A stretch of DNA of 48,372 nucleotides from Chitinophagaceae bacterium. Its GTDB lineage: Bacteria > Bacteroidota > Bacteroidia > Chitinophagales > Chitinophagaceae. The position numbers were made by a program, and so were the translations under genes. Location of the stretch: NCBI GenBank assembly GCA_947453295.1, contig CANGGD010000004.1:1-48372 (forward strand). Direction: 5' to 3'. Positions 1-48,372 of the stretch are shown piece after piece. The stretch's first letter is position 1, and each line of letters starts with the position of its first letter. The notes below the pieces were generated by a model. The model searched no databases. It saw nothing but the letters and a program-made list of their open reading frames with translations, and was not told the DNA's origin.

Positions 1-194
1 AAATGTGGCCCAAGTTGTATTTTATTTGGCACCTTGCTTAAAGCAATTGCCTGCGCATCTGTGTTGCAAATGATGAAATTAACACCTTCGATATTTTGGG
101 AATACATGTGATTAACAGCGTTGCTGCCACCTCCACCTACTCCAATCACTTTAATGATTGATGATTGTTCTTTTGGCAAATCGAAATGTATCAT
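1..194 (-). CDS. ftsZ: Cell division protein FtsZ, N-terminal part (cut by window edge)
   Basis: FtsZ is the tubulin-like GTPase that polymerises into the cytokinetic ring. About 64 N-terminal residues are present, starting at the ATG whose complement is at 192-194. The piece shows the Rossmann start [17 protein letters not shown] and then [12 protein letters not shown]-type sequence (here [10 protein letters not shown]), which is the nucleotide-binding start of FtsZ. The rest, including the tubulin signature, lies outside the window. It is the last visible gene of the dcw run, 44 bp downstream of ftsA, in the usual ftsQ-ftsA-ftsZ order. Identification is secure despite truncation. Confidence 0.95.
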
Positions 195-238
195 ATTTTT
201 TAAATTATGGGTTAGTTATAGTTTTTTGCAAATGTATT

Positions 239-1669
239 TTAATTACCTAAATGTGTATCATCTTCTTCTTTGAAAATTTCTATCAAATTGTTCTTAAATC
301 CATTCATGAATTCTTTTAGTGTTCTGCGAGGGTGCTTAACAACTTCTCTAGCTATTTCTAATTCCTCTGATATAGTTTCCGAAGTAGTTTGTTCTGTTTT
401 TACAGATTCATTTCCTTTTAATTTGATGAAATTATCAGCCATTTGCATGTTTTTATTTTCAAAGTCATTATACCCTTTTAAAATTAATCCAATACAAGTG
501 CTATACATTGGCATAGCTAACTCATCATTATAATCACCAGATAAATGTTCATTTGGAATTCCAATTCTTGCATTCAATCCAGTTAAATATTCAGTAAGTT
601 GAAGTAAGTGCTTTAATTGAGATCCGCCTCCAGTTAAAATAATTCCTCCATTTAGATTTCTATTATCAAGACCAGATTGTTTTAAGTGGTAAGAAACAAA
701 ATCCATTATTTCACTCATCCTTGCTTGAATAATTTCTGCTAATTTTTTTACAGAAATTTCTTTTGGTGCCATTCCTCTTAAACCAGGTATTGTAATGAAC
801 GTGTTAGATTTTGTTTGATCGCTCAATGCACTTCCAAATTGTACTTTCATGGCTTCAGCTTGTACTTTTAATACCCCCAAACCGAGTTTAATATCGTTAG
901 TTATATTTTCTCCACCAAAAGGAATAACAGCGGTGTATCTTAAAACGCCTTCATGAAACAATGCCAAATCCGTTGTACCGCCACCAATATCTACAATTGC
1001 AACACCTGCCTCCAAATCTTGTTCACTCATTACAGCAGCTGCCGAAGCTAACGGTTGCAATACAAGATCTTTTGTTTTTAGTCCTGCTTTTTCTACACTT
1101 CTGTTTATATTTCTGATGGCATTTTTATCGCCAGTTATAATATGAAAATTTGCGCCAACTTTTACTCCGCTATATCCAATTGGATTTGGAATGTTAGGAA
1201 AATTATCAACTGTGTACATTTGTGGAATCACATCAATAATTTGATCTCCTAAAGGAATATAAGTTCTGTATTGATCAGCAATTAATCTGTCGATTTCTTC
1301 CTGTCTAATTTCTTCTTCTAATGTTTGCCTAACGATATCGCCTCTTGTTTGTAAGCTTTTAATATGCTGGCCTGCAATTCCAACATACACTTCATTAATA
1401 TTTAAGCTAGGGTTAGACTCGTAGCATTTTTCTAATGCGGTTTGAATGGCTTTAATGGTTTGATCAATGTTTAATACCATTCCATGCTCCACGCCATTAC
1501 TGTTGGCGCGTCCAAAACCTAAGATTTCTAGTTTGCCAAATTCGTTTTTTCTGCCGGCAATAGCAGCGATTTTTGTAGTACCAATATCAAGGCCTACAAT
1601 GATGGGTTGTTCATTTTGCATAATGGGTTGGTTTGTGTTTGTTTGTATGGTTGTTTCGTTTGTTATCAT
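239..1669 (-). CDS. ftsA: Cell division protein FtsA
   Basis: FtsA is an actin-like ATPase that tethers FtsZ to the inner membrane and recruits the late divisome. The 476 residues contain the actin-family phosphate and adenosine motifs: GLDIGTTKIAAIAG (about residues 26-39), VAIVDIGGGTTDLALF in the middle and GGIILTGGGSQLKHL near residue 340. The C-terminus has an amphipathic stretch, LKEFMNGFKNNLIEIFKE, that fits the membrane-targeting helix of the family. It is longer than E. coli FtsA because of an N-terminal Asn/Thr/Gln-rich extension of about 20 residues and a longer linker before the C-terminal helix; Met17 is an alternative start. It lies between ftsQ (20 bp upstream) and ftsZ. Confidence 0.97.
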   Translation of the reverse strand: MITNETTIQTNTNQPIMQNEQPIIVGLDIGTTKIAAIAGRKNEFGKLEILGFGRANSNGVEHGMVLNIDQTIKAIQTALEKCYESNPSLNINEVYVGIAGQHIKSLQTRGDIVRQTLEEEIRQEEIDRLIADQYRTYIPLGDQIIDVIPQMYTVDNFPNIPNPIGYSGVKVGANFHIITGDKNAIRNINRSVEKAGLKTKDLVLQPLASAAAVMSEQDLEAGVAIVDIGGGTTDLALFHEGVLRYTAVIPFGGENITNDIKLGLGVLKVQAEAMKVQFGSALSDQTKSNTFITIPGLRGMAPKEISVKKLAEIIQARMSEIMDFVSYHLKQSGLDNRNLNGGIILTGGGSQLKHLLQLTEYLTGLNARIGIPNEHLSGDYNDELAMPMYSTCIGLILKGYNDFENKNMQMADNFIKLKGNESVKTEQTTSETISEELEIAREVVKHPRRTLKEFMNGFKNNLIEIFKEEDDTHLGN

Positions 1670-1689
1670 TGTGATATTTTTTAAGTGTG

Positions 1690-2778
1690 TTATTTTTTTT
1701 GTGTGGAGGCTTTTACTTTATTACGATTTTTTTCTTGTGATTTTTTTATTTTATTTTCTGATTCTTTATTGATTATGATACTGTTTTTTTTAGTTTGTGT
1801 TTTGGTAGAAATTGCTGTATCAGAATCGTCATCATCTCTTTGAAGAGATTGCATAATTAAAGAAATGTCAGTTGAATTAGTAGCATTATCTAATAAAAGA
1901 GATCTTGAAGTGTCGTTAGCAGCTTTCTCTGAGTATTCAGCAACAGTTTTCATTATTTGTAAAGCCCTCATAGAATCAGCTTTAATGTCTTCTTTACCTT
2001 TTATACATGCAACTACTTGATTTCGAAATTGCAAATCCACTTTGCTATATTTATCCCAACCATATTTTGGTATTACATTTTTATAGAACAAAGTAAACCT
2101 TTCAAATTTTTCTTTCATAAATGAAGTATCTCCAAAGTAAATTTCTTGTTTTCCCATTTTGGGGATTAATTCAAATTGATTTTGTTTATTGATATCAATT
2201 TGATCAATCATTGACATTAAAAAAGAATCTTTTTGGATAAACACACTTAGTGATTTTATAGAATTTAATAGATTACTATCTTTTATAGTTAATTTTTTTT
2301 CAATAGTGTGAAAATTAGTAAACACAGGCAATCTTGCAGTGTGTTTTGAACTTAAAGGCAAAATTCTAATTTCATCATCTATATAAAATGTATTACCATC
2401 CATTGCAAATATTCTGGCTATTGGCTCTCGTTCAAAAATATTGGCTCTTAATATGCCTTGATTATCAAAATAAATTGTTGTTTTTTTTAACCATACATCT
2501 TTTTCCAGTTCTTTTTCAATAAACTCTATATCAAAATCCTTTATTTTTTTTCCAATAATTTTTTTGCCGGCATATTTTCCAATTATGCTTTTAATATCAT
2601 GTTCATCAATAAAGATATTTGTTGTAGCACCTTCGATTTCTATTTTTATACCTGTACATAAAGCCGATTCTTTTTTATTAAAAGCTGCCACTAGTAATAC
2701 AATCAAAGCGCCTCCCAACAAAACCCAAAGAGTTGAAATTAGAATCAATTTGACATTTATTTTTTTAGTCAGCTTCAT
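1690..2778 (-). CDS. ftsQ: Cell division protein FtsQ (POTRA domain) with long basic tail
   Basis: FtsQ is a bitopic divisome scaffold that links early and late division proteins. The 362 residues show one N-terminal membrane anchor (about 12-32), then a POTRA-like segment beginning GIKIEIEGATTNIFIDEHDI, followed by a beta-rich FtsQ domain. The last 60 or so residues are a low-complexity tail with an acidic patch (DDDDSD) followed by Lys, Asn and Gln; this makes the protein longer than most FtsQ proteins. Sequence identity of FtsQ across phyla is weak, so the name rests on topology, the POTRA-like start and position between murC (1 bp gap) and ftsA. Confidence 0.88.
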   Translation of the reverse strand: MKLTKKINVKLILISTLWVLLGGALIVLLVAAFNKKESALCTGIKIEIEGATTNIFIDEHDIKSIIGKYAGKKIIGKKIKDFDIEFIEKELEKDVWLKKTTIYFDNQGILRANIFEREPIARIFAMDGNTFYIDDEIRILPLSSKHTARLPVFTNFHTIEKKLTIKDSNLLNSIKSLSVFIQKDSFLMSMIDQIDINKQNQFELIPKMGKQEIYFGDTSFMKEKFERFTLFYKNVIPKYGWDKYSKVDLQFRNQVVACIKGKEDIKADSMRALQIMKTVAEYSEKAANDTSRSLLLDNATNSTDISLIMQSLQRDDDDSDTAISTKTQTKKNSIIINKESENKIKKSQEKNRNKVKASTQKK

Positions 2779-2779
2779 G

Positions 2780-4192
2780 TTAATTTTTATTAATCAATAT
2801 TTCTTTTATTGGCACTATTAAAGTATCTATATCTCCAGCACCTGCCATTATTATCAACTCTACATCTTCTTTTTGCAAGATGAAATCAAGCAATTCATTT
2901 TTAGTAGCACATACTACATTTTTATTAATCATCATTTCAGCAAGCATTTCACTTGTAATGCCTTCTATTGGTTTTTCTCGAGCCGGATAAATCGGCAACA
3001 ATATAATTTCATCTGCCAATCCTAATGCTTTTGAAAAGCCTTCTGCAAAATCTCTTGTTCTAGTAAATAAATGTGGTTGAAATACAAGCAAACATTTTTT
3101 ATTTGGATAAAATTTTTTTGCACTAATTATTAATGTTTCCAGTTCTTGAGGATGATGGGCATAATCATCAATCATTACTGTGGAATCTGTTTTTATTATA
3201 TATTCAAATCTGCGTTTCACTCCTTTAAAAGAAGCAATTGAAGATTTTATTTTTTCCTCATCAATTTTTAAATAATAAGCTACTGTTATTGCCGCAATCG
3301 AATTCTCAATATTGTGTAAGCCTCCCATATTTAAAGTAAAGCCTCTCATTATTTCATTATTAATATGCACATCAAATTGATAAGCGCCATTGGATACAGA
3401 TATGTTATTGGCAAAAGAATGTGCTGTTGACGAATCTCGGCTATAAGTAACTTTATTTTTTCCAATAAAATCAGCAGATCTTTTTAATCCTTCTTTTGTG
3501 ATGAGCAAGCCATCTTCTTTTAATTTTGTACTAAAAGTTACAAAAGCAGATAAAAAAGCTTCTTCATTTCCATAAATATCCAAATGATCCGGATCCATTG
3601 CAGTGATAATTGCTACATCTGGATTTAATTTCAAAAAACTACGATCATACTCATCCGCTTCTACAACTACTACATTGTTTTCGCTACTCCAAAAATTTGT
3701 TCCATAATTACTTGCAATGCCGCCTAAAAAAGCAGTACATCCATACCCTGTTTCTCTTAATATATGAGCTACCATTGTGCTGGTAGTTGTTTTTCCATGG
3801 GTGCCGGCAACACAAACATTAAAAGCATTTTCAGTTATTTTACCCAACACTTCACTTCTTTTAAAAATCGAATATTGATTGTTCTCATAATATTGATACA
3901 CCAAATTTTCTTTTGGAATAGCTGGAGTATATATCACTAATGCTGCATTTTTATCAGCCAATGTTATATCGTCTTCAAAATGAATTCTAATTCCTTCTTT
4001 TTCCAATTGCTCTGTAAGTGCAGTTGGAGTTTTATCATACCCACTAACATTTACACCTTTATTCTTAAAATATCTTGCCAACGCACTCATGCCAATTCCT
4101 CCTATTCCAATAAAATAAACAGACAACTCCCCTGCCGAATTTTCAGCAACCGCTCTAAAAAAATTGTCAATATTTTTTATTTCATTTGTCAT
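2780..4192 (-). CDS. murC: UDP-N-acetylmuramate--L-alanine ligase MurC
   Basis: MurC adds the first amino acid (L-Ala) to UDP-MurNAc in the cytoplasm, using ATP. The 470 residues carry the N-terminal nucleotide-sugar binding motif FIGIGGIGMSALARY (about 27-41), the Mur ligase P-loop GTHGKTTT, the central DPDHLDIYG segment and the C-terminal YAHHPQELE motif specific to MurC-type ligases. Its ATG overlaps the TGA of murG by 4 bp (ATGA), which suggests translational coupling, and ftsQ follows after 1 bp. It would also consume any UDP-MurNAc made by the AmgK/MurU recycling pair at 18.5-20.7 kb. Confidence 0.98.
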   Translation of the reverse strand: MTNEIKNIDNFFRAVAENSAGELSVYFIGIGGIGMSALARYFKNKGVNVSGYDKTPTALTEQLEKEGIRIHFEDDITLADKNAALVIYTPAIPKENLVYQYYENNQYSIFKRSEVLGKITENAFNVCVAGTHGKTTTSTMVAHILRETGYGCTAFLGGIASNYGTNFWSSENNVVVVEADEYDRSFLKLNPDVAIITAMDPDHLDIYGNEEAFLSAFVTFSTKLKEDGLLITKEGLKRSADFIGKNKVTYSRDSSTAHSFANNISVSNGAYQFDVHINNEIMRGFTLNMGGLHNIENSIAAITVAYYLKIDEEKIKSSIASFKGVKRRFEYIIKTDSTVMIDDYAHHPQELETLIISAKKFYPNKKCLLVFQPHLFTRTRDFAEGFSKALGLADEIILLPIYPAREKPIEGITSEMLAEMMINKNVVCATKNELLDFILQKEDVELIIMAGAGDIDTLIVPIKEILINKN

Positions 4193-5304
4193 TGAATACT
4201 TTTTAAAATTGCCTGTGCAATTTCTATATCGGCATTTAACACTCCGAAATTTTTTATATTGTTTGTTAGTGTTGTCATTTTGTTTTGATCTTTTGATAAT
4301 TCTATAACTGCAGGAATTAATTTTAAAACCGCTTCTTTGTCTTGAATCATATATGCTGCATTTTTTTCTACTAATCTTTGAGCATTCACTGTTTGATGAT
4401 CTTCTGCAGCAAAAGGAAATGGCACAAAAATTACTGGTTTCCCTACTAGCGACAATTCAGCAATAGACATCGCTCCACTTCTGCTGATTACCAGATCTGC
4501 TGCGGCATATGCCAAATTCATATCGCTGATAAAATCGGTAACAAAAATATTTTTCCTTCCTTCTGCAATAGATTTAGCCTGTGCTAAAAATGTTTTTCCT
4601 GTTTGCCAAATTAATTGCACATTATTGTATTCAAATAATTCAATGTTTCCTGCAATTGCTTCATTAATGTTTTTCGCTCCTAAACTGCCGCCAATACTTA
4701 AAATTGTTATTTTATTTATATCCAGTTCGAAATACTTTATTGCGGCATCTCGACTATCCAAATTTTTCGCAATTGAAGACCTTACTGGATTTCCTGTAAT
4801 TTGAATTTTAGATGCAGGAAAAAATTTCTCCATACCATCAATGGCTGTAAAAACTTTCGTTACGTTTTTGGAAAGCAACGTATTACTTTTGCCCGCAAAT
4901 GAATTGGCTTCGTGAATAAAAGTTGGTATTCCTTTTAATTGAGCATATTTCAAAACAGCGTATGTTGAATAGCCCCCAACTCCAATTACAGCATCAGGTT
5001 TAAAGCTTTTAATTATTCTTGCTACCTGAAAAAAACTCTTTAAAAGTTTAAAAGGCAACCCAATATTTTTTATCAAAGAACTTCTATTAAAACCTGCAAT
5101 ATCCAACCCCATTATTTCATACCCAGCTTGTGGTATTTTATCCATCTCCATTTTTCCTTTTGCACCTACAAATAGAAACTTACTGTTAGGCTCTAATTGT
5201 TTAATCGCGTTAGCTATTGCAATTGCCGGAAAAATATGTCCGCCCGTTCCTCCACCAGCAATGATGATTTTTTTTTCATTTTCTATTTGATGTTCTTTCA
5301 TCAT
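4189..5304 (-). CDS. murG: MurG, lipid II-forming GlcNAc transferase
   Basis: MurG transfers GlcNAc from UDP-GlcNAc to lipid I at the cytoplasmic face of the membrane, giving lipid II. The 371 residues show the GT28 N-terminal glycine loop AGGGTGGHIFPAIAIA (about 15-30), a second loop GGSLGAKNINE and the donor-binding region SRSGAMSIAELSLVGKP followed by FAAEDHQ. Start is an ATG directly followed by a second Met codon. It sits 4 bp downstream of ftsW and overlaps murC by 4 bp. Confidence 0.98.
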   Translation of the reverse strand: MMKEHQIENEKKIIIAGGGTGGHIFPAIAIANAIKQLEPNSKFLFVGAKGKMEMDKIPQAGYEIMGLDIAGFNRSSLIKNIGLPFKLLKSFFQVARIIKSFKPDAVIGVGGYSTYAVLKYAQLKGIPTFIHEANSFAGKSNTLLSKNVTKVFTAIDGMEKFFPASKIQITGNPVRSSIAKNLDSRDAAIKYFELDINKITILSIGGSLGAKNINEAIAGNIELFEYNNVQLIWQTGKTFLAQAKSIAEGRKNIFVTDFISDMNLAYAAADLVISRSGAMSIAELSLVGKPVIFVPFPFAAEDHQTVNAQRLVEKNAAYMIQDKEAVLKLIPAVIELSKDQNKMTTLTNNIKNFGVLNADIEIAQAILKSIQ

Positions 5305-5308
5305 GTTG

Positions 5309-6619
5309 TTAAGCCGTTTGAGCTTCTGTTATTTTTTCTAATTGCGAACCTTCTGTTTGCTCAACATTCCTCGCAACACTTAAAATAATTCCTATTGCTA
5401 TACATGTGAAAAGGAAACTGCTTCCGCCCATACTTACTAACGGCAACGTAACACCAGTGTTAGGAAACAAACTCACATTCACTGCCATATTTACAATTGC
5501 CTGAATCACCAACGTAAAACTTAATGCTAAAGCTAAAAATGCTCCAAAAGCAAACGGACATTTATTATACAATCGAATACATCTTAATAAAAACATCAAA
5601 TACATGATCAACATAAATGAAGCACCAATGAGGCCATACTCTTCTATAATAATGGCAAAAATGAAATCGCTGTAACAATGTGGTAAAAAGTTTCTTTGCA
5701 TGCTGTTACCAGGACCTCTTCCAAACCAACCTCCATTTGCAATAGCAATTTTGGACTGATTAATTTGGTATAACTTTTCATTGTCTCCATCTTTACTGCC
5801 ATAAATAAAAGTTTGGATTCTACTTATCCAAGTCGACATCCTTTTTAGTTTAATGGATTCTGGAAGTTTGCCACTTGTGTTATTTTCTTTATTATAAGTT
5901 GTAACTGCAATAGAAATAAGAATAATTAATGGAATCATCGCTATTGCAATTGTTGCTAATAAGTGTTTCGTATTTACTCTTCCAATGAACATCAATAAAA
6001 AACTAGTGCCTCCAATAAGTAATGCGGTTGAAAGGTTTGCTGGTGCAATCAAAACACAGATTATAACTACTGGAAGTATTACAGGCACATATCCTTTCCA
6101 AAAACTTTTTATCACCAATTGCTTTTTGCTCAACAACCTACTTAAATATATAAATAAGGATAGTTTCGCAAAATCAGAAGTTTGAAAAGTCATATTAATA
6201 ACTGGAAGTTTTATCCACCTGCTTCCAGCATTTAATTCTACTCCATAAAACAAAGTGTATATTAATAAAGGAATAGAAAGAAAAAAAACTATAATAGCCA
6301 CTCTTGAAAAGATATTGTAATGAATTCTGTGCACGTAATAAATAATAAGGAATCCTACAACAATTAATGCGAATTGTTTGAATAAATAACTTTCAGTTGT
6401 TCTACTCATTTTATAAGCCAGTGAGCCAGTACTGCTGTATATTAATAACAAACTTGCCAGTGTTAGAACAATCACGAATGCCCATATCACTTTATCACCT
6501 TTTGTTTTTTTGACAATGTTTTCTCCCATGTCGCCAAAACCTTTGAGAGGAGTATTAACAGACAATTCCAATTTTGGAGATCCATTCCACCACTCTTTTA
6601 TTTTTGATAATAACTGCAT
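5309..6619 (-). CDS. ftsW: FtsW, SEDS-family peptidoglycan glycosyltransferase
   Basis: FtsW is the polytopic SEDS protein that polymerises lipid II at the septum together with its partner class B PBP (the FtsI encoded at 11.0-13.2 kb). The 436 residues have many hydrophobic segments starting around residue 44. SEDS hallmarks are visible: the loop with LNAGSRWIKLP, the GGWFGRGPGNS segment and the C-terminal PLVSMGGSSFLF motif. An N-terminal cytoplasmic stretch of about 40 residues precedes the first membrane helix. FtsW rather than RodA is favoured because it lies inside the dcw cluster between murD and murG. Confidence 0.95.
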   Translation of the reverse strand: MQLLSKIKEWWNGSPKLELSVNTPLKGFGDMGENIVKKTKGDKVIWAFVIVLTLASLLLIYSSTGSLAYKMSRTTESYLFKQFALIVVGFLIIYYVHRIHYNIFSRVAIIVFFLSIPLLIYTLFYGVELNAGSRWIKLPVINMTFQTSDFAKLSLFIYLSRLLSKKQLVIKSFWKGYVPVILPVVIICVLIAPANLSTALLIGGTSFLLMFIGRVNTKHLLATIAIAMIPLIILISIAVTTYNKENNTSGKLPESIKLKRMSTWISRIQTFIYGSKDGDNEKLYQINQSKIAIANGGWFGRGPGNSMQRNFLPHCYSDFIFAIIIEEYGLIGASFMLIMYLMFLLRCIRLYNKCPFAFGAFLALALSFTLVIQAIVNMAVNVSLFPNTGVTLPLVSMGGSSFLFTCIAIGIILSVARNVEQTEGSQLEKITEAQTA

Positions 6620-6632
6620 TTTGATATCTTAT

Positions 6633-7970
6633 TTATAAATTTCTAACTGCCATTTTAAATTGATTGCCTCTGTCTTCGTAATCTTTAAATAAATCAAAAC
6701 TTGCGCACGCAGGACTCAATAATACTACCTCTCCTTTATTAGCATAATGAAATGCGTTTTTTACAGCTTCTTCTGCTGAACTGCTGTCAACAATTAAAGG
6801 AACAATTTCACCAAAAGCTTCATGGATTTTGGAATTGTCTGTTCCCAAACAAATAATTGCTTTTACTTTGTCTTTCACCATTTCAGTTAAAAGGCTGTAA
6901 TCATTGCCTTTGTCCACTCCTCCAAGGATTAAAATCACAGGCTTGGCCATGCTTTCCAAGGCGAACCAAGTTGAGTTAACATTTGTAGCTTTACTGTCAT
7001 TGATAAATTCAACATTTTTAATGGTAGCAACTTTTTCCATACGATGTTCCATGCTTTCAAAAGTTTGCAAGGCTTCTCTGATTTTTTCCTTTCGAATATC
7101 CATAGCTGTTGCTGCCATACTAGCTGCCATGCTATTGTATTGATTATGTTTTCCTTTTAATGAAAAGTCCTCAATACTCATTAGCATTTCTTCATTTTTC
7201 CATTTCAAATGCATTTGTGCATTTGTTAAATAAACACCTTGTGGTAGTTCTCTGTTCATAGTGATGGGGACTTGGGTTGATTGTATTGGTTGGTTAGTAA
7301 TATTTTTTGTGGTTAAATTATCGTCGAGATTATAAATAAAAACATCGTTCTTTTGTTGATTCTGTGTTATTTTAAACTTACTTTTTATATAGTTTTCAAC
7401 TTTGTAATCATATCTATCTAAATGATCCTCTGTAATGTTTGTAAGGACTGCAACATCTGGTCTAAAGGTTTTAATATCATCAAGTTGAAAAGAACTCACT
7501 TCAATAACATAAAGACTTTTAGGATTTTCAGCAATTTGTCTTGCAAATGAATAACCTATATTTCCAACCATCGCGCAGTCTTTTTCTGCATGTTTACAAA
7601 TGTGGTAAGTAAGTGCTGTCGTTGTGGTTTTTCCATTACTTCCTGTGATGGCAATCAATTTGCTTTCTCCTTTATAACGGTATGCAAATTCAATTTCACT
7701 AATTATCGAAATATTGTTTGCTCTTATTTTTTTAATAATTTCAGCTTTTTCAGGAATACCTGGACTTTTAATTACTTCATTCGCTTCCAAAACTTTAGCT
7801 AGTGTATGTCCATTTGATTCAACCATTATTCCATTCTCCATTAATTCATTTAAGTACTGTTGCTTTATAACACCTGCATCACTTACAAAAACATCAAATC
7901 CTTTTTGCTTTGCAAGCAAAGCAGCTCCTACTCCGCTTTCCCCTCCACCTAAAATGACAATCTTTTGCAA
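6633..7970 (-). CDS. murD: UDP-N-acetylmuramoyl-L-alanine--D-glutamate ligase MurD (TTG start)
   Basis: MurD adds D-Glu to UDP-MurNAc-L-Ala in the cytoplasm. The 445 residues contain ILGGGESGVGAALLAK at the N-terminus, the ATP loop GSNGKTTTT, the NITEDHLDRYDY motif and FINDSKATNVNST near residue 310, all typical of MurD. The start must be TTG (complement at 7968-7970): an in-frame TGA occurs about 30 bp upstream, no ATG lies between, and the next Met (about residue 46) would remove the essential glycine loop. The gene follows an unusual 267-bp spacer after mraY and precedes ftsW by 13 bp. Confidence 0.96.
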   Translation of the reverse strand: MQKIVILGGGESGVGAALLAKQKGFDVFVSDAGVIKQQYLNELMENGIMVESNGHTLAKVLEANEVIKSPGIPEKAEIIKKIRANNISIISEIEFAYRYKGESKLIAITGSNGKTTTTALTYHICKHAEKDCAMVGNIGYSFARQIAENPKSLYVIEVSSFQLDDIKTFRPDVAVLTNITEDHLDRYDYKVENYIKSKFKITQNQQKNDVFIYNLDDNLTTKNITNQPIQSTQVPITMNRELPQGVYLTNAQMHLKWKNEEMLMSIEDFSLKGKHNQYNSMAASMAATAMDIRKEKIREALQTFESMEHRMEKVATIKNVEFINDSKATNVNSTWFALESMAKPVILILGGVDKGNDYSLLTEMVKDKVKAIICLGTDNSKIHEAFGEIVPLIVDSSSAEEAVKNAFHYANKGEVVLLSPACASFDLFKDYEDRGNQFKMAVRNL

Positions 7971-8002
7971 GTTTTTTGGTTTTAATTTTTTTCAGAGAAG
8001 CC

Positions 8003-8027
8003 TGCCTGCCAAACAAGTTGACAGGCA
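8003..8027. repeat. Imperfect inverted repeat (CCTGCC-type palindrome)
   Basis: Arms at 8003-8010 and 8020-8027 pair with a single mismatch around a 9-nt loop. The G/C-rich CCTGCC/GACAGG composition stands out against the AT-rich surroundings and resembles short dispersed palindromes found between genes in many Bacteroidota genomes. Only one copy is in the window, so the dispersed nature is inference. Confidence 0.5.
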
Positions 8028-8037
8028 AGTTTTTCTG

Positions 8038-8056
8038 ATTTCCCTTTTGGGGAAAT
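8038..8056. repeat. Perfect 7-bp hairpin ATTTCCC/GGGAAAT
   Basis: Arms 8038-8044 and 8050-8056 are perfectly complementary around a 5-nt loop (TTTTG). It lies 11 bp from the preceding inverted repeat and may be part of the same element. Neither strand shows the long T tail of an intrinsic terminator. Confidence 0.5.
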
Positions 8057-8106
8057 ATTTTAATTGGTTTTCTTTGGGTGCGTTTTGTTTGTTTTCATCG
8101 GTATCC

Positions 8107-8137
8107 GTAATTATAGAAAATAATTTTCCATAATTAC
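8107..8137. repeat. Perfect 8-bp inverted repeat GTAATTAT/ATAATTAC
   Basis: Arms 8107-8114 and 8130-8137 are perfectly complementary, separated by a 15-nt AT-rich loop. It is the third hairpin-forming sequence in the mraY-murD spacer and lies next to the first copy of the 10-bp direct repeat at 8142-8151. Confidence 0.45.
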
Positions 8138-8237
8138 TTTTCGGATTACGAAAAGGTTCTTCAAAAGCATAGAATTTAATGGGTTCGTTTCCAAAGGGTA
8201 GCGGATTACGATATCTTCAATAGTATTATGAATTAAA

Positions 8238-9536
8238 CTATCTGAGTTTCAATGTTACAATCGCCATTGCAACACTTATGATAGTTATGATCCAAAATCT
8301 TACTGCAATTTTACTTTCGTGAAATCCTTTTTTCTGATAATGATGATGTAAAGGACTCATCAAAAAAACTCTTCTGCCTTCTCCATACTTCTTCTTCGTG
8401 TATTTAAAATAACTCACTTGAATAATTACACTAACATTCTCCACTAAAAAAACAGAACAGAAAATAGGTATTAATAATTCTTTTCTAACAATAATTGCTA
8501 ATGCTGCAATAATTCCACCTAAAGCAAGACTTCCAGTATCCCCCATGAAAACTTGTGCAGGATATGAATTGTACCAAAGAAATCCAATACAAGCACCAAC
8601 GAAAGCAGCGATAAAAATGGATAGTTCTCCTAAATTAGGGATGTACATTATATTTAAATACTCAGCAAATTTTATATTCCCACTTACATAAGCAAATATG
8701 CCTAAACAAATTCCAATAATTGCACTTACCCCTGTAGCCAAACCATCTAATCCATCGGTTATATTCGCACCATTTGAAACAGCAGTAACAATAAAAATCA
8801 CAATGAGTATATAAACTATATAAGTATACTCTTCCATACTTTTTGGCAACAATCTTGCATAATTAAATTCATGTCCTTTTACAAATGGAATTGTAGTAAT
8901 TACATTTTTAGCATTTGTAAACACTCTTTTTTTACCATCTACAACAAGCGTATCAAATTTTGTTTGAGTTGTAATTGTATTTTTTATTGTTACACTTTGA
9001 TTAGACAATATTTCTCTTTTTACCAAAACGTTCTGATTAAAATAGAGTGTTGCCCCAACAATAATCCCCAGCATGATTTGACCAAAAACTTTAAACTTAC
9101 CTGCCAATCCATCTGCATTTGTTTTCTTGAAATCAATGCCTTTTTCTTTAGCAATTCTTTTAGCTCTGATTTTAAGATAGTCATCGATAAAACCAATAAC
9201 AGCTAACCATACTGTACAAAGTATCATTAATCTGATATATACTTTATGAAGATTGGCAAACAACAAAGTAGGAATCAAGATGGCAAGAATAATAATAATT
9301 CCACCCATTGTTGGAGTTCCCTTTTTTTGTTGCTCTCCTTCCAAACCCAAATCTCTAACAGTTTCCCCTAATTGTTTTTTTTGCAAGAAAGTAATTAGTT
9401 TTTTTCCGAAGACAGTAGTAATAATCAAAGAAAAAATCAAAGCTAGTATCACTCTAAAACTAATGAACTGAAAAAGACCTCCACCTGGTATTCGGTAGTT
9501 GTTTTTCATCATCCATTGAAATAATTGATACAGCAT
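8238..9536 (-). CDS. mraY: MraY, phospho-MurNAc-pentapeptide transferase
   Basis: MraY is the integral-membrane enzyme that moves phospho-MurNAc-pentapeptide from UDP onto undecaprenyl phosphate, making lipid I. Visible motifs are [11 protein letters not shown] (about 73-83), the catalytic Asp pair DDY (118-120), [15 protein letters not shown] (255-269), [12 protein letters not shown] and the histidine-rich [11 protein letters not shown]. At 432 residues it is about 70 longer than proteobacterial MraY; the extra length is a polar, beta-like insertion at about residues 168-235 between two membrane helices. This insertion is known from Bacteroidota MraY. The gene follows murE by 15 bp. Confidence 0.97.
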
Positions 9537-9551
9537 TCTCTTTAATTAAAT

Positions 9552-11012
9552 TTATTTTTCTAGTAATTCAAACATTTCCTTCATCACTTTCTTGTCATCA
9601 AATTCATATTTAACTCCTTTTATTTCCTGGTATTTTTCATGTCCCTTACCCGCAATTAAAAGAATATCATTTTGTTCGCTAAGTGTTACAGCTGTTTTAA
9701 TGGCCTCCATTCTGTCAGATATAGTGATACATTTTTTCCTTGCAATAACATTTACACCTGTTTCCATTTCTTTCAAAATTTCGAGAGGATCTTCATTGCG
9801 TGGGTTATCAGAGGTAAGGATAACTTTATCACTGTATTGGCAAGCAACTTCAGCCATTATTGGTCTTTTGGAGGTGTCTCTGTTGCCTCCGCAACCTACA
9901 ACTGTTATAATTTTTTGTTCCCCCTGACGTAGATTTTTAATGGTTGCTAACACATTAATTAACGCATCAGGCGTATGTGCATAATCAACAATTCCAATTA
10001 CATTTTTATGTTGACTCATCAAATAATCAAACCTTCCTTCTGCTCCTGTCAATGCACTTAAAATTTCAAGCACTTCGTATTTGTCTTCGCCTAATAAAAT
10101 AGCTGCAGCATACACTGCCAATAAATTATAAGCGTTAAATTCTCCAATCAACTTAAAGTGCACCTCGATATCATTTATACTCATGTGCAATCCACTCAAA
10201 CTATTTTCAAGTATTTTCCCTTTGAATTCAGCTAATGTTTGTAAACTATAAAAATGCTTTTTTGCAACTGTATTTTGCAACATAACAGCTCCGCGCTTAT
10301 CGTCTATGTTGCTGATAGCAAATGAAGCGCTCGACAAATTATCGAACCATGATTTTTTTACGCGAATATATTCGTCAAACGTTTGATGATAATCTAAATG
10401 ATCATGTGTAATGTTACTAAAAATGGCTCCAGAAAATTCTATACCGTCGATTCTGTTTTGATGAATGGCATGACTACTACATTCCATAAAAACATGAGTA
10501 CAACCGTTTTCATACATTTGCTTAAGCAATTCATTCAAGCTAATTATATCTGGTGTAGTGTGGGTTGATGGAATAATTTCGTCTCCAATTTGATTTTGCA
10601 CAGTGCTTATTAATCCACATTTACAACCTAATTCAGAGAAAAGTTTCCAAAGTAAAGTTGCAATAGTCGTTTTACCATTTGTTCCCGTTACGCCAACTAC
10701 TTTCATTTTCGAAGCGGGCGAGTTGTAAAAATTATTACACATTACTGATAATGCATTTGCAGCATTGTCAACGATTATATAAGTAACAGCATCAACTAGA
10801 ACTGCAGGCATTTCTTCCGTAACGATAGCAATAGCTCCGTTTTCAATTGCTTTTGTTATGAATTCATTACCGTTTACAGAAATTCCTTTGATAGCAATAA
10901 AGCAAGTTCCTTGAGATACTTTTCTGGAATCTGTTTGCAGATTCGTTATGTCTTGATTGGCTTCTCCAAAAACCGACCTGATATTAACTTTATAAAGCAC
11001 CTCTTTTAACAT
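9552..11012 (-). CDS. murE: UDP-MurNAc-tripeptide ligase MurE (meso-DAP type)
   Basis: MurE adds the third stem-peptide residue. The 486 residues show TGTNGKTTIATLL (ATP loop, about 111-123), NITHDHLDYHQTF, and the C-terminal DNPRNEDP motif. A DNPR motif is the established signature of ligases that use meso-diaminopimelate rather than L-Lys, so a Gram-negative DAP-type peptidoglycan is inferred. The ATG is at the complement of 11010-11012, 10 bp downstream of the ftsI stop. Confidence 0.97.
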   Translation of the reverse strand: MLKEVLYKVNIRSVFGEANQDITNLQTDSRKVSQGTCFIAIKGISVNGNEFITKAIENGAIAIVTEEMPAVLVDAVTYIIVDNAANALSVMCNNFYNSPASKMKVVGVTGTNGKTTIATLLWKLFSELGCKCGLISTVQNQIGDEIIPSTHTTPDIISLNELLKQMYENGCTHVFMECSSHAIHQNRIDGIEFSGAIFSNITHDHLDYHQTFDEYIRVKKSWFDNLSSASFAISNIDDKRGAVMLQNTVAKKHFYSLQTLAEFKGKILENSLSGLHMSINDIEVHFKLIGEFNAYNLLAVYAAAILLGEDKYEVLEILSALTGAEGRFDYLMSQHKNVIGIVDYAHTPDALINVLATIKNLRQGEQKIITVVGCGGNRDTSKRPIMAEVACQYSDKVILTSDNPRNEDPLEILKEMETGVNVIARKKCITISDRMEAIKTAVTLSEQNDILLIAGKGHEKYQEIKGVKYEFDDKKVMKEMFELLEK

Positions 11013-11022
11013 ATAAAAAAAC

Positions 11023-13161
11023 TCAATTGAGCATTAATAAAATTTTTTGACCTTTTGAAAAATTAGAGCCTGGTTTTAAACTTTGACTATATACTTTTCC
11101 TTTTCCTGTAACCACGGTTGTTAGTCCTTTATTTTCTAATAGATATACTGCATCTTTTAAACCCATTCCTGTTACATTAGGAGTGATGTTTGACACTGTA
11201 GAAATTTGAGCAGGTTCACTTAATCCTGCATAGTTATTTTTATAGTTAATGGATCTCCAAATACTTGTAGAAGAAGAAAAAACAGAATCTTGATAAGCAA
11301 TTCCGATGGTGTTGAATATTTTTTGAGCATCATTTTTTAATCCGATATAACTATACAATGCTGTATCAATTGTAATATTTTCTTTGCGGTTAGGCTTACT
11401 CAAAAAATGATTATATATTTTATCACTTACTTCTTTAAAAACGGTACCCGATACATCAGCGCCATAAATCCGTTTAGACTTTTTACTGTTTTGAATAACA
11501 ACAGCCATTGTGTATTTTGGACTTTCTGCAGGAAAATAACCTATAAAAGAAGCTTGATAAATTTTATTCCCTTTATTATACCCTTTATTGTTGAGTGCTG
11601 ATACGGCAGTTCCTGTCTTCCCTGCAATTGAATATGCAGAATCAAACATGACTTTATGCGCTGTGCCATGTGCACTATCTACAACAGCTTTCATACATTC
11701 TCTTGCTTGAACTAGTGCTTCATCGCTTGCAATCTTATCAACCAAAACAGTTGGTTCAAATTTTTCAACTTCTATGCCATAATTACGAATAGAATTAACT
11801 AAATAAGGTTTCATCATTTTACCATTATTAGCAACTGCATTGTATAGCATTAGCATATGTAAAGGAGTAACTAATTCCTCATAACCATGTGCCATAAATG
11901 GTATGGTAGTTTTGCCCCAACTTTTGTTATTTGGACTTTTGATTACTGGCATTCCAGAAGAAGCAACAATATCTATACCTGTAGATTTGTTGAGTCTGAA
12001 ACGATCAAGATGTTGCCACCATTTCATGGGCTGATCTTGGTAATATTGTGTTGCTAACTTAGCAAACGCAACATTACTACTTCTAGCAAATGCATCTTTT
12101 ACTGTAATAACACCAGTGCCTAAATGAGAATCTTTGATTCTTAAACCTGAAAAATATTTCACGCCACCTTCGCAATCAACCATTGAGTTGATAGTTACAT
12201 ATTTATCATCTAATAAACTTAATAACGTAGCTAATTTAAAAATCGATCCCGGTTCGGTTGATTTACCGATTCCATAATTTAAGTCTTCAGAATAAGTACT
12301 GTCCTTCTCTTGAATCCCAAGATTCGCAATAGCTTTAATTTTGCCTGTTGAAGTTTCCATCACAATAACTGTTCCATGTATTGAGTTGTTTGTAACCAAC
12401 ATTTTCATCAACGCATTCTCAGCCACATCTTGAATATATGTATCTAAAGTTGTGATGATGTCTTTTCCATTGATTGGCTCAAATTCTCCACCTTCAACTG
12501 GCATATATCCACCTGCCACATATCTAACCAAACGCTCTCCAGATGTGCCTCTCAAAACACTATCATAAGATTTTTCTAACCCGACATTTTTTTGAGGATC
12601 CAATCTTGATAAGCCAATTGTTCTATTAGCCATTAAGCCATAAGGATTAATTCTTTTATCTTTTTGAAAGAAATTAAATCCGCTTTTGTATTTTCCTTCT
12701 CTTATCAAAGGAAACTCTCTCATTTGTTTATACTCCTCGAAATTGACCTTTCTTTTTAAAACATAATAAGGTTCTTTCTCTTGGTAAGCTTGTACTAACT
12801 TTTGCTTGTATTCATCAGCAGAAATTGAATCATCAAATAATTGATCAATATAGAAACAAAGTGAATCTATGTTTTCTGAAAATCTTTTGCCGTTTTTTTC
12901 ATGCAATCCCTCTACTCTAAAATCAATCACAACATCATATACGGGAACTGAAGTACTTAAAATACTGCCATCTTCACTGTATATACTGCCTCTCTCTGCA
13001 ACTATAGGAACAAATTTTTGTAAACTATCTCCTTTACTTCTCCAATATTTACCTTCAACGGTTTGGATTAAGAAAGCTTTCCCTATAACCAGAAAGCCGA
13101 TTAACATGATGCACACAAAACACAAGTACACCCTCCATAATATGTCTTTTCTAATATCCAA
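11023..13161 (-). CDS. ftsI: Septal penicillin-binding protein FtsI/PBP3 with C-terminal PASTA domain (TTG start)
   Basis: FtsI is the class B transpeptidase that cross-links septal peptidoglycan and partners FtsW. The 712 residues comprise a membrane anchor (about 12-32), a pedestal domain with the ERGSIYSEDG motif (about 56-65), and the transpeptidase with its three motifs: S306-I-F-K309, S361-S-N363 and K515-T-G-T518. The last 60 or so residues (NVTGMGLKDAVYLLENKG onward) form one PASTA domain. The start is TTG: an in-frame TAG lies three codons upstream, no ATG fits, and the MDIRKDILWRVYL N-terminus matches Bacteroidota relatives. Met19 is the only later candidate and would cut into the anchor. 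Confidence 0.95.
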   Translation of the reverse strand: MDIRKDILWRVYLCFVCIMLIGFLVIGKAFLIQTVEGKYWRSKGDSLQKFVPIVAERGSIYSEDGSILSTSVPVYDVVIDFRVEGLHEKNGKRFSENIDSLCFYIDQLFDDSISADEYKQKLVQAYQEKEPYYVLKRKVNFEEYKQMREFPLIREGKYKSGFNFFQKDKRINPYGLMANRTIGLSRLDPQKNVGLEKSYDSVLRGTSGERLVRYVAGGYMPVEGGEFEPINGKDIITTLDTYIQDVAENALMKMLVTNNSIHGTVIVMETSTGKIKAIANLGIQEKDSTYSEDLNYGIGKSTEPGSIFKLATLLSLLDDKYVTINSMVDCEGGVKYFSGLRIKDSHLGTGVITVKDAFARSSNVAFAKLATQYYQDQPMKWWQHLDRFRLNKSTGIDIVASSGMPVIKSPNNKSWGKTTIPFMAHGYEELVTPLHMLMLYNAVANNGKMMKPYLVNSIRNYGIEVEKFEPTVLVDKIASDEALVQARECMKAVVDSAHGTAHKVMFDSAYSIAGKTGTAVSALNNKGYNKGNKIYQASFIGYFPAESPKYTMAVVIQNSKKSKRIYGADVSGTVFKEVSDKIYNHFLSKPNRKENITIDTALYSYIGLKNDAQKIFNTIGIAYQDSVFSSSTSIWRSINYKNNYAGLSEPAQISTVSNITPNVTGMGLKDAVYLLENKGLTTVVTGKGKVYSQSLKPGSNFSKGQKILLMLN

Positions 13162-13204
13162 GGCAAGTATCTATTTAAAACTTATATTAATCTAAAATCT
13201 TTTT

Positions 13205-13552
13205 TTATTTTTTTTCTTTCGAAGAATCAACAAGCAACACTGGCGGTGCTTTCAACTCCTTTAAACCCATAGGTTCTACCACTTTTGAAAGCTCACTGAA
13301 CTTACTTCTATAAATCACTTCACTTTTAACACATTTATATTCGTATTCTAACTCTTTTACACTTTTCTCTAACTTGCTAATTTTTCTTGTCAAACCATCC
13401 GCATAGTGACCTATAAAAATGTATATAATTGCTAACGATGAAACAAATAATATGAAAGGGATATTTTTTACAATTGTACTTGCTTTAAAATATTTTTTAA
13501 ATTCAAGTTTACCTGAATTTTTTTTCTCTATAGTGTTTTTGTTGTCAATCAT
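13205..13552 (-). CDS. ftsL: FtsL-like cell division protein
   Basis: This is a small bitopic protein of 115 residues: a basic N-terminus, one membrane helix (about 30-49), then a charged heptad-like coiled coil (GLTRKISKLEKSVKELEYEY) up to about residue 85. FtsL acts with the FtsB/FtsQ complex to activate FtsWI. Sequence conservation of FtsL is low, so the assignment comes from topology, size and position between rsmH (3 bp gap) and ftsI. Bacteroidota often carry such a divergent FtsL-like protein at this place. Confidence 0.8.
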   Translation of the reverse strand: MIDNKNTIEKKNSGKLEFKKYFKASTIVKNIPFILFVSSLAIIYIFIGHYADGLTRKISKLEKSVKELEYEYKCVKSEVIYRSKFSELSKVVEPMGLKELKAPPVLLVDSSKEKK

Positions 13553-13555
13553 TCT

Positions 13556-14512
13556 TTAACTGTTTTTTTCTGCGACTCTTAGTTTTGCACTTCTAGATCT
13601 CGGATTTTTTAAACACTCTTCTTTTCCTGCAACAATTGGTTTCTTTGTAATTACACTTAATGAACTCTTTGGTTTACTTCCATACACATCATCAATCTCA
13701 ACTATTTCTAATGATCCATTTTTAATAAAATTCTTTACCACTCTATCTTCTAATGAATGGAAGGTAATTACTGATAATCTTCCATTTTTGTTTAGCAACT
13801 TCAAAGACTGACTTAACATTTCTTTTAAAGATCCAATTTCATCGTTCACTTCAATTCTCAAAGCCTGAAAAACCTGAGCCAAATATTTATTGGGATTCCC
13901 TTTTACTACTTCTTGAATCGCTTGCTTAAACTGACTTATCGTTTTTAAAGGCGAAATTTTTCTTTTCGAAACAATTGTTTTAGCAAGTGTTTTCGAATTC
14001 GTTACCTCACCATAGATTTCAAACAGCTTATGCAATTGTTGTTCTGAATAGGTTTGTAAAATATCAGCTGCAGTTAGCGTTTGTCTTCTATCCATTCTCA
14101 TATCAAGATTGGCATCAAACCTAATCGAGAAGCCTCGCTCTGCTTCATCAAACTGATGACTAGAAACTCCTAAATCGGCTAATATTCCATCTACTTTTAA
14201 ACATTTTTGAACCCTAAGGAATTTTTGCAAATGGCGAAAATTTTGTTGAATAAAAACAACCCTGTCGTCATTTGGCAAGTTTTGTTTTGCATTGATATCT
14301 TGATCAAATACAAAAAGTTTTCCTGCATTTCCTAAGCGTTTCAAAATCTCTCTGCTGTGTCCACCGCCGCCAAAGGTGCAATCAACATAAACACCATCTT
14401 GTCGAATGTTTAACCCATCAACAGTCTCGATTAACAAAACAGGAATATGATAGTCGTTTGATTTTTCAGTTGACGTTATGCCGTCTGCTGTTTGATTTTC
14501 ATTTGACTTCAT
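13556..14512 (-). CDS. rsmH: 16S rRNA (cytosine1402-N4)-methyltransferase RsmH
   Basis: RsmH (MraW) methylates N4 of C1402 in the ribosomal P site. About 318 residues show YHIPVLLIETVDGL, the SAM-binding glycine motif DCTFGGGGHSREIL, LADLGVSSHQFDEAERGFS, and the C-terminal FHSLEDRVVK and PRSRSAKLRV motifs, all diagnostic. The ATG at the complement of 14510-14512 is preferred. A TTG two codons upstream overlaps the mraZ stop and is the alternative. Its position directly after mraZ is the standard start of a dcw operon. Confidence 0.97.
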   Translation of the reverse strand: MKSNENQTADGITSTEKSNDYHIPVLLIETVDGLNIRQDGVYVDCTFGGGGHSREILKRLGNAGKLFVFDQDINAKQNLPNDDRVVFIQQNFRHLQKFLRVQKCLKVDGILADLGVSSHQFDEAERGFSIRFDANLDMRMDRRQTLTAADILQTYSEQQLHKLFEIYGEVTNSKTLAKTIVSKRKISPLKTISQFKQAIQEVVKGNPNKYLAQVFQALRIEVNDEIGSLKEMLSQSLKLLNKNGRLSVITFHSLEDRVVKNFIKNGSLEIVEIDDVYGSKPKSSLSVITKKPIVAGKEECLKNPRSRSAKLRVAEKNS

Positions 14513-14514
14513 TT

Positions 14515-14982
14515 TCAACTATTCTGCTTGTCATCATTTTTATTCATTACTTCATTTGCCAAATTGCTAAATCCGTCTGGCGTCATATCATCAAAGAACT
14601 CTTGGTATTTTTGCTTATCCCAAATCTCAATCTTGTTCATGGCAGATACTAATACTATGTCTTTCTCTAGTCCTGCATATTCCATTAATGATTTTGGTAA
14701 TAATAATCTTCCGGCTGTATCCAAATCAATTTGTGTAGCGCCATTTAAAAAATAGCGTCTAAAGGCTCTAACTTTAGGATCGAAATCGTTGAGTAAACTA
14801 ATTTTCTCTTGTAAAGGCTTCCAGCTTGTAATTGGATAAAGTGTTAAACATTTTTCAAACCCTCTATTTAATACAAAAGTTGAACCCTCTAATGCCGGCA
14901 ATTGCTTTTTAAAACCAGCAGGCAAGAGAAATCTTCCTTTTGCATCAACAGTAGATTCATATTCGCCTATGAAACCTATCAT
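14515..14982 (-). CDS. mraZ: Transcriptional regulator MraZ
   Basis: MraZ is the conserved first gene of dcw clusters, a ring-forming DNA-binding protein that recognises repeated GTGG-type boxes in front of its own operon. The 155 residues have the N-terminal FIGEYESTVDAKGRFLLPAGF and a second copy of the AbrB-like fold, beginning GATQIDLDTAGRLLLPKSL, as in the family. The usual length is about 140-155. The start ATG (complement at 14980-14982) lies about 33 bp from a GTG array with 10-bp period (annotated below), which fits autoregulation. Confidence 0.97.
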   Translation of the reverse strand: MIGFIGEYESTVDAKGRFLLPAGFKKQLPALEGSTFVLNRGFEKCLTLYPITSWKPLQEKISLLNDFDPKVRAFRRYFLNGATQIDLDTAGRLLLPKSLMEYAGLEKDIVLVSAMNKIEIWDKQKYQEFFDDMTPDGFSNLANEVMNKNDDKQNS

Positions 14983-15013
14983 TTTTTGGGATTTGAGTTA
15001 TTAATTAAATGTT

Positions 15014-15042
15014 GACACAAAATAACACAATTTCCCACTTTA
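15014..15042 (-). promoter_or_regulatory. Putative MraZ operator: three GTG boxes with 10-bp period
   Basis: Read on the minus strand, AAAGTGGG is followed by two further GTG elements. The CAC triplets on the plus strand lie at 15016-15018, 15026-15028 and 15036-15038, exactly 10 bp apart. Known MraZ sites are GTGG-containing boxes repeated every 10 bp just upstream of mraZ, so spacing and place fit; only the first box is a full match. The site lies about 33-56 bp upstream of the mraZ ATG. No confident -33/-7 pair could be assigned next to it. Confidence 0.6.
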
Positions 15043-15066
15043 ATACATCTTTTTACACCAACATAT

Positions 15067-15075
15067 TTATCCACA
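15067..15075 (+). promoter_or_regulatory. DnaA box, perfect consensus TTATCCACA
   Basis: A perfect nine-base DnaA box lies 85 bp upstream of mraZ. It is one of three in the 192-bp region between mraZ and the histidine kinase gene. Confidence 0.7.
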
Positions 15076-15138
15076 AAGTGATATAGCCCAATAACATTGG
15101 TTTTTTCAGCAAATTTTAGTGATTTTTAGACTGGCGAC

Positions 15139-15147
15139 TGTGGATAT
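15139..15147 (-). promoter_or_regulatory. Near-perfect DnaA box (8 of 9)
   Basis: On the minus strand this reads ATATCCACA, one mismatch from TTATCCACA. It lies in the same orientation as the box at 15159-15167 and exactly 20 bp, about two helical turns, from it. Confidence 0.55.
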
Positions 15148-15158
15148 AGGTGAATTCG

Positions 15159-15167
15159 TGTGGATAA
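15159..15167 (-). promoter_or_regulatory. DnaA box, perfect consensus on the minus strand
   Basis: Minus-strand TTATCCACA, located 8 bp beyond the histidine kinase stop codon. Together with the boxes at 15067 and 15139 it forms a cluster just upstream of the dcw run. Confidence 0.7.
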
Positions 15168-15174
15168 GTGCGAT

Positions 15175-16500
15175 TTAGCTTGCTTGTGGTAGCAAAATGG
15201 TAAACCTAGAGCCAATTCCTAAAGTGCTCTCTACTTTTATTGTTCCTTTATGAGCTTCTATTACTGACTTAACATAGCTTAACCCTAAGCCAAATCCTTT
15301 TACATTATGAATATTGCCTGTATGGGCTCGATAAAATTTTTCAAAAATCTGTTTAATTGTATCTTTTGACATCCCTATACCATCATCACTGATAACAATT
15401 TTAATGTCTTTACCCTTAGATTCTGTGTGAAGTTTTATTGTTACACCTTCTGGTTTAGAATATTTTATGGCATTATCTAAAATATTATTGATGATGTTGC
15501 TAAAATGTAGTTCGTCTGCAAAAATCACATCCGAACTCGCCTCTAAATTAGTAGCGATTTTCCCGTTTTTTTCTTGTAATGTAAGCATTGAATTATCAAC
15601 TGCTTGTTGTATAAACTGATGTGCTGAAATTAATTTTCGGTTCAATTGAATCTCCTTATTATCCAACAAAGAAGCCTGTAAAATTGATTCTACTTGCTTG
15701 TTCATTCTTTTGTTTTCAGATTTTATTACACTAATAAAATACTCGGATTTAGTTGGGTCAGCAATTACTTTTTCGTTTTTCAATGCATCGATTGCCAAAG
15801 AAATAGTAGCAATAGGTGTTTTAAACTCATGGGTCATGTTGTTAATGAAATCTGTTTTGATTTCACTGATTTTCTTTTGCGAAAGCAATGTTCTAATAGT
15901 GAGAAAAAATGCAGTGGTAATGATGATTGTAAAAAGAATTGTGCCTATTATAAACCAAAATATTTCTTTGAAAACAATAGCTGATTGATGAGGTACGATT
16001 ACGACTAAAAACTCCTCCTTTGTGATATCATCTATGGCTCCGGAATTATTCGTCTCTAATGGAATGGCAATATTTGTATTATTAGCAGAATCAGAAAAGA
16101 ATTTGAAAAAATTATCGCTTTGCATTTGATTACCAGTAATACTGTTATCAGACACTGCAAATTCAAATGGGACTCCTTCTAAGAAATGTTTTGTGAATGA
16201 ATTACGAATGACAGAAGATATTTCTTCTTTAGTAAATCTATCCATTACAGATATTGAGAAAACATCTGAAATATTATTTTTCTTTTTTAAAAAATATTCT
16301 TTGGATTGATTTAGAGATGTAATTACGGAGCTTGGTTTCGTTAGTTCTTCTGCTGCTTCGGAGGTAGCAATATATATGTTTTCGCGCAACTGTTTTTCCT
16401 TGGTTTTGCGAGCTGTGTTTAACCACAAAATTTGAAAATAAATAAGCCCAAAAAGTGACATTGTAATTAATACAACTATTAATGGAAAGTTTTTTTTCAT
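15175..16500 (-). CDS. Sensor histidine kinase, orphan
   Basis: This is a membrane-bound two-component sensor of about 441 residues. It has one membrane helix (about 6-26), a periplasmic sensor region of about 150 residues with no family I recognise, a second helix (about 180-203), then the HisKA motif NNMTHEFKTPIATIS (phospho-acceptor His near 224) and a HATPase_c domain with NNILDNAIKYS, SDDGIGMS and GFGLGLSYVK. No HAMP domain is evident between helix 2 and HisKA. No response regulator gene is nearby. The ATG at 16500 is chosen over an upstream TTG (16524), because MKKNFPLIVVLI gives a clean signal-anchor start. It is co-directional with, and 192 bp upstream of, mraZ; its ligand is unknown. 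Confidence 0.9.
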   Translation of the reverse strand: MKKNFPLIVVLITMSLFGLIYFQILWLNTARKTKEKQLRENIYIATSEAAEELTKPSSVITSLNQSKEYFLKKKNNISDVFSISVMDRFTKEEISSVIRNSFTKHFLEGVPFEFAVSDNSITGNQMQSDNFFKFFSDSANNTNIAIPLETNNSGAIDDITKEEFLVVIVPHQSAIVFKEIFWFIIGTILFTIIITTAFFLTIRTLLSQKKISEIKTDFINNMTHEFKTPIATISLAIDALKNEKVIADPTKSEYFISVIKSENKRMNKQVESILQASLLDNKEIQLNRKLISAHQFIQQAVDNSMLTLQEKNGKIATNLEASSDVIFADELHFSNIINNILDNAIKYSKPEGVTIKLHTESKGKDIKIVISDDGIGMSKDTIKQIFEKFYRAHTGNIHNVKGFGLGLSYVKSVIEAHKGTIKVESTLGIGSRFTILLPQAS

Positions 16501-16689
16501 TTTATACTTTATTGTGAATAGCAAGCTTTCTATTGGAAAACCAAGAAACCAGCGTAAAGTTATGATTGTAAAAGCATTTCTTATAAAACTTGCAGCCTTA
16601 TTTATATCAGTTTAATTTGGGGGATTTCAAAAAACAGTATTCTTGCTTCAAAACATTTATGAGAATTAGTATAAACAAGTGTTTTATTT

Positions 16690-17685
16690 TTGCAAAACAA
16701 TTTAATCGAAAAAGCATCGCACTTGTTATTTAAACTTTTAAAATTACCAGCCAAACTTGCAATAAAAATTTATTGTAGAAATATTAAAATACAAAACGAA
16801 CATTTACTTAACTCAGACGGGCCATTATTAATTGCTTGTAACCACCCCAATTCTTTTTTGGATGCAATCATCTTGGCTACACTTTTTAAAAAGCCTATTT
16901 ATTCTTTAGCTCGCGGCGATGCATTCAAAAATAATTTCATTGCTAAATTATTAAATCACTTATATATATTGCCTGTCTATAGATTGAGCGAAGGCAATGA
17001 AAATCTCAATAGTAACTATCAAACATTTAATACTTGCAGAGATATTTTTAGCAAAAATGGAATTGTACTTATTTTTAGTGAGGGGCTTTGTGTTAATGAA
17101 TGGAAATTAAGATCACTAAAAAAAGGTACAGCCAGACTTGCACTCAGTAGCTGGGAAGCTGGGATAAATTTATCTGTTCTGCCTATCGGAATCAACTATG
17201 ATTCTTTTTCTAGATTTGGAAAAAACGTACAAATTAATATTGGAAATAAAATAGAACAACATGAATTCGATTTTACTTCAATTAATGGGCAAGCGATTAA
17301 TGATTTCAATCTTAAACTTCACACAGCATTAAAAGCATTGGTTGTTCATATAGATTCTACAAATAAAACAAGAATAAATGAAGCTTTTCATACCCCCATT
17401 TCTTCCCTAAAAAATATTTTATTGTTTTTGCCTTCTCAGTTTGGCAAATGGATACATGCTCCTATTTATATTCCAATTCAAAATTTTTGCTGGAAGAAAT
17501 TCTCAAAAAACGACCATTACGATTCTGTACTAGTTGGACTTTTGTTTATCATTTACCCATTTTATATTGCTTTATTTTCTTTTGCAATTTATTTTTTAGC
17601 AGATAGCTGGTATTGGCTTTTGCCTTTTTTCATTTTTCCAATTTCTGCTTGGTCCTTTGTGCAATTGAAAAAACAAATGGTTTAA
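16690..17685 (+). CDS. PlsC-like 1-acyl-glycerol-phosphate acyltransferase family protein
   Basis: This is a membrane-associated acyltransferase-fold protein, probably acting on lysophospholipids or related lipids. The 331 residues show CNHPNSFLDAI (about 50-60) as the catalytic motif and IFSEGLCVNEWKLRSLKKGTARLA as the second block. The catalytic His and Asp are five residues apart, not four as in classical PlsC (HX4D); this HPNSFLD variant recurs in a Bacteroidota subfamily as far as I recall. Two hydrophobic segments near the C-terminus (about 277-320) suggest membrane anchoring. No ATG fits: an in-frame TAA lies at 16672 and the first start codon is TTG at 16690. That TTG overlaps a TATTTTTG promoter-like element, so the true start is uncertain. 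Substrate is unknown. Confidence 0.75.
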   Translation: MQNNLIEKASHLLFKLLKLPAKLAIKIYCRNIKIQNEHLLNSDGPLLIACNHPNSFLDAIILATLFKKPIYSLARGDAFKNNFIAKLLNHLYILPVYRLSEGNENLNSNYQTFNTCRDIFSKNGIVLIFSEGLCVNEWKLRSLKKGTARLALSSWEAGINLSVLPIGINYDSFSRFGKNVQINIGNKIEQHEFDFTSINGQAINDFNLKLHTALKALVVHIDSTNKTRINEAFHTPISSLKNILLFLPSQFGKWIHAPIYIPIQNFCWKKFSKNDHYDSVLVGLLFIIYPFYIALFSFAIYFLADSWYWLLPFFIFPISAWSFVQLKKQMV

Positions 17686-17692
17686 AAATCAT

Positions 17693-18412
17693 TTATACAT
17701 TGATCAATTCTGGATATTCAAATTTAGCAGTCACTGCCTCTACATTTCTATTTTGTGTTCTTGATGTAATTAGTTTTGAAATAGTATAACTATTCATTTC
17801 CTCATCATTATATGGTTTAAAAAAGGATGCTGTTTTTTTTGTGTCAATGTCTTTATTAAGCCAGGTTTCGTAATCATTTGGAGAAATTATTAATGGCATT
17901 CTTTTTTTGAGATTATGTATTTTCTCTAATAAAAAATTGGCAGGAGTTGTTAAGATGGAGAAGGTTTCTATAACCTCACCTGTTTTTGAATCTACCCAAG
18001 TAGAACAAATTCCTCCGAAACAAAACAGTTGCCCATCATTTAAAAAAATATAATGAGGGAATTTTTTGCTTTTAAAATCCATCCATTCAAAAAAACCATC
18101 AGCAGGAATTAAACATCTTCTTATTTTTATGGAGTTTCTAAAGGAAGGCTTTTCAAATACAGTTTCTGTTCTGGCATTTAATGTTTGATTCCTGATCTTT
18201 ATTGATTCCTCTTTTGATTTTATCCAATGTGGTATCAAGCCCCAGTTAAATAGTTGAATTTCCGAAGGCTTATCCATTGTAATTACAGGCATTTTCAAAA
18301 ACTCAAATCCTGCTGCATGATAAACAGGATTCCATCCCTCAATATCCCATTTTACTTTCAGAGTAGATTCGATAAATGACTTTTGTTGAGTCAAAGAGTA
18401 ATGAAAACACAT
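17693..18412 (-). CDS. SRAP domain protein (HMCES/YedK family), abasic-site DNA-protein crosslinker
   Basis: SRAP proteins protect abasic sites in single-stranded DNA by forming a thiazolidine crosslink through Cys2. The 239 residues start MCFHYSL, leaving Cys2 as N-terminal residue after Met removal. The family motifs NARTETVFEKPSFR, RCLIPADGFFEW and FSILTTPAN are present, and the HNLKKRMPLI motif holds the conserved active-site His. Length is normal (about 220-250). It converges on the acyltransferase gene with only 7 bp between stops. Confidence 0.93.
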   Translation of the reverse strand: MCFHYSLTQQKSFIESTLKVKWDIEGWNPVYHAAGFEFLKMPVITMDKPSEIQLFNWGLIPHWIKSKEESIKIRNQTLNARTETVFEKPSFRNSIKIRRCLIPADGFFEWMDFKSKKFPHYIFLNDGQLFCFGGICSTWVDSKTGEVIETFSILTTPANFLLEKIHNLKKRMPLIISPNDYETWLNKDIDTKKTASFFKPYNDEEMNSYTISKLITSRTQNRNVEAVTAKFEYPELINV

Positions 18413-18539
18413 TATGACTTCGTTATTTTTTTGTAAATGTAATGGCTTTGTTGAATTATTATATCATGTTACTTCTTGATTTACTATGCTTCAACAAGCG
18501 CATGATTATTTTTATTACTTTTACATGCAATCAATTTTT

Positions 18540-19982
18540 ATGCAAGATATTTTAGACAGAATTAAAGACCTTTTTTCAACATTCAATCAAGAAGAAATAA
18601 TAAGAATTGAAAAGATTCCTCAAAGCGGAAGCGATAGATTGTATTTTAGGCTGCATTCTCAAAATCAAACTTTCATTGCTACATTTAATTCTAATGTTAA
18701 AGAAAATAAAACCTTCATTGAATTTACCACCCAATTTAAAAAAATAAATGCTCCAGTTCCTACTATTTATGCTGTAGAAAAAAATGAAGAAATTTACATT
18801 CAAGAAGATTTTGGCAGTGAATCTTTATTAGATGTTTTGGAAAAAAAAGGCCACTGCAGTGAAACCTATGAGTTATTTAAAAAAAGTCTGACAGCCCTTG
18901 CCAACTTGCAAGTAAATGGCGATGAGCGTATCGACTACAATCAGTGTATTACAAATAAAGAGTTTGGACAACAAGCTATTATGTCTGATTTAATGTACTT
19001 CAAATATTATTTTTTAGATACTTTAAAAATCCCTTACGATAAAGAAAATGTTATTGATGAATTTGAAGCCATTAGCAATTACTTGTCGCATGTAAATCTC
19101 AAATACTTCATGTTTAGGGATTTCCAAAGTCGTAATATCATGATTAAAGAGAACGAAGTGTTCTTTATTGATTATCAAGGTGGCATGAAAGGAGCTTTGC
19201 AATATGATGTTGCTTCATTATTGTGGCAAGCAAAAGCAAATCTTTCAGATGAATGGAAAGATAATTTGCTGGAACATTACATGAGTTGTGTTAATGGGCT
19301 AATAAAAGAAGAATTGAATACATCTGTTTTTGTAAATCAGTATAATGGTTATGTATTAGTAAGATTACTTCAAGTATTAGGGGCTTATGGATTTAGAGGG
19401 CTATTTGAAAGAAAAGCTCATTTTTTAACCAGCATCCCTTTAGCTTTAAGAAATTTAAAATCGTTTTTAGAAAATAAAAAAACTGGTATTGGTTTCCCTT
19501 TATTTGAATCTTTGTTAAAACAAATTGTTTCTGAAGAAACCATACAATCTTTTGAAACTCAAAAGGCAACTGAACAAACGCCATTAACTGTTAAGATTCA
19601 CAGTTTTTCATACATTCAAAATGGTTATCCAGAAGACAACACGAAAAACGGAGGTGGGTTTGTTTTTGACTGCAGAGGAATATTAAATCCCGGTAGAATT
19701 GAAACGTATAAAACACAAAGTGGGCAAGACAAACCAGTTAAAGATTATCTAGAGCAACATACTAAAATGCCACAATTCTTAAATAGCATTTACGATATTG
19801 TAGACATTGCTGTTGAGAATTATATTCAGAGAGATTTTGAAAGCCTAGAAATAAATTTTGGCTGTACCGGCGGGCAACACAGAAGTGTATACGCCGCTGA
19901 ATCTTTAAATCGTCATCTTAAAAATAAGTTTGGCGTTAAGACTGAAATATCACATTTAAACAAAGAAAACTGGGTAAAATGA
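18540..19982 (+). CDS. AmgK-type sugar kinase fused to RapZ C-terminal domain
   Basis: The N-terminal part (to about residue 310) is an APH-fold phosphotransferase related to AmgK, the kinase that makes MurNAc-1-phosphate in peptidoglycan recycling; FRDFQSRNIMI and FFIDYQGG are the catalytic and metal-binding loops. The C-terminal 130 or so residues match the RapZ C-terminal domain, with GGGFVFDCRGILNPGR and the hallmark GCTGGQHRSVYAAE. In E. coli that domain binds glucosamine-6-phosphate and small RNA; here it lacks the RapZ N-terminal ATPase. The downstream murU start overlaps the stop by 4 bp. ATG 18540 is preferred because the longer version from ATG 18486 adds 18 aromatic-rich residues absent from relatives I recall. 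Domain calls are strong; the joint function is inferred. Confidence 0.85.
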   Translation: MQDILDRIKDLFSTFNQEEIIRIEKIPQSGSDRLYFRLHSQNQTFIATFNSNVKENKTFIEFTTQFKKINAPVPTIYAVEKNEEIYIQEDFGSESLLDVLEKKGHCSETYELFKKSLTALANLQVNGDERIDYNQCITNKEFGQQAIMSDLMYFKYYFLDTLKIPYDKENVIDEFEAISNYLSHVNLKYFMFRDFQSRNIMIKENEVFFIDYQGGMKGALQYDVASLLWQAKANLSDEWKDNLLEHYMSCVNGLIKEELNTSVFVNQYNGYVLVRLLQVLGAYGFRGLFERKAHFLTSIPLALRNLKSFLENKKTGIGFPLFESLLKQIVSEETIQSFETQKATEQTPLTVKIHSFSYIQNGYPEDNTKNGGGFVFDCRGILNPGRIETYKTQSGQDKPVKDYLEQHTKMPQFLNSIYDIVDIAVENYIQRDFESLEINFGCTGGQHRSVYAAESLNRHLKNKFGVKTEISHLNKENWVK

Positions 19983-20695
19983 AAGCAATGATATTTGCTG
20001 CTGGTATAGGCTCTAGATTTAAACCCTGGACCGATAACCATCCGAAAGCACTTGCACTGGTTAATGAAAAGTCGCTGTTGCAGCGCAATGTGGAATATTT
20101 ACAAGCCAATGGTATTTTTGATGTGGTTATTAATGTCCATCACTTTTCAGAGCAAATTATTGATGCCATTCAACAAAATAATGGATGGGGAAGCAATATT
20201 CTCATCAGCGATGAAACAAATGAAGTACTAGAAACAGGTGGCGGATTAATGAAAGCGATGCCTTTTTTAAATACTGATGAGCCCTTCGTAACAATCAATG
20301 CAGATATCTTAACAGATATTTCTATAACAGATTTGCTTTTATTTCACAATCAAAATCAATCACTTATTTCACTCTCCGTTTCAAACAGAATATCAACAAG
20401 GAACTTTTTGTTTAATGATAAAAACAGACTTTGCGGATGGGAAAACAAAACTACTGGCGAGAAAAAAATATCTATTCAAGAAGCTGAATTATATTCTATG
20501 GCTTATTGTTGTGTGGCAATTTTTAATCCCACTGTCTTTAACCATATTACCCAAAAAGGAAAATTTTCATTAACGGACGTTTATCTAAGTTTAGCAGAAA
20601 ATAATTTAATCCTCGGAAAAGACTGTTCAGCAAATAAATTTATTGATGTTGGTAAATCTGAAAGTGTCGCAATTGCAGAGAAATTATTCCTTTAA
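19979..20695 (+). CDS. murU: MurNAc-1-phosphate uridylyltransferase, MurU-like
   Basis: This nucleotidyltransferase of 238 residues belongs to the sugar-phosphate nucleotidyltransferase family. Its N-terminus reads AAGIGSRFKPWTDNHPKAL, the usual GxGxR...PK nucleotide-binding signature, and VLETGGGLMKAMPFL followed by FVTINADILTD matches MurU of the AmgK/MurU pathway closely. That enzyme converts MurNAc-1-phosphate and UTP to UDP-MurNAc, bypassing MurA and MurB. The 4-bp ATGA overlap with the AmgK-like gene supports a shared pathway. A generic glucose-1-phosphate-type transferase is the alternative, but the neighbour argues for MurU. Confidence 0.82.
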   Translation: MKAMIFAAGIGSRFKPWTDNHPKALALVNEKSLLQRNVEYLQANGIFDVVINVHHFSEQIIDAIQQNNGWGSNILISDETNEVLETGGGLMKAMPFLNTDEPFVTINADILTDISITDLLLFHNQNQSLISLSVSNRISTRNFLFNDKNRLCGWENKTTGEKKISIQEAELYSMAYCCVAIFNPTVFNHITQKGKFSLTDVYLSLAENNLILGKDCSANKFIDVGKSESVAIAEKLFL

Positions 20696-20707
20696 AATAA
20701 ATAATCA

Positions 20708-21355
20708 CTAACCAAGCTCTAAGATCTTATTGATATTCTGTCTAACAATTTCTTCCTTTGTATATCCATTCGCAATGAAATAAAATTTATTTTCTGTAGT
20801 TTGTAAAAACAAAGCTGGAAATCCTTCTACTTGCAATTTTTTTACAATAGAAAATTCATTATGAGCAACTTCTTTGTAAGATTGACTCTGTAGTTTTTGA
20901 TAAAAAACATTTTCATCTATAGAATACGCTTTCAATAAATGGCGATAGGCTTCATCATCAGTTAAATCTCTGCCTTCAACAAAAAGTGCATATTGCAGAG
21001 CTGATGAAAACTCAATTGCTTTTTCAGGAAAGTACTCTTTAAAAATACCAAGTGCTATTGCTGGCTTTTCCGAATTTGGATACCAATCGCTTTCTTGAGG
21101 ATTGAAAATATGCCATAAGAAATCTGATCCAAATTTAACGCCTGCTGTTTCTTCAACTATTTGATATGCCTTTGAAATATAATTTGCTGTAGCATTAATA
21201 TGAACGGGCTTTTCGGGCAAAATCATACCGCCACTTAGTACTTCAAAATCAAGTATGCTTTTAAATTCTTGTTCTATTTTTTTCATCACCTCACTAAATC
21301 CATAGCACCATCCACAGTAACTATCATAACAGTAAATCAACAAAGGCTTTTTCAT
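20708..21355 (-). CDS. DsbA/FrnE-like thioredoxin-fold protein
   Basis: The 215 residues begin MKKPLLIYCYDSYCGWCYGF, placing a CGWC redox motif at residues 14-17 of a DsbA/FrnE-type thioredoxin fold. No signal peptide is seen, so a cytoplasmic location is likely. EGFPALFLQT near residue 178 supplies the cis-Pro of the fold. FrnE-like proteins are thiol oxidoreductases or isomerases whose substrates are often unknown. It is 12 bp downstream of polA on the same strand and converges with murU. Confidence 0.82.
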   Translation of the reverse strand: MKKPLLIYCYDSYCGWCYGFSEVMKKIEQEFKSILDFEVLSGGMILPEKPVHINATANYISKAYQIVEETAGVKFGSDFLWHIFNPQESDWYPNSEKPAIALGIFKEYFPEKAIEFSSALQYALFVEGRDLTDDEAYRHLLKAYSIDENVFYQKLQSQSYKEVAHNEFSIVKKLQVEGFPALFLQTTENKFYFIANGYTKEEIVRQNINKILELG

Positions 21356-21367
21356 TAGATTATAATT

Positions 21368-24190
21368 TTAATGCGCCTCCAACCAATTGATTCCAGAACC
21401 GATTTCTGCATCTGTGGGCACATCGTTAGGAAGCTTCAAAGCATGTTGCATACAATTTAAAATAACTGGCTTAACTTTTTCCAGCTCGCTCTTATGCACA
21501 TCAAATACCAATTCATCATGAACCTGTAATATCATTTTAGATGTAAAAGCATGTTTCTTGAATTCTTCATCAACTTTTATCATTGCCAACTTAATCATAT
21601 CGGCTGCTGTACCTTGTATAGGAGAATTAATTGCATTTCTCTCTGCAAATCCACGAACAGTAAAATTCGCCGAGTTGATATCTTTTAACCAGCGCTTCCT
21701 TCCCATCAGTGTTTCAACATAGCCATTTTGCTTTCCAAACTCAATCGTATCGTCCATGTATTTTTGAATGCTAGGAAACTGTTTTTTATAATTATCAATA
21801 ATTTCCTTGGCTTCTGTTCTTGATATTCCTAGATTTTCTGCCAATCCAAATGCTCCCTGACCGTATATAATTCCAAAGTTTACGCTCTTCGCTTTATACC
21901 TCATTTCTTTGGTGACTTCAGATTCTTGAACATTAAAAACTTTTGCAGCGGTGGCGGTATGAATATCTGTTCCGGTTTTAAATGCTTCGCACATATTTAC
22001 ATCTCCACTTATAGCGGCGACAATTCTTAATTCAATCTGAGAATAATCAGCTGAAACAATTACATGGTTTTCATCCCTAGGAATAAATGCTTTTCTGATT
22101 TCCTTACCTCTGTTTGTTCTGATTGGAATATTTTGCAAATTAGGATTATTGCTGCTAAGCCTTCCTGTTACTGCCACTGCCTGAGCAAAGCTGGTGTGGA
22201 GCCTGCCGGTTTTATTATTTATCAACAATGGAAGGGCATCAACGTAAGTTGATTTTAGTTTTGCAAGTTCTCTGAAATTCAAAATGTCGTCACATATTTT
22301 ATGATGAACAGCCAACTTGGATAAAATATCTTCGCCCGTTGCATATTGACCTGTTTTTGTTTTTTTTGCTTTAGGATCTAATTTTAATTTTTCAAATAGC
22401 ACTTCACCTAATTGTTTAGGAGAAGCAAGATTAAATCTTACTCCCGCTTGATCATAAACAAGCTCTTCTGAAATTTTCGACTCTTTTTCTAAATCTTTTG
22501 AATATTGATGCAGAAAATTCATATCTACATTAATTCCCTCAAACTCCATATTGGCAAGCACTTTTACCAATGGCAATTCTACTTCATAAAAAACTTTTTC
22601 AACTTTGGCTGAATGTATTTTGGGTAAAAAAACATTTTTTAACTGAAGGGTGATGTCTGCATCTTCCGCTGCATATTCTTTAAGCTTATTTATTTCAACA
22701 TCACGCATATTGCCTTGTAACTTACCTTTTTTTCCAATCAACTCTTCAATATGAATGGGCTCATACCCTAAAAACTTTTCGCTTAATAAATCCATGCTTC
22801 TTTTTCCTTCTGGTTCAAAAACATAATGTGCAAGCATGGTATCAAAAAACTTCCCCTTAATTTCAACATCATACCACTTTAAAACCAAAACATCATATTT
22901 GATGTTTTGACCTACCCATATTTTATTTGTATCGCCAAACAACAATTCAAATTTTTTGAGTTGTTTCAAACATTCTGTTTTGTTTTCAGAAACAGGCACG
23001 TAGTAAGCTTCGCCCTCTTTTATAGCAAAACTCATTCCTACAAGATTTGCATGATTGGCATCTATGTTTGTTGTTTCTGTATCAAATGATATTTCATCAC
23101 TTTGTTTTAATAAAGCAATTAATTCATCTAAGTCCGTTTCACTTTCTACTAAATTGTATTGATGTTTCGTATTGTTTATATTCTTTTCCGCAACAGCATA
23201 AGTTTTTGTTTCATCAGAATTTGAATTGTCTGCTTCTTTTTTCACCTCTACTATATTTCCAAACAAATCCAGCTGTTCGTTTTTACTACTTGATTTTTTT
23301 TCAGACTCTATTTTTATCTCCTCTCCTAATAATCTTTTTGCCATTGATTTAAACTCTAATTCAGTAAAAATCTCAGTCAGTTTTTCAGGATGCATTTCGG
23401 TTAACATAAAATCTTCTTCATGAAAACTAACAGGCACATTGGTAATAATGGTTGCTAACTTTTTGCTCATTATAGCTTTTTCTTTTCCGTTTCTCACTTT
23501 TTCGCCAATGGCCCCTTTTATTTCATTGGCATGTTCTAAAACCATTTCAACATTTCCATACTCTTTTAATAATTTTACAGCCGTTTTTTCACCGACTCCA
23601 GGAATTCCAGGGATGTTATCTACTGCATCTCCCATCATCGCGAGAATATCTATTACCTGATCCACTTTTTCGATATCCCATTTTTTGCAAATCTCTTCAA
23701 CCCCCAAAATTTCAAAATTACCCCCTTGATATGGTGGCTTATAGATCTTGATGTTTTCTGAAACTAATTGTCCGTAATCTTTATCGGGTGTTACCATAAA
23801 CACTTCGTAGCCAGCTTTTTCTGCTTGTTTTGCTAAAGTGCCTATAATGTCGTCGGCTTCAAATCCATCCATTTCAATAATTGGAATATTAAACCCCTCA
23901 ATAATTTTTTTTATATCTGGTAAAGCGGCAATAATGTCTTCGGGCGCCTCTTGTCTGTTGGCTTTGTAGTCAGAAAAATCAACATGCCTCTCTGTTGGGG
24001 CATGCGTGTCGAAGCAAACTGCAATATGAGTTGGTTTTTGATTATTTATTAAATCTAAAAGCGTATTTGTAAATCCAAATTGTGCGTTTGTATTTCTGCC
24101 CTTACTCGTTAGTCTTGGGCTTCTAATTAAGGCATAATAAGCTCTAAAAACCAGGGCCATTGCATCTAATAAAAATAATTTCTTTTGCAT
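21368..24190 (-). CDS. polA: DNA polymerase I
   Basis: PolA fills gaps and removes RNA primers during replication and repair. The protein of about 940 residues has an N-terminal 5'-3' exonuclease (LFLLDAMALVFRAYYALIR, EADDIIGTLA, VTPDKDYGQLV, helix-hairpin-helix IPGIPGVGEKTA), a 3'-5' exonuclease with intact catalytic residues (FDTET near 365, NIKYD, YAAEDAD) so proofreading is expected, and the polymerase motifs A (SADYSQIELR), B (RYKAKSVNFGIIYG) and C (VHDELVFD near 890). The ATG at the complement of 24188-24190 (MQKKLFLLDA) is chosen over a TTG six codons upstream. It diverges from the lipoprotein gene. Confidence 0.97.
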   Translation of the reverse strand: MQKKLFLLDAMALVFRAYYALIRSPRLTSKGRNTNAQFGFTNTLLDLINNQKPTHIAVCFDTHAPTERHVDFSDYKANRQEAPEDIIAALPDIKKIIEGFNIPIIEMDGFEADDIIGTLAKQAEKAGYEVFMVTPDKDYGQLVSENIKIYKPPYQGGNFEILGVEEICKKWDIEKVDQVIDILAMMGDAVDNIPGIPGVGEKTAVKLLKEYGNVEMVLEHANEIKGAIGEKVRNGKEKAIMSKKLATIITNVPVSFHEEDFMLTEMHPEKLTEIFTELEFKSMAKRLLGEEIKIESEKKSSSKNEQLDLFGNIVEVKKEADNSNSDETKTYAVAEKNINNTKHQYNLVESETDLDELIALLKQSDEISFDTETTNIDANHANLVGMSFAIKEGEAYYVPVSENKTECLKQLKKFELLFGDTNKIWVGQNIKYDVLVLKWYDVEIKGKFFDTMLAHYVFEPEGKRSMDLLSEKFLGYEPIHIEELIGKKGKLQGNMRDVEINKLKEYAAEDADITLQLKNVFLPKIHSAKVEKVFYEVELPLVKVLANMEFEGINVDMNFLHQYSKDLEKESKISEELVYDQAGVRFNLASPKQLGEVLFEKLKLDPKAKKTKTGQYATGEDILSKLAVHHKICDDILNFRELAKLKSTYVDALPLLINNKTGRLHTSFAQAVAVTGRLSSNNPNLQNIPIRTNRGKEIRKAFIPRDENHVIVSADYSQIELRIVAAISGDVNMCEAFKTGTDIHTATAAKVFNVQESEVTKEMRYKAKSVNFGIIYGQGAFGLAENLGISRTEAKEIIDNYKKQFPSIQKYMDDTIEFGKQNGYVETLMGRKRWLKDINSANFTVRGFAERNAINSPIQGTAADMIKLAMIKVDEEFKKHAFTSKMILQVHDELVFDVHKSELEKVKPVILNCMQHALKLPNDVPTDAEIGSGINWLEAH

Positions 24191-24277
24191 TCCATAAAAG
24201 TAAATCAATTGGAGTTAACCTAAATTGACCAGTTTATTATTTAATTGCACTTTTTACTAACTTATTTTAATCATTTG

Positions 24278-24309
24278 ATTGAAAAATTTAGCATAAAGCC
24301 TTATTTTTG
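24278..24309 (+). promoter_or_regulatory. Bacteroidota-type promoter for the lipoprotein gene
   Basis: ATTG at 24278-24281 (one mismatch from TTTG), a 20-bp spacer, then a perfect TATTTTTG -7 element at 24302-24309. This fits the Bacteroidota sigma-factor consensus and places transcription start around 24316, a few bases before the ATG at 24322. Confidence 0.6.
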
Positions 24310-24321
24310 AGAAAAAAAGCA

Positions 24322-25098
24322 ATGCGTCGTTTCATTCAATCCTTTTCAATAGCGATTTTTATTCTAATATTTATAGTTTCTTGCACAAGAGAACCCATTA
24401 GCTATATCACCGATGTTCCTTATCGTCCATATGATTTAGACTGTAGAACATGTATTTACAACTTATTATGTGACGGGTCTTTTTTTCAATATAAAAGTGA
24501 TACAGTAAGGGCTGGTGTCACTAAAAGAGATACATTGAATTATCATCTAACTAAATTATCAGATTCTCTTGTGAATAATAAATACGTTTATAGTTTGTAT
24601 GTTAGAACAGATGTTCCTATTTATGATTTTTCGGTTCTTGCTGATAATAGCATCAGTGGTTTTTTAAGTAAACATCATGTTGATTCACTCTACTTATCAT
24701 GCTCTAGTGGTACATTAAGACAAATCGACAAATCAACTCACTCGGCTACTAAAATATTCATTACAGATTCTTGTACTAAAAAAACGGATATTAATCATAC
24801 CTGGTCTGATGTTTTTACTGCCGCCTCTCCAATCTCAAGGATAGATTATAAATTTATAAATCAAAAACAAGTTGATACAATTGTTATTAATGGTAGCAAG
24901 CAAATTTTTAATACAATTTCAATTATTCAACGGTACAAATACGATAATACTAAACCCACTCCTAAATTAATTTCTAGAGGATGGTTTTATTATTCAAAAT
25001 ATAATGGTTTGATAAGAAGTTCAGATACTCTAATATCAAATAATACCACCACAGCAGTTGTAAATCAAGTGCTGATGTCAAAACCGTTAATTCCCTAA
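24322..25098 (+). CDS. Predicted lipoprotein of unknown function
   Basis: The 258-residue product has a basic N-terminus, a hydrophobic stretch and a lipobox ending I-V-S-C, with Cys21 as the predicted lipidated residue (signal peptidase II), so it should sit in a membrane facing the periplasm or surface. Soon after comes a cysteine-containing segment, DCRTCIYNLLCDG, and another Cys pair follows in the middle (CSSGT, SCTKK). The rest looks beta-rich with many Ser/Thr and no domain I recognise. An upstream TTG at 24307 is part of the promoter element and is rejected as start. It lies alone between polA and uvrB. Confidence 0.75.
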   Translation: MRRFIQSFSIAIFILIFIVSCTREPISYITDVPYRPYDLDCRTCIYNLLCDGSFFQYKSDTVRAGVTKRDTLNYHLTKLSDSLVNNKYVYSLYVRTDVPIYDFSVLADNSISGFLSKHHVDSLYLSCSSGTLRQIDKSTHSATKIFITDSCTKKTDINHTWSDVFTAASPISRIDYKFINQKQVDTIVINGSKQIFNTISIIQRYKYDNTKPTPKLISRGWFYYSKYNGLIRSSDTLISNNTTTAVVNQVLMSKPLIP

Positions 25099-25112
25099 CT
25101 GAATTAGCTTTT

Positions 25113-27155
25113 TTATTTCTCTTTCATCATTTGGAGTTTTTTTTGAAGCTCGAACAAGTAGTCTCTTAGTTTGGCTGCTTCCATAAAATCTAAATCTTTA
25201 GCAGATTTTTCCATTTGCTTTTTCACTTTTGATATTGCTTTTTCAATGGAAGGAATAGTAGCGTATTCAACAAAGTCTTCCGCTGCAATTGAAATAACAG
25301 ATTGATCTTTTTCAACAATATTAGGATTTGAAGGATCGTAACCCTTTACGTCCAAAACGCTTCCTTGAGCCATTACTTGATCAGTAGATTTTTTTATGGT
25401 TGTTGGAGTTATTCCATGTTTTGTATTATAGGCAACTTGTTTCTCTCTCCTTCTTTGAGTTTCATCGATAGTCTTTTGCATGCTCGCAGTAATTTTATCT
25501 GCATAGAAAAGTACAAGTCCTTTTGAATTTCTTGCCGCCCTTCCGGCTGTTTGAGTTAAGCTTCTTTCATTTCTCAAAAAACCTTCTTTATCGGCATCCA
25601 TTATGGCAACTAACGAAACCTCAGGTAAATCCAATCCCTCTCTTAATAAGTTTACTCCAACTAACACATCAATTGTTCCCAATCTTAATTCGCGTAAAAT
25701 CTCTACTCTTTCTAAGGTATCCACATCACTATGAATATATTTTGATTTGATTTTTATTCGTTCAAAATATTTGTGTAATTCTTCGGTCATCCTTTTAGTT
25801 AGAGTAGTAACTAAAACCCTGTCGCCCATTTTTATTCTATTATCAATTTCCTCCAGCAAGTCATCTATTTGATTTAAAGTGGGCCTGATTTCAATAGGTG
25901 GGTCTAATAGGCCGGTTGGTCTTACTACTTGCTCCACAACCACACCGCCACATTTTTGAAGTTCATACTCGCCAGGAGTAGCCGATACAAAAATGGTTTG
26001 ATTGGTAATATTTTCAAATTCGGTAAAATTTTGTGGGCGGTTGTCCATTGCCGATGGTAATCTAAATCCATAATCAACTAATACAAGTTTACGGCTTCTG
26101 TCTCCTCCATACATTCCACTTATTTGGGGTATAGTTTGATGGCTTTCATCAATAATTGTAATAAAATCTTTTGGGAAATAATCAATCAAACAAAATGGCC
26201 TTGTGCCTGGTTTTCTTCTGTCAAAAAATCTGGAATAATTTTCAATGCCGCTGCAGTAACCTAATTCACGAATCATTTCCAAATCGTAATTAACTCTTTC
26301 ATTAATTCGCTGTGCTTCCTGAAATTTACCGACGCTTTTAAAATATTCTACTTGAGCGTAACTTTCGTCCTGAATTTCATTGATCACCTTCGCTAGCATA
26401 TCTTTTGGCGCCAAGTATAGATTTGCAGGAAAAATAGCTGCATTTTCTACAACACCTATCCTTTTCCCCGTTGATAATTCCAATGTCTCAATACTTTCAA
26501 TTTCATCTCCAAAAAAACAAACCCTATAGCCAAAATCTACATACGGCAAGTTTATGTCTATTGTGTCGCCACTCACACGAAACGAACCTCTTTCAAAATC
26601 ACCCTGACTTCTATGATATAATGAATTTACAAGCGCATGCAAAAATCCTTGTCGGGATAAAACCTGCCCTTGATAAATTCGAATAATCCCATTTTCATAT
26701 TCAGTGGGGTTTCCCATACCATAAATACAACTTACACTTGCAACAATTACAATGTCTCTTCTGCCACTTAATAATTGAGCAGTTGCCTGCAATCTTAGTT
26801 TATCCAGCTCTTCATTTATACTTAAATCCTTTTCAATATAGGTATTGGTTACAGGCATATACGCCTCTGGTTGATAATAATCGTAATATGAAACGAAATA
26901 ACCTACGGCATTATCAGGAAAAAACTGTTTAAATTCTCCATATAACTGAGCTACTAAAGTCTTATTGTGCGTTAGCACTAGTGTTGGTCTTTGTAGATTT
27001 TGAATGACATTAGCCATTGTGAAAGTCTTACCACTCCCTGTAACACCTAATAATGTCTGATACTGCTCTCCTTGAAGTAGATTAGCTGTCAATTCTTTAA
27101 TGGCAGAAGGTTGATCTCCAGCCGGAATATAATCTGAATTAAGTTTAAAAGACAT
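25113..27155 (-). CDS. uvrB: Excinuclease ABC subunit UvrB
   Basis: UvrB is the damage-verifying helicase-like subunit of nucleotide excision repair. The 680 residues have the Walker A motif GVTGSGKTFTMAN (about 39-51), the beta-hairpin region YYDYYQPEAY, IDESHQTIPQI (DEAD-like box), the motif ATPGEYEL, the helicase motif GVNLLREGLDLPEV and QTAGRAARN, and a C-terminal UVR motif (KSAKDLDFMEAAKLRDYL) for UvrA or UvrC contact. Full length. It diverges from typA across a 174-bp region. Confidence 0.98.
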   Translation of the reverse strand: MSFKLNSDYIPAGDQPSAIKELTANLLQGEQYQTLLGVTGSGKTFTMANVIQNLQRPTLVLTHNKTLVAQLYGEFKQFFPDNAVGYFVSYYDYYQPEAYMPVTNTYIEKDLSINEELDKLRLQATAQLLSGRRDIVIVASVSCIYGMGNPTEYENGIIRIYQGQVLSRQGFLHALVNSLYHRSQGDFERGSFRVSGDTIDINLPYVDFGYRVCFFGDEIESIETLELSTGKRIGVVENAAIFPANLYLAPKDMLAKVINEIQDESYAQVEYFKSVGKFQEAQRINERVNYDLEMIRELGYCSGIENYSRFFDRRKPGTRPFCLIDYFPKDFITIIDESHQTIPQISGMYGGDRSRKLVLVDYGFRLPSAMDNRPQNFTEFENITNQTIFVSATPGEYELQKCGGVVVEQVVRPTGLLDPPIEIRPTLNQIDDLLEEIDNRIKMGDRVLVTTLTKRMTEELHKYFERIKIKSKYIHSDVDTLERVEILRELRLGTIDVLVGVNLLREGLDLPEVSLVAIMDADKEGFLRNERSLTQTAGRAARNSKGLVLFYADKITASMQKTIDETQRRREKQVAYNTKHGITPTTIKKSTDQVMAQGSVLDVKGYDPSNPNIVEKDQSVISIAAEDFVEYATIPSIEKAISKVKKQMEKSAKDLDFMEAAKLRDYLFELQKKLQMMKEK

Positions 27156-27249
27156 CTTTGGTTATTAATGAGCAATAAAATTACAAGTTCAATATGAGAA
27201 TTGACAAAGTACTTTAAAACAAGAGAATCAAAACTTAATGATAAAAGAA

Positions 27250-27280
27250 ATTGTCAAACGCCCGAATTTCATTACCTTTG
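27250..27280 (+). promoter_or_regulatory. typA promoter, ATTG-N19-TACCTTTG
   Basis: ATTG at 27250-27253 and TACCTTTG at 27273-27280 with 19 bp between match the Bacteroidota consensus. Expected transcription start is near 27287, giving a leader of about 43 nt before the typA ATG. Confidence 0.7.
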
Positions 27281-27295
27281 CGCGTCAAAAAAAAT

Positions 27296-27314
27296 GCCTT
27301 AAATTTTTTAAGGC
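27296..27314 (+). promoter_or_regulatory. Perfect hairpin in the typA leader
   Basis: GCCTTAAA at 27296-27303 and TTTAAGGC at 27307-27314 form a perfect 8-bp stem with a 3-nt loop. It sits between the predicted transcription start and the typA ATG, ending 15 nt before that ATG. No T run follows, so it is not a terminator; it could affect ribosome loading or RNA stability. Confidence 0.6.
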
Positions 27315-27329
27315 GACAAAAATAAGATA

Positions 27330-29138
27330 ATGAATATTCGCAACATCGCAATTATTGCCCACGTAGATCATGGAAAAACAACATTAGTTGACAAGATTTT
27401 ACACGCCACAAAAGTTTTTAGAGATAATCAAGAAACAGGCGAATTAATAATGGATAGTAATGATCTTGAAAGAGAAAGAGGTATTACTATTTTCAGTAAA
27501 AATGTATCAGTTACTTATAAAGACATTAAGATTAATGTTATTGATACTCCTGGTCACTCGGATTTTGGAGGTGAAGTAGAGAGGGTATTAAAAATGGCTG
27601 ATGGCGTTTTGTTATTGGTTGATGCTTTTGAAGGACCAATGCCACAAACCCGTTTTGTATTACAAAAAGCTTTGGCTTTGGGATTACGTCCAATTGTGGT
27701 AATCAATAAAGTGGATAAGCCAAATTGTAGACCTGATGAGGTTCATGATGCTGTTTTTGAATTGTTTTTCAATTTGGATGCAACAGAAGAGCAGTTAGAT
27801 TTCCCTACTTTTTATGGTTCGGGTAAAAACGGATGGTTTAATGATTCATTAACTCCAATAGACAACATTGCGCCATTATTAGATGGTATTATCAAATATG
27901 TTCCTGAGCCAAAAGCCAATCAAGGAACTTCTCAAATGCAAATCACTTCATTGGATTATTCATCTTTTTTAGGAAGAATAGCAGTAGGTAAAGTTGCAAG
28001 AGGCAGTTTGAAAGAAAACCAGCAAATTTCATTAGTGCAGGCTGATGGCACCATCAAAAAAATGAGAATAAAAGAGTTGTATGTATTTGAGGGAATGGGT
28101 AAGAAAAAAGCAGAAGAAGTATTTGCCGGCGATATATGTGCAGTGGTTGGATTAGATGATTTTAATATTGGCGATACTATTGCTGATGCTGAAAATCCAG
28201 AAGCGCTTCCTGTAATCAGTGTAGATGAGCCAACGATGAGCATGTTATTTGGTATCAACAACTCTCCGTTTTTTGGTAAGGAGGGTAAGTTTGTAACGAG
28301 TAGACATTTAAGAGATAGATTATTTAAAGAAACAGAAAAAAATCTTGCACTTCGCGTAGAGGACAGCGATAGTGCGGATAGTTTTTTAGTATATGGTAGA
28401 GGTATTCTTCATTTGGGTATTTTGATTGAAACCATGAGAAGAGAAGGATTTGAATTAACAATAGGACAGCCTCAGGTTTTGGTAAAAACAATAGATGGGA
28501 AAAAGCATGAGCCATATGAGAATTTGGTGGTAGATGTGCCTGCAGAATTTAGTGGAAAAGTAATTGACATGGTTACCCAACGCAAGGGTGAAATGTTAAT
28601 CATGGAAACAAAGGGAGAGATGCAGCATCTTGAGTTTGAAATTCCTTCAAGAGGATTAATAGGATTGCGAAGCAATATGTTGACGAACACAGCAGGTGAA
28701 GCTGTTATGGCGCATCGCTTTTTAGAGTACAAGCCTTGGAAAGGTTCAATTCCTGGAAGAAACAATGGTGTGTTATTATCTAAAACAACTGAGAAAACAA
28801 CTGCCTATTCTATAGATAAATTACAAGACAGAGGAAGATTTTTTGTAGATCCAGGAGATGATGTCTATGCAGGTCAGGTTATTGCAGAGCATATTAAACC
28901 AGGAGATTTGGTGGTAAACGCAACAGAAGCAAAAAAATTAACCAATCATAGAGCAAGTGGAAGTGATGATGCAAGTAGAGCTGCACCAAAAATCTTAATG
29001 ACTTTGGAAGAGTGTATGGAATACATCCAACAAGATGAATGTATAGAAGTAACTCCTAAAAATATCAGATTAAGAAAAACGATATTAAATGAGGATGATA
29101 GAAAACGTGCAAGTAAGTCTATGGGACAAGAGGCTTAA
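27330..29138 (+). CDS. typA: Ribosome-associated translational GTPase TypA/BipA
   Basis: TypA/BipA is an EF-G-like GTPase that aids ribosome assembly and translation under stress, notably cold. The 602 residues start [21 protein letters not shown] (P-loop near 11-20), with [24 protein letters not shown] and [11 protein letters not shown] as the remaining G motifs. BipA-specific features are the [21 protein letters not shown] segment and the C-terminal [12 protein letters not shown] region. Length is normal. It has its own promoter, leader hairpin and terminator, so it is probably monocistronic. Confidence 0.98.
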
Positions 29139-29158
29139 AACAAACTCTTTAATCTTTG

Positions 29159-29187
29159 AACCCTCTGTAATTACAGAGGGTTTTTTA
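29159..29187 (+). terminator. Strong intrinsic terminator after typA
   Basis: A perfect 24-bp palindrome (29159-29182, arms AACCCTCTGT/ACAGAGGGTT with AATT centre) is followed on the plus strand by T-rich sequence (29181-29190). It starts 21 bp after the typA stop. The opposite strand lacks a T run beyond the stem, so termination should be one-directional. Confidence 0.9.
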
Positions 29188-29212
29188 TTTTGGAAAGGTT
29201 TATCTTTGAGCC

Positions 29213-29431
29213 GTGAAAAATTTCTTACAAAAAAACTTTTTGTTAGTACTATTCTTCTTGATAAATGAGTGCTGTAAAGCTCAATGCTCGATGTGTACAA
29301 AAACGGCAGCACAATTAGGAGAGAAGCCTGCATTGGGTTTAAATAACGGTATTCTGTACCTGATGTTAACGCCATTTGCCATAATTGGAGTAATTGCTTA
29401 CAGATGGTGGAAGGGGGAAAAATCTAAATAA
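29213..29431 (+). CDS. Small membrane protein with CSMC motif, unknown function
   Basis: This 72-residue protein has a signal-like hydrophobic start (about 8-18), a cysteine cluster (ECCKAQCSMCTKTA, about 19-32), a KPALGLNNGILYLM segment and one C-terminal membrane helix (about 45-64) ending in a basic tail. Similar short proteins with QCSMCTKTA followed by GLN-GILYL are, from memory, widespread in Bacteroidota, but no function is known to me. The GTG at 29213 is the only suitable start. A TATCTTTG element at 29201-29208 lies immediately upstream, too close for a normal leader, so its promoter is unclear. Confidence 0.72.
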   Translation: MKNFLQKNFLLVLFFLINECCKAQCSMCTKTAAQLGEKPALGLNNGILYLMLTPFAIIGVIAYRWWKGEKSK

Positions 29432-29466
29432 AAATCACCAACACTCATTATCAATATCCACTTTCA

Positions 29467-30258
29467 ATGAAAAAAGTAATTTGTTTACTTGTTATTGGAG
29501 AGAAACACCAAAAACTATTCAAAAAAAATAAATCTCAATTCTATTCTTATGCTCAAAAATGTGATGCAGAAATAAAAATAATAGATGCACCACTTGATGA
29601 AACATATAAAAGACCCTTATTGTCTCAAAAATTATTAATCCCCGGTTTAGTCAAAGAGTTTGATATTGCTCTTTTTTTGGATTTAGATATAAAAATAAAT
29701 AAGAACGCTCCTTCAATTTTTGATGTGCTGCCCAAAGAAAAATCTTTTGGCGCCATTACTGACCCAAGAGGCACGGAAGAATTTAATAAAACATGGGGAA
29801 ACGAAATTAGAATAACTCAAGAAAGTACTTTGAGTTATTTTGAGTCTCGTAATTTTTTGGCAAATAATAATTTAATTGGAAGTATAAATGGGGGCGTTTT
29901 TATTTTTAGGCCGCTTGCAGTAGGTGATTTATTTGAAAATTATTATTATTCAGACCACGATCAAGGTCCATTTAATAGTTATGAAGAAGGGCCTATGGCA
30001 TATCTCACACAAACCAATGATAGTTTTTTTAGTATTGACCCGAAATTCAACTTGCAAATACTATATAAATTAAAAGGAACTGAAGAAGGTAATAGAATAA
30101 TCAATAATCAAAAAAAAGTTCCATCAATTATAAGAAAATATTATCAGCGAAAATTTAAAACTGTTTTTTTTCCATCAAAATCATACAAAATTTTTGTAGA
30201 GAACTATTTACAACAAAATTGGTTTATTCATTTTGCAGGAGGTTATCCTTTTGTATAA
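29467..30258 (+). CDS. GT8-like glycosyltransferase
   Basis: The 263 residues fit a GT-A fold transferase. FLDLDIKIN near residue 73-81 supplies a DLD (DxD-type) metal and nucleotide-sugar motif, SINGGVFIFRP (about 141-151) matches the acceptor-side NGG motif of GT8-like enzymes, and the C-terminus has FIHFAGGYP with the His typical of that family. Donor and acceptor are unknown. No membrane helix is seen, so it is cytoplasmic or peripheral. It converges with the next glycosyltransferase (12 bp between stops), pointing to a surface glycan locus. Confidence 0.75.
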   Translation: MKKVICLLVIGEKHQKLFKKNKSQFYSYAQKCDAEIKIIDAPLDETYKRPLLSQKLLIPGLVKEFDIALFLDLDIKINKNAPSIFDVLPKEKSFGAITDPRGTEEFNKTWGNEIRITQESTLSYFESRNFLANNNLIGSINGGVFIFRPLAVGDLFENYYYSDHDQGPFNSYEEGPMAYLTQTNDSFFSIDPKFNLQILYKLKGTEEGNRIINNQKKVPSIIRKYYQRKFKTVFFPSKSYKIFVENYLQQNWFIHFAGGYPFV

Positions 30259-30269
30259 TCACAAAAAAG

Positions 30270-31043
30270 TTATCTGTATTTGTTCAACACAACAGACCAA
30301 TCAACCAAAGGAGTAAAGGTATCTATATGCATATGATTGGAAAGACCAGGAATAGGCGACAAACAAATGCATTTGTTTTTGAACTCATTTCTCCCGTACA
30401 ACATTTTACTCAATAAACCATCTTGTGCATTTTTCGTTGATTTATTTAACAACAAAAAATGTTTTTTTAAAACGCTGACTTCCAACATAAAAGTAAAAGT
30501 TGTATTTGCAATTTGCCTCCAATGATGTGTTGATGTATGAAAAATGAAAGATTGGTCATTATCAAATACGTTATATCTATCTGGATAATCTGGTGGATGA
30601 ATAACAATATCTGGTTTTACTTCAGAAATTTTGTTTTTATTAAAACGATTTCGTTTTTTAAATGTAATGACGTCCTTCTCTTTAATCAATGTAATGATGT
30701 GTTTAAAACAATCGGGATGGTGGAGATAATCATCTTCACATAGATAAACCCATTCGTCTTCAGGGAATTCGCTTGCAATCGTTATTGATTGTCTAAGAGA
30801 TTCGTCATTACCATAATTTCCATTTATTAGTTGGATATCATATTGCTGAAAAAAGCTGATTAATTCGTCAGATAATTTATCTCCTAAAACTGTTATTTTA
30901 TGGGGATATAATTCTATTGAAGCAATTAAACTTTTAAAGCAAATCTTGATAATTTCGGTTTTATTAAGATCAAATGGCCTAGGTGATTTATTTACAGAAA
31001 CTACAAAATCACAGGCGCGAAATACTACATTTATTTTATTCAT
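30270..31043 (-). CDS. Glycosyltransferase-like protein with CEDDY motif
   Basis: This protein of about 257 residues has the layout of a GT-A (GT2-like) transferase: an N-terminal strand INVVFRACDF, a central SLRQSITIASEF segment and EWVYLCEDDYLHHP holding the acidic DxD-like motif. It is not a standard GT2 and I cannot name donor or product. The ATG at the complement of 31041-31043 (MNKINVVF) is chosen; the longer version starts at a TTG inside the end of the upstream gene. It is the last gene of the minus-strand run that begins at adk. Confidence 0.68.
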   Translation of the reverse strand: MNKINVVFRACDFVVSVNKSPRPFDLNKTEIIKICFKSLIASIELYPHKITVLGDKLSDELISFFQQYDIQLINGNYGNDESLRQSITIASEFPEDEWVYLCEDDYLHHPDCFKHIITLIKEKDVITFKKRNRFNKNKISEVKPDIVIHPPDYPDRYNVFDNDQSFIFHTSTHHWRQIANTTFTFMLEVSVLKKHFLLLNKSTKNAQDGLLSKMLYGRNEFKNKCICLSPIPGLSNHMHIDTFTPLVDWSVVLNKYR

Positions 31044-31065
31044 AATCAGATTAATTCTACTATTT

Positions 31066-32322
31066 TTATAACTGTTTTTCAATTAAAGAAATGGCGTGAT
31101 CAAACTTCTGTATAACCTTGTCCCATGTGTAATTTATTTTTACATATTCATAACCTTTGTATCCCTTTTTCTTATTTTCAATTTCATTTAAACTTGAAAG
31201 AATTGCTGAATTGAATTCTTTCTTATTGTAATAAAACCAACCCCCTTCGCTAATTTCAATGTGGTTAAGTAGCACCTCACAATTTCCATTGACGATAACT
31301 GGTATTTTATTAGCAAAGCTTTCAAGTAAAACAAGAGATAAGCTTTCATATTTGGAAGGAACAATGAGTGATAAAGCTGATTTTATGAGTTGTGTTTTCT
31401 CAACATCACTTACAAATCCAAGATAGAGAACAGAAGGATGTTTCACTTCATTTATCATGTTTTTTCCTGCTAGAACTAAAACAATATCATTATGATCTTT
31501 TTTCTTAAAGTCAATAAAGTAATCAAATAATTCATTGCAGCCTTTTGCTGAATCAATTCTGCCTACATACAAAATGTACTGTTTATTTATTCCAAAACGG
31601 TCTTTAATATTAATCTCTGCATTTGTATTGTCTTCATCAATACCAACAGCAACAATTTCCTTTTGAATATGATTGATTGAAAACATTTTTTCTGAGAATA
31701 GTTTTTCAGATAGCGTATTGAAAAAAATAAACTTAGGCGCTGCCATTACATTTTTAAAAATGGGCAGATATGCAGAAGGCTCATCATGCATTGTAGGAAT
31801 TAAAATACTCTTTTTACCAACAATATCAATGCATGCGGCAGTAGTATAATACAAATAAGTAAAAAAAATAAAAGCGGTGTAGCTATTTTGATTGTCGAGT
31901 AAATAATTTTTTAAATCATAAGTTTCAGGGCCCTGAAGTGCTAGCCATTTCTTACTGTCAATATTAGAAACATCTGCCTCTGGGAAAATAGCCAGATACC
32001 ATTTTGGCTGACCAATAAATCTATAGAATTTTTGAAACAACCATCTTCCTCTTAATTTTCTGTTTAATTTATGTACCTTTTTTGAATGAGCCTTCGGAGG
32101 ATGATTAAATCTAATAATTTCAATGTTATTTTCAAATGAACTTCCAAGTGGCAAAACCGGCTCCCAGGTATGATAATCAGTAGCTCTACTTGTAAGAACT
32201 ACAACCTCGTAATTAGCAATCAGTTTTTCAGCAATCATTCTTGCATGCACCTCTGCACCACCATTTATTTGTTGGCCATACCTTTGAACAATTATTGCAA
32301 TTTTGGGTTTATTGAAATTCAC
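31066..32322 (-). CDS. Glycosyltransferase family 4 protein (GTG start)
   Basis: A GT-B fold, retaining glycosyltransferase of 418 residues. The N-terminus reads KIAIIVQRYGQQINGGAEVHARMIAEKL, the acceptor-domain start common in GT4 enzymes; ILYVGRIDSAKG begins the donor domain and VPSKYESLSLVLLESFAN holds the E-x7-E nucleotide-sugar motif. GTG at 32322 is the start because a TAA lies six bases upstream in frame. Likely role is in surface polysaccharide or lipopolysaccharide assembly; the sugar is unknown. Its stop lies 22 bp before the next gene's start. Confidence 0.85.
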   Translation of the reverse strand: MNFNKPKIAIIVQRYGQQINGGAEVHARMIAEKLIANYEVVVLTSRATDYHTWEPVLPLGSSFENNIEIIRFNHPPKAHSKKVHKLNRKLRGRWLFQKFYRFIGQPKWYLAIFPEADVSNIDSKKWLALQGPETYDLKNYLLDNQNSYTAFIFFTYLYYTTAACIDIVGKKSILIPTMHDEPSAYLPIFKNVMAAPKFIFFNTLSEKLFSEKMFSINHIQKEIVAVGIDEDNTNAEINIKDRFGINKQYILYVGRIDSAKGCNELFDYFIDFKKKDHNDIVLVLAGKNMINEVKHPSVLYLGFVSDVEKTQLIKSALSLIVPSKYESLSLVLLESFANKIPVIVNGNCEVLLNHIEISEGGWFYYNKKEFNSAILSSLNEIENKKKGYKGYEYVKINYTWDKVIQKFDHAISLIEKQL

Positions 32323-32349
32323 TAATTTTTATTTTATCAATTCGGCAAT

Positions 32350-33240
32350 CTAAATATTATCAACAAATTTATATAGATTGGTTAATTTGTTGTCTTTAAT
32401 TAATGACTGCATAAGTTCTTCTTTACTAATTCCCTTCATTCTTTTTTGCTGAATTAATAAATATGCTTTTTCTGCAAGTAATCTTAATTTCTTTTCTGTA
32501 TGTTGATGTATTTGATATTGAGAAACATACTGGCATAATAAATCTATACCGTCTTCATTAGTAGCAACTGTTTTAAAAATTGGAATCTCCTTTTTATTAT
32601 GGAACTCTGCATTTATCATCATCTTTTTTAAATTATTATAAAAAAGATCTGCTTCGGGCCTGTCGGATTTATTTACAATAAATACATCTGCTATCTCAAA
32701 TAAACCTGCTTTCATAGCCTGTATTTCATCACCTGACTCTGGCACTAAAACAACCATTGTAATATCTGCCAATCCTGCAATTTCAATTTCACTTTGTCCA
32801 ACGCCAACTGTTTCAATTATAATATAATCAAACGAAGCCTCCTTTAAAATATCAGTTATTTCTATCGCTTTAGAATTTAACCCTCCCATTGCGCCTCTTG
32901 AAGCAAGCGACCTGATATATACAAGTGGGTGATTATGCCATCTGTTCATTCTAATTCTGTCTCCTAATAAAGCACCTAGGTGAAAGGGAGATGACGGATC
33001 AATACACATCACAGCAACAGTTTTATTGTCTTCAACCAACTTACTAATTAAAGCATCTGTTAAGGTACTTTTTCCAGCACCCGGCGGTCCAGTAATTCCC
33101 ATAATCTTTGATGGAGAATTCAAATTTAAAGTTTGTAAAAACTGTTCAGAGCCCTCTATTTCATTTTCAATTAATGAAATGCTTCTTGATAATGCCTTTA
33201 CATCTCTTTGTCTTATTTTTTCTAAAAGTCCTTCCCACAT
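32350..33240 (-). CDS. meaB: MeaB/ArgK-family P-loop GTPase
   Basis: MeaB is a G3E-family GTPase that protects and reactivates methylmalonyl-CoA mutase or related B12-dependent mutases. The 296 residues contain the P-loop GITGPPGAGKSTLTDALI (about 49-66), CIDPSSPFHLGALLGDRIRM, RSLASRGAMGGL and FDYIIIETVGVGQSE, all diagnostic, plus the NKSDRPEAD guanine-specificity motif. It is somewhat shorter than many homologues at the C-terminus. It lies between two glycosyltransferase genes in the same run, with no mutase gene in the window, which is an unusual place. Confidence 0.93.
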   Translation of the reverse strand: MWEGLLEKIRQRDVKALSRSISLIENEIEGSEQFLQTLNLNSPSKIMGITGPPGAGKSTLTDALISKLVEDNKTVAVMCIDPSSPFHLGALLGDRIRMNRWHNHPLVYIRSLASRGAMGGLNSKAIEITDILKEASFDYIIIETVGVGQSEIEIAGLADITMVVLVPESGDEIQAMKAGLFEIADVFIVNKSDRPEADLFYNNLKKMMINAEFHNKKEIPIFKTVATNEDGIDLLCQYVSQYQIHQHTEKKLRLLAEKAYLLIQQKRMKGISKEELMQSLIKDNKLTNLYKFVDNI

Positions 33241-33260
33241 ACTTCAATAATTGTTTTTTA

Positions 33261-34328
33261 TTAATAGAAACTTCTATACACTTCCAGGTATTTTTTTGCA
33301 ACTGAATTCCAATCAAACAGTTTGGATCTCTTTATAATTCTATCTTTTTTTTCAGGATTATTTTTATAATCATTTAAAAACTCTACTAAATCATTTTGCA
33401 TGGAAACCGGATTGAAATTACTAAAATAATAAGCGTCATCACCGCCGATCTCGGGCAATGCTGTTGATTTAGATAAAATAACAGGAACACCATATTGCAT
33501 AGCTTCAATAACAGGTAAGCCAAAACCTTCAGCCAATGAAGGAAACAAAAATGCTTCGCAGTTTTGCAAATACCATTGTTTATCGTTTTCAGTGATGGCC
33601 CCTGTAAAAACAACCCGGTTTTCTACGCCAATTTTCTTGGCCTCTTCTATAATTTTTTCTTTGTACTCTTCATTTGAAGTGATTCCTGCTATTATCAATT
33701 CTAAATTGTTTTTCTCTAGTAAAGCCGGAAGTACATGAAAATTTTTCTTCTGTGTAATGGTCCCTATAGTAAACAAAAATTGATTAGATGGGACTGATGT
33801 CGGAATGCTGAGTGTTTTTATATTATTTAAATTACAACCATTGTGAATTACACTAAGTGGTGTATCTCTGATATCAATGTGTTTTTTTATATCATTTGCT
33901 GTAAATTCAGAAATGGCTATGATGTGGTCTGTATTTCTTATTTTATGTTGAAGTTTTTTTATTTCTCTCTCGATTTTATATTCTTCCTTCTGTTCATGTA
34001 AAAAATTGAGGTCGTGCACCGTTAAAACAATTTTCAAATTTGATCTTTTGGGAAAATATTGAGTAGTCTGATAATTTGCGTGCCAAATATTAAAACTCCT
34101 CATTGATGGCATCCAAAATTTATGAAAAGAATGTTGATTAATGTAATGTCCGTTTTCACCAAAGCTCTTTCTTTCACTTTCTCTTACGTAAAAAAAGATT
34201 TCTTCTGAGTCATTGTCTATATGTTGTTGAATAGCATTTCCTAATTGATGGCAATAATGATACAAACCAGTATGAGGATATTTCATTCTTTCCGCATCAA
34301 AAATTATTCTTTTTTTATTTGAATTCAT
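33261..34328 (-). CDS. Glycosyltransferase family 4 (GT1-like superfamily) protein
   Basis: A GT-B fold glycosyltransferase of 355 residues. After an N-terminal acceptor domain starting RIIFDAERMKYPHTGLYHYC, the donor domain begins FLFTIGTITQKKNFHVL and carries the signature FLFPSLAEGFGLPVIEAMQYGVPV with the E-x7-E motif, followed by ALPEIGGDDAYYF. These are typical of mannosyl- or other hexosyl-transferases of the GT4 family. Specific sugar is unknown. It is 20 bp upstream of meaB and 9 bp downstream of the GT2 gene. Confidence 0.87.
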   Translation of the reverse strand: MNSNKKRIIFDAERMKYPHTGLYHYCHQLGNAIQQHIDNDSEEIFFYVRESERKSFGENGHYINQHSFHKFWMPSMRSFNIWHANYQTTQYFPKRSNLKIVLTVHDLNFLHEQKEEYKIEREIKKLQHKIRNTDHIIAISEFTANDIKKHIDIRDTPLSVIHNGCNLNNIKTLSIPTSVPSNQFLFTIGTITQKKNFHVLPALLEKNNLELIIAGITSNEEYKEKIIEEAKKIGVENRVVFTGAITENDKQWYLQNCEAFLFPSLAEGFGLPVIEAMQYGVPVILSKSTALPEIGGDDAYYFSNFNPVSMQNDLVEFLNDYKNNPEKKDRIIKRSKLFDWNSVAKKYLEVYRSFY

Positions 34329-34337
34329 TCAATTAAT

Positions 34338-35216
34338 TTATCTGATAACTACTTTATGATTCTTAAAAGTGAAAAGCCTCACTCCTATTAGCTTTTCAAT
34401 CCAATACAAAACCCTGTATTTAAATTTCATTTTCTTTTTTGAAATATCTAATTCGATATGCCAGTTTTTTTGTGCTATTCTTTTTTTCATTACTTCTGGG
34501 TGTGTTCCAGAAAATTTCTTCAAAGCATCAAACTCTTTAAAATTAAAATAATTCTCTGTTTGTCGGAAACCCTCTACAGACGCATCATTATCATTCCAAA
34601 ATTCAACAACAGACTTCTGTTTTATTTTCATTCGTTCCGGACTTTTTACCCAACCATAATGATATACAAAGGCATCTATTTTTGCAACATTTATCTTTTG
34701 ATTGTTTTTCCTGAAACCCTGAGCATCACGGTATGAAAGTATGCCACAATTATTTCTAATAATTCTTGTTTCTACATTGTACCACTTTCTGCTGTCTCCT
34801 ACATAATCATAAGTGCCATAAAAATGAAGGTAATTAAACAACAATCCCTCTATTTTTTTGTTATGTAGATATTTTTCAGATGCATTTAAAATTCCTTTAT
34901 GATACTTTTCATGAATCGCCTCATCTCCCTGTATATAAAAAATCCAATCCGTATCCTCCGAAACATGAGCCAATGCCTTATTAGTCTCAACCGCTAAAAT
35001 ACGACCCTCGGTTCTGATGTTTTTATCCCATACTGAATGAACAATTTTGATTTTAGGTGAGTGGATTGACTTTATTAACTCTATCGTTTCATCTTCACTA
35101 TCTCCAATAGATACAATCATTTCATCCACCACCGGAAGTATAGATTCTATAGCTTCCACAATGGGATAGTCATTGATGATTGCATTTTTTATTATGGTAA
35201 CTCCTGTAATTTTCAT
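34338..35216 (-). CDS. Glycosyltransferase family 2-like protein
   Basis: The 292 residues start MKITGVTIIKNAIINDYPIV, the usual first strand of a GT2 GT-A fold; VDEMIVSIGDSEDETIELI follows and DWIFYIQGDEAIH (about 91-103) provides the acidic metal-binding motif in a QGDE form. No membrane helices are evident. Proteins of this type often act in lipopolysaccharide or capsule synthesis, but the substrate cannot be read from the sequence. It lies within the adk-led minus-strand run, 36 bp downstream of the small membrane protein gene. Confidence 0.8.
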   Translation of the reverse strand: MKITGVTIIKNAIINDYPIVEAIESILPVVDEMIVSIGDSEDETIELIKSIHSPKIKIVHSVWDKNIRTEGRILAVETNKALAHVSEDTDWIFYIQGDEAIHEKYHKGILNASEKYLHNKKIEGLLFNYLHFYGTYDYVGDSRKWYNVETRIIRNNCGILSYRDAQGFRKNNQKINVAKIDAFVYHYGWVKSPERMKIKQKSVVEFWNDNDASVEGFRQTENYFNFKEFDALKKFSGTHPEVMKKRIAQKNWHIELDISKKKMKFKYRVLYWIEKLIGVRLFTFKNHKVVIR

Positions 35217-35252
35217 TTAGTGTGATAGACTATAAGAATTTAATTTTTATAC

Positions 35253-35552
35253 TCACTTCTTCAACAAGATTACCAATAAAGTCACCAAGTTTAAAAATAA
35301 AGAAAATAAATTTTTTGATCTTGTTGGATAGCCTTCCTTTTTCCAACTAAAAATAGATACCAAAGGAAGTACAAATAACAATATCACCATTGGCAACCAC
35401 GCTATTTCATATACAGCACTTAAAAAAGCAAAATCATAAATTTTTATCCATAAAGGCACAAACCAGTAAAGCGCTGCTACAATTGAAACGTAGGGTAAAT
35501 AATTGGCTTTTATTTTTTGTAGAAAGTTCATGTCCTTTTTTAGTTGATACAT
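35253..35552 (-). CDS. Small membrane protein, unknown function
   Basis: A 99-residue hydrophobic protein with about three predicted membrane helices (about 19-38, 42-64 and 79-96) and short basic loops (WKKEGYPTRSK). No family is recognised. Its ATG overlaps the stop of the preceding SDR gene (TAATG), indicating translational coupling; Met8 is a possible alternative start. The close packing suggests it belongs to the same transcript as the SDR and the glycosyltransferases. Confidence 0.65.
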   Translation of the reverse strand: MYQLKKDMNFLQKIKANYLPYVSIVAALYWFVPLWIKIYDFAFLSAVYEIAWLPMVILLFVLPLVSIFSWKKEGYPTRSKNLFSLFLNLVTLLVILLKK

Positions 35553-36277
35553 TATTGATTATTCATTCTATCAAAAGCAATTTGTATTTGCTCCGGGCCA
35601 GCCTTAGACATCGCATCACTCATTCCAAATGTAAGTGTTGTTTTGCCTTCTTTTAATTGGTTATAAATAGATGCAATTAATTCGCTTACAGGTGGTGCGT
35701 AGTCATGTAAACCCTTTCCTCCTAAATCAGTGTTTATAGCTGGCGGTATTAATTCAATCACTTCAATATTTTTAGCTTCCAACTCTTTTTTCATTGACAT
35801 GGTAAATGAATGAAAAAATGCTTTTGTAGCAGAATATACAGCTACTTTAGTGAGTGGACAAAAAGACAAACCTGAAGTAACATTCATTATTGTTGATAAT
35901 TGATTCAACTTGATAAATAGAGAGGTTAAATGAATAGGCGCTTCAATATTTATGGCGATTTCATTTTTAGCTTTACTAAAAAAATCTTCTTGTTCAACTG
36001 TTACCCAATTTTGTATTCCAGCATTGTTTATTAAAACATTTACATCTGAATGACATTCTTTTATCCATTCAAATAATCGCACCCTTTCTTCTTCTTTGGA
36101 TAAATCGCATTCTCTTGTAACTACAGAAGGATGTTTTTGCTGCAACTGTTCTAATATTTCTTTTCTTCTTCCGCACACAATTACAGAATTCTTTTCACTT
36201 AAAAACATTTCTGTCAAACCCAACCCTATTCCACTTGCTCCGCCTGTAATGAGTATTTTGTTTCCTGTAATTTTCAT
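35552..36277 (-). CDS. Short-chain dehydrogenase/reductase (DltE-like)
   Basis: A classical SDR of 241 residues. The cofactor-binding motif is ILITGGASGIGLGLTEMF (about 9-26), followed by VLINNAGIQNW and the active-site YSATKAFFHSF (YxxxK), with the catalytic Ser in NVTSGLSF. The basic residues after the first strand (CGRRKE) suggest NADP(H). It resembles the DltE/YhdF-like group annotated in Bacteroidota; substrate is unknown. Upstream neighbours are acyl-CoA enzymes, so a fatty-acid-related oxidoreductase is possible. Confidence 0.88.
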   Translation of the reverse strand: MKITGNKILITGGASGIGLGLTEMFLSEKNSVIVCGRRKEILEQLQQKHPSVVTRECDLSKEEERVRLFEWIKECHSDVNVLINNAGIQNWVTVEQEDFFSKAKNEIAINIEAPIHLTSLFIKLNQLSTIMNVTSGLSFCPLTKVAVYSATKAFFHSFTMSMKKELEAKNIEVIELIPPAINTDLGGKGLHDYAPPVSELIASIYNQLKEGKTTLTFGMSDAMSKAGPEQIQIAFDRMNNQ

Positions 36278-36319
36278 GTTGTAAAAATATTTTTTGATAG
36301 GTTTAATTCAGACCGGTTT

Positions 36320-37093
36320 TTATTTTTTTGATTTAAATTGTTCAATAGCGTTTCTTGTAAATTCACTTAAAACGAGTCTGCCACTAATTGCTGCTCTTTC
36401 TTTTAATAATGCATCCCAATGCTCGGTGCCTTTCCAAAAAACAGTTTTTAATTCGCGCATGGCTTCAGGACTTGATTTTGAGAGTTTAGAAGATAATTTG
36501 ACAACCGCATCATTTAGATTTTCTACAGTGCTATGTAGTTCTGAAAACAAGCCGTTTTGATATGCCCACTGGCTTGAACGCCACGAACTCGCATCTATTG
36601 AAAGTGTTGTGAAGGCGCTTGTTCCCATTTTTCTTTCCACTGCTGGCCCTACTACAAATGGCCCTATTCCTACAGCTAATTCACTAAGTTTAACATCTGC
36701 AGTGTCTAACGCTATTGCATAATCGGCGGCAGCGGCTAATCCAACTCCACCGCCAACACATTTTCCTTGTATACGAGCAATTACAAATTTTTGACAGGTG
36801 CGGATTGCATTAATAACATTTGCAAATCCACTAAAAAAAGTAAGCCCTTTTTCCTCAGAACTAATTTGCATTAACTCATCAAAGGATGCACCCGCACAAA
36901 AAGATTTTTCGCCATAACTTTTTAAAACTATAACGGTTGTAGACGTATCCTTTCCAGCCTCTTGTATAGCCGTGGCTAAAGATTGTAAAATCGCTGCTGG
37001 CAAAGAATTACTTTGAGGGTGATAAAACTCAATTGTGGTAATGCCCTGTTCATTTACAGCTGTAACATAACCATCAGGATAAGTTGTATTCAT
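36320..37093 (-). CDS. Enoyl-CoA hydratase/isomerase family protein
   Basis: A crotonase-fold enzyme of 257 residues. KSYGEKSFCAGASFDEL forms the first oxyanion-hole segment and ARIQGKCVGGGVGLAAAADYAIA the second; KLSELAVGIGPFVVG holds the acidic residue region used for hydration or isomerisation. It starts 4 bp downstream of the paaZ-like gene, so the two are co-translated or at least co-transcribed. In phenylacetate catabolism PaaF or PaaG belongs to this fold; whether this one acts there is open. Confidence 0.88.
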   Translation of the reverse strand: MNTTYPDGYVTAVNEQGITTIEFYHPQSNSLPAAILQSLATAIQEAGKDTSTTVIVLKSYGEKSFCAGASFDELMQISSEEKGLTFFSGFANVINAIRTCQKFVIARIQGKCVGGGVGLAAAADYAIALDTADVKLSELAVGIGPFVVGPAVERKMGTSAFTTLSIDASSWRSSQWAYQNGLFSELHSTVENLNDAVVKLSSKLSKSSPEAMRELKTVFWKGTEHWDALLKERAAISGRLVLSEFTRNAIEQFKSKK

Positions 37094-37097
37094 TGAA

Positions 37098-39176
37098 TCA
37101 AATTTTATTTTTCATTTGTACCATTGTTAAAATAGTTGCAATCCCCACCATTTCATCTTTATCATCAATCATTTCTACAAGCCACTTTACAATACCTTTT
37201 GGGATATCCGTTCCTCTAACCATTGGGATATCTGGATTAATTTCTTTTGTTTCTTGCGCTATTTTCTCTTTGCAGGTAAAGCGTATATATAAAGAGGAGC
37301 CGGCATACAAAGGCTTTGTGAATCTTAATTCATCTATCCCGTAATTTAACAACACAGGATTTTTTTCATAGCTGTCTACAAATAATCCTGCAGCAGCGCT
37401 CATGATGAAATACCCATGCGCAACTTGCTCTTCAAACATAGTTCCATTGAAATCTGTATCAATAAGATGCGCATAAAAATGATCGCCGCTTACATCAGCG
37501 AATTGGTCTATGTCTTGAGAGGTGATGAGTCGTTTCTCTGTGGTAATTTGATCACCTATTTGAAGTTCTTCAAAATATTTTCTGAACGGATGAATGCCAC
37601 TAGTAATTCCTTTGGCATTTTGCTGGTATACGTTACTGATAGCCGTAATCATTGAAGGAGAACCCTGAATAGCTGTTCTTTGTAAATAATGTTTAACGCC
37701 TCTCAATCCCCCCATTTCTTCTCCGCCTCCCGCTCTTCCAGGACCTCCATGCACCAACAATGGAAGTGGAGAACCATGTCCCGTACTTTCTTTTGCGCAT
37801 TCATTGTTTAATACCAATATTCTTCCGTGATGACTGGAAGCACCTAAGACATAATTTTTTGCTATCGAAGCATCATTGGTTACAATAGAAGAACACAAAC
37901 TTCCTTTTCCTTTTTTACTTAATTCAATAACATCGTCTGTGGTATTATATGGCATTATAGTACTTACGGGACCAAAAGCTTCTACCTCATGTGGTTCATT
38001 TGTTGAAAAAGGAGTTTGATTCATTAATAAAATTGGACTCATAAAAGCTCCAACTTTACTATCTCCATCCACAACGTCTACACTATCCAGTGACCCATAA
38101 ATAATTTGACTTGAGGCTAAAAGTTTTTGCACTTGTGCTTTTACTTCATTTCTTTGATCCATTCCTGCAAGCGCCCCCATTCTAACAGATTCATTTAATG
38201 GATTCCCAATCAACGTTTTGTTCAATTCAGAACACAATGATTTCCATACATCTTCTATTTTATTTTCGGGAACAAAAATCCTGCGTACAGCCGTACATTT
38301 TTGTCCTGCTTTTACCGTCATTTCTTTTTTTACTTCTTTAATAAACAAACTCCATTCTGGCATTTCAGGATTGATGTCATCACCTAAAACCATACAATTT
38401 AAAGAGTCCGCTTCCATATTAAAAGGAACACTTTCGGATATGATTTTTGGATGAGCTTTAAGTTTCATGCCTGTGTGTGCAGATCCTGTAAACGTAACTA
38501 CATCTTGAGATGTTACGTGATTAAGAATATCGCCGGCGCTTCCGCAAATTAATTGCAAAGCACCTTCAGGTAAAATTTTAGAATTAATGATTTCTCTAAC
38601 AACGGCCTCGGTTAAATAAGAAGTTACAGTAGCGGGCTTAACAACTGCGGGTACGCCAGCCAGTAAGTTGACTGCAATTTTTTCTAGCATTCCCCAAACT
38701 GGAAAATTATAAGCATTAATATGAACAGCTACTCCTTCTTTAGGGACCAAGATATGATGACCCATGAAAGTATTTTGCTTACTTAAAGAAATCGAATCGC
38801 CGTCTAAACAAAATGGCTCATCAGGTAATTTTCTTCTTAAAGAAGCATTTGAAAACAAATTACCTATACCGCCTTCAATATCAATCCAGCTGTCTATTTT
38901 TGTTGCTCCTGTTTGATAACTAATAGTATAAAATTTCTCTTTCCTTTCCATTAGATATAAAGCCAATGCTCGGAGCATTCGGCCTCTTTCCTGAAAAGTC
39001 ATTTTTCTTAAAGTCTTGTTGCCCTTATTTCGTGCGAAATCTAAAATAGAAGAAAAATCCAACCCGTTAGAAGTAGCAGCTACAAGGGGTTGTCCTGTTA
39101 CTGCATGATGTAATATTTGTCCATCCCCATCACCTTCAATCCATTTTCCTAAAACAAAATTGGCAAGCTTTTGCAT
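37098..39176 (-). CDS. paaZ: PaaZ-like bifunctional aldehyde dehydrogenase / MaoC-type hydratase
   Basis: In phenylacetate degradation PaaZ opens the oxepin-CoA ring with its hydratase domain and oxidises the resulting aldehyde with NADP+. The protein of about 692 residues has an N-terminal aldehyde dehydrogenase (VNLLAGVPAVVKPATVTSY, VTFTGSAHTG, MEADSLNCMVLG for the Glu, and VKAGQKCTAVRRIFVP with the catalytic Cys) and a C-terminal hot-dog MaoC domain (from about residue 545) with DVSGDHFYAHLI. Start is the ATG at 39176; a TTG six codons earlier is rejected. No paaABCDE or paaK genes are in the window, so the pathway is not proven. Confidence 0.88.
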   Translation of the reverse strand: MQKLANFVLGKWIEGDGDGQILHHAVTGQPLVAATSNGLDFSSILDFARNKGNKTLRKMTFQERGRMLRALALYLMERKEKFYTISYQTGATKIDSWIDIEGGIGNLFSNASLRRKLPDEPFCLDGDSISLSKQNTFMGHHILVPKEGVAVHINAYNFPVWGMLEKIAVNLLAGVPAVVKPATVTSYLTEAVVREIINSKILPEGALQLICGSAGDILNHVTSQDVVTFTGSAHTGMKLKAHPKIISESVPFNMEADSLNCMVLGDDINPEMPEWSLFIKEVKKEMTVKAGQKCTAVRRIFVPENKIEDVWKSLCSELNKTLIGNPLNESVRMGALAGMDQRNEVKAQVQKLLASSQIIYGSLDSVDVVDGDSKVGAFMSPILLMNQTPFSTNEPHEVEAFGPVSTIMPYNTTDDVIELSKKGKGSLCSSIVTNDASIAKNYVLGASSHHGRILVLNNECAKESTGHGSPLPLLVHGGPGRAGGGEEMGGLRGVKHYLQRTAIQGSPSMITAISNVYQQNAKGITSGIHPFRKYFEELQIGDQITTEKRLITSQDIDQFADVSGDHFYAHLIDTDFNGTMFEEQVAHGYFIMSAAAGLFVDSYEKNPVLLNYGIDELRFTKPLYAGSSLYIRFTCKEKIAQETKEINPDIPMVRGTDIPKGIVKWLVEMIDDKDEMVGIATILTMVQMKNKI

Positions 39177-39231
39177 AAATTTGATTTGATGCAAAGGTAT
39201 AGTTGCAGAGCTGTTTTAAACAATTATTTTT

Positions 39232-39810
39232 TTATTGGAAGATCGGGTCTATTTCATTAGAGATGCGATCAAAAATCTCGTCAATTGTTCCTTCTCCTTT
39301 TACCAAAACAACCTTATCGAATTGTTTGTAATGATCAGCTACTGCTGTTGTTTTTTGATGATATTCAGCAATTCTGTTTTTAATAATTGATTCGTCTGTG
39401 TCATCAGATCGGCCACTTGTTTGGCCTCTTTTCATTAAACGACCTACTAGCTCTTCTTCTCCCACTTCCAATGCTAACATTATATTTATAGGAGATTGTC
39501 TCATTTCCAATAATTTATCTAACGCCTCTGCTTGTGCAGCAGTTCGAGGAAATCCATCAAACAAAAATCCCTTTACTTCTGTATTTTGATCTAAAGCAGT
39601 ACTAATCATTCCAATCACAACTTCATCTGGAACTAATTGTCCTTTATCCATAAAATGCTTAGCTTCCAATCCCAACGGGGTTTGATGAGCTATTTGTGAC
39701 CTCAATAAATCTCCAGTACTTAGATGTTTTAAACTATATTTTGCTATTAGCTTTTCGCTTTGCGTACCTTTTCCGCTTCCCGGAGGACCAAATAAAATTA
39801 AATTGAACAT
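39232..39810 (-). CDS. adk: Adenylate kinase
   Basis: Adenylate kinase interconverts ATP plus AMP and two ADP. The 192 residues show LFGPPGSGKGTQSEKL (P-loop, about 5-20), HLSTGDLLRSQI, FLFDGFPRTAAQAEAL and MKRGQTSGRSDDTDE with a short LID, so this is the short-form enzyme common in several bacterial groups. It is the first gene of a minus-strand run of ten closely spaced genes reaching 30270. The promoter cannot be placed with confidence; a TACTTTGG-like sequence upstream is one base off the consensus spacing. Confidence 0.97.
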   Translation of the reverse strand: MFNLILFGPPGSGKGTQSEKLIAKYSLKHLSTGDLLRSQIAHQTPLGLEAKHFMDKGQLVPDEVVIGMISTALDQNTEVKGFLFDGFPRTAAQAEALDKLLEMRQSPINIMLALEVGEEELVGRLMKRGQTSGRSDDTDESIIKNRIAEYHQKTTAVADHYKQFDKVVLVKGEGTIDEIFDRISNEIDPIFQ

Positions 39811-40077
39811 ATTATATACTTGAAAATTGCATGTTTAACCGGAACCCAAAGTAGCTCCGCGATCGATAATCTGAAACATTCAAAATAACATGAAAACACA
39901 CGCGAAAGCTTTGGTTTGTAAAAATAGTAATTATCAATCATTTTTAAAAATCCATTGTAATATTTTAATTATAAACCAAGATATTGAATTTGTTTTTATG
40001 AATAAAGCTAAAATTATTGAGTTTTGTAATGAGGGGCCTAAACTTTACTTTTGCATTTTAAATTTAATCTCGTTAGA
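39811..40077. other. Divergent intergenic region adk / aminotransferase
   Basis: This 267-bp region holds a good plus-strand promoter (40023-40053) near its right end. The rest is AT-rich, with no RNA gene or repeat that I can support. A 63-codon frame at 39890-40081 would run across the promoter and is not considered coding. Confidence 0.5.
40023..40053 (+). promoter_or_regulatory. Promoter TTTG-N19-TACTTTTG for the aminotransferase gene
   Basis: TTTG at 40023-40026 and TACTTTTG at 40046-40053 with a 19-bp spacer are full matches to the Bacteroidota consensus. Transcription would start near 40060, about 18 nt before the ATG at 40078. Confidence 0.75.
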
Positions 40078-41343
40078 ATGAGTAGCAAAAAATTCAGCCA
40101 GTTAGCAGAAACACTTATTGCATCTGAAATTGTTAGACTAGGTAATCTCATTAAGGAAAAAATTAAATCCGGCGAGAAAATCTATAACTATACAATTGGA
40201 GATTTTGATTCAAAGGAATTTCCAATCCCCGTTGAATTAAAAAATGAAATTATTAACGCCTATGAGGAGGGGTTTACAACATATCCAATCGCAGATGGTG
40301 AATTAGACCTTAGACAAGCCATAGCCAGCTTCATAGAAAGGAAAGAAAACCTTAGCTATCTTCCTACTGAAATCCTTGTTTCAAATGGAGGTCGGCCGCT
40401 GATTTACTCAATATTCAGAAGCATTGTAGATAAGGGTGATAAAGTTATTTATCCTGTTCCGAGTTGGAATAACAATCATTACACACATTTTACAGATGGA
40501 GAACATATTCAAATCCAAGTAAATAAAGAGAATGACTTTTTACCTACTGCTGCTCAATTAGCGCCTCATATTAAAGGTGCCTCTTTATTAGCTTTGTGCT
40601 CACCACTTAACCCAACAGGCACTATATTTTCGAAAGAAGAATTAGAGGCTATATGCGATTTGGTAATTGCAGAAAATGAATCGAGAAAAGAAGATGAGAA
40701 AAAGCTTTATGTAATGTATGATCAAATATACTGGACCTTAACTTTTGGAGAAGCCGTTCATTATAATCCTGTTTCATTAAGGCCTAAAATGAAAGAGTAT
40801 ACTGTTTTTGTTGATGGTATAAGTAAAGCATTTGCAGCTACTGGCGTAAGAGTAGGTTGGTCAATGGGACCACAAGATTTAATAGCTAAGATGCGTGCAA
40901 TTAATAGCCATGTAGGATCGTGGGCACCAATGGCAGAACAAAAAGCCGTTGCAAAATATTTAAATAATCATGTTGCGGTTGATAGCTACTTATCTCATTT
41001 TAAAAACGAAATAGAATTCAGATTAAAAAAATTATACGAAGGATTTATTCAACTTCAAACAGAAGGATTTGCTATTGATGCAATTACTCCGCAAGCAGCA
41101 ATCTATTTAACCGTACAAATTAATGCAGTAAATCTGCAAACATCAAATGGGACAATACTTCAAACCCAATCTGATGTCACCAATTATATTTTAGATGAGG
41201 CAAAATTAGCAATGGTTCCCTTTGGGTTTTTTGGAGCAGATAGAGAAAGTTCTTGGTACAGAATAAGTGTTGGATGTTGTAAGAAAGAAGAAATTGAACT
41301 TGTAATTGAAAATCTAAGAATCGCATTAAAAAAATTGCATTAA
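40078..41343 (+). CDS. PLP-dependent class I/II aminotransferase
   Basis: A fold-type I aminotransferase of 421 residues. It shows NYTIGDFDSKEFPIP and the substrate loop TYPIADGELDLRQAI, then ALCSPLNPTGTIFSKEEL, YVMYDQIYWTLTF with the PLP-ring Asp and Tyr, and VDGISKAFAATGVRVGW with the Schiff-base Lys; the C-terminal SWYRISVGCC holds the carboxylate-binding Arg. It belongs to the aspartate/aromatic aminotransferase superfamily; amino acid preference cannot be read directly. ATG 40078 is chosen because the TTG at 40051 is part of the -7 element. Confidence 0.92.
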   Translation: MSSKKFSQLAETLIASEIVRLGNLIKEKIKSGEKIYNYTIGDFDSKEFPIPVELKNEIINAYEEGFTTYPIADGELDLRQAIASFIERKENLSYLPTEILVSNGGRPLIYSIFRSIVDKGDKVIYPVPSWNNNHYTHFTDGEHIQIQVNKENDFLPTAAQLAPHIKGASLLALCSPLNPTGTIFSKEELEAICDLVIAENESRKEDEKKLYVMYDQIYWTLTFGEAVHYNPVSLRPKMKEYTVFVDGISKAFAATGVRVGWSMGPQDLIAKMRAINSHVGSWAPMAEQKAVAKYLNNHVAVDSYLSHFKNEIEFRLKKLYEGFIQLQTEGFAIDAITPQAAIYLTVQINAVNLQTSNGTILQTQSDVTNYILDEAKLAMVPFGFFGADRESSWYRISVGCCKKEEIELVIENLRIALKKLH

Positions 41344-41594
41344 TTTTTACAGGATAAAAAAACGAAAGGTTGCTCACTTCGAATTCTTAGTAATTTCTTT
41401 ATTTCGAAGCTTGATTGTAAAACTTTCAATCTATTAAGATGAATGATTTCATGTGCCAATACAAAATTGTCAACTTGCTCTACTTCAAATAATAAGTCAT
41501 GAAGCCAACTTACCTCAAATTCAATGGCTTGGGGCGATTTAAACTCTTGCTTAATTAAAACAAGTAAGTCTCTATTTAATCTTTTATTTATCAT
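41340..41594 (-). CDS. Small hypothetical protein with HEIIH sequence
   Basis: An 84-residue frame with an ATG start, converging on and overlapping the aminotransferase stop by 4 bp. The product is helical and charged. It contains FVLAHEIIHLNRLKVL, an HExxH sequence as in zinc peptidases, but it is far shorter than a peptidase domain and no third ligand is evident, so the match may be chance. No family is recognised. Phased repeats lie between it and the next gene. It may be a real small gene, since it fills the gap well. Confidence 0.5.
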   Translation of the reverse strand: MINKRLNRDLLVLIKQEFKSPQAIEFEVSWLHDLLFEVEQVDNFVLAHEIIHLNRLKVLQSSFEIKKLLRIRSEQPFVFLSCKN

Positions 41595-41639
41595 GTTTTG
41601 TTTTTATAAAAGAATAAAATTTTAAAAAATCATTTTTTC

Positions 41640-41701
41640 TCAAATTAAAATTAAATTCGATTAGTAAATGTCAAATTAAAAAAACATAATGTCAAATAAA
41701 T
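41640..41701. repeat. Three phased TCAAATTAAA-type direct repeats
   Basis: TCAAATTAAA occurs at 41640-41649 and 41671-41680, and TCAAATAAAT at 41692-41701; spacings are 31 and 21 bp, close to three and two helical turns. The last two are also part of a longer match, ATGTCAAAT, at 41668 and 41689. The repeats lie in the divergent region between two genes, as operators do, but the sequence is AT-rich and chance cannot be excluded. Confidence 0.4.
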
Positions 41702-41711
41702 TAATAAGATT

Positions 41712-42737
41712 TTGATAAAATTTAATACGCAGCTTTTTTTTGATAGAGAGAAAAATATACTAATTTCTTTTCTTGATTGGGGTTTGGGGCATACCACAAG
41801 GTGTATTCCAATTATTCAAAAACTCATTTTAGAAGGTAAAAATGTGGTCGTTTTTTGTGATAAAAAGGCTGCAACAATAATAAAAGAGGAATTCCCACAA
41901 ATTGAAATCATTTTAATCCCAGGTTACAATATTAGTTACAGTAAAAAACCTTCTCTGTTCTTACTCAAAATAATTGGTCAGCTTCCTAAAATTATTAGAA
42001 GAATACTGCATGAGAAGAAAATTGTAAAAAACTACGCCCGAGCACATCAGGTTGATTTAATTATTAGCGACAATAGATTCGGGTTTCGAAACAAAAAAAT
42101 TAAATCTGTCATTATATCCCATCAATTATTAATAAAAACAGGTTTTTCTTGGCTAGATTCCTTTGTTCAGAGATTAAATTATTTTTTCATTAATCAATTT
42201 GATGAATGCTGGATTCCTGATATTGAAGAAAATGGCGGTTTGGCCGGAGAATTATCTCATCCAATTAAAAAACCACAAATTCCAATTCATTATTTAGGTG
42301 TCTTATCTAGGTTTAAACCTTTAAATATTCCACCAAAAATTAAATTAACTGTACTATTATCAGGCCCTGAACCTCAAAGAACCATTCTTGAAAAAATCAT
42401 TATTGATCAATTATGCCATATTATTGGGCCTATTGTCATTGTTAGAGGTTTGCCCAATCAAAAAGAAACGCTTTCCCTCAACCAATCAAATATTACTCAG
42501 TTTAATCATTTAAACAAGGCTGCCCTCAATGAACTTCTTTGTCAGTCGGAACAAATCCTTGCTCGGGCAGGATATTCAACTATCATGGACTTAGTGGTTT
42601 TGAATAAAAAAGCTATACTTATACCCACAAAAGGACAAACTGAGCAAGAGTTTCTGGCAAGGCATTTGTCTAATCATCCTTTATTTGTATTTGAGGAGCA
42701 AGACAAGTTAGATCTCAAAAATTTATTAAACTATTAG
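41712..42737 (+). CDS. MurG/GT28-like predicted glycosyltransferase
   Basis: A GT-B fold protein of 341 residues. The N-terminus reads ILISFLDWGLGHTTRCIPII, with the glycine-rich loop and His seen in GT28-like enzymes, and the C-terminus has ILARAGYSTIMDLVVLNKKAILIPTKGQTEQEFLA, matching the donor-site pattern of MurG-like UDP-sugar transferases. It is not MurG, which lies in the dcw cluster. Substrate is unknown; lipid or lipopolysaccharide glycosylation is possible. A TTG at 41712 is the first usable start and no ATG precedes the conserved region, so the start is uncertain by a few residues. Confidence 0.78.
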   Translation: MIKFNTQLFFDREKNILISFLDWGLGHTTRCIPIIQKLILEGKNVVVFCDKKAATIIKEEFPQIEIILIPGYNISYSKKPSLFLLKIIGQLPKIIRRILHEKKIVKNYARAHQVDLIISDNRFGFRNKKIKSVIISHQLLIKTGFSWLDSFVQRLNYFFINQFDECWIPDIEENGGLAGELSHPIKKPQIPIHYLGVLSRFKPLNIPPKIKLTVLLSGPEPQRTILEKIIIDQLCHIIGPIVIVRGLPNQKETLSLNQSNITQFNHLNKAALNELLCQSEQILARAGYSTIMDLVVLNKKAILIPTKGQTEQEFLARHLSNHPLFVFEEQDKLDLKNLLNY

Positions 42738-42779
42738 AAATCACCCTATTTAAACTAGAATTATTCATAATTTTGTGGC

Positions 42780-43010
42780 ATGTTAAAAATAATTATTGAG
42801 CTTTTTGTTTTCTATTTTATCTACAAACTTATTTTCGAATTCATAATCCCTGTTTATAATGCAACTAAACAAATGAAAAGGAAAATGAATGAGTTTCAAG
42901 ACCAAATGAATCATAATAATCAATTCGAAACACATCAAACGAATAAAAATACTCAACAAGAACCCAAAAAAGATTCAAGTGACTATATAGAATATGAGGA
43001 AATAAAATGA
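42780..43010 (+). CDS. Small membrane protein, DUF4834-like
   Basis: The 76-residue product has one N-terminal membrane helix (about 3-25, rich in Phe and Ile), then a positively charged helix (NATKQMKRKMNEFQDQM), a Gln/Asn-rich linker and an acidic C-terminal SSDYIEYEEIK. This pattern resembles DUF4834 proteins of Bacteroidota, which I recall also next to rimP. Function is unknown. A TAATTTTG element at 42768-42775 ends only 4 bp before the ATG, so if it acts as a promoter the transcript is nearly leaderless; no matching -33 element is seen. Confidence 0.7.
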   Translation: MLKIIIELFVFYFIYKLIFEFIIPVYNATKQMKRKMNEFQDQMNHNNQFETHQTNKNTQQEPKKDSSDYIEYEEIK

Positions 43011-43032
43011 TTTGATTAATTTTTTATTAGTA

Positions 43033-43064
43033 TTTGGTAGAAGAAGATAAGATCTATATATTTG
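43033..43064 (+). promoter_or_regulatory. Promoter TTTG-N20-TATATTTG for rimP-nusA-infB
   Basis: TTTG at 43033-43036, 20-bp spacer and TATATTTG at 43057-43064 are full consensus matches. Expected transcription start is about 43071, which puts the leader hairpin at 43085-43108 at the very start of the transcript. Confidence 0.75.
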
Positions 43065-43084
43065 CATTCTGAAGAGAAACAACT

Positions 43085-43118
43085 GAAGGGAACGAAATCG
43101 TTCCCTTCTTCTTTTCTT
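43085..43118 (+). terminator. Leader hairpin with T-rich tail, attenuator-like, before rimP
   Basis: GAAGGGAACG at 43085-43094 and CGTTCCCTTC at 43099-43108 form a perfect 10-bp stem with an AAAT loop, followed by TTCTTTTCTT (43109-43118) running directly into the rimP ATG at 43119. Stem plus T-rich tail has the form of an intrinsic terminator, yet it stands between promoter and first gene. This suggests attenuation, or a structure masking the start. In E. coli the equivalent rimP-nusA-infB operon is autoregulated by NusA; regulation here is inference. Confidence 0.65.
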
Positions 43119-43589
43119 ATGAGTATGATTACAGATACACCCATAGATATAATAAAAAAATTATTGGAGCCGCTATTAGTGGATGATATTTTTTTGGTTG
43201 ACATTAAAGTAAAACCTATAAATAATTTCAAAATTTATCTTGATGCAGATGCGGGATTAGGAATTGAGAAATGTATCAAAATAAACCGCGCTCTATATAA
43301 GCAAATGGAGGAAATGGCTTTATATCCTGAGGGCGACTTTTCCTTAGAAGTGTCTAGTCCGGGTGTAGATGAGCCGCTTAAGCTTCACAGACAATACTTA
43401 AAAAATATAGGAAGAGCTGTTGAAGTATGCTTTTTAGATGGCACCAAAAAAGAAGGGCAATTAAAAGAAGCTAATGAAATAGAGATAAGTATCGAATATA
43501 CTGAAGGAAAAGGAAAAAAAATGGTAACGCACCAACAAGCAATTCCTTTCACAGAAATTAAGCAAACTAAAGTGCTGATAAAATTTTAA
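43119..43589 (+). CDS. rimP: Ribosome maturation factor RimP
   Basis: RimP assists assembly of the 30S ribosomal subunit. The product of about 156 residues has the N-terminal alpha/beta domain (VDDIFLVDIKVKPINNFKIYLDADAGLGIEKCIKINRAL) with the SLEVSSPGVDEPLK motif typical of RimP, and a C-terminal SH3-like barrel. The in-frame TTG at 43062 lies within the -7 element and cannot be the start; ATG 43119, or ATG 43125 two codons later, follows the leader hairpin directly. It is the first gene of the conserved rimP-nusA-infB order. Confidence 0.95.
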   Translation: MSMITDTPIDIIKKLLEPLLVDDIFLVDIKVKPINNFKIYLDADAGLGIEKCIKINRALYKQMEEMALYPEGDFSLEVSSPGVDEPLKLHRQYLKNIGRAVEVCFLDGTKKEGQLKEANEIEISIEYTEGKGKKMVTHQQAIPFTEIKQTKVLIKF

Positions 43590-43653
43590 TTAACAATAAA
43601 ACCCCAATTCCGATGGGGAATCCAATAAAATGGTGTAAAAAACGGAGCGGAAT

Positions 43654-44904
43654 ATGGCAACTATTAACTTAATAGATTCATTTCAAGAATTTAAAGAGGC
43701 GGAAGGAATTGATCGCCCTACGCTTATGAAAGTGATGGAAGATGTTTTTAAAACATTGATCAGAAAGAAATATGGCAATGACGAAAACTTCGACGTGATC
43801 GTAAATGATCAGAAAGGAGATTTAGAAATTTTTAGAAGAAGAACCATTGTTGATAATGATGATTTATATAACACATTGACAGAAATCGAGTACAAAGATG
43901 CAATTTTAATTGAGCCCGATTATCAAGTTGGTGAAGAGTTATATGAAGAAGTAGATATTCAAAAAGAATTTGGCCGCAGGGCAATTCTTGCGGGCAAACA
44001 AACTTTAGCAGCAAGAATTAATGATTTAAAGAAAAATGTATTAATTAAAAAATACGAAGACAGAATTGGAGATATCGTAAGTGGTGAAATTTATCAAGTA
44101 TGGAAAAAAGAAGTGTTGATACTTGATGAAGATGGCAATGAAATGTTGCTGCCAAAATCTGAACAAATACCAAGCGATTATTTCAAAAAAGGCGAAAGCG
44201 TTCGTGCTGTTGTAAAGAAAGTTGAATTAAAAAATAGTCAAGCTATTATCATTTTATCTAGAACCAGTCCGCTTTTCCTTGAAAAACTTCTTGAAATCGA
44301 GGTGCCAGAAATTTTTGACGGCTTAATTGTGGTTAAAAAGATTGTAAGAGATCCGGGAGAAAGAGCAAAAGTGGCAGTAGAGAGTTATGATGATAGAATT
44401 GATCCTGTTGGTGCCTGCGTAGGTATGAAAGGAAGTCGTATTCACGGTATTGTTAGAGAGTTGAAAAACGAAAACATTGACGTGATTAACTATACTACTA
44501 ACATTCAATTGTTAATACAACGTTCACTTACCCCTGCGAAGATTACAAGCATGGATTTAGATAATGAGAAAAAACATGCTAATGTTTTCTTGAAGCCTGA
44601 TCAAGTGTCATTGGCTATTGGCAGAAGGGGCGTTAATATTAAGTTAGCTTGTGAATTAACAGGATATGAGATTGATGTATTCCGTGACAATGAAGGAGAA
44701 GAGGAAGAATTTGATATTGACTTAGAAGAATTTAGTGATGAAATTGAATCTTGGATTATTGATGAGTTAAAGCGCGTGGGATGCGATACGGGCAGATCAG
44801 TATTAGCGTTGACCGCTGAAGAATTAGAAAGAAGAACTGATTTAGAAAAAGAAACAATAGAAGATATCAGAAGAATACTTCAAGAAGAATTTGAAAGAGA
44901 ATAA
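43654..44904 (+). CDS. nusA: Transcription termination/antitermination factor NusA
   Basis: NusA binds RNA polymerase and controls pausing, termination and antitermination. The 416 residues comprise the N-terminal RNAP-binding domain, an S1 domain (GDIVSGEIYQVWKKEVLIL, about 135-200), then KH1 and KH2 (DPVGACVGMKGSRIHGIVREL and PDQVSLAIGRRGVNIKLACELTG, both with GxxG loops). A short acidic C-terminus with a helix-hairpin-helix-like segment (TAEELERRTDLEKETIEDIR) replaces the AR repeats of E. coli NusA. A GGAG sequence at 43644-43647 precedes the ATG, one of the few Shine-Dalgarno-like sites here. The 64-bp gap from rimP holds short alternative hairpins (43602-43621). Confidence 0.97.
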   Translation: MATINLIDSFQEFKEAEGIDRPTLMKVMEDVFKTLIRKKYGNDENFDVIVNDQKGDLEIFRRRTIVDNDDLYNTLTEIEYKDAILIEPDYQVGEELYEEVDIQKEFGRRAILAGKQTLAARINDLKKNVLIKKYEDRIGDIVSGEIYQVWKKEVLILDEDGNEMLLPKSEQIPSDYFKKGESVRAVVKKVELKNSQAIIILSRTSPLFLEKLLEIEVPEIFDGLIVVKKIVRDPGERAKVAVESYDDRIDPVGACVGMKGSRIHGIVRELKNENIDVINYTTNIQLLIQRSLTPAKITSMDLDNEKKHANVFLKPDQVSLAIGRRGVNIKLACELTGYEIDVFRDNEGEEEEFDIDLEEFSDEIESWIIDELKRVGCDTGRSVLALTAEELERRTDLEKETIEDIRRILQEEFERE

Positions 44905-44941
44905 TAAATAAAAGGTATATTAGTAACTATTAAAAAATAGA

Positions 44942-47725
44942 ATGTCAGAAGTAAATACACCAAGATTAATGGCTGCGGCCAAAGAATTTAATATAGGTAC
45001 TAATACCTTAATTGATTTTCTTGTGTCTAAAAGCTTTAGCGTGGATGATTTGAAACCAACATCCAAGCTGAGTGAAGACATGTATCGTGTGCTACAAGCA
45101 GAATTTCAGCAAGACAAAGTTGCAAAGCAAAAAGCTGAACAAGTTGACTTGCCTAAGGGAGCTGCTAGTGAACAGAAAAAGAAAAAAGACGAATTAGATC
45201 TTTCTATCAAAAAGAAAGAAGAGAAAGTTAAGCCAGTAGAGGTGCCGATCGTTGAAGCTGCTGAAAAATCACCTAAGCCTACATCAGAAACAGAAGATAC
45301 AAAAGTTACTAAAATAGTTGCTCCGGAAATTGAAGGATTGAAAGTATTAGATAAAATTGATTTAGCTTCTATCGATTCCTCTACGAGACCAAAAAAATCT
45401 GCTCCAAAAAAGAAATCTGATAAACCAGAAGAAGTTGTTGAAAATAAAGAGATTATTGCTGTCCCTGAAGTAGTGGTGGTTCCAACTGAAACAAAAGCAA
45501 AAGAAGAAAACAATCTTCCGCCTACTATTGAAAATATTTCAATAGATAAATTAACTGGACCGAAAATTTTAGGTAAAATAACCTTGCCTGTTGATAATGA
45601 CACTAGACCTAAAAGAGAAACTAACGAAGAAAAGCAGAAGAGAAAAAGAATCCCTATTCAAAAGAAACCTGGATTTGATAATGCAGGTGGTCAGAATAAA
45701 GGAAATAAAGCAATACCTGATTCAAGAGGTGGTGCTGCTCAACCTAATAAATATGCAGGACAAGGTGGAGGAAATAGATTCCAAAAGCCAGTAGGCGGAG
45801 CAGTTAAAAGAACTGATGATAAAATAATTGATGCTAAAGAAATTCAAGAAAAGCTTAAACAAACACAAGCCAAATTAGCAGGTTCAGGTGGAAGAGGAAA
45901 AAGTCTTAAAGCTAAATACAGAAAAGCTAAGAGAGAAGAGATGGCTGAACAGGCTGATAATGGAGAAGCTTCAAACAAATTACAAGTAACTGAGTTTATT
46001 TCAGTAAGCGAATTAGCTGGTTTAATGGATGTGAGTTTTGCTGATGTTATCAGTAAATGTATGAGTTTAGGTATCATGGTTTCTATTAATCAAAGATTAG
46101 AAGCAGATGTAATTGAACTCGTAGCCAGTGAATTTAATTTTGAAGTTGAATTTATTGGTGTTGATGATGCTGCAGAATTAGAAGTTGAAGAAGAAATTGA
46201 CAACCCTGAAGATTTAGTTCCAAGAGCTCCAATTGTTACAATAATGGGTCACGTTGATCATGGTAAGACCTCATTACTAGATTATATCAGACAAACAAAC
46301 GTGATTGCAGGTGAAGCCGGAGGTATTACTCAGCATATTGGTGCTTATGAAGTAACGCTTGCCGATGGCAGAGAAATCACTTTCTTGGATACGCCAGGTC
46401 ACGAAGCCTTTACTGCTATGCGTGCACGTGGTGCTAAAGTAACCGATATTGCTGTAATAGTTGTGGCTGCGGATGATGCTGTGATGCCTCAAACAAAAGA
46501 AGCTATTTCGCATGCACAGGCGGCTAATGTGCCGATGATTTTCGCGATTAACAAGGTTGATAAAGATGGTGCAAATCCAGAAAAAATTAAGGAGCAGCTT
46601 GCTTCAATGAATATTTTAGTTGAAAGCTGGGGTGGTAAATTTCAAAGTCAAGAAATTAGTGCTAAGAAAGGAATGAACATAGAGTTGTTGCTTGAAAAAA
46701 TTCTTTTGGAAACCGATATGCTTGAATTAAAAGCAAATCCTTCCAAACAATCATCAGGTACAATTATTGAAGCCTCTTTAGATAAAGGTCGTGGATATGT
46801 TGCTACTATTCTTGTTCAGAATGGTACATTAAGACAAGGGGATATGATTGTTTCTGGTCAGCATTTTGGAAAAGTTAAAGCGATGTACAATGAGCGAAAT
46901 CAACGAATTGAAGTTGCGCCTCCTTCTACACCGGTATTGATCTTAGGACTGAATGGTGCTCCTCAAGCGGGTGAAACATTTAAAGTATTTGAAGATGAAG
47001 CGGATGCAAGAGAGACCGCTTATAAGCGTGGGCAGATTTTACGTGAACAAGGAATGCGTGCTAAAAAACATATTACCCTTGATGAGATTGGTCGTCGTTT
47101 GGCATTAGGTAATTTCAAAGAGTTGAATGTGATTATCAAAGGAGATGTGGATGGTTCAGTGGAAGCATTGAGCGACTCTTTACAAAAATTAAGTACAGAA
47201 GAAATCGTTGTGAAAGTTATTCATAAAGCAGTTGGTGCTATTACAGAAAGTGATGTTACTTTAGCGAATGCTTCAGATGCAATCATTATTGGTTTTAATG
47301 TGCGTCCTTCAATGCAAGCAGCAAGATTAGCCGAAAACGAATCAATACAAATTAAGCTCTACTCTATTATTTATAACGCAATAGAAGAAATTAGAAGTGC
47401 GATGGAAGGTATGTTGGAACCAACAGTAGAAGAAAAGATTTTGGCAAATGTTGAAATTAAAGAAACATACAAATTTGATAAGGCTACAGTTGCTGGTTGT
47501 CAAGTGTTAGACGGAAAAATGGCTAGAAACAATAGAGTGCGTTTAGTTCGTGACGGTATTGTTATTTTCACTGGCGAATTGGGTAGCTTGAAGCGTTTCC
47601 GAGACGATGCCAAAGAAGTAACATCCGGAATGGAATGTGGTTTAGTTATCAGAAATTATAATGATTTAAAAATAGGAGATATTGTAGAAGCATTTGAAGA
47701 AGTTGAAGTAAAGAGAACACTTTAA
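44942..47725 (+). CDS. infB: Translation initiation factor IF-2
   Basis: IF-2 is the GTPase that brings fMet-tRNA to the 30S subunit. The 927 residues have a small N-terminal IF2-N domain ([20 protein letters not shown]), a long Lys/Glu/Pro-rich low-complexity region (about 60-340), a second conserved N-terminal region ([16 protein letters not shown]), and the G domain with [16 protein letters not shown] (about 433-448), [26 protein letters not shown] and NKVDKDG, followed by domains II to IV. It follows nusA by 37 bp. The long basic-acidic linker is typical of the phylum. Confidence 0.98.
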
Positions 47726-47950
47726 TTTTTTTGATACGCCTTAGATATTGTTTGTTTCAACTCACAACATCTAACTTTCCAATTCTTTGTTAAATACATT
47801 ATTGTACTCTGTTCTTATCAATTAAGAATTAATTTTGAACCGATTTTAAAATTCAACTTCTAATTTATATCCATTGCTATTTTATAAAAATGAAGTTTTA
47901 ATAAAATGGATTTTTTCAAGATAATGAAGCGTAACCATTAAAATAACCAG
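47726..47950. other. Intergenic region infB / surA-like
   Basis: A 225-bp AT-rich gap. A short hairpin, TTCTTA/TAAGAA (47812-47817 and 47823-47828), and a TAATTTTG promoter-like element (47830-47837) are visible. I see no strong intrinsic terminator for infB here. Confidence 0.4.
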
Positions 47951-48372
47951 ATGAACAAAATATTCTTACTCTCGTTTTTGATATTATTCTCTTCAAAAAT
48001 CATTGCTCAAAATCAAAAAGTAGTAGCCGATAAAATCATTGCAGTTGTTGGTGACAAAATTATTTTAAAATCAGATGTTGATAATATGTTGTTGGATATG
48101 CAACGACAAGGTGTACCTATTCCTCCAGATGGCAAATGCCTTAGCTTGGAACAATCATTAGGCGTTAAAGCCCTTGTATTACAAGCAGAAAAAGATTCTC
48201 TTCCTGTTTCAGATGACGATGTTGATGCAGAAATCGATAATCAAATTAGATATTTTATAAGCCAATATGGATCTAAAGATGAATTAGAAAGAGTAGCAGG
48301 TAAAACTGTTTATCAGTTAAAGGAAGACTTTAAAGAAAGCTTTAGAGATCGTAAGCTTGCGGCAGCAATGAG
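47951..48372 (+). CDS. SurA-like periplasmic chaperone / peptidyl-prolyl isomerase, N-terminal part
   Basis: The visible 140 residues start with a signal peptide (basic start, hydrophobic FLLSFLILFSSKIIA, likely cleavage before Gln20 or nearby), then KVVADKIIAVVGDKIILKSDVDNMLLDMQRQG, which is the SurA N-terminal pattern (VxxVVxxxxIxxSDVxxxL). SurA-type proteins guide outer-membrane proteins through the periplasm. The window ends before any parvulin domain, so isomerase activity cannot be judged. It is 225 bp after infB, and a TAATTTTG element at 47830-47837 may serve as its -7 box, though no -33 partner is evident. Confidence 0.85.
   Translation, partial: MNKIFLLSFLILFSSKIIAQNQKVVADKIIAVVGDKIILKSDVDNMLLDMQRQGVPIPPDGKCLSLEQSLGVKALVLQAEKDSLPVSDDDVDAEIDNQIRYFISQYGSKDELERVAGKTVYQLKEDFKESFRDRKLAAAM

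Follow-up and report, generated by a model that had tools for sequence, protein, structure and literature searches.

DnaA is known at the ftsL promoter of Bacillus subtilis and the ftsZ promoter of Caulobacter crescentus, and DnaA boxes upstream of Escherichia coli ftsZ are described as having no role in ftsZ transcription (PMC8203912). The ftsL operon of B. subtilis includes rsmH and pbpB, and under a block of origin boxes in this species RsmH and PbpB appeared unchanged and FtsL was undetected (PMC8203912, PMC11019786). The locus described here resembles the ftsL and ftsZ cases in that DnaA sites are predicted at a division-gene promoter; it differs in that those cases concern single genes in distant phyla, for which the available parts of the two articles report neither a MraZ operator at a fixed distance nor a family-wide array. 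In E. coli and mollicutes, a MraZ box of AAAGTGK-N3 repeats lies over the mraZ promoter (PMC5282649, PMC8475190), with no DnaA-box coupling reported in the accessible sections of these papers, whereas the locus described here has both in a rigid module. DnaA and MraZ sites do meet at mioC of E. coli, a DnaA-repressed promoter at which a MraZ site overlaps a DnaA box and MraZ overproduction lowers mioC transcription (PMC4446571, citing Eraso 2014), so a meeting of the two proteins has precedent. That promoter, however, lies beside oriC and drives mioC, whereas the present locus has separate, arrayed predicted sites at the mraZ promoter.

Two further E. coli systems bear on the layout of the boxes. 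At oriC, weak boxes of the same orientation, 2 bp apart, are filled from a strong box (PMC6727663). The array described here likewise has weak same-orientation boxes, with gaps of 1-2 bp, but it precedes a promoter and lies far from the origin. The datA and DARS loci are also DnaA-box clusters outside oriC and, to our knowledge, are not tied to promoter geometry. The literature searched, which covered few subscription journals and in which some articles were available in part, described DnaA boxes neither at mraZ nor in Chitinophaga, and the main text of PMC4447404 does not mention ftsL, yllB or mraZ. DnaA at single division promoters is thus known, and a family-wide array fused to a MraZ operator was not found in these sources.

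Predicted DnaA boxes and MraZ operator upstream of mraZ

The window, that is, the whole 48,372-nucleotide stretch analysed, comes from a draft genome of a Chitinophagaceae bacterium (2.08 Mb, 173 contigs, 95.5% complete) and carries a dcw cluster headed by mraZ. A gap of 192 bp separates the mraZ start (14982) from the stop of a histidine-kinase ORF (15175). Features of the cluster and the gap are as follows:

11023..13161, minus strand: gene for a penicillin-binding protein with PASTA domain, ftsI-like (Pfam PF00905, PF03717, PF03793)
13205..13552, minus strand: ftsL-like gene (Pfam PF19579)
13556..14518, minus strand: rsmH/mraW (Pfam PF01795)
14515..14982, minus strand: mraZ, first gene of the dcw cluster (Pfam PF02381)
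15016..15058, minus strand: predicted MraZ operator, with GTG, ATG, GTG, GTG, GTG towards mraZ in 10-bp steps; core AAAGTGGGAAATTGTGTTATTTTGTG
15018..15025, minus strand: predicted -7 promoter element TTATTTTG, one mismatch to TAnnTTTG (family logo and published consensus)
15067..15075, plus strand: predicted proximal DnaA box, TTATCCACA, perfect; inverted relative to the distal array, so that the mraZ strand reads TGTGGATAA
15139..15147, minus strand: predicted distal DnaA box 3, ATATCCACA, 8/9 (sequence match and alignment)
15149..15157, minus strand: predicted distal DnaA box 2, degenerate GAATTCACC, 10 bp from either neighbour (alignment of close relatives)
15159..15167, minus strand: predicted distal DnaA box 1, TTATCCACA, perfect (sequence match and alignment of close relatives)
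15175..16524, minus strand: histidine kinase gene, reading towards mraZ (ORF list and Pfam)

An initial annotation of this DNA had placed three DnaA-type sites in the 192 bp, and all three were recovered at the same positions. Its remark that a larger box array was lacking did not hold, as the degenerate GAATTCACC falls midway between the minus-strand boxes and makes them an array of three sites at 10-bp steps. This array lies downstream of the histidine-kinase stop and is therefore not the promoter of the kinase gene. Alignment with 15 close relatives shows a WATNCACA-type box in the 15149-15157 slot of all 15, and both the proximal box and TGTGGATAAA are identical across the 16 aligned sequences, the window included.

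The GTG array of 10-bp period that had been noted near mraZ is present, with four GTGs in phase (15016-15018, 15026-15028, 15036-15038 and 15056-15058), except that the in-phase slot between the last two is occupied by ATG; the operator fits the published MraZ site pattern, (AAAGTGK N3)3 (PMC5282649). It overlaps the predicted -7 element, transcription is predicted to start near 15013, and the centre of the proximal box is located about 57 bp upstream of this predicted start. The Bacteroidota -33/-7 consensus is TTTG and TAnnTTTG, the -33 motif not having been found in Flavobacterium johnsoniae according to the available text (PMC7366714). The family logo has TTTG about 21 bp before TTATTTTG, close to this consensus, and the window sequence lacks this -33 TTTG.

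Chance as the origin of the boxes is ruled out by shuffles of the gap and by box counts in the source genome. Two perfect 9-mers so close together had been thought unlikely to arise by chance, and dinucleotide shuffles agreed: among 5,000, at least one perfect box appeared in 26, two in none, and three boxes within one mismatch in none. Perfect boxes, for which a genome-wide scan had been proposed in case they were frequent, are rare, with 13 in the 2.08 Mb of the source genome (30 for a reversed-word control), 3 of them inside ORFs of at least 80 codons. Pairs of perfect boxes less than 100 bp apart were seen twice, compared with 0.0075 expected, and these two are the mraZ gap and the interval between dnaB and pheT. 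Boxes with one mismatch are not enriched genome-wide (681 versus 682 for the control), so the weight of the argument is carried only by perfect boxes, arrays and conservation.

Conservation of the arrangement in the Chitinophagaceae

The family was assigned as Chitinophagaceae from the nearest MraZ loci with names. Of its 98 genomes, 96 gave a MraZ match; almost every one of these represents a different genus, and all 96 upstream regions were read. Perfect boxes number 32, 40, 4 and 1 in successive 100-bp bins upstream of the mraZ ATG, with none from 400 to 1,200 bp (73 to 95 genomes reach that far). The first 200 bp thus hold 72, compared with 0.16 expected from 3,460 perfect boxes in 419 Mb, a frequency too low for pairs to be expected. 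A perfect box occurs within 250 bp of mraZ in 55 of the 96 genomes and is missing from the other 41. The inverted proximal box, TGTGGAWAA, matches at 8/9 or better in 90/96 genomes and fully in 78, versus 20/940 and 0 in control windows of equal size; its rows were preselected for likeness to TGTGGAWAA, which makes this measure of conservation partly circular. The six genomes without a proximal box at 8/9 are G011, G032, G037, G044, G045 and G046. The proximal box stands 37 bp from the MraZ core, GTGGGAAAAAGTGTTATTTTGTG, in 76/90 genomes and 35-38 bp from it in 89/90, despite a distance to the ATG that varies from -80 to -97, and the commonest word at the site is TGTGGAAAA (46). Of 80 named MraZ loci, two were excluded for short upstream sequence; the proximal box is present in 76 of the remaining 78, and in 72 it stands 37 bp away from the MraZ core. 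These loci overlap with the 96-genome set (L025 and L249 are the same stretch) and are not independent of it. Most flanking columns outside the motifs are near zero bits in the family alignment logo, so that the sites look kept by selection.

The distal array is similarly constrained. Between -125 and -240, WATNCACA occurs 164 times in the mraZ direction versus 4 times in reverse across the family, with same-strand spacing peaks at 10, 11, 21, 32 and 42-43 bp (a single pair in the control region). Distances from a distal perfect box to the proximal box fall at 78-83, 90-93, 101-104 or 112-113 bp in 39 of 41 cases. A search for tandem boxes in the 98 genomes returned 82 places, spread over 48 genomes, compared with 12 for the reversed pattern (a table sum). 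Of the 82, 36 are located no more than 350 bp upstream of mraZ, in 30 genomes, and each of these is on the mraZ strand. At the spacings tested, 48 of the 96 mraZ genomes lack such a pair upstream of the gene; at least one direct WATNCACA is present in 88/96 and none in eight. The conservation in relatives that had been set as a test of the annotation was thus observed for position, orientation and helical phase across 96 genomes. We note a pair of weakly conserved positions (AA ... T, 1.0-1.1 bits, 20 bp apart) between the distal array and the proximal box, about 18 and 37-38 bp upstream of the latter, which may be a further protein site.

Outside the family the MraZ operator is more widespread than the boxes. 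Three GTG units in 10-bp step were present in 86/96 family genomes versus 31/62 others, and two units in 92/96 versus 56/62. These 62 non-family genomes, from 139 matches, comprise 60 from outside the order and 2 from within it; a perfect box lies within 250 bp in 2 of them, a direct WATNCACA is present in 4 and the proximal word in 3, and a tandem array upstream of mraZ was detected in 0/62. The other families of the order contributed 40 genomes, selected among 76 non-family matches; a perfect box was present in 11 of them, a tandem pair in 3, a direct WATNCACA in 15 and the proximal word in 7. Sister families therefore have the arrangement loosely and the remaining phylum rarely, and the counts suggest that the MraZ operator is old, that a nearby box is sporadic in the order, and that the rigid module belongs to the Chitinophagaceae. 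In many genomes of family f5, TTATTAACA or TTATCAACA directly precedes the MraZ repeats (for example, L182, L185 and L190); this word could be another initiator box or part of a promoter.

We interpret the gap as a composite promoter-operator at which DnaA and MraZ jointly control the dcw promoter (probability about 0.74). The link between replication and the division and wall genes proposed in the initial annotation is supported by the conservation and box frequencies described above, with DnaA binding predicted from the sites. The boxes might instead titrate DnaA or control its activity, as at datA or DARS, with the mraZ neighbourhood incidental, a reading that the initial annotation had also listed. 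They do form a tight cluster outside oriC, and chromosomal titration is supported in E. coli in the available parts of PMC12371093. However, boxes per site are few, helical phase is kept, and the position is tied to the promoter rather than independent of it, with 76 of 90 genomes showing the same 37-bp distance from the MraZ operator; moreover, the upstream neighbour changes between genomes and the module remains with mraZ. Pure titration is disfavoured on these grounds, and we consider it unlikely.

Origin words and the proteins predicted to read the sites

The words of the module recur at the replication origin of the family. In G018, a complete relative, GC skew over 20 sampled stretches switches sign, from negative values to positive ones, around a cluster of five perfect boxes next to nadA (2.376 Mb). 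The source genome has a comparable AT-rich gap between a ppiD-like gene and nadA (L015, contig C2, 8676-9149), with one perfect and several 8/9 boxes, which is likely its oriC. In the 700 bp upstream of nadA (the best 30 loci of 56 genomes with a match), the commonest 8-mers include GTGGAAAA, TGTGGAAA, AATTCACA and TATCCACA, which are words of the proximal box and distal array. These occur in 21, 20, 20 and 19, respectively, of the 29 loci with full flanks; the adjoining 750 bp give 1, 1, 0 and 0 of 29, and sequence far upstream of mraZ gives 5, 2, 1 and 2 of 92. The nadA-side enrichment of GTGGAAAA and TATCCACA marks both box variants as origin words; TAATAGTA and TAATAATA are also among the enriched nadA-side words in relatives, and a perfect TTATCCACA is found beside nadA in only 13 of the 30 best loci. 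TTWTNCACA, a DnaA-box consensus used for Clostridioides difficile (PMC7561715), covers both proximal variants. Under matrices built from origin boxes and from MraZ units, the proximal box scores a mean of 14.2 for DnaA and 6.5 for MraZ, and MraZ units score 5.2 for DnaA versus 15.1 for MraZ; the words of the DnaA matrix were chosen within one mismatch of TTATCCACA, so these scores are partly circular, whereas the 8-mer counts are not.

The DnaA recognition helix is present in relatives. Domain IV of the family DnaA matches 1j1v, a DnaA domain structure, and GGRDHTT was read by eye in 26 of the 30 best-scoring DnaA loci, the other four being without a readable translation. A PROSITE-like DnaA signature matched 0/30, probably because the pattern overruns the end of the domain slice. 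Of the 98 family genomes, 91 have a domain IV match, which in G024 and G033 is confined to short ORFs. Two Pfam domain models found no dnaA in the source draft genome, which we assume reflects an assembly gap, and six other family genomes also lack a DnaA domain match. ORFs of about 130-190 amino acids with the DnaA DNA-binding domain (for example, G034:C14:3309, G042:C32:25149 and G062:C23:36012) occur mostly alongside full-length DnaA.

A second alternative is that MraZ, not DnaA, reads the sites, TGTGGAWAA and the distal boxes being extra MraZ units. GTGGAAAA is close to the MraZ unit GTGGGAAAA, which the commonest proximal word, TGTGGAAAA, also resembles, so that part of the conservation of the proximal site could be due to MraZ. 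Tandem 10-bp spacing is MraZ-like too, GTGGAAAAC lies near the MraZ array in 3 of 4 f3 genomes, G286 (f48) and G256 (f41), and the overlap of sites at mioC provides a parallel (PMC4446571, in part). The distal boxes, however, are oppositely oriented and often read TTCACA or TGCACA, and the 36-bp GTG-to-GTG offset does not fit the 10-bp phase. GTGG in the proximal box is followed by A in 89/89 rows and then by T in 39/89, whereas the MraZ core mostly has G then A (the rows being preselected). Matrix scores assign the proximal box to DnaA, and the same words are found at the origin. We therefore reject MraZ as the reader of every site on distal orientation, logo, matrix scores and origin words, and give this reading little chance of being correct.

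A third alternative is that the target of the array is not mraZ but the gene upstream of it, which is often divergent (queA or bamD, names assigned by eye). The longest upstream ORF does face away from mraZ in 69 of 94 regions (7 in the mraZ direction, 18 unclear or absent), but in five cases (the window, G034, G045, G065 and G083) a kinase gene terminates there, so the module can serve only mraZ. Of these five, four carry the proximal box (all except G045) and four a distal WATNCACA (all except G065), and the distance to the MraZ operator is constant across the family. Control of the upstream gene only is rejected on this basis and appears highly improbable. Last, although its tandem and inverted boxes resemble half of E. 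coli oriC (PMC6727663, in part), the array is almost certainly neither part of an origin nor a second one, since mraZ of G018 lies at 2.763 Mb, 388 kb from the box cluster beside nadA and the skew switch seen there in the sampled stretches, which bears out the initial argument against a full oriC, and the source genome also has its box-bearing gap beside nadA.

Other box sites and a proposed control of the dcw promoter

Away from mraZ, 46 tandem places were found in the family, and the loci of 15 were examined: nadA (3), dnaB-pheT (2), HU (2), an smc-like gene (1), a sigma-factor gene (1), inside ORFs (2) and others (4), with identities checked for HU, nadA, SMC and sigma, and dnaB and the rest assigned by eye. 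The dnaB-pheT site of the source genome (L014, contig C24, 7251-7626), with two perfect boxes 97 bp apart between the two genes, is a sixteenth. Among the best 30 dnaB loci of 56 genomes with a match, WATNCACA occurs within 400 bp upstream in 29, in one orientation, and a perfect box in 14; spacing in several loci is about 21 or 41-43 bp, and these boxes may also serve pheT. A further box of the source genome stands about 90 bp ahead of a gyrB/parE-like ORF that is truncated by the contig end. Tandem arrays also lie upstream of HU genes in two genera and of the smc-like gene (L323, L326 and L346), hinting at a replication and chromosome regulon.

Joint control of the dcw promoter by DnaA and MraZ can be outlined from these observations. 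MraZ is a known repressor of the dcw promoter, and MraZ bound to the 10-bp GTG repeats over the predicted promoter would repress it. The DnaA sites have an oriC-like layout, with same-orientation, mostly weak boxes separated by gaps of 1-2 bp and an inverted box about 90 bp nearer the gene. Strong boxes would take DnaA first, and a rise in DnaA-ATP before initiation would then fill the array. The filled array could contact the inverted proximal box, possibly by looping, and this contact would alter mraZ-dcw transcription, more likely upward, given that the DnaA sites are upstream of the promoter rather than on top of it. The division and wall genes would in this way be transcribed in step with the same signal that fires oriC.

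Coupling of replication to division is an old open question in bacteria. In this family, an ordered, origin-like array of predicted DnaA boxes stands at the head of the division and wall cluster, beside a recognizable repressor operator, and the array in the window offers exact bases to mutate and a clear prediction. A more far-reaching version, which we put forward tentatively as possible but doubtful, is that the dcw promoter carries a copy of the origin's DnaA-ATP sensor, with an array that fills at the same threshold as oriC. One nucleotide-switched protein would then both license initiation and start division, with MraZ as the brake, and the boxes at dnaB-pheT, HU and smc would belong to a replication-to-division regulon.
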